DNA of 64,000 nucleotides. Source: Truepera radiovictrix DSM 17093. GTDB lineage: Bacteria; Deinococcota; Deinococci; Deinococcales; Trueperaceae. Positions 1-64,000 of the stretch are shown here, in pieces. The notes under the pieces were generated by a model. It was not told the origin of the DNA. It did no database searches and was given only the letters and a program-made list of their open reading frames with translations. A program made the position numbers and the translations under genes. The number at the start of each line of letters is the position of its first letter. Within the stretch, counting starts at the first letter, position 1. The stretch lies in assembly GCF_000092425.1 (NCBI RefSeq), contig NC_014221.1, forward strand, positions 2,361,001-2,425,000, in the 5' to 3' direction.

Positions 1-1
1 G

Positions 2-265
2 CGGGGGCGTTACGTGCAGATCGGTCTCTTCGGGCGCCCCGTGGCCTGGGACCTCGACGAGGTGTGCTACCGCGAGCTGACCGTCACGGGGAGCAACGCC
101 AGCACCCCGGAGGGGTGGCGGAGCGCTTTGGCACTCCTCCGCTCGGGTCAGGTGAGCACGCAAGTCCTTGTGAGCAACGTCTACCCGCTCTCGGCGTGGG
201 CGGAGGCGTTTACGTGCTTTCGGGAGAAGCGGGGCGTCAAGGTGCTCCTCAAACCGGGCGCTTGA
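2..265 (+). CDS. zinc-type alcohol/polyol dehydrogenase, C-terminal fragment
   Basis: The reading frame is open from the window edge and ends with TGA at 263-265, so only the last 87 or so residues are visible. The start lies outside the window. The opening residues RGRYVQIGLFG resemble the end of the nucleotide-binding fold of medium-chain dehydrogenases, and the tail (AWAEAFTCFREKRGVKVLLKPG) fits their C-terminal helix and last strand. A second zinc-type dehydrogenase lies at the end of the sugar operon that follows, so a role in sugar or polyol oxidation is likely. The substrate cannot be read from the fragment. Confidence 0.7.
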   Translation, partial: RGRYVQIGLFGRPVAWDLDEVCYRELTVTGSNASTPEGWRSALALLRSGQVSTQVLVSNVYPLSAWAEAFTCFREKRGVKVLLKPGA

Positions 266-291
266 GGGGCCCTGAGGGGGCTCGCGCTCCG

Positions 292-321
292 TTGACAGGG
301 CAAAATTGCGGGGGCTATACT
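292..321 (+). promoter_or_regulatory. sigma-70-type promoter of the sugar transport operon
   Basis: TTGACA at 292-297 and TATACT at 316-321 are separated by 18 bases. They lie about 130 bases before the binding-protein gene, leaving a leader of roughly 120 bases that holds the repeat at 375-404. Confidence 0.75.
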
Positions 322-374
322 CGCCGAGCAGACGCGTCAAGGAGTGCCCGCCGGAAGGCATGCTATATGGGTCC

Positions 375-404
375 TAACCATGCGGGTTAAACATGCGGGT
401 TAAA
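375..404. promoter_or_regulatory. candidate operator: tandem 13-mer with inverted repeat
   Basis: CATGCGGGTTAAA occurs twice without a gap (379-391 and 392-404). The first copy overlaps an inverted repeat, TAACC (375-379), five bases, GGTTA (385-389). The site is about 55 bases after the promoter -10 box and 45 before the gene. A binding site for a sugar-responsive repressor would fit, but no regulator gene is visible next to it. Confidence 0.4.
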
Positions 405-448
405 GAGGTGCGCCGCCTGACAGCGGCGCGCCTCGGAGGGGACAGAAG

Positions 449-1759
449 ATGGCACGGACGGTCAAGCGTTACGCACTCGTGGGGGCGCTTTCGCTGGGGT
501 CTTTGGCGAGCCTCGCGGGGGCGCAGGAGTTCGATTGGCGGCGCTTCGAGGGGACCAACATCCGCTTTTTGATGAACAACCACCCCTTTACGGACTTTAT
601 CACCCCCCTGGTACCCGAGTTCGAGGAGTTGACGGGCATTAACGTCACGCTCGAGTCCTTTCCCGAAGACCAGTTCCGCCAGCGCCGTCTGCTCGAGGCC
701 AGCAGCGGCGCGAGCAGCTTAGACGGCTACATGATCCAACCCGGCCAGGACGGCGCGCAGTACCTGGGCGCAGGTTGGGTGCGCTTCGTCGACGACTTCG
801 TCGCCGATAGCACCCTCACGAACCCAGAGTTGGATATGGAGGACTTTTTCGAGGGCGCCATCTCTACCTTCGAGACCGAAGGGGGGCTCTACGGCCTGCC
901 TTTGCAGATCGAGTCGAGCGTGCTCTTCTACCGCACCGACCTCTTCGAGGAGGCCGGGCTGGATGGTCCCCCCGAGACGATGGAGGAGCTTCGCGAGTAC
1001 GCCGAAGCGCTCAACGGCCCCGGTATGGCTGGGTTCGCCGCCCGCGGGCGCGGGGCGAACGCGACAAGCCAGATCGTCAACTTTCTCTACTCGTTCGGCG
1101 GTCAGTGGCTGAACGACGACGGCACCTCGGCCTTAGACAGCGAGGCGAGCCAAGAGGCCCTGGCCTTCTACGCCGACTTGCTGCGCAACTACGGCCCTCC
1201 GGGCGTGGTCAACATGTCGTGGCCCGAAGTCACCAGCATCTTCGCGCAAAACCAGGCCGCGATGATGTTCGACGCAAACGTGTTCCGTTCGATTATCGAG
1301 GACCCCGCGCAGACCCTGGACGTCGTGCGCGAGAACGTCGCCTACGCGCCCCTTCCCGAAGGTCCCGCCGGCCGCGTTCCGGCGGTGCTCGTGTGGGGCC
1401 TTAGCGTCAACCACGCCTCGCAAAACCCCGAAGCGTCGTGGTATTTCATCCAGTGGGCGCTTTCAAAAGAGAACCAGCTCGCCGCCCTGCTCGAGGGCGT
1501 GCCCGCCGCACGCCCCTCGGCGTGGGAGAACGAAGAGTTCCAGGCGACCGCACCCGAGAGCTGGATCGAGGCCTCGCAGCTACACTACTCGATCGGCCAC
1601 GGCGACTGGAACCCGCCCGTCGTACCGGTACCCGAAGTGCGCGACGCCTACGGTCAGGCGATCGTCGCCGCCCTGCAGGGGCAGGAAGTCGGCCCCGCCC
1701 TGGAGCAGGCCAACCGTGAGATCAACGCCATCCTCGAGCGCTCCAACAGCGCGCAGTAA
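449..1759 (+). CDS. ABC transporter extracellular solute-binding protein, sugar type (family 1)
   Basis: This 436-residue secreted protein captures a sugar for the two permeases encoded downstream. Residues 1-25 form a signal peptide with a likely cleavage after AGA. The mature part has the typical order of the family 1 sugar-binding proteins: FEELTGINVTLESFPEDQF near the start, and GLYGLPLQIESSVLFYRTDLFEEAGL before the first third ends. The ATG at 449 follows GGAGGGG at 435-441. A strong terminator directly after the gene probably gives the binding protein more transcript than the permeases. No ATPase gene is in the operon, so a shared MsmX-like ATPase is likely. The exact sugar is unknown. 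Confidence 0.88.
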   Translation: MARTVKRYALVGALSLGSLASLAGAQEFDWRRFEGTNIRFLMNNHPFTDFITPLVPEFEELTGINVTLESFPEDQFRQRRLLEASSGASSLDGYMIQPGQDGAQYLGAGWVRFVDDFVADSTLTNPELDMEDFFEGAISTFETEGGLYGLPLQIESSVLFYRTDLFEEAGLDGPPETMEELREYAEALNGPGMAGFAARGRGANATSQIVNFLYSFGGQWLNDDGTSALDSEASQEALAFYADLLRNYGPPGVVNMSWPEVTSIFAQNQAAMMFDANVFRSIIEDPAQTLDVVRENVAYAPLPEGPAGRVPAVLVWGLSVNHASQNPEASWYFIQWALSKENQLAALLEGVPAARPSAWENEEFQATAPESWIEASQLHYSIGHGDWNPPVVPVPEVRDAYGQAIVAALQGQEVGPALEQANREINAILERSNSAQ

Positions 1760-1770
1760 ACGTTTTGAAC

Positions 1771-1801
1771 GGGTCCGGCGGGTTGCCGGACCCGCTTTTT
1801 T
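1771..1801 (+). terminator. intra-operon rho-independent terminator
   Basis: GGGTCCGGC (1771-1779) pairs with GCCGGACCC (1785-1793) over a 5-base loop and is followed by a T run. It lies between the binding-protein and first permease genes, so partial read-through would set their ratio. Confidence 0.8.
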
Positions 1802-1834
1802 GCCACTTTTTTACACTTTTTTAGAGGTCAACCG

Positions 1835-1861
1835 ATGAACGCTACCCGGAGCCGTCCTTGA
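1835..1861 (+). other. eight-codon leader ORF coupled to the permease start
   Basis: An ATG at 1835 has a good ribosome site before it (AGAGGTC at 1823-1829) but reads only eight codons (MNATRSRP) to TGA at 1859-1861. That stop overlaps the TTG start of the permease at 1858 in the order TTGA. This suggests translational coupling. A one-base frame difference between this ATG and the permease could also mean a real or sequencing frameshift. Confidence 0.45.
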
Positions 1862-2730
1862 AGCGCGCCGCAGACTTTTTCGACCGGCACGCGCCGTGGC
1901 TTTTTCCGCTGCCCGCGCTGCTCGCTATCTTGGTCCTGATCGTCGGCCCCATTCTGGCCAACTTCGTCCTCGCAACTTATGACTTTTTCATCGGGTCGGC
2001 GCCGCGCTTCGTGGGGCTCGCCAACTTTGAGACCGCCCTCGCCGACCGCCGCTTTTGGAATGGGCTCGTCAATACCTTCTACTTCACCGGCGTCGCGGTG
2101 CCTTTGCAGATGCTCTTGGGTCTCGGCATCGCGCTCCTATTTAACCGCGACATGATCGGTAAGGGGTTCGTGCGCACCCTTATCCTGCTGCCAATGGTGG
2201 CGACCCCGGTTGCGATCGCGCTCATCTGGGCGCTGATGTTTAACCCGAGCCTAGGCGTGCTCAACTATTTTCTGGAGTCGCTGGGGCTGCCGCGCTCTCT
2301 CTGGGTGGCCGACGCCCGCTTGGCGATTCCGTCACTGGTGCTCGTGGACGTCTGGCAGTGGAGCCCCTTCGTCGCGCTGATCCTGCTCGCGGCCCTCCAA
2401 GGCGTCCCGCAGGAGTACTACGAAGCCGCCCGCATCGACGGCGCGGGCGCCTGGCAGAGCTTCTGGCACATCACCCTGCCGGGGATCCGCGCGGCCATCG
2501 TCGTGGCCCTTATTTTGCGGAGTATCGACGCCTTAAAAACCTTCGACATCATCTATGTGATCACCCAAGGGGGGCCGGGGACCGCGTCGGAGACCCTCAA
2601 CGTTTTCGCCTTTAAAACCGGCTTTGAGTTCTTTCGCGCGGGGTACGCCGCGACACTCCTTATCTTTTTGCTTTTCGTCGTGCTCGGCATCGCGGTGCTC
2701 TTAAACCTCGCTAGGAGGCGCGTGGCATGA
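1858..2730 (+). CDS. sugar ABC transporter permease (MalF type)
   Basis: A 290-residue inner-membrane permease with about six membrane segments, beginning with LFPLPALLAILVLIVGPILANF. The EAA motif that contacts the ATPase is seen as YYEAARIDGAGAWQSFWHITLP in the second half. The only start in this frame is TTG at 1858. It has no Shine-Dalgarno of its own but overlaps the end of a short ORF that has one. The stop overlaps the next permease by four bases (ATGA). With the binding protein and the second permease it forms a CUT1-type importer. Confidence 0.85.
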   Translation: MKRAADFFDRHAPWLFPLPALLAILVLIVGPILANFVLATYDFFIGSAPRFVGLANFETALADRRFWNGLVNTFYFTGVAVPLQMLLGLGIALLFNRDMIGKGFVRTLILLPMVATPVAIALIWALMFNPSLGVLNYFLESLGLPRSLWVADARLAIPSLVLVDVWQWSPFVALILLAALQGVPQEYYEAARIDGAGAWQSFWHITLPGIRAAIVVALILRSIDALKTFDIIYVITQGGPGTASETLNVFAFKTGFEFFRAGYAATLLIFLLFVVLGIAVLLNLARRRVA

Positions 2731-3593
2731 GTCGAGCAGGCTCCGTGACCGTCTACCCCACGCAGGCGCGCGCTTACAAGCGCAACGCGCGCCTGCAAAG
2801 TGCGTTGATCTACCTGCTGATGGCGCTCGTGCTGGTGATCATCCTGTTCCCGTTTGTCTGGATGATCCTGACGAGCTTTCGCAACCAGATCGCCAACACG
2901 AGCCCCGTGCCGGTGTGGTTTTTTACGCCGACGCTCGAGAATTACCGCAACGTGATCCAGCGCAACGATTTTTTGTTCTTCACCTGGAACTCGCTCGTCG
3001 TGGCGACCCTCTCGACGCTGCTCGGGTTGGTACTGGGGCTCCCCGCCGCCTACTCGATCGCCCGCTTTAAGCAAAACGGCCTCGCTCTAGCCATCCTCAT
3101 CGCGCGGCTCACGCCGTACATCACCTACTTGGTGCCCTGGTACCTGGCCTTTCGCGCGCTCGGGCTTATCGACACCTACGTTGCGCTGACCCTCACCCAC
3201 CTGATCGTCGGGATGCCACTGATTATCTGGATCATGATCTCGTTTTTCGAGGACGTGCCCACCGAACTCGAGGAAGCCGCTTTCGTCGACGGCTCGAGCC
3301 GCTTGGGGGTGTTTTTTCGCATCGTCTTGCCGCTAGCTGCCCCCGGCGTCGTCGCGGCCAGCATCCTGGCCTTTATCTTTAGCTGGAACCAGTTTCTGTT
3401 TTCGCTCATCCTCTCGGGCCCCAACACCCGCCCCGTACCGGTGGCGGTGTTTAACTTTATCTCTTACGGCCAGATCGACTTCGGCGGCCTCGGGGCGGCG
3501 GCGGTTTTAATCACCCTGCCCGTCATCTTGCTGACCTTGGTGATCCAGCGCTACATCGTCTCGGGGTTGACGATGGGGGCGGTGAAGGGCTGA
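2727..3593 (+). CDS. sugar ABC transporter permease (MalG type)
   Basis: A 288-residue permease, the partner of the gene before it. Its EAA loop reads ELEEAAFVDGSSRLGVFFRIVLPLAAPG. It has about six membrane segments, with a long first one (LIYLLMALVLVIILFPFVWMIL). The ATG at 2727 lies in an ATGA overlap with the upstream stop, so translation is coupled. The C-terminal region (RYIVSGLTMGAVKG) is the usual ending of the family. Confidence 0.87.
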   Translation: MSRAGSVTVYPTQARAYKRNARLQSALIYLLMALVLVIILFPFVWMILTSFRNQIANTSPVPVWFFTPTLENYRNVIQRNDFLFFTWNSLVVATLSTLLGLVLGLPAAYSIARFKQNGLALAILIARLTPYITYLVPWYLAFRALGLIDTYVALTLTHLIVGMPLIIWIMISFFEDVPTELEEAAFVDGSSRLGVFFRIVLPLAAPGVVAASILAFIFSWNQFLFSLILSGPNTRPVPVAVFNFISYGQIDFGGLGAAAVLITLPVILLTLVIQRYIVSGLTMGAVKG

Positions 3594-4414
3594 TGGCGGA
3601 CGCGGACGAACGGCGCCGCCCCCTAGACAGCGAGTTCGTCATGCCGAGTTTGCGCCTAGACGGCCAGGTCGCGCTGGTCACGGGCGGGAGCCGCGGCCTC
3701 GGTTTGGGCGTCGCGCTGGCGCTCGCGCACGCGGGCGCCGACCTCGCGCTCGCGGCGCGCACCGCGTCTGAGCTGGGGACCGCCGCCGAGCTGGTGCGCA
3801 GGACGGGGCGGGAAGCGCTGACTTTGCCGACCGACGTGAGCAGTGTAGCGGCGGTGCGGGGGGCGGTGCAGCGGACCGCCGAGCACTACGGGCGCCTCGA
3901 CATCCTGGTGAACGCGGCCGGCATCAACGTCCGCAAACCGGCCGCGGCACTCTCCGAGGAGGAGTGGGAGCGCGTGATGGCGGTGAACCTCAAGGGCGCC
4001 TTTTTCGCCGCGCAGGCCGCCGCCGAGACGATGCGCGCGCAGGGGCGGGGCAAGATCATCAACGTAGGCTCGCTCTCGTTTGAGATCGTGGTGCCCAACA
4101 TCGCCCTCTACGCGGCCAGCAAGGGGGGGCTGCGGCAGATGACGCGGGCGCTGGCGCTCGAGTGGGCGAAAGACGGGATCTGCGTCAACGCCATCGCCCC
4201 CGGACGGTTTTGGACCGCCATGACCGACGCGGTCTTCTCCGACCCCGAGGGCTACCAAAGCGCCGTGAGCGTTATTCCCCAGGGGCGCCCCGGGGTACCG
4301 GCCGACCTCGCGGGGGCGGCCGTGCTGCTCGCCTCCGCGGCGTCGGACTACATCACCGGTCAAACCATCGTCGTCGACGGCGGTTGGCTCATCTCGGGGG
4401 GGACGCTCGCATGA
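3593..4414 (+). CDS. SDR-family oxidoreductase (gluconate 5-dehydrogenase-like)
   Basis: A 273-residue short-chain dehydrogenase that probably oxidises or reduces the sugar or sugar acid taken up by the operon. The dinucleotide-binding motif TGGSRGLG sits near residue 31, NAAGIN follows around 110, and the catalytic pair is in YAASKGG. The ending, ITGQTIVVDGGWLISGG, is standard for the family. The ATG at 3593 overlaps the upstream stop (TGATG). A second in-frame ATG at 3641 would remove 16 residues and start nearer the usual N-terminus, so the start is uncertain. The next gene overlaps by ATGA. Confidence 0.82.
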   Translation: MADADERRRPLDSEFVMPSLRLDGQVALVTGGSRGLGLGVALALAHAGADLALAARTASELGTAAELVRRTGREALTLPTDVSSVAAVRGAVQRTAEHYGRLDILVNAAGINVRKPAAALSEEEWERVMAVNLKGAFFAAQAAAETMRAQGRGKIINVGSLSFEIVVPNIALYAASKGGLRQMTRALALEWAKDGICVNAIAPGRFWTAMTDAVFSDPEGYQSAVSVIPQGRPGVPADLAGAAVLLASAASDYITGQTIVVDGGWLISGGTLA

Positions 4415-5427
4415 CCCGCACGCCACCAGACACCCTACCGAGCACCATGCGCGCGCTCGTGCTCACCCGCATCGGCGAGCTGCAGCTACGCGAGGTGCCC
4501 CTACCCGAGCCGCAACCGGGCGACGCGCTCCTCAAGGTGCGCGCGGTCGGCGTGTGTGGCTCCGACCTCCACGGCTATACCGGGCGGACCGGCAGGCGCG
4601 TCCCGCCGCTCGTCATGGGCCACGAGGCGACCGCCGAGGTGGTGGGGGTGGGCGAAGGCGTAGACCTCCCCATCGGGACGCGCGTCGCGGTCCACCCCAT
4701 CGTGCAGACCGCGCGCGGGCGCCGCCTCATGGGTATGGACGCCCCCGGTGCCTACGCCGAGTACGTCGTTTGGCCCGCCCGCAACCTCTACCCGCTGCCC
4801 GAGACCTTGGACTTCGAGGCGGGCGCCTTTGCCGAACCGCTCGCGGTCGCCGTTCACGCCGTGAACTTCATCCCCTTGGGGCCGGAGGATACCGTTTTCA
4901 TCGCGGGCGCGGGCCCCATCGGGCTCCTCTGCGCGAGCGTGCTGCTGCATGCCGGGGTGCAGCAGGTGGTCGTGAGCGATACCAGTGCGGCGCGGCTGGG
5001 GGTCGCCCGCGCCATCGGCGTCCACGCAGCGCTGAACCCAGCGGAGACGGACCTCCCCGCAGCCCTTCAAGACCTCACCGGGGGACGCGGCGCGGACGCG
5101 TGCATCGAGGCGGTCGGGGTAAGCGCCACCGTCGCGCAGGCTCTCGACTGCGCCAAGGACGGCGGCACCGTGGTGTGGCTCGGCAACAACGCTCGAGTCG
5201 TCGAGGTCGATATGCAGACGGTCGTTACGCGCGAGCTGCGCGTCTTGGGCTCCTACGGGATGAGCCACGAGGACTTCAGGCAAGCCCTAGAGCTCCTCGC
5301 CGGCGGGCACATCCCGACAGCCGAGCTCGTTCACCGGCGGGCGAGGCTCGAGGAGGGAGCGACGCTCTTCGACGAGTTGCTCGCCTCCCCCGAAGTCGTC
5401 AAGTGCCTCATCACCCCGCACCGCTGA
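4411..5427 (+). CDS. zinc-dependent alcohol dehydrogenase (sorbitol/threonine dehydrogenase-like)
   Basis: A 338-residue medium-chain dehydrogenase at the end of the sugar operon. Catalytic-zinc residues are present: CGSDLHGYTG and GHEATAEVVGVG. The nucleotide fold has AGAGPIGLL. Where sorbitol dehydrogenases carry four cysteines for the structural zinc, this protein reads VHPIVQTARGRRLMGMDAPG with no cysteine, so that zinc is absent. The ATG at 4411 forms an ATGA overlap with the SDR gene; an alternative start is the Met at 4447. The reading frame also extends upstream inside the SDR gene, but that part is not protein-like. Confidence 0.83.
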   Translation: MTRTPPDTLPSTMRALVLTRIGELQLREVPLPEPQPGDALLKVRAVGVCGSDLHGYTGRTGRRVPPLVMGHEATAEVVGVGEGVDLPIGTRVAVHPIVQTARGRRLMGMDAPGAYAEYVVWPARNLYPLPETLDFEAGAFAEPLAVAVHAVNFIPLGPEDTVFIAGAGPIGLLCASVLLHAGVQQVVVSDTSAARLGVARAIGVHAALNPAETDLPAALQDLTGGRGADACIEAVGVSATVAQALDCAKDGGTVVWLGNNARVVEVDMQTVVTRELRVLGSYGMSHEDFRQALELLAGGHIPTAELVHRRARLEEGATLFDELLASPEVVKCLITPHR

Positions 5428-5618
5428 GCGCCCCTCAGCCGCCCTCTGCAGGCGACAATGCAGCGAGCCCCCCTGGGGGTCTGTACAATAAGGGGCCAAC
5501 GGGTACACTGGTGTGCCTACACCGCGCCCCCGGCAGCTAGCGCCGGCCGCCGAAAACCGTGGGGCGTTCGACCCAAGAACCGTAACCGGATAACGGGTAG
5601 ACCAAAGGAGGCCCAAAC

Positions 5619-8321
5619 GTGGCGGATACCCTCGAGAAGACCGGCCTGAGCCCCGAGGAGCAGCGGCAGCTCCAGGAGATCGAACTTAGAGAGTGGCTCG
5701 AGTCGCTCGAGTACGTGCTCGACAGCTCCGGCCCGGAAAGGGCGCTTGAGCTCCTTAAAAAGCTCGAGCAGCACGCCAAAAAGCTCGGCGTCGAGATCCC
5801 TTTTAGCGCCAACACGCCCTACATCAACACCATCCCCGCCGAGGAGGACGAAACCTACCCCGGCGACTTGGGGATTGAAAAACGCATCCGCAACCTTATC
5901 CGCTGGAACGCCATGGCCATGGTGGTGCGCGCCAACAAGCTCTCTGACGGCATCGGTGGGCACATCTCGACCTACGCCTCGGCGGCGACGCTCTACGAAG
6001 TCGGGATGAACCACTTTTTCCGGGGCGAGGGCGCCGGGCTCGACGCCGACATGATCTACTTTCAGGGCCACGCCAGCCCCGGCATCTACGCCCGCTCGTA
6101 CCTCGAGCGCCGCATCCACAAAGAGCACCTGCGCAACTTCCGCCGCGAACTGCAGGGCGGCCCGAGCTTGACGAGCTACCCGCACGCCTGGCTGATGCCC
6201 GAGTACTGGACCTTTGCGACCGTCTCGATGGGTCTGGGGCCTATCATGTCGATCTACCAGGCGCGTTTTAACCGCTACCTCGAGGACCGCGGCCTCAAAG
6301 AGCCTGGCGGCGGAAAGGTCTGGGCCTTTCTGGGTGACGGCGAGACCGACGAACCCGAGACGCTAGGCGCCATCAGCTTAGCCGCCCGCGAAAAGCTCGA
6401 CAACCTCATCTGGGTAATTAACTGCAACCTGCAGCGCCTCGATGGCCCCGTGCGCGGCAACAGCAAGATCATCCAGGAGCTCGAGGCGAGCTTCCGCGGC
6501 ACCGGTTGGAACGTCATCAAAGTCGTCTGGGGCTCGGGTTGGGACAAGCTCATGCAAAAAGACACCCAAGGGGTGCTCTTGGAGCGCTTTGAAAAGCTCG
6601 TCGACGGCGAGTCGCAGCGTTACGCGGCTTTCGGCGCGCCGGAGCTGCGCAAAAACTTCTTTAACACCCCCGAGCTGCAAAAACTGATCGAGGGGTGGAG
6701 CGACGAGGACCTCGCCAAGCTCAACCGCGGCGGCCACGACCCCATCAAGGTCTACACGGCCTACAAGCGGGCGGTCGAGCACAAGGGGCAACCGACCGTC
6801 ATCTTGGCGCGCACCATCAAGGGCTACGGCCTAGGCGAGTCCGGTGAGGGCAAAAACGTCACCCACCAGCAGAAAAAGCTCAACGAGGACGAGCTCAAAC
6901 TCTTCCGCGACCGTTTCGACATCCCGATTAGCGACGACGAGATCGGCCAGTTCCCCTTCTACCGACCCGACGAGGACACCGAAGAGTTCCGCTACCTAAA
7001 GGCGCGGCGTGAGGCGCTCGGCGGAAGCGTACCGGCGCGGCGCGTCAAGGCCGAACCGCTCGCCGCCCCCGACGAGGCGCTCTTCGAGGAGTTTGGCAAA
7101 GGCACCGGCGACCGCGAGGTCTCGACGACGATGGTGTTCGTCCGCATCCTGGGCAAGCTCTTGCGCGACAAAACGTGGGGCAAGCTGATCGTCCCCATTA
7201 TCCCCGACGAGGCGCGCACCTTCGGGATGGAGGCGCTTTTTCGCCAGATCGGCATCTACTCGCACGTCGGGCAGCTCTACGAACCCGTGGACTCGGACAA
7301 CATCCTCTACTACAAGGAGTCGACCGACGGGCAGATCTTAGAGGAGGGCATCACCGAAGCGGGTTCCATCTCGTCGTTTATAGCCGCCGGCACCGCCTAC
7401 GCCACCCACGGCGTCAACACCATCCCCTTCTTTATCTACTACTCGATGTTCGGCTTTCAGCGCATCGGCGACTTTTTGTGGGCGGCGGGCGACATGCGCA
7501 CCAAAGGCTTTTTGCTCGGCGCCACCGCGGGCCGCACCACCTTGGCGGGCGAGGGGTTGCAACACCAAGACGGCCACTCGCACGTGCTCGCCTATCCCAT
7601 CCCCAACCTGATGGCGTACGACCCATCGTTCGCGTTCGAGATGGCCATCATTATCCGCGAGGGGATGCGGCGCATGTACGAGGCGCAAGAGGACCTCTTC
7701 TACTACCTCACCATCGGCAACGAGAACTACCGGCAACCCGCCCTGCCGGAGCACCTGTCGTTCGAGGAACTTAAAGAGGGAGTGCTCAAGGGGCTCTACC
7801 TCTTTAAACCGGCTCCGAAAAAGGCGAAACTGCGCGCGCAGCTCTTCGGCTCCGGGGCGATCATGAACGAGGTGTTAAAGGCGCAGGCACTGCTCGCCGA
7901 CTACAAGGTCGCCGCCGACGTGTGGAGCGTCACCTCGTACAAAGCGCTGCACCAAGACGCCCTTAGGGTCGAGCGGCACAACCGCCTGCACCCCGAGCAG
8001 GAGCCACAGACGCCCTTTGTCTACGACGCCCTGAAAGAGGCCGAAGGGGTCTTCGTGGCCGCCTCGGACTACCTCAAGCTCCTACCCGACGCGCTCGCGC
8101 GGCACCTGCCGCGCCCCATGGTGAGCCTCGGTACCGACGGTTTCGGCCGCTCCGAGGCGCGTGAGGAGCTGCGCGACCACTTCGAGGTCGACGCTCGCTT
8201 CATCACGCTCGCGACGCTGCAGGCGCTCGCGCAAGAGGGCAAGGTAGACAAGAGCGTGGTCGCCAAAGCCCTGAAAGATTTGGAGATCAACCCCGATAAG
8301 CTCGACCCGCACGTGGCATAG
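5619..8321 (+). CDS. aceE: pyruvate dehydrogenase E1 component, homodimeric type
   Basis: A 900-residue thiamine-diphosphate enzyme that decarboxylates pyruvate and passes acetyl groups to E2. The cofactor motif begins GDGETDEPE and continues to the Asn-containing end ([12 protein letters not shown]). Other family hallmarks are [16 protein letters not shown] and [12 protein letters not shown]. Length matches the single-chain AceE class. The start is GTG at 5619 behind a strong AAAGGAGG at 5604-5611. The E2 gene follows after a 222-base gap with a large inverted repeat. No E3 gene is in the window. Confidence 0.95.
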
Positions 8322-8392
8322 TAGAGCTCGTGGCAGCTTGCGGGGGCGCTCGCCGTGCGCCGGGTCGCCCCGGCGTATCATCGGGTGCGAAA

Positions 8393-8433
8393 CCGCCCCC
8401 GACCCTGCAGAACCCACCAGGGGTCGGGGGCGG
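8393..8433. repeat. 13-bp inverted repeat between aceE and aceF
   Basis: CCGCCCCCGACCC (8393-8405) is perfectly matched by GGGTCGGGGGCGG (8421-8433) across a 15-base loop. There is no T run after it, so it is not a standard terminator. It may stabilise or attenuate transcript between the E1 and E2 genes. Confidence 0.55.
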
Positions 8434-8543
8434 ACACGAAAGGGCACGGCAGAGCGAGGTCGCGGCGCGCGGGTGGGGGCTTGGGGCACCTCGAGGCCAC
8501 TTAGGGGTCGCAGCGAAGTTGCTCGAGCAGGCGAAAGGAAGGC

Positions 8544-9977
8544 ATGGCAACCGAATTCAAACTGCCTGAAGTAGGGGAAGGAATCACCTCGGGAACCGTC
8601 GTCGGGGTGCTCGTCTCGGTCGGTGACACCATCGCCAAAGACCAAGCGGTGCTAGAGCTCGAGACCGACAAAGCGGTCGTCGAGGTGCCGTCGTCGGTCT
8701 CGGGGGTGGTTCAGGAGATTTTGGTTAAAGAGAACGAAGAGGCCTCGGTCGGTCAGGTCGTGCTGATCGTCGGCGAGGGTGAGAGCGAGGGCGCAGGGGC
8801 CGAAAAGGGCGCTGCCGACGCCCAAGCGCAAGACACCCAAACGCAGGAAACCCAGGCCCCGAGCGAGGAGGGCCGCCCCTCGGCGGGCGCCGCCGACGCG
8901 GCGGCCGAAGAGGACGTCGCGCAGGAGGTCGCCGAAGAGCGCGCCGAGGGGGACGCCGAGGCCAAAGCCGCGGGGATCGACGCTGCTGCCAAAGCCGCGG
9001 ACGCCGAAGGGGCGCAGCGGGCCCCCGACGCCTACGACACCCCCCTCGAGGAGAAAGAACCCCTCCCCGCCGCCCCGTCGGTACGCCGCCTAGCTAGGGA
9101 GCTCGGCGTCAACCTGCGCGACGTCAAGGGTTCTGGCATCTTGGGGCGCATCTCCGCCGAGGACGTGCGGCGCGTCGCCGCCGGGGGGGCGCAACCGAGC
9201 GCACAACCCGCCTCACCACCCGCCGCACCGGCGCCCGCCGCGCAGCCGCTACCCGACTTTAGCAAGTACGGCTCCGTACGCCGCGAGCCGATGTCGGGGA
9301 TTCGCAAGGCGACGGTGCGCTCGATGACCAACGCGTGGTCGAGCGTACCGATGGTCACGCACTTCGACAAGGCCGACACGGCCGCCTTTGAGGCGTTTCG
9401 CCAACGCTACAAGGCCCGCGCCGAGGCCGCCGGCGCCAAGCTCACCCCGACCGCCGTCCTGCTCAAGATGGCCGCGTTAGCGCTCAAGAAGTTTCCGAAG
9501 TTCAACGCCTCCTTGGACCTCGCAACGAACGAGGTCGTCTACAAGGACTACCTCAACGTCGGCGTCGCGGTCGACACCGAATATGGCCTCCTGGTGCCCG
9601 TCATTCGCGACGTGGACAAAAAGGGCGTGGTTCAGCTCGCCAAAGAGCTGGGCGAGATCGCCGAAAAAGCGCGCGCCCGCAAGCTCGGCCCCGAGGACAT
9701 GCAGGGGGGCAACTTCAGCATCTCGAACCTGGGCGGCATCGGTGGGACGGGCTTTACACCCATCGTCAACCCGCCGGAGGTCGCCATCTTGGGCGTCGCC
9801 CGGGGCACGGTCGAACCCGTTTGGGACGCTGAGGCTGGCGAGTTCAAACCGCGCACCATGATGCCCCTGTCGCTTTCGTACGATCACCGGCTCATCGACG
9901 GCGCCGACGCCGCTAGATTCTTGCGCTTCCTCTGCGAGACCATCGAGGACCCCTACCTGATGGCGGTTGAGGGCTAA
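8544..9977 (+). CDS. aceF: dihydrolipoamide acetyltransferase, E2 of pyruvate dehydrogenase
   Basis: A 477-residue E2 with one lipoyl domain (residues 1-75, lipoyl lysine in ETDKAVVEVPS), an Ala/Glu-rich linker (about 80-180), a peripheral-subunit-binding domain (SVRRLARELGVNLRDVKGSG, about 175-215), a second Ala/Pro linker and the catalytic domain. The active site shows as DHRLIDGADAARF near the C-terminus. The ATG at 8544 follows GAAAGGAAG. It works with AceE upstream, and a strong terminator closes the pair. Confidence 0.94.
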   Translation: MATEFKLPEVGEGITSGTVVGVLVSVGDTIAKDQAVLELETDKAVVEVPSSVSGVVQEILVKENEEASVGQVVLIVGEGESEGAGAEKGAADAQAQDTQTQETQAPSEEGRPSAGAADAAAEEDVAQEVAEERAEGDAEAKAAGIDAAAKAADAEGAQRAPDAYDTPLEEKEPLPAAPSVRRLARELGVNLRDVKGSGILGRISAEDVRRVAAGGAQPSAQPASPPAAPAPAAQPLPDFSKYGSVRREPMSGIRKATVRSMTNAWSSVPMVTHFDKADTAAFEAFRQRYKARAEAAGAKLTPTAVLLKMAALALKKFPKFNASLDLATNEVVYKDYLNVGVAVDTEYGLLVPVIRDVDKKGVVQLAKELGEIAEKARARKLGPEDMQGGNFSISNLGGIGGTGFTPIVNPPEVAILGVARGTVEPVWDAEAGEFKPRTMMPLSLSYDHRLIDGADAARFLRFLCETIEDPYLMAVEG

Positions 9978-9996
9978 GGGCTCGTTACAACGAGAG

Positions 9997-10025
9997 AACC
10001 GCTCCCTTGTGAGGGAGCGGTTTTG
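9997..10025 (+). terminator. rho-independent terminator after aceF
   Basis: AACCGCTCCC (9997-10006) pairs with GGGAGCGGTT (10013-10022) over a 6-base loop and runs into TTTTG. Confidence 0.88.
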
Positions 10026-10050
10026 CTTGTGGTGCTTCCTGAGCGGCCCG

Positions 10051-10299
10051 CTACAGCTCCCCCTCATTCTGACGGCGCGCCGTCTCCATCTCGTAATCGT
10101 CGCGGATGATGCCGATCTGCTCGGCGACCTCACTCAGGCTCGAGACGCACCCGTTAAAGGTCTCCTGCATCCCGGGGTCGGTGGTTTCGGTCTCTAGCTG
10201 CACCCGCGCGACCTTCTCGAGGGCGCTCGTTAACGTGTTATGGATGTCCTCTAGCTCGCGCAGCACCCGCTGGCGATCCTCAAGGGTCTGCTCAGCCAT
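10051..10299 (-). CDS. small coiled-coil protein of unknown function
   Basis: An 82-residue acidic protein beginning MAEQTLEDRQRVLRELEDIH and ending in a Glu/Arg-rich tail. It looks wholly helical with heptad-like spacing (EDIHNTLTSALEKVARVQLE). I do not recognise a family. The frame is open further upstream, but the ATG at 10299 has AGAGGAGG seven bases before it, which decides the start. It has one cysteine, no signal peptide and no membrane segment. It is convergent with aceF. Confidence 0.7.
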   Translation of the reverse strand: MAEQTLEDRQRVLRELEDIHNTLTSALEKVARVQLETETTDPGMQETFNGCVSSLSEVAEQIGIIRDDYEMETARRQNEGEL

Positions 10300-10397
10300 G
10301 TGGCCTCCTCTCAGAGCGCGCAGCTTAGCACGGCAGCTGGCCCCCGTTAAGTGGCCCACACGATACTTCGCCCCCAAACCCACCGGCGACCGAGCGC

Positions 10398-10768
10398 TCA
10401 GCCGAACACGCCCCGGTAGATCTGCGGCAAGCTGAGCGCGCCCCCCAGACACGGCAGCGGGATGTCGCCGTCGCCGGTCAGGTCCTCTTGCAGCCAGCGC
10501 CCATCGGCTTGTTTGGCGATGTGCCGCACCGCCAAGCGCTCGCTGTCTACGGTCAGGTAGGTCTGGACGTCGGTAGGCTCTTATAGGCGGTCAGCTTCTC
10601 GCGCAGGTCGGTTACCAGGTCGGTCATTCTGGTGCTCGGGGAGAGCACCTCGACCAGGATGCACGGCTCGGTCTCGTAACCACCAACGCACTCATGGCGG
10701 ACGTCGCCCTCGCGTTCGCGCGCCAGGTACTCCTCGAGCGACAACGCAGCCTCAGCGAGCTTAAACAT
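10398..10768 (-). pseudogene. Uma2-family (DUF820) nuclease-fold gene, decayed
   Basis: The first part (from 10768) reads LSLEEYLAREREGDVRHECV, the usual Uma2 N-terminus. It then jumps to ETEPCILVEVLSPSTRMTD and LREKLTAYKSLP, so about 70 central residues including part of the nuclease core are missing. At that point the frame breaks. Reading one frame over, the protein continues as VQTYLTVDSERLAVRHIAKQ and ends GALSLPQIYRGVFG before a stop at 10398-10400. An internal deletion plus a frameshift makes this a pseudogene. Confidence 0.78.
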
Positions 10769-10796
10769 AGGGACGGTCTAGGGCATCGGCACGCCC

Positions 10797-11591
10797 CTAG
10801 TTCACCACCTTGAGCCACCCCCCATCGACGTAGTACGACGACCCGACGCAGTACGAGGCCTTGGGCGAGCACAAAAAGACGAAGAAGTGCGCCAACTCCT
10901 CGGGTGAGGCGAAGCGGCCGATGGGGGTGTTTTCCTTGGCGACCTCCTCTAGGTACGCCTCCCAGCTCACGCCCTGGTCACGGGTCAGGAGCCGCGCCGT
11001 CTTCTCCCAGTCGGGGGTCTGGATGAGGCCGGGGTTGACCGTGTTGACGCGGATGTTGTCGCCGATAAGCTCATTGGCGAGGCATTTGGAGAACATCGCC
11101 AGGGCGGCCTTTGAAACGTTGTAGATGGGTTCGTACCCGAGCGGCTGGGTCGCGCAGATCGAGGCGTTGTTGAGGATCACCCCGCCGCCGCGCGCGCGCA
11201 TTCTGGGCACGAGCGCGCGAGCGAGCCTCACCGCCGCCATCAGGTGCAGCTCGAGGTAGTAGTGCCACTTTTCGTCCGGCGCCTCCATGATGGTCTCCTC
11301 GCTGCCCGTGCCGGCGTTGTTGATGAGGATGTCGGCGCCGCCAAAGGTGTCGCTCACGGCCGCGGCGAAGCGCGCGACGTCCGCCGCGCGGCTCACGTCG
11401 GCGGCGACGCCGAGGGTGCGCACCCCGTAGTCGCGAGCGATCTCCTCCGCTCTCGCCACGACGCGCGCCTCGTCGCGCGCGCAGAGCGCGACGTGTACCC
11501 CCTCGGCCGCCAACCCCCTCGCCACGGCCAAGCCGATACCGACGCTTCCCCCCGTGATGACGGCCACTTTGCCCTTCAGCTCCAAGTCCAT
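10797..11591 (-). CDS. SDR-family oxidoreductase
   Basis: A 264-residue short-chain dehydrogenase. The cofactor motif is TGGSVGIG near residue 13, NNAGTGSEE follows at about 90, and the catalytic residues are in YNVSKAAL around 160. The C-terminus SYYVDGGWLKVVN is typical. The frame can begin at GTG 11597, but ATG 11591 is better placed after GAGG, so I use that. The central insert (ARLLTRDQGVSWEAYLEEVAKENTPIGRFASPEELA) resembles SDRs of 3-ketoacyl reductase type. The substrate is unknown. It is divergent from crtI. Confidence 0.82.
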   Translation of the reverse strand: MDLELKGKVAVITGGSVGIGLAVARGLAAEGVHVALCARDEARVVARAEEIARDYGVRTLGVAADVSRAADVARFAAAVSDTFGGADILINNAGTGSEETIMEAPDEKWHYYLELHLMAAVRLARALVPRMRARGGGVILNNASICATQPLGYEPIYNVSKAALAMFSKCLANELIGDNIRVNTVNPGLIQTPDWEKTARLLTRDQGVSWEAYLEEVAKENTPIGRFASPEELAHFFVFLCSPKASYCVGSSYYVDGGWLKVVN

Positions 11592-11749
11592 ACGCACCTC
11601 ACACGAACGCGCTTCGCTGTAACGGCTTTGTCACCCAACGCTCTTTACCTAACAGCTCTGCAAATGGCTTTACACTCGATTGTCGCACGTCCGCTCGAAA
11701 ACCGTTTCAACTGTGCCTCTACCGCTCTCTTTGACGCCCGCGCCCACCC

Positions 11750-11755
11750 TATAGT
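11750..11755 (+). promoter_or_regulatory. -10 box of a leaderless promoter for crtI
   Basis: TATAGT ends six bases before the GTG start at 11762. No good -35 box stands at normal spacing. Transcription would begin at or next to the start codon. Confidence 0.5.
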
Positions 11756-11761
11756 GAGGGG

Positions 11762-13270
11762 GTGAAAAAGCGCATTATCGTTATCGGCAGCGGCTTTGGC
11801 GCGCTCGGGGCGGCGGCGCGCCTTTTGGCGGCGGGCCACGACGTCGTGATGTTTGAAAAGCGCGACAAGTTGGGTGGGCGGGCGTACGTCTACGAGCTGG
11901 ACGGCTTTAAGTTCGACGGCGGCCCGACCATCGTCACCGCCCCCTTTATGTTCGACGATATCTTCGCGGCCGCCGGACGGCGGCGCGAGGACTATTTTGA
12001 GCTCGTCAAGTGCGACCCCTTCTACCGCATCTTCGACCACCAGGGCCGCCCATTTGACTACAACGACGACGAGATGTTTATCCTGCGCGAGATTCACGAG
12101 CGCAACCCCGCCGACAAGGAGGGGTACCTGCGCTTTATCCGCGCGACCAAGGCGATCTTTCAAAAGGGCTTTGTTGAGCTCGCCGACAAACCCTTTTTGA
12201 GCGTCTGGGACATGATCAAAGTCGCGCCCGACCTCATTCGGCTGCAGTCGTACAAGAGCGTCTACCAGTACGCCTCGAGCTTTGTCGAAGACGAGTTTTT
12301 GCGCCGCGTGTTCTCGTTTCACCCGCTCCTCGTCGGCGGCAACCCCTTCGACACGACGTCGATTTACGCGATGATCCACTACCTGGAGCGCGAGTGGGGG
12401 GTGTGGTACGCCATGGGCGGCACCGGCGCCATCGTCGAGGGGCTCAGGCGGCTCATCCTCGAGCTCGGCGGCGAGATTCACCTGAACACCGAGGTCGAGC
12501 AGATCCTGGTCGACACCCGCGGGGAGAAGGGCGCGGGCAAAGGCGAGCGGCGCGTCAAGGGGGTCCGCCTCCCGGACGGCACCGTTCACCTTGCCGACGC
12601 GGTCGTCTCCAACGCCGACGTCGCCTACACCTACCGCGAGATGATCCCCGAACGCTACCGCCGCAAGTACACGAACAAAAAGATCGATTCGATGCGCTAC
12701 GCCATGTCGCTTTTTGTCATCTACTTCGGCACCAAACGGCGCTACCTCGACACCCCCCTAAAGCACCACAACATCATCCTCGGCGAGCGCTACAAAGAGC
12801 TTTTAGAGGACATTTTCCGGAACAAGGTCGTCGCCGAGGACTTTTCGCTCTACCTGCACATGCCGACCTATACCGACCCCAGCATGGCCCCTCCCGGCTG
12901 CGAGTCGTTTTACGTCCTCTCCCCCGTACCGCACCTAGGCTCCGGCACCGACTGGCGCACGGCGGCCAAACCCTACCGCGACGCCATCATGCGCTTTTTA
13001 GAGGACCATTACCTGCCGGGCTTGCAGGACAACCTCGTCGTCGAGCACTACATCGACCCCTTGCACTTTAAAGAGGTGCTCAACTCGCACCTGGGCTCGG
13101 CTTTCAGCGTCGAACCCATCTTGACGCAGTCGGCTTGGTTCCGGCCGCACAACCGCTCCGAGGACTTCGCCAACCTCTACTTCGTGGGGGCGGGGACGCA
13201 CCCGGGGGCGGGGCTGCCGGGGGTGCTGTCGAGCGCCAAAATCGTCGAGAACCTTATCGGTGCGGCGTAG
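11762..13270 (+). CDS. crtI: phytoene desaturase-type FAD oxidoreductase
   Basis: A 502-residue flavoprotein of the CrtI family, which introduces double bases into phytoene to give coloured carotenoids. The FAD motif is at the N-terminus ([20 protein letters not shown]), followed by [11 protein letters not shown] and [17 protein letters not shown]. The C-terminal CrtI signature reads [20 protein letters not shown]. Length is normal for the family. The GTG start follows a -10 box by six bases and has no Shine-Dalgarno. No crtB is nearby, so the carotenoid pathway is dispersed. A related carotenoid-modifying role such as CrtO- or CrtNb-like oxidation is possible. Confidence 0.85.
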
Positions 13271-13472
13271 GCGCGACCTTGAGAGTGTAGACCGGAGAAC
13301 GAAGGCGCCGGGCGCGCGCGCGTAAGCTTAGGCGCTCAGCGGCTCGCTGGGCGCGCTTCTCTGCGGGTTGCCGTGAGCCAGCGAGCCGACTGCCGTGGAG
13401 CGTCACCGCGCGCTCGGCTGGGGGGTTGATGATGCACAGGTTACCGGTTGACCACCGACGGGGGGGGCGCGC

Positions 13473-14636
13473 GTGAAGTACCCCCGCGTCCTCGCCCTTA
13501 TCCTCGCCGGCGGCAAGGGCAGCCGCCTGGGCGCCCTGACCGAGCGGCGCGCCAAACCGGCGCTGCCCTTCGCGGGCACCTATCACCTTATCGACATCCC
13601 CTTGAGCAACCTCCTCCATAGCGGTTTGCCCCACGTCTGGGTGGTGCAGCAGTACCTGCCAAACTCGCTCAACGACCACCTCGCGAACGGGCGGCCCTGG
13701 GACCTCGACCGCACCCACGGCGGGCTGCGGGTGCTCCCCCCCTATCAGGGTGCCGAGGGGGAGGGGTTCGCCGAGGGCAACGCCGACGCCCTCTACCGGC
13801 AGCGGAAGCTCATCCGCGAGTTCGCGCCCGACCTGGTGCTCGTGTTGAGCGCCGATCACCTCTACACGCTCGACTACCGCGACGTTCTAGAGCGGCACCT
13901 GGCGGGGGACGCGGCGCTCACCATGGTGACGACGAAGGTCAACAAGCGCGAGGCGTCACGCTTCGGGGTCGTGGAAACGGACGGCGAGCGCGTCACGGGT
14001 TTTGCCTACAAACCGGAGGAGCCAGCAACGGACACCGTAACGGCGGAGGTGTTCCTCTACACGACCGAGGCGCTTTTGGGGACGCTCGAGGCGCTCGCCG
14101 AGGAGGGTGAAACGCTCTCCGACTACGGCGACAGCCTCATCCCCCGGCTCGTAGAACGGGAGACCGTCCTGGCCCACCCCCTCCCGGGCTACTGGCGTGA
14201 CGTCGGCACGGTTCAGAGCTACTGGGAGGGGCACATGGACCTCTTGGCGGGCAAGGGCCTCGACTTCGACGATCCGGCCTGGCCCATCCTGAGTGACAGC
14301 CCGCAGCGGCTCCCGGCGCGCATCGAGCGGGGCGCGGAGCTTGACAGCAGCCTCGTCTCCCCCGGCGCGCGCGTCGCGGGGCGGGTGGTCCGCAGCGTCG
14401 TCGGCGAGGGGGCAGTCGTCGAAGCGGGGGCGAGCGTGGTGGACTCGGTGCTGTTGGAGGGGGTGCAGGTCGGCCCGGAGGCGAGCCTCACCCGAACGGT
14501 CGCGGACCTCGGCGCGCGCTTCGGGAAGGGGGCGCAGGTCGGCGGGGAGGGCGAGCTCACCGTCGTCGGGATGAACGCGCGCGTCCGCGGCGGCCGCAAG
14601 GTGGAAGCGGGCGCGGAGGTGCCGCCGACGGACTGA
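13473..14636 (+). CDS. glgC: glucose-1-phosphate adenylyltransferase-type nucleotidyltransferase
   Basis: A 387-residue enzyme that makes ADP-glucose for glycogen synthesis. The nucleotidyl-transfer motif is LAGGKGSRLGALTERRAKPALPFAG, then DIPLSNLLHSG and VLVLSADHLYTLDY. The last 110 residues form a left-handed beta-helix with repeated V/A-G steps (ARVAGRVVRSVVGEGAVVEAG). The start is GTG at 13473 after a run of G. No other glycogen genes adjoin it, so the symbol rests on sequence alone. A related sugar-nucleotide transferase is less likely. Confidence 0.85.
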   Translation: MKYPRVLALILAGGKGSRLGALTERRAKPALPFAGTYHLIDIPLSNLLHSGLPHVWVVQQYLPNSLNDHLANGRPWDLDRTHGGLRVLPPYQGAEGEGFAEGNADALYRQRKLIREFAPDLVLVLSADHLYTLDYRDVLERHLAGDAALTMVTTKVNKREASRFGVVETDGERVTGFAYKPEEPATDTVTAEVFLYTTEALLGTLEALAEEGETLSDYGDSLIPRLVERETVLAHPLPGYWRDVGTVQSYWEGHMDLLAGKGLDFDDPAWPILSDSPQRLPARIERGAELDSSLVSPGARVAGRVVRSVVGEGAVVEAGASVVDSVLLEGVQVGPEASLTRTVADLGARFGKGAQVGGEGELTVVGMNARVRGGRKVEAGAEVPPTD

Positions 14637-14690
14637 CGAGGGAGCCGGGGCTACGGCGACGACAAGCCACGAGCCACAGGCCCCCAGCTC

Positions 14691-15830
14691 CTAAAGCCCC
14701 CGCATGGTAAACACCCTGGCGAAGGTCGCGCGCAAGGGGGTGTGCAGGATGGTCCACGCGAGCGCGTTGCGCAGGCCGTCTAAGGGGGTAGCGCGCCCCA
14801 TGAGGGTGTTGAAGGTCGCGCGCCAGGTCGCGAGGCGGGCAGCGCGGCGGTGCAGGTGGTCGTAGCGCGCGAGCCCCGCCGCGTCCCCCCTCAGAGCCTC
14901 TTGGAGCGCCTCGGCGAGCGTCCAGGCGCCGAGCCATCCCAGGTTCATCCCCTGACCGCCGATGGGGCTCAGGACGTGCGCCGCGTCGCCGACGAGACAC
15001 ACGCGCCCCTTGACAAAGCGCGCCGCCGTAAAGCGCTGCACCCCGAAAGCGGAGAGCATGGTGTTGGTGTGCGCCTCCGCCCGCTCGCTGACCCGCTCCC
15101 AGACGAGGCGCTCTAACAGCTCCGGGGAGGCGCCCTTAAGGAGCGTGGGCGTTTTGACGACCCAACGCCTGACGCCGCCGGGTAGCGGAAAGGACTCGAC
15201 GAGCCCGGCGCGCGTAAAGTAGAGCGCCGCGTCCGTACCCAAGCGGGTCGTGTCGTGGGTGTCGCCCATCAGGTAGGTGTCGGGGTAGGGCCCGCCGCGA
15301 AACGGAACCCCGAGAAGGCGCCGCACGAGGCTCCTCTTGCCGTCGGCGGCCACCACGAAGGCGGCGCGGAGGGTTTTGGGGTCGCCCCGCTCGAGCCCCC
15401 GCAGCGCGACCCCGCGCGCGCCTTGCGTTAGACCCGTGACCTCGAAGCCGCACCGGAGCGCACCGGGGGCGAGCGCCTGGAGGCGCGCGCGTAAAAGCGC
15501 TTCGGTGCGCGTCTGCGGCAGGGTCAGGACGAAGGGGTAAGGGGGCGCGCAGGTCGCAAACTCGAGCGTCCCCAACACCCGCCCCCCCACGAAGAGGTGC
15601 CCCCGCGCGACGCGCACCCCCTCGCGCACGAACGCCTGGGCGAGCCCCAGAAGCTCCAAGCGCTCGAGCGAGGGCGGGTGCACGCCGATGGCGCGCGAGT
15701 GGTCGGTGGGCGCCGTGGTGCGCTCGAGGACCTGGCAGGCGATCCCCAAGCGCGCGAGGCAGAGGGCCATAAAGAGGCCGACCGGCCCACCCCCGACGAT
15801 GAGCACCTCGGCGTCAAGCTTAGAGGCCAT
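14691..15830 (-). CDS. FAD-dependent monooxygenase of the polyketide cluster
   Basis: A 379-residue aromatic hydroxylase of the UbiH/PHBH group, third gene of a set with a type III polyketide synthase and a methyltransferase. The FAD motif IVGGGPVGLFMALCLARLG is at the N-terminus, and the second flavin motif GDAAHVLSPIGGQGMNLG is near residue 270. It likely oxidises a resorcinol or pyrone ring to a quinone or extra hydroxyl, as SrsC does in the Streptomyces srs operon. It overlaps the methyltransferase stop by 11 bases. Confidence 0.85.
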   Translation of the reverse strand: MASKLDAEVLIVGGGPVGLFMALCLARLGIACQVLERTTAPTDHSRAIGVHPPSLERLELLGLAQAFVREGVRVARGHLFVGGRVLGTLEFATCAPPYPFVLTLPQTRTEALLRARLQALAPGALRCGFEVTGLTQGARGVALRGLERGDPKTLRAAFVVAADGKRSLVRRLLGVPFRGGPYPDTYLMGDTHDTTRLGTDAALYFTRAGLVESFPLPGGVRRWVVKTPTLLKGASPELLERLVWERVSERAEAHTNTMLSAFGVQRFTAARFVKGRVCLVGDAAHVLSPIGGQGMNLGWLGAWTLAEALQEALRGDAAGLARYDHLHRRAARLATWRATFNTLMGRATPLDGLRNALAWTILHTPLRATFARVFTMRGL

Positions 15831-16509
15831 AGCTTAGCAGCAGGCGGTACGGGTAGGGGCGGAGGACCCGCCACGGCGCCGGCACGAGCGCCTCGAGCTC
15901 CTCGGGGGTAAACGCCCGCCGCACCGACGTGAGCCCGTCGGGGGTGATGTACGAGCCGCGAAAAAAGGGGGCCGTGAGCGCGGCGAAACCCAGGTAGGCC
16001 ACGTCGGCGCGGGCGATGTCGTTGTGCAGCGCCACCTCACCGAGCGCGACGCTGTCGGCGCAGAGCCCGCGCAGCTCAGCGTCGGAGAGGTGGTGCAGCA
16101 GGTGGTTGGAGATGACGACGTCGAAGCGCTCGCCGCGCGCGACGAGCTCCGACGAGTGCGCCCGCTCGAAGCGCACCCGCGGCGAGGGGGGCAGGGTGCG
16201 GGCGTAGTGGAGCGCCCGCGGGTCGGGGTCGATCGCGGTGACCTCGAGCGTGACGCCGTCGCGTTCAGCCCAACGCACCAGCTGATGTGGGATGTCGCCG
16301 CCGCCAAAACCGATGTCGAGCAGCCGGTAGCGGCCGCCCGGCGAGAGGCGCGGGCGCAACAGGCGGCAGTAGAGCACCCCCCAGCCCGCGAACAGGCGGT
16401 TGACCGCGCCGAAGCGGGCGTAGGTCGCGTGTAGCCGCGCGGGGTCGCAGGCGGGGTCGTCCATCCGCTCACGCAGGTGACGCGCGCGCGTCCGCAGAAA
16501 GAGGGGCAT
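15820..16509 (-). CDS. class I SAM-dependent methyltransferase of the polyketide cluster
   Basis: A 229-residue methyltransferase. The SAM-binding motif is LLDIGFGGGDIPHQL, and the acidic loop is AIDPDPRAL. Post-motif segment FDVVISNHLLHHLSDAEL is typical of class I enzymes. The frame continues upstream into the polyketide synthase gene, but the ATG at 16509 overlaps that gene's stop (TGATG), so I start there. It probably methylates the polyketide ring or a hydroxyl before or after FAD-dependent oxidation. In the srs operon the same position is held by an unrelated isoprenylcysteine-type methyltransferase. Confidence 0.82.
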   Translation of the reverse strand: MPLFLRTRARHLRERMDDPACDPARLHATYARFGAVNRLFAGWGVLYCRLLRPRLSPGGRYRLLDIGFGGGDIPHQLVRWAERDGVTLEVTAIDPDPRALHYARTLPPSPRVRFERAHSSELVARGERFDVVISNHLLHHLSDAELRGLCADSVALGEVALHNDIARADVAYLGFAALTAPFFRGSYITPDGLTSVRRAFTPEELEALVPAPWRVLRPYPYRLLLSYGL

Positions 16510-17639
16510 CAGGCTTTGGTCAAAAGGCCGCTCTCGACGGTGAGCCCCGGCCCGAAAGCCATCGCGCACACCCGCTCGCCCGACTCGGCCCGCGCGGCGA
16601 TCTTTTGCAGCACGAAGAGCACGGTGGCGCTACTCATGTTGCCGTAGTCGCGCAGCACCTCGCGCGACGGCGCGAGCGCCCCCGCGGGTAACGCCAGCCC
16701 CTTTTCGACCTTGTCCAGGATCGCCCGCCCACCCGGGTGCACCCCCCAGTGCTGCACCTCGGCTTGGGAGAGACCCATCGCGCCCAGAAGGGGGGCCACG
16801 GCGCTCGCGATGTTGGCCTCTAAGATGTCGGGGACGTAGCTCGACAAGACGATGTCGAAGCCTTCGTCGCCGACCGACCAGGCCATATCCGCCTCGCCGA
16901 CGGGGGTCAGCGTGGTGGCAAAGGCGCTCAGCTCAAACGCCTCCCCCCCCTGCGGCGCGCGCGCGCTCACCAGAGCGGCCGCCGCCCCGTCGGCGAAGAC
17001 CGAACCCGCCAAGAGGCGGTCGAGGTCGCTCCCGAGCTGCATGTGCAGCGTGCAGAGCTCGGCGCACACCACGAGCACGACGGCCTCGGGGTCGGCCTGG
17101 CAAAAGGCGCGCGCCATTTTTAGGGCGGGAAAAGCCGCGTAACACCCCATAAAACCCAAGTGAAAGCGCTGCACGTGGGGGTGCAAGCAGAGGTCTTTGA
17201 CGAGAAAGTAGTCCGGCCCCGGCGCGAAAAACCCCGTACACGAGACCGTCACGACGTGGGTGATGTCGCGCGCGCCAAGCCCCGGCGTCGCCTCCAAGAC
17301 GCGCTCGGCTGCCGCCTTGAAAAGGGGCCGCGCCGCCGCCGTATAGAGGTCGTTGCGCACCTTTGTCGAGGGCGCTTTGTAGGTGGCGCTGTGGGCGTCG
17401 TAAAACGCGCCGCCGCCCACGGGTTCCCCCGCGGCGCCCGCTGCCGAAAAGACAAAGTCTGGCACGACGGTGTAGCGCGTCTCGATGCCCGACTGGCTGT
17501 AGAGGCGGTGGACGAGCCGCTGCAGCAACCGGTCGTCGCCGAAGTGGCGCTTAAGCACCTCACGGGCACCCTCTTGCGGCACCACGCCCTCCGGTACAGC
17601 CGTGGCGATCCCATGGGCGAAAACGGGGTGTGTGGACAT
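16509..17639 (-). CDS. type III polyketide synthase (chalcone/stilbene synthase fold)
   Basis: A 376-residue homodimeric ketosynthase that extends a starter acyl-CoA with malonyl-CoA and cyclises it. All three catalytic residues are present: Cys134 (VSCTGFFAPGPDY), His301 (WGVHPGG) and Asn334 (YGNMSSA). GFMGCYAAFPALKMA and the C-terminal FGPGLTVESGLL are family marks. The frame runs upstream to 17735, but the ATG at 17639 starts the conserved region and lies five bases after TACACT on this strand. It heads a three-gene operon with a methyltransferase and an FAD monooxygenase, suggesting a phenolic lipid, pyrone or quinone product. Confidence 0.9.
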   Translation of the reverse strand: MSTHPVFAHGIATAVPEGVVPQEGAREVLKRHFGDDRLLQRLVHRLYSQSGIETRYTVVPDFVFSAAGAAGEPVGGGAFYDAHSATYKAPSTKVRNDLYTAAARPLFKAAAERVLEATPGLGARDITHVVTVSCTGFFAPGPDYFLVKDLCLHPHVQRFHLGFMGCYAAFPALKMARAFCQADPEAVVLVVCAELCTLHMQLGSDLDRLLAGSVFADGAAAALVSARAPQGGEAFELSAFATTLTPVGEADMAWSVGDEGFDIVLSSYVPDILEANIASAVAPLLGAMGLSQAEVQHWGVHPGGRAILDKVEKGLALPAGALAPSREVLRDYGNMSSATVLFVLQKIAARAESGERVCAMAFGPGLTVESGLLTKA

Positions 17640-17644
17640 GCCAC

Positions 17645-17650
17645 AGTGTA
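17645..17650 (-). promoter_or_regulatory. -10 box of leaderless promoter for the polyketide operon
   Basis: On the minus strand TACACT ends five bases before the ATG at 17639, with no Shine-Dalgarno between. Confidence 0.5.
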
Positions 17651-17819
17651 AGCGCCAGGGCCGCGCGCCGTAGAGAGCGCGAGTACCATTTGCCGCCTTA
17701 CCCACGAGGCCTACCGGATACTGGGCGTGTGGCAAGGGCTTAACCTATGGTTCGTAGGGGGCGGTCTGCGGGCGACGCTCCCGGAGAACGGCCAGCGAGC
17801 GTCGGCAAGACCTAGACGG

Positions 17820-17825
17820 TACACT
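17820..17825 (+). promoter_or_regulatory. -10 box of leaderless promoter for mtnN
   Basis: TACACT ends six bases before the ATG at 17832. It is the same hexamer as the divergent polyketide promoter 170 bases away. Confidence 0.5.
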
Positions 17826-17831
17826 GCCCTT

Positions 17832-18560
17832 ATGACCGGTTTGGGTAAGGCGCCCCCCAAGGGGACGCTCTTCGGCATTATCGGCGCGATGGACGAGGAA
17901 CTCACCCTCCTCCGCGGGGCGTTACAAGACGCCCGTGAGGAACGCGCAGGCGGCTTTACGCTCTTTTCGGGGACCCTCGCCGGCCACGCTGCGCTCCTCG
18001 CGCAGTGCGGCATCGGCAAGGTCAACGCAGGCGCTCTCGCACAAGTGTTGGCGCTCCGGGGGGTTTCACACGTCCTCTTTACCGGCGTCGCCGGTGGGCT
18101 TCAGCCCGGCCTTAAGGTGGGCGACCTCGTCGTCAGCACCGACGCCGTGCAGCACGACGTCGACGTCACCGCGCTCGGCTACCCCGTGGGCACCATACCG
18201 GGCGAAGGGGCCGCGTGGCCGGCCGACGCGCACCTGCTCGAGCTGGCCCTCACGGCGGCCGCCGACCTGGGGGGGGTGCGGGCGGTCGCGGGGCGCGTCG
18301 CTTCGGGCGACCAATTTATCGCCGACCCCGCCAAGGGGCGGTGGCTGCACGAGACGTTCGGCGCAGCTTGCGCCGAGATGGAAGGGGCAGCGGTCGCGCA
18401 GGTGTGCCACAAAGCCGGCGTGCCGTTTGTCATCATCCGTTCGCTCAGCGACAGCGCCGACGAGGGGGCCGAAACCGACTTTCGCACCTTTACCGCCCTC
18501 GCGGCCGAACGCGCCAAGCGGGTCGTCCTCGGCGTTTTGGAGCGCTTTCCGGGGCGCTGA
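17832..18560 (+). CDS. mtnN: 5'-methylthioadenosine/S-adenosylhomocysteine nucleosidase
   Basis: A 242-residue enzyme that cleaves adenine from MTA and SAH, feeding methionine salvage and removing the product inhibitor of methyltransferases. The N-terminus GIIGAMDEELTLL holds the general acid Glu. FTGVAGGLQPGLKVGDLVVS and the ACAEMEGAAVAQV segment are diagnostic. The active-site Asp is in RSLSDSADEGA. The frame opens further upstream, but the ATG at 17832 follows a -10 box by six bases and begins the conserved part after ten residues. Confidence 0.92.
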   Translation: MTGLGKAPPKGTLFGIIGAMDEELTLLRGALQDAREERAGGFTLFSGTLAGHAALLAQCGIGKVNAGALAQVLALRGVSHVLFTGVAGGLQPGLKVGDLVVSTDAVQHDVDVTALGYPVGTIPGEGAAWPADAHLLELALTAAADLGGVRAVAGRVASGDQFIADPAKGRWLHETFGAACAEMEGAAVAQVCHKAGVPFVIIRSLSDSADEGAETDFRTFTALAAERAKRVVLGVLERFPGR

Positions 18561-18612
18561 ACCCAAGGTCGGCCCGCATCCTCGCCTCAAGACGGGGCGC
18601 GACGGGCGCACA

Positions 18613-18645
18613 CGCTGCCGACGGCGCTCGAGTCGTGCGGCAGCG
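18613..18645. repeat. 8-bp inverted repeat downstream of mtnN
   Basis: CGCTGCCG (18613-18620) matches CGGCAGCG (18638-18645) with a 17-base loop. It lies in a 334-base gap (18561-18894) that otherwise holds only the promoter at 18846. There is no T run, so a terminator role is doubtful. Confidence 0.4.
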
Positions 18646-18845
18646 CGTGCCGCGCCGTCACAGTGACGTAGAACACGCCCCTGGTGAGCCCCTACCGCCC
18701 CCACAACCGCAGTGTCGGCACACCGGCGTTTGACGCGACCTGTCGCGCCTGGCCGCCGGAGAACCGCGGTGCTTCGAGAATGCTAGTCTACCGTTTACAA
18801 ATTTGATTCCTGTGATGGAAATTTTGCGGTTATGGCAAGCACGTA

Positions 18846-18874
18846 TTGACAAATGATGATTTTTAGTTTATATT
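18846..18874 (+). promoter_or_regulatory. near-consensus sigma-70 promoter
   Basis: TTGACA (18846-18851) and TATATT (18869-18874) are 17 bases apart, in an AT-rich patch unusual for this window. It drives the small ORF at 18895 and the DUF4097/DUF2089 genes. Confidence 0.82.
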
Positions 18875-18889
18875 CCTCCCATCGGGAGG
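18875..18889. promoter_or_regulatory. palindrome overlapping start site and ribosome site
   Basis: CCTCCC and GGGAGG flank ATC in a perfect 15-base dyad right after the -10 box. The right arm is the Shine-Dalgarno of the next gene, and TTTTT follows. It could be an operator at +1, or a hairpin hiding the ribosome site if transcription starts early enough. Confidence 0.45.
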
Positions 18890-18894
18890 TTTTT

Positions 18895-19095
18895 ATGGAG
18901 AGCTATGGCAGGCTGAGCTCCGCGTTAGGCGACGCCCACGACAAACTCGCGCGCTACCGCGAGGAGGCGGCGCGCGCCCACCTCCTCCCCCGCAGGGCGC
19001 TCCGCAGCCGCGTCGCCCACCGCCTCTACCGCCTCGCGGCGTGGCTCGAGCCCGCCCCCAACCCTTCAGCACCGCACGCTCCGAAGGCCACGTAA
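18895..19095 (+). CDS. small basic protein of unknown function
   Basis: A 66-residue Arg/Ala-rich protein starting MESYGRLSSALGDAHDKLAR. It looks helical and ends in a Pro-rich tail. I recognise no family. The ATG at 18895 has GGGAGG at 18884-18889. It is first behind the strongest promoter in this part of the window and lies 47 bases before the DUF4097 gene, so it is probably co-transcribed with it. Confidence 0.65.
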   Translation: MESYGRLSSALGDAHDKLARYREEAARAHLLPRRALRSRVAHRLYRLAAWLEPAPNPSAPHAPKAT

Positions 19096-19142
19096 ACGCC
19101 GCGTGAAAGCCGCGTTGGACGTCACGCGAAAGGAGACCCACC

Positions 19143-20078
19143 GTGAACGACGCCCCTATCCCCCTTAGCGAACGCGAGCGGATTCAGGCCCTGCTCGACG
19201 CGGGCCGCATCACTCCGGAGGACGCCGATCTGCTCTTTGACGCGCTCGGTGACGGCGACGAAGGGGCGACCGCTGAAAGGGCCGTGAGCGCCGGTAACAA
19301 AAGCCCGACCTCGACAGCGAGAGGTGCCGACACCCCCTCCGGTCCGGCGCATGAGCGCGATGAGACGTCCGGGCCCGCCCCTCACCTCACCCCGACGCCA
19401 CCCCCGGCACCCAATGCCCCACCGCTGCCTCCGGAGGTCAAGGGCGAGCACGCGTCGGGCGTTCGCGGCTGGGTCAAACTCACCGGTGGCTGCGGCGACC
19501 TGCACGTCACCGTCGACCCTGACCTCAAGGCGCCGACGTTTACCGGCGAAGGGGAGGTCGAGCAGCAGGGTCGCGACTACCACCTGCGTACCCCGTTCGA
19601 GTGGAAAAGCAACTGGCTCGCCAAACTGCGCAGCGCCGTCGGCAACCTCGAGGTCCGGCTGCCCGAGGGCTACGGCCTCGACCTCGGGCTCTTCGCGGGC
19701 GACGGCACCATCCAGGGGGTGCGGGCGCTGCGCGGCAAGTTTACCGGCGGCGACCTCACCGTCGAGGGCGCCGAGCACCTCGACCTGAACGTCACGAGCG
19801 GCGACGTGACGATGACGCTGCGCCCCCTGCGGGGGCAGCAGCAGCTGCGCGCGACCTCCGGCGACGTCACCTTGACCTTTCTAGCGGGCTCGGACGTCCT
19901 GGTCTCGGGCAAGGCCACGGCAGGAAGCGTCGACCTGCCGCAGGGCTTTACCCGCGGGCGCGGGTTCGGCACGGCCGAGTTCTCGGGCGTCCTCGGCGAG
20001 GGCCGCGCCAAGCTCGAGCTGCGCCTGATCGCGGGGAGCGCCACCCTCCGCGCCGAAAGGCCGCAGAGCTCCCGATGA
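19143..20078 (+). CDS. DUF4097-type beta-repeat protein with N-terminal SHOCT-like helix pair
   Basis: A 311-residue protein. The first 40 residues (ERIQALLDAGRITPEDADLLFDAL) are a short helical SHOCT-like motif. A Pro/Ala-rich linker follows to about residue 100. The rest consists of repeated short strands such as LTVEGAEHLDLNVTSGDVTMTL and LRATSGDVTLTF, the DUF4097 pattern of a stacked beta solenoid. There is no signal peptide. The stop overlaps the DUF2089 start (ATGA), so the two are translated together. Relatives are often found beside envelope-stress or anti-sigma-like regulators; the exact role is unknown. Confidence 0.75.
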   Translation: MNDAPIPLSERERIQALLDAGRITPEDADLLFDALGDGDEGATAERAVSAGNKSPTSTARGADTPSGPAHERDETSGPAPHLTPTPPPAPNAPPLPPEVKGEHASGVRGWVKLTGGCGDLHVTVDPDLKAPTFTGEGEVEQQGRDYHLRTPFEWKSNWLAKLRSAVGNLEVRLPEGYGLDLGLFAGDGTIQGVRALRGKFTGGDLTVEGAEHLDLNVTSGDVTMTLRPLRGQQQLRATSGDVTLTFLAGSDVLVSGKATAGSVDLPQGFTRGRGFGTAEFSGVLGEGRAKLELRLIAGSATLRAERPQSSR

Positions 20079-20470
20079 GCCCCGCTCCCGACGCCAAACC
20101 CCTCCCAATGCCGACGCGCTGCCCCGTCACGGGGCAACCCTTGGAGGTGACGCGCCTCGAGTGTCCCGAGAGCGGCGTGACGATCGAGGGGCGCTTCGTC
20201 CCCAACGAGTTCGCGCTCCTTAACGGCGAGCAGCTCGAGTTTCTGCGGCTCTTCGTGCGGGTGCGGGGCAACCTTAAAGAGGTCGAGCGTCTCTCGGGCG
20301 TCTCGTACCCGACGGTGCGGCTGCGGCTCGAGGCGACCTTGCGGGCTCTTGGCTACGAGCCCGCCAACACCGCGGCGGGCGACACCCGTGAGGAGGTGCT
20401 GAGCGCCCTCGAGCGCGGCGACATCAGCGCCGCCGAGGCCGCCAAACGCCTGCGAGCGGTTCGCCGCTAG
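20075..20470 (+). CDS. DUF2089-family protein, probable transcriptional regulator
   Basis: A 131-residue protein of the DUF2089 type. The N-terminus has two cysteine motifs, CPVTGQPLEVTRLECPESG, like a reduced zinc ribbon with only two cysteines left. A helical region (FLRLFVRVRGNLKEVERLSGVSYPTVRLRLEATLRAL) looks like a helix-turn-helix. The C-terminal helix pair (REEVLSALERGDISAAEAAKRLRAVRR) resembles the SHOCT-like motif of the preceding protein. The ATG at 20075 overlaps the upstream stop. Confidence 0.78.
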   Translation: MSPAPDAKPLPMPTRCPVTGQPLEVTRLECPESGVTIEGRFVPNEFALLNGEQLEFLRLFVRVRGNLKEVERLSGVSYPTVRLRLEATLRALGYEPANTAAGDTREEVLSALERGDISAAEAAKRLRAVRR

Positions 20471-20601
20471 CCAGCAGACCGCACCGCAAGGGGTCAAAAC
20501 GACCCCACGAGGCCTCACAGGGCGCCAAGTTGCTCGAGGCCGTTGTGACGAGCTCGCGGAGGAAGCCGAGGACGCACGACGCCGCGGCGGCGCTGCAGGG
20601 T

Positions 20602-20651
20602 CTATTGTAAGTGCAGGTACTTTCACACCCTGCACCCGTTCTCCACAATAG
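20602..20651. repeat. nested inverted repeats
   Basis: CTATTGT (20602-20608) matches ACAATAG (20645-20651). Inside, GTGCAGG (20611-20617) matches CCTGCAC (20629-20635). The two stems would stack into one long imperfect hairpin. It sits in the 301-base gap 20471-20771, which holds no other gene. It may be a terminator-like RNA structure, a regulatory dyad or a small RNA. Confidence 0.5.
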
Positions 20652-20771
20652 GATGAGCCAGCGGGGGCTTTTTACGCATTACCCCCCTTTTCGGCCTGAC
20701 ACATCTGGCATAAAGCGGCCTTAACCTTTTGCGCCTGCCTCCGGGTGGCGCACGAGAAACGGAGACCTGAA

Positions 20772-21317
20772 GTGGCTAACGACTACAACCGCTACAACAA
20801 AGACAAGGACAGAAACCAGAAAAAAGAGGAGCTCAAAGACGCCGCCAAAGACACGGCGCAGGACCTCAAGAACAAGGCGAACGAGGTGCAGCAGGAGGTC
20901 AAGGAGCGCGCCGAGGACGTCCGTGAAAAGGTCGCCGAGCGCACCAGCGAGGCGCGCGAGCAGGTACAAGCCCGCGTCGACGACGCCAAACGAGAAGCTG
21001 GGGCGCGCGCCGAACAGGGGTTTGAACAGAACAAGGGCCAGGTCGTCTCGCAGATTAGCAGCGTCGCTCACGCGTTTCGCCGCGCGGGTGAGCAGCTCCG
21101 CGAGGAGAACCAGGGCGAGCTTGCAGGTTACGCCGAACGCATCGCCGATCAGGTCGAGCGCGTTTCGAGCTATATCGAAGGCAAAGGGCTGCGCGGTATC
21201 GCGAGCGACCTCGAATCCCTCGCGCGGCAACGCCCGGGCCTCTTCGTCGGCGGCGCGCTCGTCGTCGGCCTCGTCACCGCGCGGTTTTTGCGCTCGAGCT
21301 CTAGCAGCCGGTCGTAA
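20772..21317 (+). CDS. coiled-coil, C-terminally anchored envelope protein (YtxH/LEA-like)
   Basis: A 181-residue protein. Residues 10-100 are a highly charged Lys/Glu/Ala helix (DTAQDLKNKANEVQQEVKER) of the LEA/YtxH type. One membrane segment near the C-terminus (PGLFVGGALVVGLVTARFL) would anchor it. The GTG at 20772 follows GGAG by seven bases; an upstream in-frame ATG at 20745 lacks one. It is first of three genes whose products all look like inner-membrane stress proteins. Confidence 0.72.
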   Translation: MANDYNRYNKDKDRNQKKEELKDAAKDTAQDLKNKANEVQQEVKERAEDVREKVAERTSEAREQVQARVDDAKREAGARAEQGFEQNKGQVVSQISSVAHAFRRAGEQLREENQGELAGYAERIADQVERVSSYIEGKGLRGIASDLESLARQRPGLFVGGALVVGLVTARFLRSSSSSRS

Positions 21318-21319
21318 CG

Positions 21320-21733
21320 ATGGCGGACGCTAGAACGCGCGAGGTGCGCGAGCGGGACACGCGCCCCCTGGGCGAGCTGCTGTCCAAGCTCGCGAGCGAC
21401 GTCTCGCTGCTAGTCCGTCAAGAGGTCGCGCTGGCCAAAAAGGAGTTTAGCCAGACCCTCGGCCAAGCCGTCGGCGGGGCGGTGGTGCTCATTATCGGGG
21501 CGGTGCTGGCGATCGCGGGGACGCTCGCGCTGCTGGCCGCCCTGATCCTCGCGCTCTCGCTCGTGATGGCCCCCTGGGCGGCGGCGCTCGTCGTGGGTCT
21601 CGGCTTCCTGCTGATCGGCGCCATCTTGGCCGTCATCGGCATTAACCGGCTGAAAAAGCTCCAGCTCGTGCCCGAGCGGACCGCCCGGACGTTGCAAGAA
21701 GACGCCGAGATGGTGCGGGAGAAGGTGCGGTGA
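21320..21733 (+). CDS. phage holin 3-6 family (DUF1469) membrane protein
   Basis: A 137-residue protein with an N-terminal amphipathic part (RPLGELLSKLASDVSLLVRQEVALAKKEF) and two long membrane segments (VVLIIGAVLAIAGTLALLAALI and AALVVGLGFLLIGAILAVIG). This is the DUF1469 arrangement. Despite the name it is a common chromosomal envelope protein, not a sign of prophage. It starts two bases after the previous stop and ends with an overlap into the DUF3618 gene. Confidence 0.82.
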   Translation: MADARTREVRERDTRPLGELLSKLASDVSLLVRQEVALAKKEFSQTLGQAVGGAVVLIIGAVLAIAGTLALLAALILALSLVMAPWAAALVVGLGFLLIGAILAVIGINRLKKLQLVPERTARTLQEDAEMVREKVR

Positions 21734-22335
21734 GCGACCGCTCGTCCGCCCAGCGAGACCCCTACGCCGACAAGAGCGTGCGCGAGATCGAAGAGGAGAT
21801 CGCTCGCACCCGCGAGGCGCTCAGCCGAGACCTCGACGACCTGGGCTGGCACCTGAGCCCCGAACGCTTCGCGGCTCAGGCGCGCGGCGCCGTGCAGCGC
21901 GCGCAGGACGCCGCTCTTAAAAGCACGCACGAACTCTCCGACAAGCTCCTCGAGCGGACGACCGCGAGCGGCGCGGGCCTCGCCCAGACCCTGCAGCACC
22001 ACGCGCTCCCCGTGACGCTCGTGGGGCTCGGCGTCGCCGTGTTGGCCATGGGGGGCGACGAGGCGCATAGAAGGGGCCGGGACGCGCGCACCGTTATGGT
22101 GTCGCCCCAGGGCACCGGCGCTTACCCCGCTACGCCGCAGCGCGCACGCCGAGGGCGCCGCAAGGGCCTCGGCGGGTTGATCGACAGGCGTCCCGTCGCA
22201 GCAGGCGCCGTCACGGTGCTAGCCGGGCTCCTCGTCGGCCTCGCGCTGCCCGCAGAGGAGCGCCAATCCGCCCCCCCGCCCGCCGAACCGCGCCCCTCGC
22301 GGACCTCGCGGGTCGTGCGCGCCCGCCGCGCGTAG
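21730..22335 (+). CDS. DUF3618 domain protein
   Basis: A 201-residue protein. The DUF3618 signature is near the start: SVREIEEEIARTREALSRDLDDLGWHLSPE. A weak membrane segment (LPVTLVGLGVAVLAMGG) follows, and another hydrophobic stretch (VAAGAVTVLAGLLVGLALP) comes near the C-terminus. The GTG at 21730 overlaps the DUF1469 stop. DUF1469 and DUF3618 genes commonly occur as neighbours, which supports a shared envelope role. Confidence 0.8.
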   Translation: MSDRSSAQRDPYADKSVREIEEEIARTREALSRDLDDLGWHLSPERFAAQARGAVQRAQDAALKSTHELSDKLLERTTASGAGLAQTLQHHALPVTLVGLGVAVLAMGGDEAHRRGRDARTVMVSPQGTGAYPATPQRARRGRRKGLGGLIDRRPVAAGAVTVLAGLLVGLALPAEERQSAPPPAEPRPSRTSRVVRARRA

Positions 22336-22389
22336 CGCGGCGTGACCGACCACTCACGACATCCAACCCAACCAGCTCAAGACGTCTTT

Positions 22390-22415
22390 ACGAGGGTGCG
22401 GCGCCGCACCCTCGT
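22390..22415. repeat. perfect 26-bp palindrome without a loop
   Basis: ACGAGGGTGCGGC (22390-22402) is followed at once by its reverse complement (22403-22415). It sits 55 bases after the DUF3618 stop, with no T run on the plus strand. As RNA it is a strong hairpin; as DNA it could be a dimeric-protein site. Confidence 0.6.
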
Positions 22416-22571
22416 GGCCTGCTGGACGCTGCGAGACCGCGCCACGCTCCCTTAAGCGCCAAGCATAGCTGCATAAACACCGGCCAAGCGTCACCGTTAA
22501 AGAGCGCTTGCCGAACGCGTTTTGCCCTGCTGGCCGCGTACCGGGGCGGCGGCCGCCTTATAACTTTGCAG

Positions 22572-22601
22572 TTGACAGCCCTCTATACGCTTACGTATAC
22601 T
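22572..22601 (+). promoter_or_regulatory. promoter of the leucine operon
   Basis: TTGACA (22572-22577) and TATACT (22596-22601) are 18 bases apart. The -10 box ends seven bases before the leader-peptide ATG, so the leader mRNA is essentially leaderless. Confidence 0.8.
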
Positions 22602-22608
22602 TCCCTTG

Positions 22609-22695
22609 ATGGTCTACCGCCCCGCCCCAGACGCCGTACGCGTCACCCTAAGCCTTCTACAGGGTCGCTGCTTCACCGGGGCGGTCGCCGCGTAG
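22609..22695 (+). CDS. leucine leader peptide
   Basis: A 28-codon ORF (ATG 22609, TAG 22693-22695) between the promoter and leuC. Codons 14-17 are CTA AGC CTT CTA, a cluster of three leucines using codons that are rare in this GC-rich genome (CTG and CTC dominate elsewhere). The peptide is otherwise unlike a protein. Position, codon choice and the terminator that follows all fit control of leuCD by leucine-tRNA supply. It has no Shine-Dalgarno and starts seven bases after the -10 box. Confidence 0.72.
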   Translation: MVYRPAPDAVRVTLSLLQGRCFTGAVAA

Positions 22696-22746
22696 CACGT
22701 TCTCGTCTACTCACCTACCCCCCGGAGCCCCCGGGGGTTTTCTTTT
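22616..22746 (+). promoter_or_regulatory. leu attenuator: leu attenuator with mutually exclusive stems
   Basis: Segment 1, ACCGCCCCG (22616-22624), pairs perfectly with segment 2, CGGGGCGGT (22677-22685). Segment 3, CCCCCGG (22719-22725), pairs with segment 4, CCGGGGG (22731-22737), and is followed by a T-rich run to 22746: a terminator. Segment 2 also holds CCGGGG (22676-22681), which can pair with CCCCGG in segment 3 and so block the terminator. The leucine codons lie between segments 1 and 2. Confidence 0.7.
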
Positions 22747-22763
22747 AGCGCGAAAGGGGACGC

Positions 22764-24203
22764 ATGACGCCACAGCCTCGACCGAAAAGCCTGTTCGACA
22801 AGGTGTGGGAAGCGCACACGGTCAAAACGCTCGCCAACGGCCAGACGCAGCTCTTTATCGGCGCCCACCTGATCCACGAGGTGACGAGCCCACAGGCGTT
22901 CGGGATGCTCCGCGACCTGGGGCTCAGCGTCCGTTACCCCGAACGCACCTTCGCCACCGTCGACCACATCGTCCCGACCGACACCCGCGAGGAGCCCTTC
23001 GCCGACCCCTTGGCCGACGAGATGATCCGCGAGCTGCGCAAAAACTGCGCGGCTTACGGCATCACGCTGTTCGACACGGATAGCGGCAAGCAGGGCATCG
23101 TGCACATGGTCGGCCCGGAGCAGGGCATCACCCAGCCCGGGATGACGATCGCCTGCGGCGACTCGCACACCTCGACGCACGGCGCTTTCGGTGCGGTCGC
23201 CTTCGGTATCGGCACCAGCCAGGTGCGCGACGTGCTCGCGACCCAAACGCTCGCCATGAGTAAACCCAAGGTGCGGCGCATCAACGTCGACGGCACCCTG
23301 GGTCCTGGCGTCTACGCCAAAGACGTCATCTTGCATATCATCCGCACCCTCGGCGTCAAGGGCGGCATCGGCTACGCCTACGAGTATGGCGGCAGCGTCT
23401 TTGACGCTATGAGCATGGAGGAGCGGATGACGGTCTGCAACATGTCGATCGAGGGGGGGGCGCGCTGCGGCTACGTCAACCCCGACGAGAAGACCGTTCA
23501 GTACCTCCAGGGCCGCCCCTACGCGCCCGAGGGCGCCGCTTGGGACGAGGCCGTGCAGCGCTGGTTGCACCTCGCTTCGGACGAGGGGTGCGCCTACGAC
23601 GACGTCGTGAATATCCGCGCCGAAGAGATCGCCCCGACGGTCACCTGGGGGATCAACCCCGGCCAGGCGATCTTTATCGGCGAGAACGTACCGCGCGTCG
23701 AGGAGGTGCCGGAGAGCGAACGCGCGAGCGTCGCCGAGGCGCTCGCGCACATGAAGCTGACCCCGGGCGCGCCGATCAAGGGGACGAAGATCGATGTGGC
23801 CTTTTTCGGCAGCTGCACGAACGCCCGCATGTCGGACTTTATCGAGGCGGCGCGCTTTCTCAAGGGGCACAAGGTCGCCCCGGGGGTGAGAGCCATCGCC
23901 GTGCCGGGGTCGCAGGTCGTCAAGTACCAGTGCGAGGAGCTGGGCATCGACCAGGTGTTTAAAGAGGCGGGCTTCGAGTGGCGCGAGGCGGGGTGCAGCA
24001 TGTGCCTGGCGATGAACCCCGACAAGCTCGTCGGCGACCAGCTCTGCGCCTCGAGCAGCAACCGCAACTTTAAAGGGCGGCAGGGGAGCGTCAGGGGGCG
24101 CACCGTCTTGATGAGCCCGGTCATGGTCATGGCGGCGGCGGTGACGGGTGAGGTGAGCGACGCTCGAGAGGTCTTCGGCGTGCGCCAGGAGGCGGTGGCT
24201 TAA
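22764..24203 (+). CDS. leuC: 3-isopropylmalate dehydratase large subunit
   Basis: A 479-residue aconitase-family protein. With LeuD it isomerises 2- to 3-isopropylmalate in leucine synthesis. The 4Fe-4S ligands are the Cys in [12 protein letters not shown] and the two in [11 protein letters not shown]. The N-terminus ([21 protein letters not shown]) and [16 protein letters not shown] are standard. The ATG at 22764 follows AAAGGGG after the attenuator. leuD begins one base after its stop. Confidence 0.96.
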
Positions 24204-24204
24204 G

Positions 24205-24801
24205 ATGGCCTTAGCACCGATTACTAGGGTGACCGGGCGCGGCGTCTTCGTCCCCGGCGACGACATCGACACCGACCGCATCATCCCCGCGCGCTTTATG
24301 AAGTGCGTGACCTTCGACGGGCTCGGGCAGTACATGTTCTACGACGTGCGCTTTCACGAGGACGGCACGCCCAAAGACCACCCCTTAAACGACCCGCGCT
24401 TTGCGGGTGCGAGCGTCCTGTTGTCGGGCGAGAACTTCGGCTGCGGCTCCTCGCGCGAGCACGCGCCGCAGGCGATGTACCGCTTCGGCATCCGCGCGGT
24501 GGTCGCCGAGAGCTTCGCCGAGATCTTTTTCGGCAACAGCGTCACCTTGGGGATGCCCTGCGTCACGGCGACGCGCGCGCAGATCGCCGAGATGGCCCGC
24601 CTCATTGAAACTGACCCGCAGACCCCTGTCACGGTGGACGTGGCGAACAGCACCGTGGCGGTGGGCGAGAGGGTGTTCCCCGTAACGGTCCGCGAGAGCG
24701 CCCGCGAGGCGTTGACGCAGGGGCGCTGGGACCCCATCGCCGAGCTTTTAGAGGCCGACGAGGCGATCCGCCAGACGGCGGCGCGTCTCCCCTACCTGTG
24801 A
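24205..24801 (+). CDS. leuD: 3-isopropylmalate dehydratase small subunit
   Basis: A 198-residue swivel-domain subunit. Key segments are GDDIDTDRIIPARFMK and GENFGCGSSREHAPQAM. Length fits the family. It starts one base after leuC and uses an AGGAGG inside the leuC end. The gene for the next step, leuB, lies about 480 bases further on, behind a gene on the opposite strand. Confidence 0.95.
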   Translation: MALAPITRVTGRGVFVPGDDIDTDRIIPARFMKCVTFDGLGQYMFYDVRFHEDGTPKDHPLNDPRFAGASVLLSGENFGCGSSREHAPQAMYRFGIRAVVAESFAEIFFGNSVTLGMPCVTATRAQIAEMARLIETDPQTPVTVDVANSTVAVGERVFPVTVRESAREALTQGRWDPIAELLEADEAIRQTAARLPYL

Positions 24802-24810
24802 GGCTAGGGG

Positions 24811-26368
<1,558 letters not shown>

Positions 26369-26429
26369 CGAGCCAAGGGGTGGCGCGCAAAGCATCTGTC
26401 CGCGCGCCACCCGACGGCTTCGACCAAGC

Positions 26430-26546
26430 TCAGCGGGGGCGACCCGACCACTCGTCGCGGCTGATGCCCACCTGCTTCAGCGTCCTCGCAAGCGGGTCCC
26501 CACCGATGTGCCCTTTGTGGGGGTTGGGCAGCCTCAAGACTGGCAC
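26430..26546 (-). pseudogene. HicA-like toxin remnant, C-terminal part
   Basis: In the minus-strand frame ending TGA at 26430-26432, the text VPVLRLPNPHKGHIGGDPLARTLKQVGISRDEW resembles the last half of HicA mRNA interferases, whose family ends in a Lys-Gln-Ala-Gly-Ile segment. A TAG lies just upstream in the same frame and no start or antitoxin gene adjoins. I read it as a relic. The match is short and from memory. Confidence 0.35.
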
Positions 26547-26629
26547 GCGCTGCTAGAGGCCATCCCCACAAAACCGGAAGGGGCTGCCGCTTGACGTCCG
26601 TGCTCCCCGTAACGGCTCCCCGAGGGTGC

Positions 26630-26635
26630 TATAAC
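26630..26635 (+). promoter_or_regulatory. -10 box of leaderless promoter, hydrolase-fold lipoprotein
   Basis: TATAAC ends six bases before the ATG at 26642. Confidence 0.45.
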
Positions 26636-26641
26636 GGCCCT

Positions 26642-27577
26642 ATGAAACCCCTCCCCTGGCTCCTCCTCCTGCTGCTCACCGCCTGCGCCCCCGCTCTCGC
26701 CCCGCAAGACGTGCCTCTTGATGACGTCACGCCCGTGATTCGCGGCGCGACGCCGCAGCGCGTGGCCTATGGCGCGTTCAGCACCTACTACGAGGTTCTC
26801 GGCGAGGGGGCGCCGGTGGTGTTGGTGCACGGCATCGGGGGCGGCTCGAGCGGCTTTCAGTACCGCCAGAACGCGCCCGCGCTCGCCGCGGCGGGCTTCC
26901 GGGTCTTTGTCCCCGACCTTCTGGGTTTTGGCGGGAGCAGCCGCCCCGAGCTGCGCTACACCCAGGACCTGTTGGTAGGGCAGCTCACGGCGTTTTTGGA
27001 GGGCCTCCCGGGGGGCCCCAAGGCGGTCGTCGCGAACGGCCTCAGCGCGGCGTACGCGGTGCGCGTGGCGGTGGAGCGGCCCGAGCTCATCTCCAAACTC
27101 GTGCTGATCGCGCCGACGGGCTACGAACGCCTCGCAAGGCCGCAGGACGCGGCGCGCGTCGCCGCCTTTGACCGCCTTCGCGGCCCCCTGGGAAGCGTGC
27201 TCAACGCTTTCCTGCTCGACCCCGGCTCGCAGCGCTTTTTTCTCCTCGACGCCTACGCGGGGCGCGAAAGTCTCACGCCGGAGGTCTTGGAGAGTTACGA
27301 CCGCAACCTGCGGGTACCGGGGGCGCGGTGGGTGGTGTTTTCGTTTATCAGCGGCAACCTCGACCAGAGCGTGCGGGACCTGTGGCCGCGCGTCGAGCAG
27401 CCGACGCTGATCCTCTGGGGCACCGAGGCGACGAACACCCCCATCGGCGACGCCGAGGACTTTTTGCGGGCGCGGCCCCAGACCCGTTTCCTCCCCGTGC
27501 GCGGCGTCAAGCTGCTCCCCAACGAGGACCGGCCGGGGCTCTTTAACGAGGCCTTGCTGGATTTTTTGAGGGAGTAG
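26642..27577 (+). CDS. alpha/beta-hydrolase-fold lipoprotein, probably not a hydrolase
   Basis: A 311-residue protein. Residues 1-15 are a lipoprotein signal (LLLLLTAC, lipid on Cys15). The fold is clear: [14 protein letters not shown] (oxyanion loop), [13 protein letters not shown], and the nucleophile elbow NGLSAAYA with Ser135. The usual acid after LILWG is missing: the segment reads TEATNTP with Ala where Asp is expected. The usual His before the last helix reads [11 protein letters not shown], with Leu at that position. So Ser is kept and Asp and His are lost, suggesting a binding or structural role. It is probably anchored to a membrane. Confidence 0.8.
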
Positions 27578-27611
27578 CGCGCCACCGGGGAGGGTGTGCG
27601 AAACTAGAGGG

Positions 27612-28139
27612 ATGAACGACGCCACAGCGGCCGACGCCCACCTCGCCGCCGCGCCGAAGCGGGTCGCGGCGGCAGTGCTAACGATCAGCGACACGCGAAC
27701 CCCGGCGACCGACGCGAGCGGCGACTACCTCGAGGCGCGCCTCACCGCTGCCGGGCACCGCGTGGTCGCCCGCCGGCTCGTGCGCGACGAGGCCGAGGCG
27801 ATCCGGGGGGCCTTCGCGGCGCTCTTCGCGGCGGGCGCGCAGGTGGTCCTCTCGACGGGCGGCACGGGTATCGCGGGGCGCGACGTGACGGTGCCGGTGG
27901 TCGAAGCGCTCCTCAAAAAACCGCTGCCGGGTTTTGGCGAACTCTTCCGGATGCTCTCGTACCGCGAGGTGGGCGGCGCGGCGATGCTCTCGCGCGCCGT
28001 CGGCGGGCTCGCCGACGGCGGGCTCATCTTCGCCCTGCCGGGGTCACGCAACGCCGTGCAGACCGCGTGGGAAGGGCTGCTGCGCGACCAGCTCGGGCAC
28101 CTCGTCTACGAGGTCTTCCGGCAGGGACAACCGGAGTGA
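27612..28139 (+). CDS. moaB: MogA/MoaB-type molybdenum cofactor protein
   Basis: A 175-residue protein of the molybdopterin-binding fold. [23 protein letters not shown] opens the domain, [13 protein letters not shown] binds the cofactor and [10 protein letters not shown] is the late conserved loop. It would adenylate molybdopterin before metal insertion. The frame begins earlier at 27594, but the ATG at 27612 starts nearer the domain. No other molybdenum genes are in the window. Confidence 0.88.
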
Positions 28140-28146
28140 CGCGGGG

Positions 28147-29328
28147 ATGACGGCAACGCGCACCCCCGCCGCGAGCCGGCGCGTCGCCCCCTTCGGCGAG
28201 ACGGTCTTCGCCACCTACACCCGCCTCGCGTCAGAGCACGGCGCGGTGAACTTAGGGCAGGGCTTCCCCGACTTCGCGCCGCCCGCGTTTGCCCTCGACG
28301 CCCTCGCCGACGCCGCCGCCGGAGCCCAGCAGTACGCGCCGCTGCCGGGGCTGCCCGAACTGTTGGAGGCGGTCGCCGACACCCTCTCGGAACCCCTAAA
28401 GCGCCCTTTAGACCCCGTGCAGAACGTGCAGATCACCGTCGGCGCGACCGAGGCGCTCTTTGCCACCATGCAGGCCTTTCTCGACCCTGGCGACGAGGTG
28501 GTGCTGCTCGAGCCCTTCTACGACGCCTACCCGGCAATGGTGACGATGGCGGGGGGCGTACCGGTCTACGTGCCCTTGGAGCCGCAGGGGGAGGACTGGG
28601 TGCTGGACGTGGACGCCCTGGGGCGAGCGTTTTCGGCCAAGACCAAAGCGGTCGTTGTGAACACCCCGCACAACCCGACGGGCAAGGTCTTTACGGCGGC
28701 CGAACTGGGCGCCGTGGTCGCGCTCGCCGAGCGCTACGGCGCGCTCATCGTCAGCGACGAAGTGTACGAGCACATCGCCTTTCGGCCGCACGTGCGCGTC
28801 GCGAGCCGACCCGGGGCGTGGGAGCGGACGCTCACGATCTCCTCAATCGGCAAGACCTTTTCGGTCACGGGTTGGAAAGTTGGGTGGGCGGTCGGGCCGC
28901 CCGAACTCATCACCCCCTTGCGGCGCGCGCACCAGTGGATCCCCTTCGCCGTCGCCACCCCCTTGCAGCGCGCCGCGGCGCGGCTCCTGCGGGAGGCGCC
29001 GGGGCGCGGCTACTACGCCGAGCTGGGGGCGCGCTACCGCGCCAAACGCGACCTGCTCGTGGCGCAGCTTAGAAAGACCCCCTTTCGGCCGCTCACGCCC
29101 CAGGGCGGGTACTTCGTGATGGCCGACAGCAGCGCGCTCGGCTACCGCGACGACGTCGCGCTCTGCGACGACCTGCCGCGGCGCGTCGGCGTCGCGGCGA
29201 TTCCGCCGAGCGCCTTTTACGCGCCCGCGCACCGAGCGCTCGCCAGGGGGCTCGTGCGCTTCGCCTACTGCAAGACCGACGAGGCCCTCCTCGAGGCCGG
29301 GGGGCGCCTCCGGGGGCTCGGCGCGTGA
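28147..29328 (+). CDS. class I/II PLP aminotransferase (kynurenine/methionine type)
   Basis: A 393-residue fold-type I aminotransferase. VNLGQGFPDFAPP at the start, ITVGATEALFATMQAF, NTPHNPTGKVF and the PLP lysine in SSIGKTFSVTGWKVGW are all present. The C-terminal half has GGYFVMADSS and the Arg in RFAYCKTDE. These traits match the YbdL/kynurenine-oxoglutarate group. The ATG at 28147 lies seven bases after moaB. The next gene overlaps by four bases. Likely substrates are methionine, glutamine or aromatic amino acids. Confidence 0.86.
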   Translation: MTATRTPAASRRVAPFGETVFATYTRLASEHGAVNLGQGFPDFAPPAFALDALADAAAGAQQYAPLPGLPELLEAVADTLSEPLKRPLDPVQNVQITVGATEALFATMQAFLDPGDEVVLLEPFYDAYPAMVTMAGGVPVYVPLEPQGEDWVLDVDALGRAFSAKTKAVVVNTPHNPTGKVFTAAELGAVVALAERYGALIVSDEVYEHIAFRPHVRVASRPGAWERTLTISSIGKTFSVTGWKVGWAVGPPELITPLRRAHQWIPFAVATPLQRAAARLLREAPGRGYYAELGARYRAKRDLLVAQLRKTPFRPLTPQGGYFVMADSSALGYRDDVALCDDLPRRVGVAAIPPSAFYAPAHRALARGLVRFAYCKTDEALLEAGGRLRGLGA

Positions 29329-30032
29329 TGCTCTTTCTCCTCGGGCTCACCGGCGTCGGCAAGAGCACCGCCGCCGCGGCCCTCACGCGCCGCGGGTACG
29401 CGCTCCTCCCCAACCGCCGCGCGCTCACCGACCGGTTGATCATCCCCGAGGTGCAGCGCGCCGCCGGTGAGACCCCGCACCCCGTTGAGGACCGGCTCGA
29501 GCGCTTTGCGCTGACGCGGCGCTACCGGCAGCGGCACCCGGGCGGGATGGTCCACGCGCTCTGCCGCTACCTGGAGGCCAACCCGCCGGGGGCGCAGCCG
29601 CTGGTGTTCGACAACCTCCGCGGCGCCGACGAGGCGGCGGCCGCCGTCGCGGCGTTTCCCTCCGCGCGCTTTGTCCTGCTCGACGCGCCGCCGATGACCA
29701 GGCTCTTGCGGCTTATCGGGCGGCGCGACGCGTTCGACCGGGTCGCGGCGACGCGGCTAGAGAACACGGGCTTCGTCGAGGCGCTCCTCGCGCTGCCCGG
29801 CCTCGAGGCGGTCTTCGACCCCTACGAGCTCGCCCGCCTAGAGGCGCGCGGCCTACCCGAGGAGGACCTCTTGAGGGCGGTTCGCATCCTCCTCAGCGAG
29901 GCGCAGAACTACGACATGGCGGCCGCCGCGCGCGTGCTGCGCGCGGCCAAAGACGCGCGCGGCTTTTTGCACCTGGACACCGCCGACAAAGGCGCCGAGG
30001 CGGTGCAAACGGCGATCGAGGCGTGGCTCTAG
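29325..30032 (+). CDS. P-loop NTPase of unknown function
   Basis: A 235-residue protein with a Walker A motif at its start (LLGLTGVGKSTAAAAL, residues 5-20). The mid-region LVFDNLRGADEAAAAVAAFPSARFVLLDAPP resembles nucleotide-kinase-like folds, with a possible Walker B at LVFDN. I do not recognise a named family. It overlaps the aminotransferase stop (GTGATG) and is followed by an overlapping enolase-superfamily gene, so it belongs to a tight operon. Confidence 0.7.
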   Translation: MMLFLLGLTGVGKSTAAAALTRRGYALLPNRRALTDRLIIPEVQRAAGETPHPVEDRLERFALTRRYRQRHPGGMVHALCRYLEANPPGAQPLVFDNLRGADEAAAAVAAFPSARFVLLDAPPMTRLLRLIGRRDAFDRVAATRLENTGFVEALLALPGLEAVFDPYELARLEARGLPEEDLLRAVRILLSEAQNYDMAAAARVLRAAKDARGFLHLDTADKGAEAVQTAIEAWL

Positions 30033-31108
30033 TGGCGCGGATCGCTAGCGTCACCGCGACACCCTTTACCCTGCCGCTTAAAGGCGCGCTCCGCTGGGGC
30101 AGAGCGAGCGAACTGCGGCAGCTCGCGCACGTCCTGGTGAGCGTCCACGACGACGCGGGGCGCGTCGGCGTGGCGGAGGCGCCGGTGCGGCCGACCATCT
30201 ACGGCGAGACGGTGCGCAGCGTCACTGCCATCTTGGAGGAGCACCTGGGGCCACCTCTAGTGGGGCTCGAGGTCGCCGACGCCGCGGCGCAGGCGGCGGT
30301 GCTCGCGGGCGTCCCCAACAACCCGTGCGCCAAAGGGGCGCTCGACATCGCGCTCTGCGAGCTGCGCGCGCTCGAGTCGGGGCGCACGCTCTTCGAGGCG
30401 GAACGCGGGCTACGGGAGCGCATCCCGGTCAGCTTTATCCTGGGGATGGACGCGCTCGAGGCGACGCTGCAGGAGGCCGAACGGGTCTACGCGGCGGGGG
30501 TGCGCGTCTTCAAGGTCAAGGTCGGGCGCGACCCCGCGCACGACGCGCGGGTGTTGGGCGCCCTAAAGCACCTCTTCGCGGGCGCGGGCGTGACGCTCTA
30601 CGCCGACGCCAACGAGAGCTTCGCGCCGGAGACGGCGGCGCGCGAGCTCGCGCGGCTCGCGCGGCTCGGCGTCGCCTACGTCGAGGAGCCGCTGCCCGTG
30701 CACCTGCTCAAAGCGCGGGCCGCGCTGCGGGCCGCCGCGGTGCTCCCCATCGTCGCCGACGACGCGTGCTTTACCCTGCCCGACCTGTTGCGCGAGCTCG
30801 AGGCTGAGACCTTCGACATCCTCAACATCAAAACGGCGCGCACCGGCTTCTCCACGTCGCAGCGGATGCTCACCCTCGCCCGCGAAGCGGGCAAGGGGGT
30901 GATGGTCGGCTCGCAGGCGTCGGCGGGGTTGGGGACGCTGCACGCGGCGATCTTCAGCTCCAAGGAGGGGGTGACGCACCCGTGCGAGCTGAGCTTCCCC
31001 CTCAAGCTGGCGCGCGACCTGCTGAGCGCACCCCTGCGCTTTCGGGAGGGCTTTTTGGAGGTGGCCAGCCTGCGCGAGCTGCACCTCGAGCTGCGCGAGA
31101 ACCCGTAG
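30032..31108 (+). CDS. enolase-superfamily racemase (dipeptide epimerase / muconate cycloisomerase type)
   Basis: A 358-residue protein of the muconate-lactonising subgroup. The catalytic lysine motif is FKVKVGRDP, metal ligands are the Asp in YADANESF, the Glu in VEEPLPVH and the Asp in VADDACF, and the second lysine is in LNIKTARTG. The set is complete, so it should be active. It is probably an L-Ala-D/L-Glu epimerase or an N-acyl amino acid racemase. The start is GTG 30032 in a TAGTG overlap; GTG 30023 is the alternative. Confidence 0.82.
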   Translation: MARIASVTATPFTLPLKGALRWGRASELRQLAHVLVSVHDDAGRVGVAEAPVRPTIYGETVRSVTAILEEHLGPPLVGLEVADAAAQAAVLAGVPNNPCAKGALDIALCELRALESGRTLFEAERGLRERIPVSFILGMDALEATLQEAERVYAAGVRVFKVKVGRDPAHDARVLGALKHLFAGAGVTLYADANESFAPETAARELARLARLGVAYVEEPLPVHLLKARAALRAAAVLPIVADDACFTLPDLLRELEAETFDILNIKTARTGFSTSQRMLTLAREAGKGVMVGSQASAGLGTLHAAIFSSKEGVTHPCELSFPLKLARDLLSAPLRFREGFLEVASLRELHLELRENP

Positions 31109-31140
31109 CTCGTGGCCCGTAATCCTTACGAACCACGAGC
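31108..31140. terminator. hairpin between convergent genes
   Basis: GCTCGTGG (31108-31115) matches CCACGAGC (31133-31140). It lies between the convergent epimerase and glyS genes. No clear T run follows, so bidirectional termination is only a guess. Confidence 0.4.
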
Positions 31141-31149
31141 CGCGCGCCC

Positions 31150-33282
31150 CTAGCCCGAGAGCCCCTCTAGGACCTCGAGCCTGCCCAACTCGCGCAGCGA
31201 CGCGCTCACCTCGCCGAGGAGGGCCAAGCGGTTGCGCCGCACCGCCTCGTCCTCGACCATCACCAAGACGTTGTCCAAAAAGGCGTCCAAGGGCTTTTTG
31301 AGCGCGAGCACCGCGGCGAGCCCGGTGAGCGGGCCGACCCCCTGGGCGGGGCCTTCGCCTAGGTCCCACGGCGCGAGCCGCGAGCGCACCGCCGCCAAAA
31401 GCTCGCCTAGCGCCGCCTTGGCGGGGGGGATGGCGTCGTAGAGGGGCGCTTCGTAGGGGCTTGAGAAGCGCTTCGGGTTGATGTCGGCGTCCTCGGCGCC
31501 CTGCTTGGCGAGGTTGGCGGCGCGCTTGTAGAGCTGCAAAAGCTGCGCGAACTCGGGGTCGGCGCTTAAAGCGCGCAGGAGGTGGGCGCGCCGCGCGGCG
31601 GTGATCACCGGTGGGCCGTCGGCGATCACCGCCCGTGCCAGCGCGGGGCGCACCCCCTCGGCCTCCAAAAGCCCCGTCACGCGGTCCCAGATAAACGCCT
31701 CGACCTCCGCGATCACCTCATCCGTCAGGGGCGGCTTTTTGGCCTCGGCGAGGCCAGCGGCGGCGGTGCGGACAAACTCGCCCAGGGGCACGCGCCACCC
31801 CTGCGCGTTCAGGATGCGGGCGACCGCGAGCGCGTCGCGGCGCAGCCCGAAGGGGTCGGCCGAACCCGAGGGCCGCTGTTTGAGGGCGAAAAAGCCGAGC
31901 AGCTTGTCGAGCCGGTCGGCGAGCGCGAGCACCGCCCCGGCGCGCGAGCTCGGCAAGGGGCCACCCGCTTTGACGGGGCGGACGCCGTGCTCGAGCACCG
32001 CGGCGACCTCCGGCGGGTAGCCCTCGGCGAGCGCGTAGGCGCGCCCGATGACCCCCTCGAGCTCGGGCAGCTCGCCCACCATCTGCGTGCTGAGGTCCGC
32101 TTTAAAGACCGGCAGCGCCCCCTCCAAAGCCGCCCGCTCCGGCTCCTCAAGGCCCACCAGCTTGGCGAGCGCCGTCGCCGCGACGTGCGTTCGGGCGACC
32201 TTGTCGGCGACCGTACCGAGGCCCTTGTGAAAGCCGATCCCCGAGAGCCCCCAGGCGTGCTGCGACAACGAGCGGCTACGGTCGGCCTCCCAGAAAAAGC
32301 TCGCGTCAAAGAGGCGCGGGTTTAAAGCGCCCTCGTAACCGCGCCGCACGACCGCTTTGTCGGGGACGTCGTTGTTAGACACGCCGACAAAAGAGGGCGC
32401 CAAGCTGCCGCCGGGGCGGCGCGTCGGGAAAAAGCGCTGGTGGTGGATCATGGTGGTGGCTAGCACCTCGTCGGGGAGCGACAGGTAGCGCTCGTCGAAG
32501 CTCCCCAAGATGGCCACGGGGATCTCGATAAGGTTGGCGACCTCATCGAGCAGCTCGGGGTCGCAGACGAGCTCGAGCCCCCCCTGTTGCGCCGCCTCGC
32601 AGGCCGCGCGCAGGGTCGCCGCGCGGCGTTTTTCGGGGTCGGCGATCACCGCGGCGCGTTCGAGCGCCCCCTCGTAGGCCTCGGCGTGCTCGAGCGCAAC
32701 GGGAGCCTCACGCAAAAAGCGGTGCCCCCGCGTGGTGCGCCCCGCCGTCACGCCGGCGGCCGTCACGGGCAGCACGGCGTCGTCCAAAAGCGCCACGAGC
32801 CACGCCACGGGGCGCAAAAAGGGCGTCTCGACCTCCCCCCAACGCATCTTGCGGGGGGCGGGTAGGTCGCGCACCAGCGCGGCCAGAAGCGGCGGCAGGA
32901 GGTCGCGCGCCGCCTCGCCGCCGACGCGTTTGCGGAAAAAGACGTAGGCGCCCTTTTCGGTCTCCTGGACGAAGAGCTCGCTCGGATCGACGCCGTTGGC
33001 CCGGGCGAAGCCGACCGCCGCCTTCGTGGGCGCCCCCGAAGCGTCGAACGCGGCGCTCGCCGCCGGACCGCGCTGCAAAAGCTCGCGGACGGGGCTCGTG
33101 TCGGCGAGCCCCGCGACCTGCACCGCGAGCCGCCGGGGGGTCGCAAACCCCTTAAGGCCCTCGTACGCGAGACCAGCGGCCTCTAGGCGCTCTCTGGTGA
33201 GGAGCTCCAGGGCTTCCCGCCCCTGCGTCACGTACCAGCTCGGGAGCTCCTCGGTGCCGATCTCGAAGAGCAGCGTCGCCAC
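31150..33282 (-). CDS. glyS: glycyl-tRNA synthetase beta subunit
   Basis: A 710-residue subunit starting MATLLFEIGTEELPSWYV, the standard GlyS opening. FLREAPVALEHAEAYEGAL, MIHHQRFFPT and SFVGVSNNDVPDKAVVRRGYEGALNPRLFDASFFWEAD are further marks. The C-terminal anticodon-binding part ends about residue 700. GTG at 33282 overlaps the glyQ stop (TAGTG). Use of the two-gene alpha2-beta2 enzyme is worth noting because Thermus uses the single-chain type. Confidence 0.95.
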   Translation of the reverse strand: MATLLFEIGTEELPSWYVTQGREALELLTRERLEAAGLAYEGLKGFATPRRLAVQVAGLADTSPVRELLQRGPAASAAFDASGAPTKAAVGFARANGVDPSELFVQETEKGAYVFFRKRVGGEAARDLLPPLLAALVRDLPAPRKMRWGEVETPFLRPVAWLVALLDDAVLPVTAAGVTAGRTTRGHRFLREAPVALEHAEAYEGALERAAVIADPEKRRAATLRAACEAAQQGGLELVCDPELLDEVANLIEIPVAILGSFDERYLSLPDEVLATTMIHHQRFFPTRRPGGSLAPSFVGVSNNDVPDKAVVRRGYEGALNPRLFDASFFWEADRSRSLSQHAWGLSGIGFHKGLGTVADKVARTHVAATALAKLVGLEEPERAALEGALPVFKADLSTQMVGELPELEGVIGRAYALAEGYPPEVAAVLEHGVRPVKAGGPLPSSRAGAVLALADRLDKLLGFFALKQRPSGSADPFGLRRDALAVARILNAQGWRVPLGEFVRTAAAGLAEAKKPPLTDEVIAEVEAFIWDRVTGLLEAEGVRPALARAVIADGPPVITAARRAHLLRALSADPEFAQLLQLYKRAANLAKQGAEDADINPKRFSSPYEAPLYDAIPPAKAALGELLAAVRSRLAPWDLGEGPAQGVGPLTGLAAVLALKKPLDAFLDNVLVMVEDEAVRRNRLALLGEVSASLRELGRLEVLEGLSG

Positions 33283-34145
33283 TACGCCACCTCCTGCACC
33301 TGCGGCGTTTGCAGGCTCACGTAGCGTTTGGCGGTGCTCTCGGCGAGGCGCCGCAGGCGCTGCACGTAGTTCTGCCGCTCCATGTGCGAGAGCACGCCGC
33401 GCGCGTCGAGCAGGTTAAACGCGTGCGAGGCTTTCATGACGAACTCGTACGCGGGGTAGATGAGGTTCTCTTCCAGAAGCCGCTGCGCCTCCCCCTCGAA
33501 GGCGTCGAAGAGCTGCCGCTGCAACGGGGCGTTGACCTGCGTAAAGTTGTACGTGCAGCTCTGCACCTCGAAGTCGCGGCGCAGGTCGCCGATCGTCACC
33601 CCCGGGGCGTACTCGACGTCGAAGGTGTGAGTGGCGCCTTGGAGGTACATCGCGAGGCGCTCCAGACCGTAGGTCAGCTCGACCGACACGGGGTTTAGGT
33701 CCACGCTGCCGACCTGCTGGAAGTAGGTAAACTGCGTCACCTCCATCCCGTCCATCTGCACCTCCCAACCGAGCCCCCAAGCCCCCAGAGAGGGCTGCTC
33801 CCAGTTGTCCTCGACGAAGCGGATGTCGTGGGCGTGCGGGTCGATACCCAGGGTGTAGAGCGACTCCAGGTAGCGCTGCTGCACGTCGCTGGGCGAGGGT
33901 TTAAGCAGCACCTGATACTGAAAGTAGTACTGGAAGCGGTAGGGGTTATCGCCGTAGCGCCCGTCGGCGGGGCGCCTCGAGGGAGCGACGTAGGCGGCGC
34001 GCCAGGGTTCGGGTCCGAGCGCCTTGAGAAAGGTCGCGGGGTAGAAGGTGCCGGCGCCGACTTCCGTGTCATACGGCTGCACGATCACGCACCCCTGGTC
34101 GGCCCAGTAGCGGTCGAGCTGAAAGATGATCTCCTGAAAGGTCAT
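33282..34145 (-). CDS. glyQ: glycyl-tRNA synthetase alpha subunit
   Basis: A 287-residue catalytic subunit: [40 protein letters not shown] and [22 protein letters not shown] are all diagnostic. The frame extends nine codons upstream, but the ATG at 34145 has AGGAG before it. It heads a two-gene operon with glyS. The 269 bases to clpC hold AT-rich patches, including TATACT on the minus strand near 34267-34272, but I see no convincing -35 box or T-box. Confidence 0.95.
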
Positions 34146-34414
34146 AAAGCTCCTGTAGCTTCGCTCCCCCAAGCTGTAAGGGAGATGTAAGAGCGGTAAA
34201 GATAAGCTAAAAGCAGCGCGGTGTAGAACGTAACGAGCGACCTGCCAGCGCCCTCAGCGACCGCGTAGTATAACATTATGTATGGCCTTTTCTCGCTGCG
34301 TTTTTGCCGCGTTGCCATGACCTCGACGTCGACCCCGACCGGGAGCGTTCGGACACAGGGGACTCGAGCGCGCCTCCCCCGTACCCGAAGGCGCGCGCTT
34401 GAAAGGGGCGAACT

Positions 34415-36619
<2,205 letters not shown>

Positions 36620-36639
36620 AGGGCTGCTCGGCCACCCAC

Positions 36640-36664
36640 AGCCGGGGGACCCCCCCGGCTTTTT
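36640..36664 (+). terminator. rho-independent terminator after clpC
   Basis: AGCCGGGGG (36640-36648) pairs with CCCCCGGCT (36652-36660), followed by TTTT. A 3-base loop. Confidence 0.82.
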
Positions 36665-36696
36665 CATGACCCCGCGCGGTCGCGGGGGGTGCTGAC

Positions 36697-38043
36697 GTGG
36701 CCAAGGTCGGCACCACCTACGTCTGCAGCGAGTGCGGGACGCACTCGCCGGTCAAGATGGGCCGCTGCCCCCGCTGCGGCACGTGGGGGAGCATGGCGGC
36801 GCAGGCGCCCGCCCCCGCGCGCGCCCCTAGCCGCGGCGCGCCGGGGGCGGCTTTGCACCAAGCCGTCGTCGAGCGCCTCGCCGACGTCAGCAGCGCCGAA
36901 GCGCAGCGCTTACCCTCGGGGCTCAGCGAGGTCGACCGGGTTCTGGGCGGCGGCTGGGTCGCGGGGTCGGTGACGCTGCTCGCGGGGGAACCGGGGGTCG
37001 GTAAGTCGACGCTCCTCTTGCAGCTCGCCCACGAGGCGCTGCGCGCCGCGCGGCGCACCCTCTACGTCGCCGGGGAGGAGTCGCTGGCGCAGGTCAAAGG
37101 GCGCGCCGAGCGCCTGGGCGTCGACGCTCGCCTCGAGCTCACCCGCGAAACCGACGCCCGCGTGCTCGCCGAGCACCTGCGCGCGCACGCGCCCGCGTTC
37201 GTCATCGTCGACTCCATCCAGACCCTGCTCGCCGACGACGGCGGCACCCCCGGCAGCGTCACGCAGGTGCGCGACGCTACGGCGCTGCTGACCGGAGCTG
37301 CTAAAGAGGCGGGGAGCGCGCTCGTGCTGATCGGCCACGTCACCAAGCAGGGGCAGGTCGCCGGGCCGAAGGTCGTCGAGCACATGGTCGACGCCACCCT
37401 GGCGTTAGAGAGCGCGTCGGGCTTACGGGTGCTGCGGGCGATGAAAAACCGCTTCGGCCCGGCGGGCGAGATGGGCGTCTTCGAGATGAAAGGGGACGGC
37501 ATGGCGGAGGTCGCCAACCCCTCGGAAGCGTTTTTGGCCGAGCGCCCCCGTGGGGTCCCCGGCTCCGCCATCGTGGCGGCTTTGGAGGGGCAGCGGCCGC
37601 TTTTACTAGAGGTCCAGGCGCTCGCGGCCAAGTCGCCCTACGCCGCTCCGCGCCGCACCGTCCAGGGCCTCGACCCGCGCCGCGTCGACGTGGTCTTGGC
37701 GGTGTTGGAGCGCCGGCTCGAGCTTCCGCTCGCCGGCCTCGACGTCTACGTCAACGTCGCCGGCGGGCTGCGGCTCACCGACCCCGGCACCGACCTCGCG
37801 GTCGCTTTGGCCGTCTTTTCGGCGGTGACCAACCGGCCTGTGCCCGAAAAGACGGCGGTCGTCGGCGAGGTCGGGCTCGCCGGCGAGCTGCGCAGCGTGG
37901 CGCAGTTCGCGCGGCGCGTCGCCGAGGCGCGCCGCGCAGACTTCACCCGCTTGATCGGGCCCCGCACCCTAGAGGCGACCGACGGCATTCCGGCTACGAC
38001 CCTCGCCGAGGCGCTGCGCGCCGCGCTCGGGGGGGACAGCTGA
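36697..38043 (+). CDS. radA: DNA repair protein RadA
   Basis: A 448-residue RecA-like DnaB-type branch-migration protein. A C4 zinc finger (YVCSECGTHSPVKMGRCPRCGTWG) is at the N-terminus, Walker A GEPGVGKS at residues 97-104, and the RadA-specific KNRFGPAGEMG follows near 250. The C-terminal third is the Lon-protease-like domain (LDVYVNVAGGLRLTDPGTDLAVALA). The start is GTG at 36697. The next gene follows with overlap or near-overlap, as in many bacteria. Confidence 0.95.
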   Translation: MAKVGTTYVCSECGTHSPVKMGRCPRCGTWGSMAAQAPAPARAPSRGAPGAALHQAVVERLADVSSAEAQRLPSGLSEVDRVLGGGWVAGSVTLLAGEPGVGKSTLLLQLAHEALRAARRTLYVAGEESLAQVKGRAERLGVDARLELTRETDARVLAEHLRAHAPAFVIVDSIQTLLADDGGTPGSVTQVRDATALLTGAAKEAGSALVLIGHVTKQGQVAGPKVVEHMVDATLALESASGLRVLRAMKNRFGPAGEMGVFEMKGDGMAEVANPSEAFLAERPRGVPGSAIVAALEGQRPLLLEVQALAAKSPYAAPRRTVQGLDPRRVDVVLAVLERRLELPLAGLDVYVNVAGGLRLTDPGTDLAVALAVFSAVTNRPVPEKTAVVGEVGLAGELRSVAQFARRVAEARRADFTRLIGPRTLEATDGIPATTLAEALRAALGGDS

Positions 38044-38108
38044 ACCCCCGCGCCCCCCTTACCCTCCTCGTACGGGGTGCGGCCTGCGTCGGCGGCGCGC
38101 TCGGCGGT

Positions 38109-39083
38109 TTGGGCGTCGCCCGCGCCCTGTTGGCGCGCGGCGCCCTCACCGAACCCATCAACCTCGTCTACCTGACCCTGTTGGGCCTCCTCTGCGGCTA
38201 CCTCGTCAGCCCGCCGCTGGTGCGCGCCGCCTACTGGCTGCAGGGGCGCGTGCGGCGCGTCCCCCCGGACGCGGTGCTCGCAGCGAGCATCGGTAGCGCC
38301 TTTGCGCTCTTCGTCACGGTGCTCCTCAACAGCGTGCTCGAGCGCGTCCCCGGCTTTTCCTGGGCGCTCTCGCTCGTGCTCACGCTGGTCTTGGTCGTCG
38401 CCTCGAGCTGGTTCGCGGTCGCGAACCGGAAGCTGCTCACCCCCGCTGCGCTGCGCTTGCCCCCTAGGGAAGCCGAGCGGGAGGCGCGCGCGGTGGCGCT
38501 CGACACCTCGGCGCTCATCGACGGCCGCGTCGTGGAGATTGCGGCGGCGGGCTTTTTGAGCGGCAAGCTCCTCGTCCCCCGTTTTGTGCTCCTCGAGCTG
38601 CAGACCATCGCCGACTCGAGCGACGCCGAGCGGCGCAAGCGCGGGCGGCGCGGCCTGGAGATGCTAGAGGCGCTGCGCGACCTCCCGGACATCGCGCTGC
38701 ACGTCGTCCCCGACGACCCTGCGAGCGCGGGCGGTGAGGCGGTCGACGCCAGACTTGTGGGGTTCTGCCGCACGCGCCGCGCCGCGCTCGTGACGACCGA
38801 CGCCAACCTCGGTCACGTCGCGCGCCTTGAAGGGGTGCGGGTGCTCAACCCGCACGCGCTCGCGCAGGCGCTACGCCCTCACCTCTCGGCGGGCGACCAC
38901 CTCGCCGTGCGCGTCGTCAAACCGGGGCGGGAGCCGGGACAGGGATTGGCCTACCTCGACGACGGCACCCTCATCGTCGTCGAGGGGGCGGCGGCGCAGA
39001 TCGGTCGCGAGGTCGCGGTCGTCATCACCGGTCAGCTGCAGACGCACCTCGGCCGGATGGTGTTCGCTAGGCTCGAGCCGTGA
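38109..39083 (+). CDS. PIN/TRAM-domain membrane-anchored ribonuclease-like protein
   Basis: A protein of the YacL type. Membrane helices fill the first 115 residues, a PIN nuclease domain follows (ALDTSALIDGRVVEIAAAGF with its Asp, then ELQTIADSSDAERRKRGRRG, then TTDANLGHVA), and a TRAM RNA-binding domain ends it (VRVVKPGREPGQGLAYLDDGT). The listed TTG at 38109 cuts into the first helix. In frame upstream, LTLLVRGAACVGGALGGLG continues that helix back to a CTG at 38040 overlapping the radA stop, so the true start may be there. Function is likely RNA cleavage or binding at the membrane. Confidence 0.82.
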   Translation: MGVARALLARGALTEPINLVYLTLLGLLCGYLVSPPLVRAAYWLQGRVRRVPPDAVLAASIGSAFALFVTVLLNSVLERVPGFSWALSLVLTLVLVVASSWFAVANRKLLTPAALRLPPREAEREARAVALDTSALIDGRVVEIAAAGFLSGKLLVPRFVLLELQTIADSSDAERRKRGRRGLEMLEALRDLPDIALHVVPDDPASAGGEAVDARLVGFCRTRRAALVTTDANLGHVARLEGVRVLNPHALAQALRPHLSAGDHLAVRVVKPGREPGQGLAYLDDGTLIVVEGAAAQIGREVAVVITGQLQTHLGRMVFARLEP

Positions 39084-39591
39084 CGTCCTCACCCCCGACC
39101 GGAGCGGCCACGACCATGGGGTCAGCGGCGTCAGCAGCACCGGCGGGTGCGCGACGCGCCCTCGAGGCCGCCATCGCGTCACGCTCAAAGAGGTAGTGCA
39201 GCGTCGATCCCTCGTGGTAGGCGGCGCCGCGGAACTTCCATGTGAGCTTGTAAACGGGCGTCTCGCCCGCATCGATCTCCGCCTGGGCAACCTCCGAAAG
39301 CGCCTCCAGAAGCCCCCACCGCTGCAGCCGGTGCGGCGCCTCCGCGCTCACCTTGGCGGTCTCCTGCCAGATCTGGCGGCACTCCGGGTCGCGGCGCAGC
39401 AGTTCGGCAAACAGGTACGGCAACCACATGTAGGGGTACGCCCGCAGCAGTTTACGAACGGGGTACGAGAACCAGAGGCGGGTGGTGTGCGGGCTCAAGT
39501 CGAGCAGGTGCAGGGTTCTAGAGAGGGCCGTCCGGTGGTGGCGCTTTAAGCGGTTGTGTTGCCAGTAGGCGTTCGCCTGGTCACAGAGTTT
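39067..39591 (-). pseudogene. capsular-polysaccharide-type glycosyltransferase, C-terminal part
   Basis: From about 39591 the minus-strand frame reads KLCDQANAYWQHNRLKRHHRTALSRTL and goes on to residue 180 before its stop at 39067. It is the continuation of the glycosyltransferase whose N-terminal part lies at 40941-41350. The two parts join as PLIKK/KLCDQ. The mobile element at 39592-40940 separates them. The tail overlaps the end of the PIN/TRAM gene by 17 bases. Confidence 0.75.
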
Positions 39592-39720
39592 ACGGTTGAC
39601 ACTCCACACGGCTAAAGCCGTGGGATTCTTGGTTCAGCGACAGCACTTGCCGAGCTGGCGGTTTCCCCCATCTCAGTAGAGGCGCTATCTCCCCAAGCGT
39701 AAGTTCCGATGTGCCCCACC
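39592..39720 (-). ncRNA. probable omega/reRNA of the TnpB element
   Basis: By comparison with known TnpB systems, the guide RNA overlaps the 3' end of tnpB and ends at the right end of the element. The hairpin at 39607-39622 and the low-constraint tail of tnpB match that. The guide would come from flanking DNA, starting AAACTCTGTGACCAGG in the glycosyltransferase gene. The left border at 39720 is a guess. Confidence 0.4.
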
Positions 39721-40811
39721 GTACCGATGCCCAAAGTGAGGATATTGCGGGCCGCGTTTTCATCGCGGTCTGCGACGTATCCACAGTGAGGGCATACGTG
39801 TGTGCGAGTAGATAGTGTCTTTTCGACCTTGCAGCCACACTCGCTACAAGCCTGACTGGTGTACTGAGGCGGGACGGCGACTGTGATGCGTCCAAACACC
39901 TTACCGAAGTATTCCAGCCAAGTTCTGAATTGATACCAAGAGGCATCACTGATGGATTTTGCAAGGCCGTGATTCTTCACCATGTTGCGGATTCTCAAAT
40001 CTTCATAGGCAACCAAGTCTGCCGACTGGATGACGCACCGCGCCAGTTTGATGGCGTGGTCTTTACGCTGCCGTTGGATTTGGAGATGCTTCCTGGCGAG
40101 ACGCTTCACGGCCTTGCGCCGATTATTCGACCCCTTGGCCTTCTTGCTCACGCGGCGTTGCAGCTTTTTGATCTGCTTTTCCGCCTTTCGCAAGAATCGG
40201 GGATTGGGTTCCTTATGGCCGTTGCTGTCCGTATAGAAGTCCTGTAGCCCTACGTCCAGACCGAGGGTCTTTCCGGTGGCTTCCAGTGGTTCTTTGCGGT
40301 CAGCATCCACGGCAAACTGGATGTAGTAGCCGTCTGCCTTCCTGACCAGCCGCACCCGCTTGATGAGCGAGGGGTGGTAAAAGAGCAGGTCACGGGTACC
40401 TTTCATCTTCAGTTTGCCGATACCGCATTTGTCAGTGAAGGTGATGGACTTACGGTCTTCCGAGAGCTTCCAGCCCGTCGTTTTGTACTCGACAGACCGG
40501 ACGTTCTTCTTGAACTGTGGGTAGCCCTTCTTGCCCTTCACCTTCTTCTTGCAGTTGTCGTAGAACCGAGCAATCGCGCTCCACGCTCTCTCGGCTGCCG
40601 CTTGGCGAGCCTGAGAGTTGAGGCGGTCTGCAAAGTCGTATTCAGCTGCAAGGACTGCACACAGCTTGTTGAGGTCGTACTTGCTGACGCCACGGTTGTC
40701 CATCCAGTAGCGCAAAGCCTTGTTCCTGATGAACTGGGTGACGCGGATGGCTTCGTCTATGGCGACGAATTGCTCCGCTCTCCCGTAGGCTTTGAACTCA
40801 AGGATGACCAT
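39612..40811 (-). CDS. tnpB: TnpB RNA-guided nuclease (OrfB)
   Basis: A 399-residue TnpB. The RuvC residues are all kept: Asp186 (LGLDVGL), Glu270 (VAYEDLRI) and Asp350 (DRDENAARN). A zinc finger has Cys322, 325, 340 and 343 (CSEC and CPHC). It should therefore be active. TnpB proteins of this family cut DNA guided by an RNA from the transposon right end. The last 40 residues are repetitive and lie where the guide RNA is encoded. The ATG is at 40811. Lower GC than neighbours marks it as foreign. Confidence 0.92.
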   Translation of the reverse strand: MVILEFKAYGRAEQFVAIDEAIRVTQFIRNKALRYWMDNRGVSKYDLNKLCAVLAAEYDFADRLNSQARQAAAERAWSAIARFYDNCKKKVKGKKGYPQFKKNVRSVEYKTTGWKLSEDRKSITFTDKCGIGKLKMKGTRDLLFYHPSLIKRVRLVRKADGYYIQFAVDADRKEPLEATGKTLGLDVGLQDFYTDSNGHKEPNPRFLRKAEKQIKKLQRRVSKKAKGSNNRRKAVKRLARKHLQIQRQRKDHAIKLARCVIQSADLVAYEDLRIRNMVKNHGLAKSISDASWYQFRTWLEYFGKVFGRITVAVPPQYTSQACSECGCKVEKTLSTRTHVCPHCGYVADRDENAARNILTLGIGTVGHIGTYAWGDSASTEMGETASSASAVAEPRIPRL

Positions 40812-40940
40812 GACTGCCCGCAGTCTAGCCCACTTTATGCTGAGGCGTCAAGCATAAGCTCTGGCACCGCCGCCCGTTGGGCGGCCTGGGTTCTACATCC
40901 CACCCATAAATGGGTGGGTTTTCCACCCAGACCCTTTTTT

Positions 40941-41350
40941 ATAAGGGGGCACTCGGGGCTCGCGGCCATGAACCAGGCGTCGATCAAGCGGCTGCGCGTG
41001 GGGTCGCTAAAGGCGAAAAACCCCGAGCGCGTCACCTCCGGCAACCAGCTGTCGAGCGGCTGACGGCAGAAACACGTGGCGTCGGCCCAGACGCCGCCGT
41101 AGCGCGCGAGGAGGTTCACCCGGATGATGTCGGAGCGCGCCTGGATCTTGACATCGCTCTTCGGGTGAATGACCGCCTCGACGTCGACGTAATCGGCGAG
41201 GTTGGTGTCGTCTAGAAAGATGATCTGCCAGCCTGGGTTGAGCGCGCGCCACGAGGCGTAGCACTCTTTGACGACCAAAGGTGCGCGTTCCAGACCCTGA
41301 GACCACATGAGCCAGATGGTCTTGGGCAGGTGCGGTGTAGGTTGCGCCAT
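40941..41350 (-). pseudogene. capsular-polysaccharide-type glycosyltransferase, N-terminal part
   Basis: From the ATG at 41350 it reads PKTIWLMWSQGLERAPLVVKECYASW, the opening of Caps_synth/GT32-like transferases. IKARSD-type text (KIQARSDIIRVNLLARYGGVWADATCF) holds the GGxWxD nucleotide-sugar motif. The frame runs into the transposon at PLIKK. The gene was probably intact before insertion, with about 310 residues in all. Confidence 0.78.
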
Positions 41351-41509
41351 CTCATCCCCTTCTTACCCTTCTCAGCGCGCTTTCCGCACCTAAGATAACA
41401 TACTGCCGCCTGAGGGCATAGCCTCATCCGCACTTTTTGGCTCCGTGTGAAAAACCTCGTTGGGGACACAAGCAACCACCAAGGAGAGTGGCGGCGTTTG
41501 CAGTGAGCG

Positions 41510-41821
41510 CTACGAGGGGCTCGTCTCGGGGGTCGCGGCGCGCGCCGCCTCGACGAGGCTCTCGGCAAAGTGCGCGGCGCGCTTGGGGTGCACCTGGGTG
41601 TAGAGGTGCTGCTCACGCCCGGGTAGCGCGACGAGCACGTTGGGCGCCTGTTTGCAGAGGTCGAAGCAGTCGTGCCGCAACACCCGCGCGGGGAGCCCCT
41701 GCGCGGCGAAGGTCGCCTCGAGCGCCGCCGCCAGCTCCGCGGCGCCCCGCCGCGTACAGCTCTTGGCGCGGCACACGTAGACGTGTATGGGGGGGGTCGT
41801 GGTGGGAGTTGCGTCGGCCAT
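41510..41821 (-). CDS. thioredoxin-like 2Fe-2S ferredoxin
   Basis: A 103-residue protein with four spaced cysteines: CRAKSC near residue 17 and DCFDLC near 51. HVYVCRAKSCTRRGAAEL and VLRHDCFDLCKQAPNVLV match the NuoE-like 2Fe-2S fold. It may be an electron carrier. On its strand TAGCGT ends five bases before the ATG. The gap 41822-42128 after it holds no gene, only short repeats. Confidence 0.8.
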   Translation of the reverse strand: MADATPTTTPPIHVYVCRAKSCTRRGAAELAAALEATFAAQGLPARVLRHDCFDLCKQAPNVLVALPGREQHLYTQVHPKRAAHFAESLVEAARAATPETSPS

Positions 41822-42094
41822 GGCTTACGCTAGCACGTGGAGCGGTGCGACCCGGTAGCGCCTCGAAGCGCCCCCGGAGGGCGAGGGTAGACGCGGCGCC
41901 AACACCTACCCCTCACGCCCGACCGAGCACCCCGGTATCGCCACGCGCCTCTACAAGGCGTCTTGTGAGCGTCTTGTCTTGCGAGCGTCTTTTTGTACCG
42001 AAAGGGTTGTGCCGCAAGGAACCCTGGCTCTGCGCCCCTCGGCAACGGCCGGGGGCGCGGACTGGCGCCAGCGCGTTACCCGGCACGTTACGAT

Positions 42095-42120
42095 GTAGCA
42101 ACTAGCGGTAGCAACTAGCG
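42095..42120. repeat. 13-bp tandem duplication
   Basis: GTAGCAACTAGCG at 42095-42107 and again at 42108-42120, just past the pgi stop. It lies in a 307-base gap where I see no other feature. Confidence 0.7.
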
Positions 42121-42128
42121 CCTCTCCC

Positions 42129-43787
42129 CTAGCGCCACGCCTTATAGGCGTTGATCAAGCCGTTCGTGCTGCTGTCGTGGCTCGTCACCACCGCGTCACC
42201 CGAGAGCTCCGGCAGGATCGTTTTGGCGAGCACCTTGCCGAGCTCGACGCCCATCTGGTCGAACGAGTTGATGTTCCAGATGACCCCTTGGGTAAAGATC
42301 TTGTGCTCGTAGAGCGCGATCAGCATGCCGAGCGTTTTGGGGTCTAGGCGGCGGTAGAGAAACGAGTTCGTCGGCCGGTTGCCCTCAAAGACCTTCGAGG
42401 CGGCGAGCAGCTCGGGGTCGACGCCGCCCGAACCCGTTTTGGCGACCTCCGCCCGCGCCTCAGCGAGCGTCCGCCCGCGCATCAGCGCCTCGGTCTGGGC
42501 GAAAAAGTTCGAGAGCAAGATGGGGTGGTGCTCGCCCACTGGGTTGTGCGTCTGCGCGGCGGCCAAAAAGTCGCAGGGGACGAGTTTGGTGCCTTGGTGG
42601 ATGAGCTGGTAAAAGGCGTGCTGCCCGTTCGTCCCGGGTTGCCCCCAGATGATGGGGCCGGTGCTCACGCCGACCTCGTGGCCCTCGCGCGTCACCCGTT
42701 TGCCGTTGGACTCCATGTCGCCCTGCTGGAAGTAGCTGGCGAAGTGCTCGAGGTAAAAGTCGTAGGGCAAGATCGCGTGCGTCTGCGCCCCGAAAAAGTT
42801 GTTGTACCAAACGCCCAAGAGCGCCATGATCACGGGGATGTTGCGCTCAAGCGGGGCGGTGCGGAAGTGCGTGTCGACTTCAAAAGCGCCCTCTAAAAGC
42901 GCCTCGAAGTGCTCCATGCCGAGGTAGAGCGCGATCGAGAGCCCGATCGCGCTCCACAGCGAGTAGCGCCCACCGACCCAGTCGGAGAACTCAAACATGT
43001 TTTCGGGGTCGATGCCAAACGCCGCGACCGCCTGTTGGTTCGTCGACATGGCGACGAAGTGCTTCGCGACCGCCCCCTCGTCCCCCGCCGCGGCGAGCAG
43101 CCAACGCTTGGCCGTCTCGGCGTTCGTCATCGTCTCCTGGGTCGTAAAGGTCTTCGAGGCGACCAGAAAGAGCGTCGTCTCGGGGCGCAGCTTTTGCAGC
43201 GTCTCGGCGATGTCGCTGCCGTCGACGTTCGAGACGTAGTGCACGCGTAGCCGCGGGTGCGCGTAGGGCTTAAGCGCGTGCGTCACCATCTTGGGGCCCA
43301 GGTCCGAACCGCCGATACCGATGTTGACGATGTCTGTCACCGCCTCGCCGGTAAACCCCGTCCAGCGGCCCTTGCGCACCGCCTCGCTAAAGCGGCGCAT
43401 CCTCTCCAGCACCCGCCTCACCCCCGGCATCACGTCCTCACCGTCGACGAAGATGGGCTCGTCCGAGCGGTTGCGGAGCGCGACGTGCAGCACGGCGCGG
43501 TCTTCGGTAACGTTGATCTTCGCGCCCGAAAACATCGCCTCGCGCATCTCGGGCACCTTGGCGGCGCGGGCGAGCGCGACAAGCTTGTCCATCGTCTCCT
43601 GGGTGATGCGGTTTTTCGAGTAGTCGAAGAGCAGCTCGCCGAGACGCAGCGAAAAGCGCTCGAAGCGCTCCGGGTCGGCCGCGAAAAGGTCGCGCATGTG
43701 CACCTCGCGCGTCGCGTCGGCGTGCTCTTGCAGGGCGTCCCAAGCGGCCTGGAACTGCTGAGGGTCGCGTGTGGTGGCGTCGGTCAT
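42129..43787 (-). CDS. pgi: glucose-6-phosphate isomerase
   Basis: A 552-residue isomerase of the E. coli-like long class. Hallmarks: [53 protein letters not shown] and the active-site segment [20 protein letters not shown]. The C-terminal lysine region is [11 protein letters not shown]. The frame opens upstream. ATG 43787 follows GAGGA closely; ATG 43802 would add five residues. It is divergent from the ubiA gene. Confidence 0.95.
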
Positions 43788-43884
43788 ACGGTCCTCGGTC
43801 ATAGGGATAGGGGTCCTCTCGAGCTCATCAGCCCCCCCATTGTACGCACCCAGAGCGGCGCGCAGCCCCCAGCCGCCGCTAAGG

Positions 43885-43890
43885 TATCGT
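43885..43890 (+). promoter_or_regulatory. -10 box of leaderless promoter, ubiA-like gene
   Basis: TATCGT ends six bases before the GTG at 43897. Confidence 0.42.
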
Positions 43891-43896
43891 AGGGGC

Positions 43897-44763
43897 GTGA
43901 ACCGCAGCGCCCCCCCCCGCTTCACCACCTATTTGCGCTTCGTCAAGTTTGAACACACCCTCTTCGCCCTGCCGTTCGCCTACGGCGGGATGCTGCTCGC
44001 TACGCGCAGCTGGCCGGGGTTTTGGGTGTTTTTTTGGGTGACGGTCGCGATGGTCGGGGCGCGCACCGCGAGCATGGCCCTTAACCGCGTCATCGACGCT
44101 GAGATCGACGCGCGCAACCCGCGCACGGCGGAGCGCGAAATCCCGCAGGGTGTCCTCAGCAAACGGCAGGGCCTCATCCTGGCGTTCGCCGGTTTCGCGC
44201 TGCTCGCGCTTGCCGGCGCCGCCCTCAACCCGCTGACCTTCGCACTCCTCCCCGTAGCCGTCTTTTTCCTAGCACTTTACCCCTACACCAAGCGCTTTAC
44301 CTGGCTCTGCCACCTCTGGTTGGGCCTCACCATCGGCGCGGCGGCGGCGGGGGGGTGGATCGCCGTGACGGGCGCCTTTGCACCCGCCGCCGTCGCCCTC
44401 TGGGCGGGGGTCGCCGCCTGGATTGCCGGTTTCGATGTGATCTACGCCGTCCTCGACGTCGAGGTCGACCGGCGCGAGGGCGTCTACAGCATCCCCGCGC
44501 ACTTCGGCGTCGAGACGGCGCTCGAGATCTCCGCCGCACTGCACCTGCTCGCGTGGGGCCTTTTGGCGCTGGCGCTGCCGCTATCTGGCTCGAGCTGGCC
44601 CTACGCGCTCGGCCTCACGCTCGTCGGCGGCGTTCTCCTCTACGCGCAGCACCTCGTCCGGCGTCAAGGCGTCGGCGCCGCGCTGCGCTCGTTTAACGCC
44701 AACCTCTACGTCGGCGCGCTGATGCTCGCCGCTATCGTCGCCGACATCCTCCTCGTCCCCTAG
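43897..44763 (+). CDS. UbiA-like prenyltransferase (menaquinone side chain)
   Basis: A 288-residue membrane enzyme of the UbiA family with about eight membrane helices. First aspartate-rich motif: [25 protein letters not shown]. Second: [22 protein letters not shown]. It transfers a polyprenyl chain to an aromatic acid. The close match to proteins called MqnP in futalosine-pathway bacteria suggests menaquinone synthesis, but 4-hydroxybenzoate is possible. The GTG at 43897 is chosen because the helix-rich region begins after it. Confidence 0.85.
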
Positions 44764-44782
44764 CCCACCGCCCAAGGACGCG

Positions 44783-44812
44783 TTGACAAGCACCCCGTGA
44801 CTCCGGTATCAT
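44783..44812 (+). promoter_or_regulatory. promoter of the tRNA cluster
   Basis: TTGACA (44783-44788) and TATCAT (44807-44812), spacing 18. It lies 31 bases before tRNA-Asp. Confidence 0.7.
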
Positions 44813-44843
44813 GCCGCTTGCCCGCTCAGGTGGGCGAGCGTGT

Positions 44844-44919
44844 GGAGCCGTAGTGTAGGGGTTAGCATATCTGCCTGTCACGCAGAAGGTCGCGGGTTCA
44901 AATCCCGTCGGCTCCGCCA
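44844..44919 (+). tRNA. tRNA-Asp (anticodon GTC)
   Basis: 76 bases. Acceptor GGAGCCG pairs with CGGCTCC. The anticodon loop reads CTGTCAC. CCA is encoded. The T-loop GTTCAAATC is normal. Confidence 0.95.
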
Positions 44920-44971
44920 AAAAGCCCGTCGGCATCGGCGAGAGTTTGCACGCCAACGATGCCGACGCCTT

Positions 44972-45047
44972 GGCCAGATAGCTCAGTTGGTAGAGCATAC
45001 GACTGAAAATCGTAGTGTCGGCGGTTCGATCCCGCCTCTGGCCACCA
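44972..45047 (+). tRNA. tRNA-Phe (anticodon GAA)
   Basis: 76 bases. Acceptor GGCCAGA pairs with TCTGGCC. Anticodon stem ACGACTGAAAATCGT. T-loop GTTCGATCC. CCA is encoded. Confidence 0.95.
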
Positions 45048-45102
45048 CAAGTGCTAGGCATCCGGGTATCATCGCTCGACTAGGGTGATACCTCTAGCGC
45101 GT

Positions 45103-45177
45103 GCCAATGTAGCTCAGTGGTAGAGCAATCGATTCGTAATCGATAGGTCGTCGGTTCAAATCCGACCATTGGCTCCA
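45103..45177 (+). tRNA. tRNA-Thr (anticodon CGT)
   Basis: 75 bases. Acceptor GCCAATG pairs with CATTGGC. The anticodon loop TTCGTAA gives CGT, reading ACG. CCA is encoded. Last gene before the CRISPR region. Confidence 0.94.
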
Positions 45178-45210
45178 AGAAAAAGCCCGTCGGAGACGGC
45201 AAAAGTAAAA

Positions 45211-45239
45211 CCCGCCCAAGGTGGCGGGTGCTTTTTTTG
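45211..45239 (+). terminator. rho-independent terminator after tRNA-Thr
   Basis: ACCCGCC (45211-45217) pairs with GGCGGGT (45224-45230), then a run of seven T. Confidence 0.88.
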
Positions 45240-45346
45240 GTTACACGTACTGCTTCTTTGCACCTACTGGTTGCGGCCAACGATCCACTCTGCTAAGGAG
45301 TGGAGCTTACCCGCCTCCCGATGGCCGCACTAGAAGCCATTGACGG

Positions 45347-46298
45347 GTTTCAATCCCCTGACGGGGCAGATCCTTTTGCAACTAGGGCAAAGGTCTTCTG
45401 TAGGCAGCTCAACTGTGATTGTTTCAATCCCCTGACGGGGCAGATCCTTTTGCAACTTCACGTTCACAGCACCGCCACCGGTAGGACCCGGTGGCTCGTT
45501 TCAATCCCCTGACGGGGCAGATCCTTTTGCAACCTCCCTCGTCTTTCGGTTCCCCCTTTTTATGCGTCTCTTGTTTCAATCCCCTGACGGGGCAGATCCT
45601 TTTGCAACACGAACCTGTGGTCATAGCTCAGGCCGGGCGCTACGAAACGGTTTCAATCCCCTGACGGGGCAGATCCTTTTGTAACCCATCGGAGGGGACA
45701 TCTGAGGGGGGCGCAACCTCGTTTGTGTTTCAATCCCCTGACGGGGCAGATCCTTTTGTAACAGGGAAATTCATGTTCGTAAACCTCACGCCACACCCAG
45801 TTAGTTTCAATCCCCTGACGGGGCAGATCCTTTTGTAACTGGAGGCATAAGATGGCTATCCTGGCGTTCAGAAAAAGCCAGTTTCAATCCCCTGACGGGG
45901 CAGATCCTTTTGTAACCAGACGCTCCTCACCTTCGCGACACTACCGACACCTGCCGGTTTCAATCCCCTGACGGGGCAGATCCTTTTGTAACCGCTCCGT
46001 CATACTCACCCGCGTCGAGGAGAGCCGCGTAAGGTTTCAATCCCCTGACGGGGCAGATCCTTTTGTAACCTGCGCGCCGCTTTCAAGCGCCTGGTCCTCA
46101 AGCACCACCCGTTTCAATCCCCTGACGGGGCAGATCCTTTTGTAACTCGTCGAGGGTAGCTGGCAGGACATCACCAACATGCGCCGGTTTCAATCCCCTG
46201 ACGGGGCAGATCCTTTTGTAACAAACGCAACCGCCCTGGGCGCACCGTCTTGTAAAACCATGGTTTCAATCCCCTGACGGGGCAGATCCTTTTGTAAC
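45347..46298 (-). CRISPR. CRISPR array, 13 repeats, no cas genes in the window
   Basis: Thirteen 36-base repeats with 12 spacers of 38-41 bases. On the plus strand each starts GTTTCAATCCCCTGACGGGG and ends CTTTTG[C/T]AAC. Repeat starts: 45347, 45421, 45498, 45573, 45650, 45727, 45804, 45881, 45957, 46034, 46111, 46187, 46263. The first four end GCAAC and the last nine GTAAC. On the minus strand the repeat ends ATTGAAAC, the usual 3' mark, so the array is probably transcribed leftward from a leader at the right. CCCC/GGGG would give a short repeat stem. Confidence 0.97.
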
Positions 46299-46749
46299 TC
46301 TACCCTCTGGGAGGCCCGTCTGGCAAGGGGTTTTTGAGGGTCATTTGACATCCCTCAAGTTATCCACAGCTTGGCCTGTGGATAACTCCAAAAGGACGAG
46401 GTGCGGGCTGTGGATAACCGCTAAGGGCGACTGACAAACGCTGAAACGTTCTTGCGTTAACACAGATTGTCAAGGTGCGCGTCACGGTGGGGGGCGTGAC
46501 GGTATAAGAATAACATATGCTGCGGGGTTATGCAGCTTATGGGGCGCTGGCGGGTTGCTCGCTATTTAAGACTTGGCGTTTGCGCCTCTATGTTACTTTG
46601 GAGTCATTCAAGTGCGCTCAGTGACGCTGGCGAAAGGTAGAGCGCAGCAGCTGGGTAACCAGTACGGCGTAGCCCTTGACGTCCCGACTACCACACCAGC
46701 GGAGCGTCCTGATTAGCCGACGTGGATCGCAAAGCCCGGAGAAGAGCTC
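46299..46749. other. non-coding leader/regulatory segment beside the CRISPR array
   Basis: About 450 bases without a convincing gene. It holds, in order, an inverted repeat TTGAGGG/CCCTCAA (46334-46340 and 46352-46358), the DnaA-box cluster, another inverted repeat CGTCACG/CGTGACG (46480-46486 and 46495-46501) and AT-rich text (46503-46520). It should include the CRISPR leader (reading left) and the promoter of the helicase gene (reading right). I could not place either -35/-10 pair. Confidence 0.55.
46358..46417. promoter_or_regulatory. cluster of three DnaA-box sequences
   Basis: TTATCCACA at 46360-46368 and its reverse complement TGTGGATAA at 46377-46385 and 46409-46417 match the classic DnaA box exactly. 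The first two lie in a perfect 12-base inverted repeat, AGTTATCCACAG (46358-46369) and CTGTGGATAACT (46376-46387), separated by six bases. No dnaA, dnaN or rep gene is in the window. Confidence 0.65.
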
Positions 46750-49700
46750 ATGAACACTTCTACAACTGCCGATGACCTCGCAGCACACCAGATCGAGCAG
46801 CTACGGACCAGACTGCTCGACCTACGCAGCAGCAACCCTCTGATTGCGTTTAAGCATAGCGACCGGGCTCGCACCCACGTGCGCGTCATCGACGCCGCTC
46901 CGGACATTCTCTTCAACCAGCTTATCGAAGGGCGCTCGCTAACCTTCGTCGCCCTTCCACCCCTCGAGGACGAACCCGCCGACGAGCGAAGCGACGCTTT
47001 CGTGACGGCGCTGCGCGAGGCCAAGCTGTCGGATGAGGCGTACTTGGCCGCGCTCGAGGCGCTCGGGGACGACCCTCCGGAGGCGAAGCTGGCCGAGGCC
47101 GAGCGCGCGCTGAGAGATCGCCTGAGAAAGACCTTGGGGCTACCCGAACGCCCTAAAAAGGAGCGCCCCACACTGAGCGACTGGGCGCGGGAAAACGGCA
47201 TCGACCCGAGCTACGACCTGTCGGCTAGGCATCGGCAGGCCCTCGTGCCCACGGAGCGCCTTAACGCGGAGATTCAGACGCTCCTGCTGCCCGAGGCTTT
47301 CGAGAGAAAACTCGGCGGGCTCCTCACCTACGCGCGCACCAGCCTTCAAGAGCTGGGGATCAACACGCTCTACTGCGTCTTCGGCTTTCTCGAGTGGTAC
47401 GAGAGCGACGCGTCGGATCGGCCCATCCTGTCGCCCCTGCTGTTGCACTCGGTCGAACTGCAACGCACCCTGCAGGGCTCAACGTACCGCTTCTCGATCA
47501 GCAGCATGGGTGAGGAGACGGTCGTCAACGTCACCCTCAACGAGCGGCTGGGACGCGACTTCAACCTCTTGTTACCGCCCTTGGAGGGTGACGAGGGTCC
47601 TGAAGCGTACTTTGAAACCGTCACTAAGATCATCCGAGATAAACCCAGGTGGCGTGTTAGACGCTTCGTCACCGTCGGGCGTTTTTCGTTTGCCCGCCTC
47701 GCCATGTACCACGATCTCGACCCCAGCAAGTGGCCCTCCCATCGACCGCTGACAGCGCACCCAGCTGTAAGGGAGCTGTTAACGGGTACCGACCGCGACG
47801 CCCCTTTTTTCTCGGAGGTCTACGATACCGACGCACCCGCCATCTCCCGTCAGGTTCCTCTGCTCATCACGGACGCCGACGCTTCGCAGTTTAGCGCCGT
47901 CGTCGACGTCATGCGCGGCACCAACCTGGCCATCGAAGGTCCGCCGGGCACCGGTAAGTCGCAGACGATCACCAACATCATCGCCGCCGCCCTCGCCAAG
48001 GGGCAGCGCGTCCTCTTCGTCGCCGAGAAGATCGCCGCGCTCGAGGTCGTCAAAAAACGCCTCGACGACGCTGGGTTGGGCGAGTTCTGTCTCGAGCTCC
48101 ACTCGACCAAAGCGAAAAAAACCGAGGTGCTCGACGCGCTCGGTAAACGGTTGGATCTGCAGCACCGCATCCCCCCTCCCGCCGAGCTCGACGAAGCCTT
48201 GGCGGAGTTAAACGACCTTAAAAGACGCCTTACGGCCTACGCCGAGGCGATGAACGCCGAGGTCGGGGCGCTGCGCAAGACGGTCCACGACCTTTTGTGG
48301 TTCCAGCAGCGCTTTCAGGCCGCGCAGAACGCCCCCAGCAGCTTGCCGGACGTCGCTTTGCAGGACGCCGAGGCGCTCACACAGGCGCAGCTCGCCGAGG
48401 CCAAGGATACGCTGACGCTCCTCAACCGTCTGCACGCGGAGCTGACACAGGCCTACGGCAGCGCCCGCACGCACCCCTTTTACGGGGTCAACAACGCTGA
48501 CCTGCCCCCCTTCGCACAAGCCGAGCTGCTAGCTGCGCTGCGGCAGTGGTCGAGCACCCTGCAGGCGTTGCACCAGACGCTTCAGACGCTAGGGCTCGAA
48601 GACGCCGACGAGTACACCCTCGATAGGATCACGCACCTCACCGATCAGCTAGCTGGGCTGCCCGCACCTGAAAGCCTGCCGTTCGAACCGAGCCTGATGA
48701 GGGTAGGGGCGTCGGCTGCGCGCGAGGAGGTCGCACGAACCTTTCAGCAGCGCCTGCTGAGCTTCCAGAAGCGGTACGCCAACCTCGCCTGTGCGAGCAC
48801 GAACCCCGATCACCTGCTCGATCATCCCGCGCTACTCAGCGCCGCTCACACCCTGTGCGCTGAGCTGGCCCTCGACGACGAGCGTGTCGGGGAGCTGCCG
48901 CACATGGTGGCGCAGGCTCGAGCCGACCTGGACACGCACGGCCGCATCCGGGGGCTCGTTCAGGACCTCGCTCAGACCCTGGGCGTCGCTCCGCCCACCG
49001 TGCTGGGGGAGCTGAAAGGGCTCGTCACCGCCGTCGAGCTGATCGGCCAGACCACCGACACCACGCTGAAGCTGCGGCGTCCGGCGCTGCTCGAGGAGGG
49101 GAGCAGCGTCGCGCTCGAGCGCCTGGACGCCCGCTTGGCGGCGCTGCGGGAAACGCACACGGAGCTCAAACCCATCTTCCACATCCCCGCTGACGTGGGT
49201 CAAGCGGAGGCGCTCCGGCAACACGCTCAGGCGCTACGAGGGGCCGGTCTCTTCTCCTGTTTCAACCAACGGGTGCGCGAGGCGAAGCAGGCGTACCGGG
49301 GGCTGCGCCGCGAGGACGTCCGTCTGCCCACGCGAACGATGGCCGACGAGCTGGAGGCTCTGGCTAGTCACCTGCACGAGCTTCAGGCGTTTGCCAACGA
49401 CCCCGCCCTCCACCACCTCGCCGGTCCTTTCGCCGAGGGGCTCGATACCCCCACCGCCGACCTTCTAGCGGTCACGCGCTTTGCCGAAGCGGTGCGGCTG
49501 CACCTTCAGCCGACGAGCCCCCTCCTGTCGGCCCTTTGCACCCAGCTGCTCAAGGGGCCGAGCACGGCGTTAGAGGCGGCGCGCCTGCTCAGCGCCTCAC
49601 CGGACTACGCAGCGCTCAAACGCGTCGCCCAGGCGCTGAGCGGCCGCGAGACGCAACCGCTGACCGACTTCGCCGAAACGCTGAGCACGAGGGTGCAACG

Positions 49701-52209
49701 GTTAGAAGCGCTCGCGGCCGAGCTGCACGCTCTCGCGCTCGACCCCCAGCTCGCTTTGTCGTCGCTCGAGCCGCTTGCGCGAGACGCCCTGGACCTCCAC
49801 GCTCTGCGCGCCGAGCTGGCGGCGCAAGCAGCCTCCCGGTCGTTTCTCGGGGCGCTCGACCGGGGCGTCAAGACCGACCCCGAGATGCTCGCCAGCCTCC
49901 TCACGACCGTTGAGCGCGTCCGGGCGCTCGAGCTCCCCGCCGCGCTCAAAACGCGCCTCTTCACAGACGCCTACCGGGCTGAAGCCACGCGCCTGCGCGA
50001 GCTGCGCGCGGTGCTGGTCGCGCAGCTTCACGACGAAGCGCGCGCCGCGGAGCGCGCCAACGACCTCGCCCAGCTCGAGGAGACCACGTTCTTCGGGCGG
50101 GCGCTGCCGGAGCTGCCGCTCGCCGCCGCCATCCGCCGCCTGGAGGCGGCGGGGGCCGCTAGCGAGGCGCTCGACGGGTGGGTCCAGTACTTGCGGGCGC
50201 ACCGACGGGCGCGCGCGCTCCACCTCCAAGCCTTTCTGCCCTCCTCCCAACGCGACCTCGCCGACCCCGCGGCCGCCTTTGAGTACGCCGTGGCTCGGGC
50301 CCTCACCAAAATCGCCTACGACCGCTTTCCGGTGCTCAGCGACGTTTCCGGCGAACGCCACATGCAGCTCCGCGAGCGCTTCGCGGAGCTCGACCGGCGC
50401 ACGCTCGAGCTGCAGCGCCGCAAGCTCGCGGCCGAGCTGGCACACAAACCAGTCACGTGGGGCGTGGGCGCCGGCCCCAAAAAGAGCTACACCGAGCGCG
50501 CGCTCATCGAGCACGAGCGCAGCAAGAAAAAACGCCACATCGCCCTGCGCAACCTCCTCAGCCGTGCCGGCACCGCCATCCAGGAGTTGAAACCGTGCTT
50601 TATGATGTCGCCTCTGTCCATCGGTCACTACCTCCCGCCGGGCAGCCTCGAGTTTGACCTCATCATCATCGACGAAGCCTCCCAGATGAAACCGGAGGAC
50701 GCCATCGGCGCGGTCGCACGCGCCGAGCAGCTGGTCGTCGTCGGCGACACCAAGCAGCTCCCCCCGACGACCTTTTTCGAACGCAGCGACACCCCCGACG
50801 AGGAGGATGAGGAGACGGTGGAGGCGGAGTCGATCCTCGACCTCGCCCTAGCCGTCTACCGACCCGCTAGGCGGCTACTGTGGCACTACCGTTCGCGCCA
50901 CGAAGACCTCATCGCCTTCTCCAACCGCCACTTCTACGACAACAGCCTGATCGTCTTCCCCTCCCCCGTGCGCGACGCGCGCACCTACGGCGTCACCAGC
51001 ACCTTCGTCGGGGGCACCTATCAGGCGCAGGTGCGGGTCAACCGCAAGGAGATCACCGCCGTGACCGAGGCGGCGCTGCGCTTTATGCAAGAGCACCCGC
51101 AGCGCAGCTTGGGGATCGTCGCCCTCAACCAAGCGCAACGCGACGCCCTCGAAGAGGAGCTCGACCGCGCCATCGCCAAAGATCGGGCCGCTCAGCGCTA
51201 CCTCGAGCGCTGGGAGGGTTCGCTCGAGCCCTTTTTCGTCAAAAATCTCGAGAACGTCCAGGGAGACGAGCGCGACGTCATCTTTATCTCGACCGTCTAC
51301 GGCCCCGACGCGCGGGGAACGGTGGCGCAGCGCTTCGGCCCGATTAACAGCGCAGGGGGGCACCGCCGTCTCAACGTGCTCTTCACCCGCGCCAAGTGTC
51401 AGGTGCGCGTCTTTACCTCGCTCAAGCCGGGCGACATCAGGGTCACGCCGGAGTCGCGCCAAGGGGTGCGCGCCCTGCGCGACTACCTCGAGTACGCCGC
51501 GACCGGCAGGTTGGAGACGGGGACCCCGACCGGTCGCGAACCCGATTCGGACTTTGAAGTCATGGTGATGGCGTGCCTTCGACGCGCGGGGTACGAAGCC
51601 ACACCCCAGGTAGGGGTAGCGGGGTACTTCGTCGACCTCGCGGTGCACCACCCGCACGCGGCGGGGTCCTACCTGGCGGCGATCGAGTGCGACGGCGCCA
51701 CCTATCACTCGAGCAAAGCCGCGCGCGACCGGGACCGCTTGCGCCAGGAGGTGCTCGAGCGCCTAGGGTGGCACGTGTACCGGATCTGGTCGACCGACTG
51801 GTTTTCCAACCCCGACAAAGAAACCAAAAAGCTGCGGGCCTACCTCGACCAACTGGCCCGCAAGACCGCGGCTCAGGGGACGCCAGCCAGCGGGGTGCCG
51901 CGCCGCACCTCCTTACCTGCGCCACCCAATGGCAAACCGAAGGCGCCGGCACCGAAAGCGCCCGGAAAGCCGCAGGGCGCGGTTGTCCGGGTCGGCGACT
52001 TCGTCCGCTACTGCGACGCCAACGACCTTGGGCAAGTGTTTACCGTGCAGATCACCGTGGGCACGAGCAAACCCGAGATGGGCATCATCAACTACCAAAC
52101 GCCGGTCGCGCGGGCCCTGCTGGGCAAGCGGGTGAACGAGGTCGCCACCATCCACCTGCCCTTGGGGACCACCGAAGTGATCGTCCTCGAGATCCACAAA
52201 ACGGGGTAG
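46750..52209 (+). CDS. giant DUF4011-type SF1 helicase - Vsr/MTES_1575-like nuclease - GreA/B C-terminal fusion
   Basis: An 1819-residue protein. Residues about 10-340 are a DUF4011-like region. Walker A GPPGTGKS is at 397-404, followed by a long helical insert to about 1290. Walker B IIIDEASQM has Asp1308, motif III GDTKQLPPT begins at 1332, and later motifs are YRSRHEDL (about 1380), QGDERDVIFIS (about 1504) and RLNVLFTRAK (1540). Residues 1601-1710 are a nuclease with Asp1629 (FVDLAV), Glu1646 (IECDGATYH) and RIWSTDWF. Residues about 1745-1819 match the GreA/GreB C-terminal domain (GDFVRYCD, ARALLGKRV). ATG follows GGAGAAG. Likely genome defence or DNA/RNA processing. It stands alone beside a cas-less CRISPR. 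Confidence 0.85.
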   Translation: MNTSTTADDLAAHQIEQLRTRLLDLRSSNPLIAFKHSDRARTHVRVIDAAPDILFNQLIEGRSLTFVALPPLEDEPADERSDAFVTALREAKLSDEAYLAALEALGDDPPEAKLAEAERALRDRLRKTLGLPERPKKERPTLSDWARENGIDPSYDLSARHRQALVPTERLNAEIQTLLLPEAFERKLGGLLTYARTSLQELGINTLYCVFGFLEWYESDASDRPILSPLLLHSVELQRTLQGSTYRFSISSMGEETVVNVTLNERLGRDFNLLLPPLEGDEGPEAYFETVTKIIRDKPRWRVRRFVTVGRFSFARLAMYHDLDPSKWPSHRPLTAHPAVRELLTGTDRDAPFFSEVYDTDAPAISRQVPLLITDADASQFSAVVDVMRGTNLAIEGPPGTGKSQTITNIIAAALAKGQRVLFVAEKIAALEVVKKRLDDAGLGEFCLELHSTKAKKTEVLDALGKRLDLQHRIPPPAELDEALAELNDLKRRLTAYAEAMNAEVGALRKTVHDLLWFQQRFQAAQNAPSSLPDVALQDAEALTQAQLAEAKDTLTLLNRLHAELTQAYGSARTHPFYGVNNADLPPFAQAELLAALRQWSSTLQALHQTLQTLGLEDADEYTLDRITHLTDQLAGLPAPESLPFEPSLMRVGASAAREEVARTFQQRLLSFQKRYANLACASTNPDHLLDHPALLSAAHTLCAELALDDERVGELPHMVAQARADLDTHGRIRGLVQDLAQTLGVAPPTVLGELKGLVTAVELIGQTTDTTLKLRRPALLEEGSSVALERLDARLAALRETHTELKPIFHIPADVGQAEALRQHAQALRGAGLFSCFNQRVREAKQAYRGLRREDVRLPTRTMADELEALASHLHELQAFANDPALHHLAGPFAEGLDTPTADLLAVTRFAEAVRLHLQPTSPLLSALCTQLLKGPSTALEAARLLSASPDYAALKRVAQALSGRETQPLTDFAETLSTRVQRLEALAAELHALALDPQLALSSLEPLARDALDLHALRAELAAQAASRSFLGALDRGVKTDPEMLASLLTTVERVRALELPAALKTRLFTDAYRAEATRLRELRAVLVAQLHDEARAAERANDLAQLEETTFFGRALPELPLAAAIRRLEAAGAASEALDGWVQYLRAHRRARALHLQAFLPSSQRDLADPAAAFEYAVARALTKIAYDRFPVLSDVSGERHMQLRERFAELDRRTLELQRRKLAAELAHKPVTWGVGAGPKKSYTERALIEHERSKKKRHIALRNLLSRAGTAIQELKPCFMMSPLSIGHYLPPGSLEFDLIIIDEASQMKPEDAIGAVARAEQLVVVGDTKQLPPTTFFERSDTPDEEDEETVEAESILDLALAVYRPARRLLWHYRSRHEDLIAFSNRHFYDNSLIVFPSPVRDARTYGVTSTFVGGTYQAQVRVNRKEITAVTEAALRFMQEHPQRSLGIVALNQAQRDALEEELDRAIAKDRAAQRYLERWEGSLEPFFVKNLENVQGDERDVIFISTVYGPDARGTVAQRFGPINSAGGHRRLNVLFTRAKCQVRVFTSLKPGDIRVTPESRQGVRALRDYLEYAATGRLETGTPTGREPDSDFEVMVMACLRRAGYEATPQVGVAGYFVDLAVHHPHAAGSYLAAIECDGATYHSSKAARDRDRLRQEVLERLGWHVYRIWSTDWFSNPDKETKKLRAYLDQLARKTAAQGTPASGVPRRTSLPAPPNGKPKAPAPKAPGKPQGAVVRVGDFVRYCDANDLGQVFTVQITVGTSKPEMGIINYQTPVARALLGKRVNEVATIHLPLGTTEVIVLEIHKTG

Positions 52210-52210
52210 C

Positions 52211-52245
52211 GCGTCTGCGAGGACGCCTTTTGTCAGACGCCTTTT
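52211..52245 (+). terminator. probable terminator after the helicase gene
   Basis: GCGTCTG (52211-52217) pairs with CAGACGC (52234-52240), followed by CTTTTG. The right half is part of a 14-base tandem repeat (GACGCCTTTTGTCA at 52222-52235 and 52236-52249). The convergent SIMPL gene ends 50 bases later, over another inverted repeat (GTGGCCGC/GCGGCCAC, 52276-52299). Confidence 0.6.
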
Positions 52246-52298
52246 GTCAATCGTCGGGGGACCCGTAGCGGGTGCGTGGCCGCTAGGTCACGCGGCCA

Positions 52299-53021
52299 CT
52301 ACTCGATCCCAAAGGTCACCTGCAGGGTGACGGTCACCGCGAGCTGACCGCTCGCGATGGGCACGCTGGCGTCGGAGGCGAACTCGGCGCGGGCAGCAGG
52401 CAGAGGGATGCCGGCATCCGGCAGCGGCCCCTCGACAACCCGCGTCACGACGCCCAGGCGCACGCCGCTCAGCGAAGCGAGCTGCTGCGCGCGCTCGCGC
52501 GCCGCCTGCATCGCCTCCTCGCGGGCGCGGCTCTCGAGCGCCGCGCGGTTCGAGATGCCGAAGGTGACGTTCCAGATCTCGTTCGCGCCGGCCTCGACGC
52601 TCGCGCTGAGGAGCTCCCCCAGCTGTTCGGTGTCGCGCACGGTCACGCTCACGGTGTTCGTTACGCGGTAGCGCAGCTCGCCGGGGGTGCCGTCGGGGCG
52701 GTACGCTTGGTCGGGAAAGACCGCGAAGTTGCTCGTGCGGATGTCTTCGGGGGCGATGCCCGCCCCCTGCAAGGTGTTGATGAGGCGTTCGACCCGCTCG
52801 TTGACCTCGTCGAGCGCCGCTTGCACGTCGCGGTTGGTGGCCAAGACGCCGGCGTCAAAGCTCGCCCTGTCGGGTTCGCCGTAGGCGGTGCCGGTTGCCG
52901 TGACGGTGATGCCGGCAGGGCCCGTAGGGGGGGTTACGGGGGCGATGGCTCCCGCCACGACCCCTTGGGCGGCAGCGACGGGGAGGACGAGAAGCAGGCA
53001 CAGCATAGCCGAACGCATCAT
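52299..53021 (-). CDS. SIMPL (DUF541) domain secreted protein
   Basis: A 240-residue exported protein. Signal peptide residues 1-19 (MLCLLLVLPVAAAQG). The body begins GITVTATGTAYGEPDRASFDAGV and contains LRYRVTNTVSVTVRD and ARERAQQLASLSGVRLG, the SIMPL pattern. Function is not settled; relatives include BP26-like periplasmic proteins that form channels or rings. The ATG at 53021 follows AAAGGAG. An adjacent second ATG is at 53018. Confidence 0.87.
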   Translation of the reverse strand: MMRSAMLCLLLVLPVAAAQGVVAGAIAPVTPPTGPAGITVTATGTAYGEPDRASFDAGVLATNRDVQAALDEVNERVERLINTLQGAGIAPEDIRTSNFAVFPDQAYRPDGTPGELRYRVTNTVSVTVRDTEQLGELLSASVEAGANEIWNVTFGISNRAALESRAREEAMQAARERAQQLASLSGVRLGVVTRVVEGPLPDAGIPLPAARAEFASDASVPIASGQLAVTVTLQVTFGIE

Positions 53022-53092
53022 GAGGACTCCTTTTCGCTCCCGAGTATACCGGTTCAAGATGAAAACCGTCCGGCGTGCCCTTTAGGCGCCCT

Positions 53093-53621
53093 TTACAGTT
53101 GCCTTAGCGCTTCCTTGACGCGCGCCGCCTGCCAGAGGTGGCGCCGCTCGTGCGCCAAAACGACGCCGAAGGCCCCAAACGCGCTCGAGCGCAGAAGCCG
53201 CGTGACCGGTGACGTGACCTTCACGCGGGCGAGATCAAGCCCCTCGTGAGCTCCCAGAGCTCGTCTTGCAGGGCCCAAAAGGGCGTTACGACCTCCTCAC
53301 GGGCTGCCGCGACGGGAACGAACGCTTTGGGTGCGGTGAGTTTGCGCTTTACCGGCGGCTCGAGCGAGCGGATGACAAGGCCGCCCAGCAGCCCGTAGCG
53401 AAACGGCCCGGCGCCGCGCAGCCCCTTTCGCTGCGCCTCGGTGATCGCCGCGCGCAGCTTGCGGCGTAGCGCCGCCCGGTGACGTTGAGGTGCGCGAGAT
53501 GGCCCCCCTCCGGCGGCGGGTGCCAGAGCCCTTGCTCCGGCACCCCTTGCAGAAGCCTCTGCGCGTCCCCCTTGAGCGCCCCGAGCTGCCGCCGCACGTC
53601 CTCCAACGCCCGGGCCATCAC
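53093..53621 (-). pseudogene. DinB-family protein gene with two frameshifts
   Basis: Minus strand. The first part reads LEDVRRQLGALKGDAQRLLQ and ends EGGHLAHLNVTG. One frame over it continues ALRRKLRAAITEAQRKGLRG and IRSLEPPVKRKLTAPKAFVP to WALQDELWEL. A second frame change gives EGLDLARVKVTSPVTRLL and HERRHLWQA with a normal stop at 53093. The three pieces line up as one DinB-like protein (metal-dependent YfiT/DinB fold; final His motif present). A missing six or so residues after EGG adds to the damage. Confidence 0.75.
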
Positions 53622-53658
53622 CGCCTCCGTAACGCGCCCTTACGCCGCTCGGGCAGGT

Positions 53659-55242
53659 TTAAGCGAAGAGCTCGGTGACGTTTACCGGCGCTTTCGGTGC
53701 GATGTAGGCCGTGTCCATCTGCGCGAGCTGCAGCTTGCCCGAGACGTCGTCGTTGACCCCGTGCCAGTAGGTGTAGTTGTCGATCACCCAGATCCCCGAC
53801 TCGCGGGTGCCGTTGCCCGAACCCTTGATGCCGCCGAAGGGCATGTGCGCCTCGGCGCCCGTCGTCGAGTTGTTGATCGAGGTCATCCCCGCCTGGATCT
53901 CCTCTTTAAAGCGGTGCGCCCAGAGGCGGTTATTCGTGTAGATGGCCGAGGAGAGGCCGTAGTCGACCGCGTTGGCGGTCGCGATGGCCTCGTCGAAGCC
54001 GTCGACCTTGACGAGGTTGATGGTCGGCCCGAAGATCTCGGTCTTAAAGAGCCGCATCTCGGGGGTGACGCCCTCCCAGACGGTCGGCCAGCCGTAAAAG
54101 CTCGCTTCGGGGTCGCCGACGAAGCCTTCGGGGCGGTTGTCGGGGGTGATGCGACCCTCCCCGTAGAGCTTCGTCGCCCCGTCCTCGTGGCCCCACGCGT
54201 AGTGCTCGAGCCAGCGCTCAAAAAACTTCTTGCTGATAAAGGGACCGTAGAGGACGTCCTCGTGCTTGTTGGGGTCGCCGATTTTGATCTCTCGGGTGGC
54301 CTCCAAAAAGCGCGCCTTGAACGCGTCGTAGATGGGCGCGTCAAGGATCAGGTTGCCCGCCGAGGTGCAGCGCTGCCCGCCGGTGCCGAAAGACGCCCAG
54401 AGCGCGCCGGCAACGGCGTTGCCTAAGTCGGCGTCGCGCATCACCACCAAGGGGTTTTTGCCGCCGAGCTCTAGCGTCGGGTGTAGGAGGTTGCGCCCCG
54501 CGATCGCCCCGATCTCGCGGCCCACCGCCGTCGAACCGGTAAAGGCGAACTTGTTTAGTAGCCCCTCGTCCATCATCGCGATAAGGTGCTCCCCCGCCCC
54601 GCCCTTGCCGCCGCCGAAGACGAGGTTTAAGACGCCCGCCGGCAGCCCCGCCTCGTGCATCAGCTTGACCAGGGCGTAGGCGCACGCGGGCGCGTCCTCC
54701 GAGGGCTTCCAGACGACCGTGTTACCCGTCAAAAGGGCCGGGATGAGCTTCCAGGCGGGCACCGCCACGGGGAAGTTGCCGGCGGTGACGACGCCGACCA
54801 CCCCCAGGGGGCGGCGGTAGGTGAGGAGGTCCTTGTTGGGCATCTCCGAGGGGACGGTCTGCCCGTAGAGGCGGCGCCCCTCGGACTGAAAGAAGTGGCA
54901 GGTGTCGATGGCCTCTTGCACGTCGCCGCGCGCCTCTTTGAGGGTTTTGCCCATTTCGCGCGTCGCGAGGCGGCTTAGCGCCTCCTTTTCGCGCTCGAGG
55001 GCCTTGCCGATGGTGCCGATGAGCTCGCCGCGCACCGGTGCGGGGGTCTTCGACCAGCTCCTAAACGCCTCGCGGGCGACCAAGCAGGCTTCGCGCACCT
55101 GCTCCTTGGTCGCTTCGGGAAAGTGGCCCAAGACGTCCGAGAGCTCCGACGCGTTGCGCGACGCGAAGGTCTGTTCGCTCCCCACCTCGCGGTCGCCGAT
55201 AAGGTTTCCAAAGGTCTTCACCTGAGACTGCACCTGTGACAT
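53659..55242 (-). CDS. aldehyde dehydrogenase (NAD(P)+-dependent)
   Basis: A 527-residue enzyme of the ALDH superfamily. FPVAVPAWKLIPALLTGNTVVWKPSEDAP, FTGSTAVGREIG, the catalytic Glu in LELGGKNPLVV and Cys in GTGGQRCTSAG are all present. PFGGIKGSGNGTRESG is the late motif. It is longer than average because of a loop near residue 390 (GHEDGATKLYGEGRITPDNRPEGF). This resembles piperideine-6-carboxylate/ALDH7 or AldA-like enzymes; the substrate is unclear. The ATG at 55242 follows GGAGGAG. Confidence 0.9.
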   Translation of the reverse strand: MSQVQSQVKTFGNLIGDREVGSEQTFASRNASELSDVLGHFPEATKEQVREACLVAREAFRSWSKTPAPVRGELIGTIGKALEREKEALSRLATREMGKTLKEARGDVQEAIDTCHFFQSEGRRLYGQTVPSEMPNKDLLTYRRPLGVVGVVTAGNFPVAVPAWKLIPALLTGNTVVWKPSEDAPACAYALVKLMHEAGLPAGVLNLVFGGGKGGAGEHLIAMMDEGLLNKFAFTGSTAVGREIGAIAGRNLLHPTLELGGKNPLVVMRDADLGNAVAGALWASFGTGGQRCTSAGNLILDAPIYDAFKARFLEATREIKIGDPNKHEDVLYGPFISKKFFERWLEHYAWGHEDGATKLYGEGRITPDNRPEGFVGDPEASFYGWPTVWEGVTPEMRLFKTEIFGPTINLVKVDGFDEAIATANAVDYGLSSAIYTNNRLWAHRFKEEIQAGMTSINNSTTGAEAHMPFGGIKGSGNGTRESGIWVIDNYTYWHGVNDDVSGKLQLAQMDTAYIAPKAPVNVTELFA

Positions 55243-55464
55243 AGGCTCCTCCAAAGTCAACCGATGCTATCACAGGGCTCTACGCCGCCCCCCGCGTATC
55301 GCGGTGGCTATGGGTGGCGACCGATAGCTGCTGGCGGTTGCGGCGGCCGTCGCTGTGGGCGTCCCCGACGCAGCTATGGTGAGCGGTGAGCGCGCAAGGG
55401 TGCGGTCCGCGGCCCCTGGCTAGCGCCTACGCCCCAGAGGGTGCGGACCGAGACCCCTCGCGCG

Positions 55465-56412
55465 CTACTCGCCGTCTTCGTCCGCGTCTTCGTCTTCCAA
55501 CGCGGGCCGCTGCGCCGCGACCTCCTCGGGGTCAGCGGGCGTCTCGCGCGCCTCGGCGAGCTCTTCGGGGGTAAAGAGCTGCGTGTCCTCGGGCAGGTCG
55601 CCGGCCTCCGGCGCGGTGACCACCGTCTGGTTGAGAACCGCCGCCGCGTCCTCGTCGCTCAGGTCATCGAAGGCGGGGTGCTCGAGCTCCCCGGCGAGCC
55701 CGTAGAGGAGCAGGTTGCGCAGGTACTCGCGCCCCCCCGCCGCCTGCAGCAGCGCGGGCGTCTGCGGCACCGTGACGTGGCAACCGCTGCAGCGCTCCTC
55801 GAAGAGCTCCGCCCCGCGCGCCTGCCAGTCGAACCCCGCGCTCGCGAGCACGGGCTCGGGCACCTCGGCGATACCCGCAGCGTCGAGTTCGCCCCTGAGC
55901 TCGTTGACGTCCCACGGCGAGAGCGTGGGCTCGCGCAGGGGCGTCACGTCGCTCGGCAGGTAGAGGTCTTCGGGGTCGACCGCCCCCTCGTTGCCCCAGC
56001 GCGTCAGGATAAAGTTGTTCACCGCCGCGACCTCCGCGTCGGGCAGGTTGAGAAACTGCGGCATGGGCGCCGTGTGGCGCGGGCTCGCGAGGCCGTGCAG
56101 GGTCACGTGAAGCAGGTACTCCCGCCCCCCCTCGGCGTTAAAGAGCGGGCCGAGGGTGCGCAGCCCCGGGTAGGCGCCCCAACCGCGGCCCTCGGAGCCG
56201 TGGCACGCGCGGCAGTTTACAGCGTACGAGTGCTCCCCCAGCGCCTCCCAGTCGAACGCCTCTAAGCTGGTCGCGCCCGCAAAGAGCGCGTCGACAGTCC
56301 TTTCGGTCGTCAAGATGACCTGCGCGCTCCTAAGCCACGCGAAGAGCAGCGAGACGAGCACCAAAAGGGCGGCGATGAGGTAGACGGTGCGGTTAGCGTA
56401 GATGTGGCGCAT
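55465..56412 (-). CDS. membrane-anchored dihaem cytochrome c
   Basis: A 315-residue protein. One N-terminal membrane anchor (VYLIAALLVLVSLLFAWL). First haem: CRACH at 67-71, axial Met in TAPMPQFLNLPDAEVAAV. Second: CSGCH at 208-212. In the second domain the expected Met before the LSDEDAAAVLN helix reads ELEHPAF, with His245 instead, so this haem may be His/His or weakly ligated. The C-terminal 40 residues are acidic. It follows the flavocytochrome-like gene by 55 bases, and the two probably exchange electrons. Confidence 0.85.
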   Translation of the reverse strand: MRHIYANRTVYLIAALLVLVSLLFAWLRSAQVILTTERTVDALFAGATSLEAFDWEALGEHSYAVNCRACHGSEGRGWGAYPGLRTLGPLFNAEGGREYLLHVTLHGLASPRHTAPMPQFLNLPDAEVAAVNNFILTRWGNEGAVDPEDLYLPSDVTPLREPTLSPWDVNELRGELDAAGIAEVPEPVLASAGFDWQARGAELFEERCSGCHVTVPQTPALLQAAGGREYLRNLLLYGLAGELEHPAFDDLSDEDAAAVLNQTVVTAPEAGDLPEDTQLFTPEELAEARETPADPEEVAAQRPALEDEDADEDGE

Positions 56413-56467
56413 ACTTCCCCCAGCGCTGCAGCCGCCTTAGGCGCCCAACCGGACGCCTAAAAGACGC

Positions 56468-57856
56468 CTAGACGAGGTCGAACTGCTCCATGTGGATGTG
56501 CTCTGCGTCCACGCCGACCTCGAGCAAGGCGTCGCGAACGGCGTCCATAAAGGGTGCGGGGCCGCAGATAAAGGCTTCGCGGTGGATGCTCTCTTGCGGC
56601 AAGCGGCGGCGCAGGATGTCGGCGGTGACGAAGCCCTCCTCGATCTTGTGGGCCTCTTCGGGGGGCTCGAGCACGTACGTCCCCGCGCCGAGGGCGCGGA
56701 CGCGCGGCTTGGGCGGCTCCCAGTCCTCGGGCGGCTCCTCGAGCACGTAGACGACCTCGAGGTCGAGAAGCTCTCTAAGCCTCTCGATCTCCTCGCGGTA
56801 GGTGAGCGCCTCCCAGGTCTTGCCCGCGTAGAAAAGGAGCACGGGGCGGGGGTCGCCGCGGTCGGCCATGGTGTGCAGAAAGCTCATAAAGGGGGTGATA
56901 CCGACGCCGCCGGCGAAGAAGAAGTACCCCGTCGCGGGGTAGCGGTCGATGGAGAACGCGCCGTGCGGCCCGTCGACGTACGCGGTCGCCCCGACGGGGA
57001 CGTTTTTGATGTTGGCGGAGAAGTCGCCGAGCTCTTTGATACCGAATTCAAGCTGCCCCCCCCGCTCCGACGACGACGAGAACGAGTAGGGGTGCTCGTC
57101 GATGGTGTAGGGCGAGGCGTCGACCTTGATCCAGGCGAACTGCCCCGGGTGAAAGCGAAAACCGCTGTGCCCGACGGGCTCGAGGGCGAGGGTGTGGGTC
57201 TCCCCGCGCTCCGGCCGCACCGCGGTGACGCGCCAGGGCTGGCGCCGCTGCTGCGCCGGTTTGATGAGGCGCAGCCACACCACCACGCCCACGAAAAAGG
57301 CCGACATGGCGATCCAGAGCGCGTGCTTCCACCAGGTGTTGGTGTAGAGCCCCGCGAGCGCGACGTGGATCTGCGCGGACACGAGGGCGAGGACCGAGAG
57401 AAAGAGGTGCGAGAGCCGCCACGCCTCGTAGTTCATCCGGATCTGCTTGCGAAAGGCCGACAGCCCCCACAAGAGCAGCAAGCAGAGCACTGACAGGAGC
57501 GCAAAGCGGCTCGCCCAGTTGCCGCGCAGCGGGTTGAGGAGCTCTAAGCGCCACGGCTGCTGGATCATCAGGAGCACGGGGTGCGCGAGGATGAGGAGAA
57601 TGGCGACGACCGCGATCTGCTTGTGGTACTGCAAGATGAGGTCGATGCCGTAAGGGGCGGTGACGCGTTTAAAGCGGGCGATCAGCACGAACTGCACCGC
57701 CATCTGCGTGAGCCCCACGAAGCCGAGCGCGATGGAGAGCTCCGTGACGAAGTCGCGGCCGGACGGAATCGGCCGGACGAGCATGAAAAAGAGCGGCGCG
57801 AAGATCACCACCAAGTAGGCCGTAAGCCAGAAAAATCCCGACAACCCACGCCTCAT
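56468..57856 (-). CDS. ferric-reductase-like transmembrane flavoprotein
   Basis: A 462-residue protein. Six or so helices occupy residues 10-220, with paired His (LQYHKQIAVVAILLILAHPV and WRLSHLFLSVLALVSAQIHVAL) for two b-haems. A FAD-binding barrel follows (HPGQFAWIKVDASPYTIDEHPYSFSSS), then NAD(P) motifs (FFAGGVGITPFMSFL and FICGPAPFMDAV). This is the FRE/NOX-like arrangement. It may reduce ferric iron, oxygen or the haems of the co-encoded cytochrome. The ATG is at 57856. Confidence 0.86.
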   Translation of the reverse strand: MRRGLSGFFWLTAYLVVIFAPLFFMLVRPIPSGRDFVTELSIALGFVGLTQMAVQFVLIARFKRVTAPYGIDLILQYHKQIAVVAILLILAHPVLLMIQQPWRLELLNPLRGNWASRFALLSVLCLLLLWGLSAFRKQIRMNYEAWRLSHLFLSVLALVSAQIHVALAGLYTNTWWKHALWIAMSAFFVGVVVWLRLIKPAQQRRQPWRVTAVRPERGETHTLALEPVGHSGFRFHPGQFAWIKVDASPYTIDEHPYSFSSSSERGGQLEFGIKELGDFSANIKNVPVGATAYVDGPHGAFSIDRYPATGYFFFAGGVGITPFMSFLHTMADRGDPRPVLLFYAGKTWEALTYREEIERLRELLDLEVVYVLEEPPEDWEPPKPRVRALGAGTYVLEPPEEAHKIEEGFVTADILRRRLPQESIHREAFICGPAPFMDAVRDALLEVGVDAEHIHMEQFDLV

Positions 57857-58060
57857 CGCCGCGCTACCTCGCTTTCCGGTGCGGTGCGGGGCCCCCCGAA
57901 GGGCGCTCGATTTTGACGCGCGCCCCAGGGCTCCCCCGAAGACCCTTGTGAAGACCCGAATGCCTCAATCTAGCACACCCGCTTTGTAACGGCAACGACG
58001 AGTGAGCGGACGCTCCTGACACGTGAGGCTGCAAGGGGCGCATTCATGCTAAGCTCATCC

Positions 58061-59575
58061 ATGAACCGTTCGGTTGCAAGGTTGGCCCTTGCGCCCCTAC
58101 TGGGGTTGGCGGGCTGCTTGATTGGCTCTCCGGAGGCGCTCGACTTCGCCAATGACCCGCGCATCCTCCGCGGCAGCTACCGCGGGGTCGTGGACGCCCG
58201 CACCTCGTCTGCTACCATAGCGCTCTCCGCCGACAGCCGCCTGTTGGCGATGAGCGCGGGCGACGGGCTCGCGGCCGTGCAGCTCTGGGACGTTCAAACC
58301 CAGACGGCCGTCAAGGGGCTGGGGAGGCTACCCGACGAAGCGTTCTTCTCGGGCGCCGCAGACGTCGCCATCAGCGCCGACGGCGCACGCGTCGCCAACC
58401 TCTTCCTCGACCGCGTGCAGCTCTGGGACACGGTGACGGGCACCGAGCGCTACCGCCTGGACGCCGGTCCGGCTTTGGGGCCTTGCAGCTATGCGTGCTT
58501 GCAGCGGCTCGAGCTGAGCGCCCGCGCCGACCTCCTCGCCGTCGCGGGCGGCGACCGCCCACGCGTCGCCCTCTACGAGGGGGAGGCGGGGGCGCTCCTC
58601 AGCGTGCTCGAGGCCCCCGGCAGCACCGTCGAGGAGCTCGCCATGAGCCCAGGCGGGGAGCGCCTCGCGGTGCTGACCAGCGACTACACGGACGCGAACG
58701 ACAACCAACCCTTTTACCTCCAGGTGTGGAGCCCGCTCGACGCGAGCGCGCCGGGCGCGGCGCACCTCGCCTTTACGGGCTCGAGCCGCTGGCCCCAACG
58801 CCTGGCGCTCGCTTTGAGCGCGGACGGCAGCACGCTCGCTTTCACCGGCGACGCCAAGGTGCGCGTCATCGACCTCCAGACACGGGCCGAAACGGTGCTC
58901 CCGCTGCCCCACGACACCCAGTCGCTGGCGCTGAGCCCGGGCGGGGAGCAGCTCGCGGTCGGCCACTTCCGCCCGAATGGGCGCGCGGCCCTGAAGGTTT
59001 ACGAGGTCGCAAGTGGGCGCATGCTGGCCGACCACGACGGCCCCGCCTCCGTGCGGTGGAGCGACGACGGGCGTTTTCTGCTCGTCGTCGGCGCCGCCGA
59101 ACCCGCAGACGCTGGGGCCCCACACAACCAGATCCCCGAGGATAGCGGAGCGCCCAAGCTGCTGCGCGCCGACGACCTCGCCACCGTCGGCCACTTTGAA
59201 AACGGAGAGCTCCACAGGCTCGAGCTAGAGGCCACCCCCACCTACGTGACGGCGCAGCACTACCGCGTCGCCGGCACCGTCCGCGTCGACGGGGGCGCCG
59301 GGGCGCCCTTTTCCGGCACCGTCCGGGGCAGCGAAGCGCAGCGGTACCTGGCGCCTCGGGCGCGCCTACCGAATCCTGCCGAGTTGACGCTCGAGCTGGC
59401 GGGCTACCCCTGGGTGCTGCACGGCTTTCAGGATTGGGAGCAGGACGAAACCGAAAGCCGCCCCGGCGGTGTAGCTCTCAGCCACCAGAAGCTCGGGTCG
59501 TGGGAGGGCTACGCCGAGATCGCCGGGGAGACCAGCACGGCCTTCTACCCGTTCTACCTCGAGCGCGCCGAATAG
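58061..59575 (+). CDS. beta-propeller (WD40-like) lipoprotein
   Basis: A 504-residue lipoprotein. Signal with lipobox LAGC (Cys19). From residue 40 on come repeats such as ALSADSRLLAMSAGDGLAAVQLWDVQTQTAV, ISADGARVANLFLDRVQLWDTVTG and LSPGGEQLAVGHFRPNG, giving a seven-bladed propeller. The last 120 residues form a different beta-rich domain. The ATG at 58061 is used because it starts the signal peptide and follows TAAGCT (58050-58055) by five bases; an ATG at 58046 is also in frame. The role is unknown. Confidence 0.76.
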   Translation: MNRSVARLALAPLLGLAGCLIGSPEALDFANDPRILRGSYRGVVDARTSSATIALSADSRLLAMSAGDGLAAVQLWDVQTQTAVKGLGRLPDEAFFSGAADVAISADGARVANLFLDRVQLWDTVTGTERYRLDAGPALGPCSYACLQRLELSARADLLAVAGGDRPRVALYEGEAGALLSVLEAPGSTVEELAMSPGGERLAVLTSDYTDANDNQPFYLQVWSPLDASAPGAAHLAFTGSSRWPQRLALALSADGSTLAFTGDAKVRVIDLQTRAETVLPLPHDTQSLALSPGGEQLAVGHFRPNGRAALKVYEVASGRMLADHDGPASVRWSDDGRFLLVVGAAEPADAGAPHNQIPEDSGAPKLLRADDLATVGHFENGELHRLELEATPTYVTAQHYRVAGTVRVDGGAGAPFSGTVRGSEAQRYLAPRARLPNPAELTLELAGYPWVLHGFQDWEQDETESRPGGVALSHQKLGSWEGYAEIAGETSTAFYPFYLERAE

Positions 59576-60483
59576 GCCACCTGCACCCGCTCCGCGACCC
59601 CGGGCACGTCCCTTGCGGCGAGCACTTGCGCGAGCGCCTCGGCCCCCGCCACGAGGCGCGGCGCGGGGCGGCTAAAAAAGCTGTTGGCGTCGGCGGCCCA
59701 CACCGCGCCCCGGCGCACCGCGCGCAGCGTTCGCGCTTCGGGGTGCTCGTAGAGCGCCGCGGCGAAGGCGCGGTTGGCCGCGAGGTCGTAGCCGCACGCG
59801 ACCATCACGATCACGTCGGGGTCGGCCTCGAGCAACCGCTCCCAGGTGACGCGCGCGGAGACCTCGCCGGGGCGCCCCAGCGCGTCCTCGCCGCCGGCGG
59901 CCGCGACCTGCTCCGGCACCCAGTGCCCGCCGTAAAAGGGCGGGTCGGGCCACTCGAGCATCAGCACGCGCGGCCGCGGCGCCGGTTTGGGGAGGCGCGC
60001 TAGGCGCTCCCACCGCGCTTTAAGCTCGCCCACAAGCGCCGCCGCCCGCTCCGGCACGCCCGCCGCCGCCCCGACGCGCCCGATGTCACGCCACACGCCC
60101 GCGACGCTCGTCCCGCTAAGGCTCAGCGTCTGCGTACCCGCCGGGAGCACGTCGGGGAGAAACTGCAGCGTCTCCTGAACCGTCCCCACGCTCACCGCGC
60201 ACACGTCGCACACCCCTTGGGTGACGATGAGGTCGGGCTTGAGGCGCGCCAAGAGGTCGCCGTCGACCTTGTAGAGCGCCCGCCCCTCCTGCACCGCGCG
60301 ACAGACCGCCTCGTCGATCGCGCGCGCGTCTAGGTCGTGCGGCAAGATGCTGCTCGTGATGCGCGGCAGCCGCTGCACCTCGGGGGGGAAGTCGCACTCG
60401 TGCGACACCGCTACGAGCTGCTCCCCAAGTCCCAGCGCGCAGACGATCTCCGAGGCGCTAGGTAACAGGCTGACGATCCGCAC
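59554..60483 (-). CDS. BtuF-like cobalamin-binding protein, signal-less (second copy)
   Basis: A 309-residue protein of the helical-backbone metal/B12 receptor type. The start IVSLLPSASEIVCALGLGEQLVAVSHECDFP is typical, as are LKPDLIVTQGVCDVCAV and EADPDVIVMVACGYDL. No signal peptide precedes it, since GTG 60483 opens directly on the first strand. It overlaps the paralogue upstream by 26 bases. It likely binds cobalamin or a precursor; whether it is exported is unclear. No BtuCD genes are in the window. Confidence 0.8.
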   Translation of the reverse strand: MRIVSLLPSASEIVCALGLGEQLVAVSHECDFPPEVQRLPRITSSILPHDLDARAIDEAVCRAVQEGRALYKVDGDLLARLKPDLIVTQGVCDVCAVSVGTVQETLQFLPDVLPAGTQTLSLSGTSVAGVWRDIGRVGAAAGVPERAAALVGELKARWERLARLPKPAPRPRVLMLEWPDPPFYGGHWVPEQVAAAGGEDALGRPGEVSARVTWERLLEADPDVIVMVACGYDLAANRAFAAALYEHPEARTLRAVRRGAVWAADANSFFSRPAPRLVAGAEALAQVLAARDVPGVAERVQVAYSARSR

Positions 60484-61246
60484 GAACCACCTCCACGATC
60501 TCGCGGAGCGCCCGGTAGCCCGCCACGAGCCCCGGCCCGGGGCGCCCCAGGTAGGCTTCGGGGACGCAGAACACGGCCCCGCGCTGCACCGCCCGCACCC
60601 CTTGCCACGCGGGGTTGCGCCGCACCACCTCGGGGCGGTACTTGCGCGGGTCGACCCCGCACCACGACACGACGATGGCGTCGGGGTCGAGCGCGGCGAC
60701 CTCCTCATCGGAGAGCGGGCGGCTCCTAACCTCCTCTTCCCCGAGCGGGTTGCGCGCGCCGGCCAGCACCAAGAGGTCGTGCACCCAGCTCCGGCGCCCC
60801 GGCGCGATCGTCGGGCGGTTCCACCACTGCACGAGGACGCTGGGCGCCGCCTCTGCGCTGCAGTCGACGAGCTCGGCGCGCATCTTATGGATGAGCGCCT
60901 CCCCCCGTTCGGCTACCCCCAGGGCGTGCGCGATCTCGCGGATGCTGGCGTAGACGTCCTCCAGGCTCACGGGCTGGGGCGCGAGGTACCGTAGCCCCGC
61001 CGCCTCGAGGCCCGCGACCACCCGCTCGTGCCCCGGTACCGTCAGCGAGGCGAGCACCAGGTCGGGCTGAAGCGCGCACACGGCCGCGATGTCGATCTGC
61101 AAGTCCGGCCCGACGCGCGGCAGACCGGCCAAGGCTTCGGCGGGCCGGTCCGAGTGGCTGTCCACGCCGACGAGCAAGTCCGCGCAGCCGAGCGCGCAGA
61201 CGATCTCGGTGTTCGAGCAGGCGAGCGAGACCACGCGAGGGCTCAC
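60458..61246 (-). CDS. BtuF-like cobalamin-binding protein, signal-less (first copy)
   Basis: A 262-residue paralogue of the next gene, starting SPRVVSLACSNTEIVCALGCADLLVGVDSHSD. LQPDLVLASLTVPGHERVV and DPDAIVVSWCGVDPRKY are family segments. GTG 61246 is selected by GGGAGG six bases before it; the open frame upstream lies within the adenosyltransferase gene. It also lacks a signal peptide. The order PduO type, BtuF-like, BtuF-like suggests an operon for cobalamin handling. Confidence 0.8.
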   Translation of the reverse strand: MSPRVVSLACSNTEIVCALGCADLLVGVDSHSDRPAEALAGLPRVGPDLQIDIAAVCALQPDLVLASLTVPGHERVVAGLEAAGLRYLAPQPVSLEDVYASIREIAHALGVAERGEALIHKMRAELVDCSAEAAPSVLVQWWNRPTIAPGRRSWVHDLLVLAGARNPLGEEEVRSRPLSDEEVAALDPDAIVVSWCGVDPRKYRPEVVRRNPAWQGVRAVQRGAVFCVPEAYLGRPGPGLVAGYRALREIVEVVRADRQPVT

Positions 61247-61247
61247 G

Positions 61248-61832
61248 TCACACCTCCCGCGGGCGCTCCCGCGCGCGCCACGGGGTCTCGGGGGTCTGCG
61301 AGCGTACGTTGACAAAGCGCGCGAGGACGAATAGGAGGTCAGAAAGGCGGTTTAAGTAGACCCCGACGTGCGGGTTCACCGCCTCCTCGTGGGCGAGCCC
61401 GGCGACGCGGCGTTCGGCGCGGCGCACGACCGTGCGCGCGAGGTGCAAGCTCGCCGCCGCCGGGTGCCCACCGGGGAGGATAAAGGCCTTTAAGGGGGGC
61501 AGCTCGGCCTCTAAGCGGTCGATGTGGCGCTCGAGCTCCTCGGCGTCGGCCGCGCTCAGCGGGACGAGGTTGGCGCGGTACTTGGAGCTCAAAGGCGTCG
61601 CGAGGTCGGTGCCGACCTCGAAGAGGGTGCGCTGCAGCGCGTCTAAGAGCGCGTCCACGTCATCGTCGCCCCCTAGCGGCGAGCGCCCGAGCTGCGCGCG
61701 CGCGAGCCCTAGTAGCGCGTTCGCCTCGTCCACCGTCCCGTACGCCTCGACGCGGGCGGCGTCTTTGGAGACGCGCTCGCCGCCGTAGAGCGCGGTCGTC
61801 CCCCCGTCTCCGGTGCGGGTGTAGATCTTCAT
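61248..61832 (-). CDS. PduO-type cob(I)alamin adenosyltransferase
   Basis: A 194-residue trimeric enzyme that makes adenosylcobalamin. The N-terminal ATP motif MKIYTRTGDGGTTALYGGERVSKD is classic. EAYGTVDEANALLGLAR and RRAERRVAGL followed by VYLNRLSDLLFVLARFVN are also conserved. On its strand TACGCT ends seven bases before the ATG at 61832. It begins a cobalamin operon with two binding proteins. Confidence 0.94.
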   Translation of the reverse strand: MKIYTRTGDGGTTALYGGERVSKDAARVEAYGTVDEANALLGLARAQLGRSPLGGDDDVDALLDALQRTLFEVGTDLATPLSSKYRANLVPLSAADAEELERHIDRLEAELPPLKAFILPGGHPAAASLHLARTVVRRAERRVAGLAHEEAVNPHVGVYLNRLSDLLFVLARFVNVRSQTPETPWRARERPREV

Positions 61833-61984
61833 AGCCCCTAGCGTACGCCACGGCGGGGCGTCGGGGCGTTGCGCTGGCGCGCGGGTGGTAGCACCGCCGC
61901 CCTACGCTAGAACCCGCGCGCCGGTCAGCGCTGGAAAGCTCGTGGGGCAGCCGTTCGCGGGGACGCGCCAATATCAGCCCGCAC

Positions 61985-61990
61985 TATAAT
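61985..61990 (+). promoter_or_regulatory. -10 box for the small protein at 62036
   Basis: Perfect TATAAT, 46 bases before the start. No good -35 box is visible at 16-18 bases. Confidence 0.45.
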
Positions 61991-62035
61991 TGGCGCCCGC
62001 AGAAGGTGCTACGCTCGCTCCGTAGGAGGAGCAGC

Positions 62036-62518
62036 ATGTTCGACAAGCTAAACGAGTTTTTCAACCAAGACCCTAAACGCCAGGACGACTACCGCGACTT
62101 CGAGCGCCGCTACCGCGAAGACCCCAACAGCATCTCCGACGAGGAGGCCGCCCGCCGCTACCGCGAGCTGATGGCCCACATGGAGGACGACGACGAGGTC
62201 GACGCGCAAGAGGAGTACGAGCAGGTGTTTGCGCGCATGACGCCCGAGGAGCGCCGCGCGCTCGCGCGGCGCTACCAAGAGGCGACCCGCGACCCGAGCC
62301 GCCGGTACCAAGGCTACCGCGACGACTACGACGACGAGCGGGCGACCTCGCCGCGCGAACTCGCGCGCATGACCCGCCGCGCCTCGAAAGAGGACCCGGA
62401 CCTCTTGGAGAGCCTCCTCGGCCCCAACAACCCGCTCAACTCCACCGGCGGCCGCGCCGCGCTCGCCGGGCTCGCCGCGCTCGCCGCGCGCAAGTACTTG
62501 GGCGGACGCCGCCGCTAA
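62036..62518 (+). CDS. acidic/basic helical protein of unknown function
   Basis: A 160-residue highly charged protein beginning MFDKLNEFFNQDPKRQDDYRDFERRYRE. Asp, Glu, Arg and Tyr dominate (DEEAARRYRELMAHMEDDDEVDAQEEY). The last 30 residues (GGRAALAGLAALAARKYLGG) may be a weak amphipathic or membrane helix. I recognise no family. The ATG at 62036 has GGAGGAG at 62025-62031, favouring it over an upstream start at 62006. A strong terminator follows. Confidence 0.72.
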   Translation: MFDKLNEFFNQDPKRQDDYRDFERRYREDPNSISDEEAARRYRELMAHMEDDDEVDAQEEYEQVFARMTPEERRALARRYQEATRDPSRRYQGYRDDYDDERATSPRELARMTRRASKEDPDLLESLLGPNNPLNSTGGRAALAGLAALAARKYLGGRRR

Positions 62519-62530
62519 AGGCTCCCCGTG

Positions 62531-62562
62531 GGCGCGCTGAAACGTTTCAGCGCGCCTTTTTT
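62531..62562 (+). terminator. rho-independent terminator
   Basis: GGCGCGCTGAAAC (62531-62543) is followed at once by its reverse complement (62544-62556) and six T. Confidence 0.9.
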
Positions 62563-62612
62563 GTGCACGCTGGGCGCGTGGCGGCGCGCGCGGGCGTCCC
62601 GTAAACTAAAGG

Positions 62613-63788
62613 GTGCTCACCCCCCCCACCCCCCCCGACGCCCCGACCGCACCCGAGGGGCGGCTCGCGGTCATTGACATCGTGCGCGGCGTCGCGCTCT
62701 TGGGCATCTTCACCGTCAACATGCTGTTTTTCAGCTCCCCGGCGGGGTACTTCGGACTCACCCGCACCTGGCCGGGGGAGCTTAACTGGTGGCTCGAGGC
62801 CGCCGTGCGCACCTTTTTTCAGGGGGCGTTCTACGCCCTCTTCTCCTTTCTCTTCGGGCTCGGCTTCGCGTTGCAGCTGCGGCGCGGGCGCGCGGCGCTG
62901 CCGCGCTTTCGCCGCCGCTTGCTGGTGCTTTTGGGCATCGGCGCGCTCCACGCGAGCTTGATCTGGTACGGCGACATCCTGCTGAGCTACGCGGCGGCGG
63001 GGTTTGTGCTCGCGCCCTTTGCCTTTCGCCGCACCGGGGTGGTCATCGCCGGCGCCGCCCTCTTTTTCACGCTCTCGAGCGGTTCGTACCTGGGTTTTTG
63101 GGACCTCGGGTTCGCGGGGCGCGCGCCGTGGCTGACGCTCGCCGCTTTCGACCGGACCTTCGGCGAGGGGACGTACCCCGAGGTCGTCGCGTACCAGCTC
63201 CGCCTCCTCGGGCGCGAGGTGCTCAACTTCCCGAGCTTTCTACCGACCGTGTTGTGGCTGTTTCTCCTAGGGCTCCTGGCGGGACGCCACGAGGTCTTCG
63301 CCCGCCCCAACCGCCGCCTCTGGCTCTGGGTGCTCGCCGCCGCCCTGCCCTTGGCGCTCATCTTCAAGGGGTTTTACGCCACCTGGCTGCTCACTGGGAC
63401 GCGGCACCCCTTCTCGCTCGCCTTTTCGTTCGCCCTCGGCGGGCCCGCGCTGATGTTCGTCTACCTCGCCCTCTTGAACCTGCTCCTGGCGCGCGCGCGG
63501 TGGCGGCAGCGCCTCGGCTTTTTCGGCGCCGCGGGGCGCATGGCGCTCAGCAACTACCTCGCCCAGTCGCTCATCTGCACGCTCATCTTTAACGGTTACG
63601 GGCTCGGTTACTGGGGGGAGTTGGGCCTCACCGTCACGCTCCCCTTGGCGCTCGCCATCTTCGCCCTGCAGGCGGTCTTTAGCGTCCTCTGGTTGCGGCA
63701 CTTCCGCTTCGGCCCCGCCGAGTGGGTCTGGCGCAGCCTCACCTACGGCGCGCCCCAACCGCTGCGCCACGCGCGCGCGGGGTCGTGA
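62613..63788 (+). CDS. DUF418 family membrane protein
   Basis: A 391-residue protein with about nine membrane helices. The N-terminus RLAVIDIVRGVALLGIFTVNMLFF is the usual opening, and GRMALSNYLAQSLICTLIFNGYGLGYWG in the C-terminal third is the DUF418 signature. FSFLFGLGFALQL fits too. Function is unknown; acyl transfer has been suggested because the fold resembles acyltransferase 3. GTG 62613 follows TAAACT (62602-62607) by five bases. The next gene overlaps (GTGA). Confidence 0.88.
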   Translation: MLTPPTPPDAPTAPEGRLAVIDIVRGVALLGIFTVNMLFFSSPAGYFGLTRTWPGELNWWLEAAVRTFFQGAFYALFSFLFGLGFALQLRRGRAALPRFRRRLLVLLGIGALHASLIWYGDILLSYAAAGFVLAPFAFRRTGVVIAGAALFFTLSSGSYLGFWDLGFAGRAPWLTLAAFDRTFGEGTYPEVVAYQLRLLGREVLNFPSFLPTVLWLFLLGLLAGRHEVFARPNRRLWLWVLAAALPLALIFKGFYATWLLTGTRHPFSLAFSFALGGPALMFVYLALLNLLLARARWRQRLGFFGAAGRMALSNYLAQSLICTLIFNGYGLGYWGELGLTVTLPLALAIFALQAVFSVLWLRHFRFGPAEWVWRSLTYGAPQPLRHARAGS

Positions 63789-64000
63789 GGTCGCGCCTCG
63801 TGCGCGCCGCCCGCACCTGGCCGGGGGTGCGGGGCTGGGGGGAGACGCTCCTGGCGCTCGCGGTCTTCGCCGCGCTCGCGCTGCCCCTGGGACGTTGGGG
63901 TGGGCTGCTCGAGGCATCCGCCGCGCTCCCCCCCGGAGCGGCCCTGAGAGTCGTTCTGCGCGCCTTTTTCGTACCGAGCGCGCTTGAAGAGATCCTCTTT
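63785..64000 (+). CDS. CPBP-family intramembrane protease, N-terminal fragment
   Basis: Open from GTG 63785 to the window end, 72 codons. A membrane segment (LALAVFAALALPLG) is followed by AFFVPSALEEILF, which is the Glu-Glu motif of CPBP/ABI-type proteases just before the window ends. GTG overlaps the DUF418 stop (GTGA), so the two are coupled. Only the first quarter is visible. Confidence 0.65.
   Translation, partial: MRSRLVRAARTWPGVRGWGETLLALAVFAALALPLGRWGGLLEASAALPPGAALRVVLRAFFVPSALEEILF

Follow-up and report, generated by a model that had tools for sequence, protein, structure and literature searches.

A Hhe-like helicase-nuclease of Truepera radiovictrix with a C-terminal GreA/GreB domain

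Within a 64,000-nucleotide stretch of the Truepera radiovictrix genome (the window, whose positions are used below unless another sequence is named), we identified a gene whose product is Hhe-like by sequence, its body being related to a known anti-phage helicase-nuclease, and ends in a genuine GreA/GreB C-terminal domain (hereafter Gre domain). Tails of this type are carried by a sub-group of relatives from several phyla, and in one member the Gre domain has been exchanged for DksA, suggesting that proteins of this branch act on transcription complexes. Features of the protein, its relatives and their surroundings are described below.

Domain architecture and kinship to Hhe

The open reading frame is intact from ATG to TAG, with 1819 codons and no break, and the opposite strand across 46750-52209 is interrupted by stops (Table 1). 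The first-pass annotation had read the locus as a one-gene fusion of 1819 residues with intact SF1 helicase motifs, and both readings hold, as the domains lie in one chain encoded by a single open frame; the system likewise appears, as had been supposed, to consist of a single gene. The helicase core is of the SF1 (Upf1-like) type and is interrupted by a long insertion; motif I lies at residue 397 and motifs II to VI between residues 1308 and 1549, and the Pfam pieces correspond to AAA_11, AAA_12 and AAA_19. All of the named motifs were found: GPPGTGKS at 397, DEASQ at 1308, VGDTKQLPPT at 1331, NVQGDERDVI at 1502 and NVLFTRAK at 1542. The residues that the annotation had assigned to the nuclease site, Asp1629 and Glu1646, were correctly chosen, and E1603 and D1648 are equally invariant, all four being present in 24 of 24 Gre-tailed sequences. 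The body domains, the catalytic motifs and the Gre domain are thus evident from the sequence and from a structural model.

Table 1. Positions of the helicase-nuclease gene, its domains and the neighbouring CRISPR array in the window
Feature	Position	Strand	Evidence
Hhe-like DUF4011 / SF1 helicase / MTES_1575 nuclease / GreA_GreB C-terminal protein, 1819 aa	46750..52209	+	ORF and profile matches
DUF4011 domain, residues 21-267	46810..47550	+	Pfam PF13195 1.4e-36
First helicase piece, Walker A GPPGTGKS (residue 397), residues about 397-434	47938..48051	+	Motif position; AAA_19/AAA_30
Second helicase piece, residues 1301-1556, motif II (DEASQ 1308), III (1331) to VI (1542)	50650..51417	+	AAA_11/AAA_12; motif positions
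MTES_1575 / Vsr-fold nuclease, residues 1602-1698	51553..51843	+	PF18741 5.8e-37; conservation; VIA-align Z 11.3 to Vsr 1cw0
Linker, residues 1713-1740, pLDDT under 50, probably disordered	51886..51969	+	AlphaFold2 model
GreA/GreB C-terminal domain, residues 1744-1816, without Gre N-terminal coiled coil	51979..52197	+	PF01272 1.4e-9; structure matches
Neighbouring CRISPR array with 13 repeats of 36 nt, listed for context and not claimed for the system	45347..46298	.	Repeat detection

Kinship to a defence family, as the annotation had proposed, is borne out by the body of the protein, where the domain order DUF4011, split SF1 helicase and MTES_1575/Vsr-fold nuclease is that of the anti-phage protein Hhe. 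The NCBIfam model Hhe_antiphage (NF042953) matches residues 15-1708 with 1424 bits, which does not reach the equivalog cut-off of 2000 bits, and among PADLOC models PDC-S37 scores best (1270 bits) and Hhe 973 bits. Because the body matches Hhe and PDC-S37 end to end but remains under the equivalog cut-off, we describe the protein as Hhe-like and not as a Hhe equivalog. The canonical Hhe tail is present in two relatives (L213 and L214; E 4.8e-35 and 2.9e-29), and the window protein has the Gre domain in that place.

Hhe is among the helicase-bearing systems followed by DefenseFinder (PMC12278908). The literature searched yielded no mechanistic account of the Hhe family and nothing that names both Hhe and DUF4011; those papers naming GreA together with DUF4011 that were examined have no bearing on a fusion. 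An apparent mention of 'GreA' in the DefensePredictor paper was rejected, the string being part of the word 'greater'.

The C-terminal tail and its replacement by DksA

The annotation had offered its C-terminal GreA/GreB-type domain as refutable by an HMM search, and the search finds it: residues 1744-1816 match GreA_GreB (PF01272) with an E-value of 1.4e-9 and 38.2 bits, compared with a gathering score of 26.9. In an AlphaFold2 model covering residues 1595-1819 the domain has a pLDDT of about 88-98 per block, and Foldseek against the PDB places GreA, GreB, Gfh1 or Rnk at all of ranks 1-14. VIA-align superposes the tail on GreA with Z 13.2 (1.8 A over 74 residues, 30% identity), followed by Gfh1 (12.5), GreB (10.2), Rnk (8.6) and the Gre-like part of HelD (7.8), and FKBP folds score about 7. 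The N-terminal coiled coil of Gre factors, with its acidic tip, is absent; the nuclease and the low-confidence linker precede the domain, and the model predicts no paired coiled coil upstream of it, the long helix at 1688-1708 belonging to the C-terminal side of the nuclease. In Gre factors it is the coiled coil that bears the catalytic tip and reaches the active site of the polymerase, so that the tail, lacking it, looks like a docking module and not a cleavage factor. Members of the GreA/B-C domain family bind at the beta' rim helices, next to the secondary channel. Even Rnk, whose coiled coil is short, retains binding to RNA polymerase, in competition with Gre and DksA. The globular domains of Gre and DksA bind the same beta' rim helices (PMC7527559). 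From this homology, and from the DksA replacement described below, we infer that the tail would dock at the beta' rim helices of RNA polymerase.

Scanning a genome collection returned 76 relatives of the window protein, and GreA_GreB was matched by 24 of 24 aligned tails (the window tail and those of 23 relatives). The stretch (S/T)-P-x-A-x-A-L-L-G recurs in these tails, P1785 being kept in 21 of the 24 and D1750 and Y1754 in all. Gre-tailed records are mostly from Pseudomonadota, with single ones from Bdellovibrionota, Myxococcota, Thermodesulfobacteriota, Planctomycetota and Acidobacteriota, although most are metagenome bins and their phylum names are thus only as reliable as the bins. The nuclease region was found in 8 of 111 sampled Deinococcota genomes, in 15 of 369 from the class of a Cupriavidus genome and in 27 of 289 from the class of the genome carrying relative L012. 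The Gre version occurs in few of the sampled genomes that bear the region, and within the Deinococcota sample in the window's genome only. Two relatives were found in IMG/VR, neither with a Gre tail, and an IMG/VR query with the DksA-tailed protein (L045, below) gave none; annotated phages gave one nuclease match, which is weak.

Other tails are common. Among 158 nuclease-containing ORFs (all searches pooled, duplicates included, tails labelled with profiles built for this analysis), 34 carry a Gre, 60 a DUF3320-like and 22 a Hhe-type tail; in 29 the frame stops shortly after the nuclease. DUF3320 ends 12 of 28 non-Gre tails, in keeping with the earlier statement that relatives of the DUF4011 class often end in it. 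Both types can share one protein, as in L185:1465-2730 (+), where Gre is followed by a DUF3320-like stretch, and L183:1039-2415 (-) has further C-terminal sequence after its Gre domain. An in-frame stop separates nuclease from Gre in L184 (around 1758-2238), reflecting decay, a sequencing error or a split gene. In the order of the window's genome, L162 and L163 are distant MTES_1575 relatives with another conserved tail (about ...HFAGWERKLIF..YVK.G..SYKQARQA...). At the other end of the protein, a relative of 2657 codons from a planctomycete bin (L064:2513-10483) has about 950 extra residues ahead of the DUF4011 region.

Trees were built from the C-terminal half of the helicase and the nuclease, with the tail excluded. 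Most Gre-tailed proteins form one clade (SH-aLRT 96 with 143 rows; 100/96 with 64 rows), and these sequences support the Gre tail as a common feature of a clade. The window protein itself is not a member of the main Gre clade; its closest neighbours are L012, L182 and several relatives without a tail, in a region of the tree where tails repeatedly appear and disappear. Tail-less proteins are also close relatives of Gre-tailed members (L024, L046 and L065). Tail labels require 8-9 changes on these trees, which is an overestimate because of truncated ORFs, the L184 stop before Gre and the separate label given to L212 despite its Gre tail. These trees do not separate gain from loss, nor do they decide for or against a single origin of the Gre tail.

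The replacement of Gre by DksA is found in a metagenome-assembled genome titled Akkermansia muciniphila. The Hhe-like protein encoded there, at L045:7053-13604, terminates in a complete DksA (zf-dskA_traR 1.6e-7; 6ptg E 1.6e-17 over tail residues 61-176). The frame is uninterrupted across 2183 codons, and the start-type codons between the nuclease and the DksA match amount to a single GTG. The assembly also has a separate, stand-alone DksA, with which this tail shares 71% identity; the tail is thus not a duplicate of that gene, nor is it the product of a simple join in assembly. L045 falls inside the Gre clade (100/96), its nesting supported by 98/95 and 99/94, and a tree that groups the remaining members without L045 is rejected (p-AU 0.0075, for a group named after the tree was seen). 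No further DksA-tailed relatives were found among 289 sampled genomes of its phylum or in its three-genome family. The island around the gene also contains a tyrosine integrase, a primase-like gene and a YhcG/DUF1016-type gene. Since Gre and DksA share a site on RNA polymerase, the exchange is the best evidence that the tail docks there, and such a replacement, here a single example, is the outcome expected under selection for contact with the beta' rim.

Genomic context

The neighbours of the gene in the window are of a housekeeping kind (phosphoglucose isomerase, UbiA, three tRNA genes, SIMPL, an aldehyde dehydrogenase and a cytochrome), together with the CRISPR array. Homologues are not confined to such contexts, which the annotation had held would count against its defence idea; many defence genes lie near Gre-tailed relatives. 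We read qualitatively 138 ORFs around 22 Gre-tailed or DksA-tailed relatives and found IetA/IetS, Azaca ZacA/ZacB, Old and PDC-S01/S02/S05, as well as type I methylases and specificity subunits, a type IIG enzyme and a type II methylase. Integrases and a YhcG nuclease likewise occur near these relatives, and one Gre-tailed member is borne by a Rhizobium plasmid. The composition of the gene is that of the Truepera genome, and the other genome of the genus contains no match to the protein and no conserved gene order at the site; recent insertion in Truepera is thus unsupported.

The annotation had called the neighbouring CRISPR array cas-less, which is correct locally, no cas genes adjoining it, but not for the genome as a whole. 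A near-identical repeat (0-2 mismatches) is present in four other arrays, at about 112, 471, 476 and 2586 kb; the 471-kb and 476-kb arrays border on a locus with Cas1, Cas6 and two Csx1 genes. A special partnership of the gene with the array was rejected on these grounds, and nothing ties the array to the helicase-nuclease gene. Read as its reverse complement, the repeat has the usual crRNA handle, ATTGAAAC, at its end, and the array is therefore probably transcribed on the minus strand, which would put the leader between array and gene (46299-46749). Variants of the repeat (TTTTGCAAC) lie at the far, low-coordinate end, as expected of the old end. Two other observations concern the genome at large. 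Window positions 39612-40811 (-) carry a TnpB/IS605 OrfB-like gene (OrfB_IS605, Cas12f1-like TNB) with a G+C of 0.55, clearly below its surroundings, and 2,508,244-2,508,849 (-) of the Truepera genome gives a weak Cas1 match as two adjacent pieces of one 321-codon frame, strong Cas1 genes being located at 472 kb and 1.80 Mb.

Possible functions and known systems

The explanation that we favour, tentatively, is a Hhe-like defence helicase-nuclease belonging to a sub-group whose C-terminus docks on RNA polymerase. Held with somewhat greater reserve is the fuller reading of a transcription-coupled branch, in which invaders would be found at RNA polymerase by way of an exchangeable GreA/B-C or DksA domain and nucleic acid attacked where polymerases have stalled on foreign DNA or been hijacked by it. 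The tail would tether the enzyme at the rim of the secondary channel, the site where backtracked RNA exits, and the tethered polymerases would most likely be stalled, backtracked or phage-hijacked complexes. The SF1 motor could then engage nucleic acid exposed at the complex, whether extruded RNA, an R-loop or bubble DNA, and the nuclease would cut what the motor had engaged, with the result that invader expression is stopped or the invader degraded. The target, the trigger and the protection against phage are all things that we infer. Against this explanation stand the score below the Hhe cut-off, the housekeeping neighbours in the window, the genome-like composition, the free turnover of tails and the fact that the DksA exchange is one case from a metagenome-assembled genome.

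The same domain evidence (the PF01272 match, the Foldseek ranks and the Z of 13.2 to GreA) would suit a guard or brake, in which docking on host RNA polymerase keeps the helicase-nuclease inactive until a phage shuts the polymerase off or takes it over, the tail serving as a sensor and not for targeting. Occupancy of the secondary channel by DksA and Gre does shift with the state of the polymerase (PMC4598747). However, targeting is the simpler reading and has been proposed in print for another GreA/B-C system (PMC8195603), and we regard a guard as unlikely. Much the same weight is given to an incidental tail on an ordinary Hhe-like enzyme, the FKBP-like Gre domain then being an interchangeable appendage that has lost its polymerase contact and serves folding, dimerisation or another partner. 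Tail turnover is indeed common, as the pooled count (duplicates included) and the tail-less L024, L046 and L065 illustrate, and FKBP folds also match the domain. Yet the Gre-family matches stand well above the FKBPs (Z 10-13 versus 7), the Gre motif is kept across phyla, and its exchange for DksA, which binds the same place on the polymerase, would have to be coincidence.

Quite improbable, in our judgement, is a housekeeping role in clearing stalled RNA polymerase or transcription-replication conflicts in the manner of HelD, perhaps serving DNA repair in a radiation-resistant host and not directed against phage. The spread is patchy, with the nuclease region in few Deinococcota genomes and the Gre version in the window's genome alone; kinship to Hhe is full-length; relatives occur on plasmids and beside restriction genes, other defence genes or integrases; and HelD is, to our knowledge, without a nuclease. 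What speaks for such a role is that HelD couples an SF1-type motor to a Gre-like arm (PMC7749165) to which the tail is structurally similar, that the window neighbours are housekeeping genes, and that in every Pseudomonas aeruginosa isolate a DUF4011 core gene borders a defence hotspot (PMC10250203).

Our preferred reading, a polymerase-docking defence enzyme, has partial counterparts among known systems. Hhe (PADLOC PDLC02194; DefenseFinder HheA) has the same body, but its canonical forms, from Klebsiella and Vibrio plasmids, carry their own conserved tail without a Gre domain; PDC-S37, the closest PADLOC model, is a computational candidate system only. The Gre-like part of HelD, a recycling factor of RNA polymerase, engages the secondary channel (PMC7749165). 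That part is an N-terminal arm with a coiled coil, joined to a UvrD-like motor without DUF4011 in a protein of housekeeping role, whereas in the window protein the Gre part is C-terminal and a nuclease is present. Rnk and Gfh1 are GreA/B-C proteins that bind to RNA polymerase without stimulating transcript cleavage (PMC4598747), but they are small stand-alone factors and not the tail of an 1819-residue protein. Hachiman HamAB resembles the window protein in coupling a helicase to a nuclease in phage defence (PMC12278908); it is, however, a two-gene complex of other helicase and nuclease families that senses DNA ends and has no polymerase-docking part.

The nearest precedent for the tail is the TPR-GreA/B-C-PIN conflict systems, in which GreA/B-C was proposed to direct a nuclease to RNA polymerases engaged on viral DNA and whose genes mostly stand alone (Kaur et al. 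2021, PMC8195603). This limits the surprise, GreA/B-C in conflict systems having been published in 2021 for another architecture. Those systems combine TPR, PIN and variable N-terminal effectors, and the window protein, which has no TPR-repeat or PIN match in Pfam, has DUF4011, an SF1 helicase and a Vsr-fold nuclease instead; neither DUF4011 nor DksA is mentioned in PMC8195603. What is new, as judged from the sequences, is a Hhe-like sub-group with a polymerase-docking type of tail and one natural replacement of it. If the preferred reading is true, the protein would be a concrete single-gene case of immunity directed at the transcription complex and would provide a first handle on targeting in part of the Hhe family. 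The natural replacement of Gre by DksA would be an independent pointer to the binding site, of a kind absent from other GreA/B-C conflict systems.
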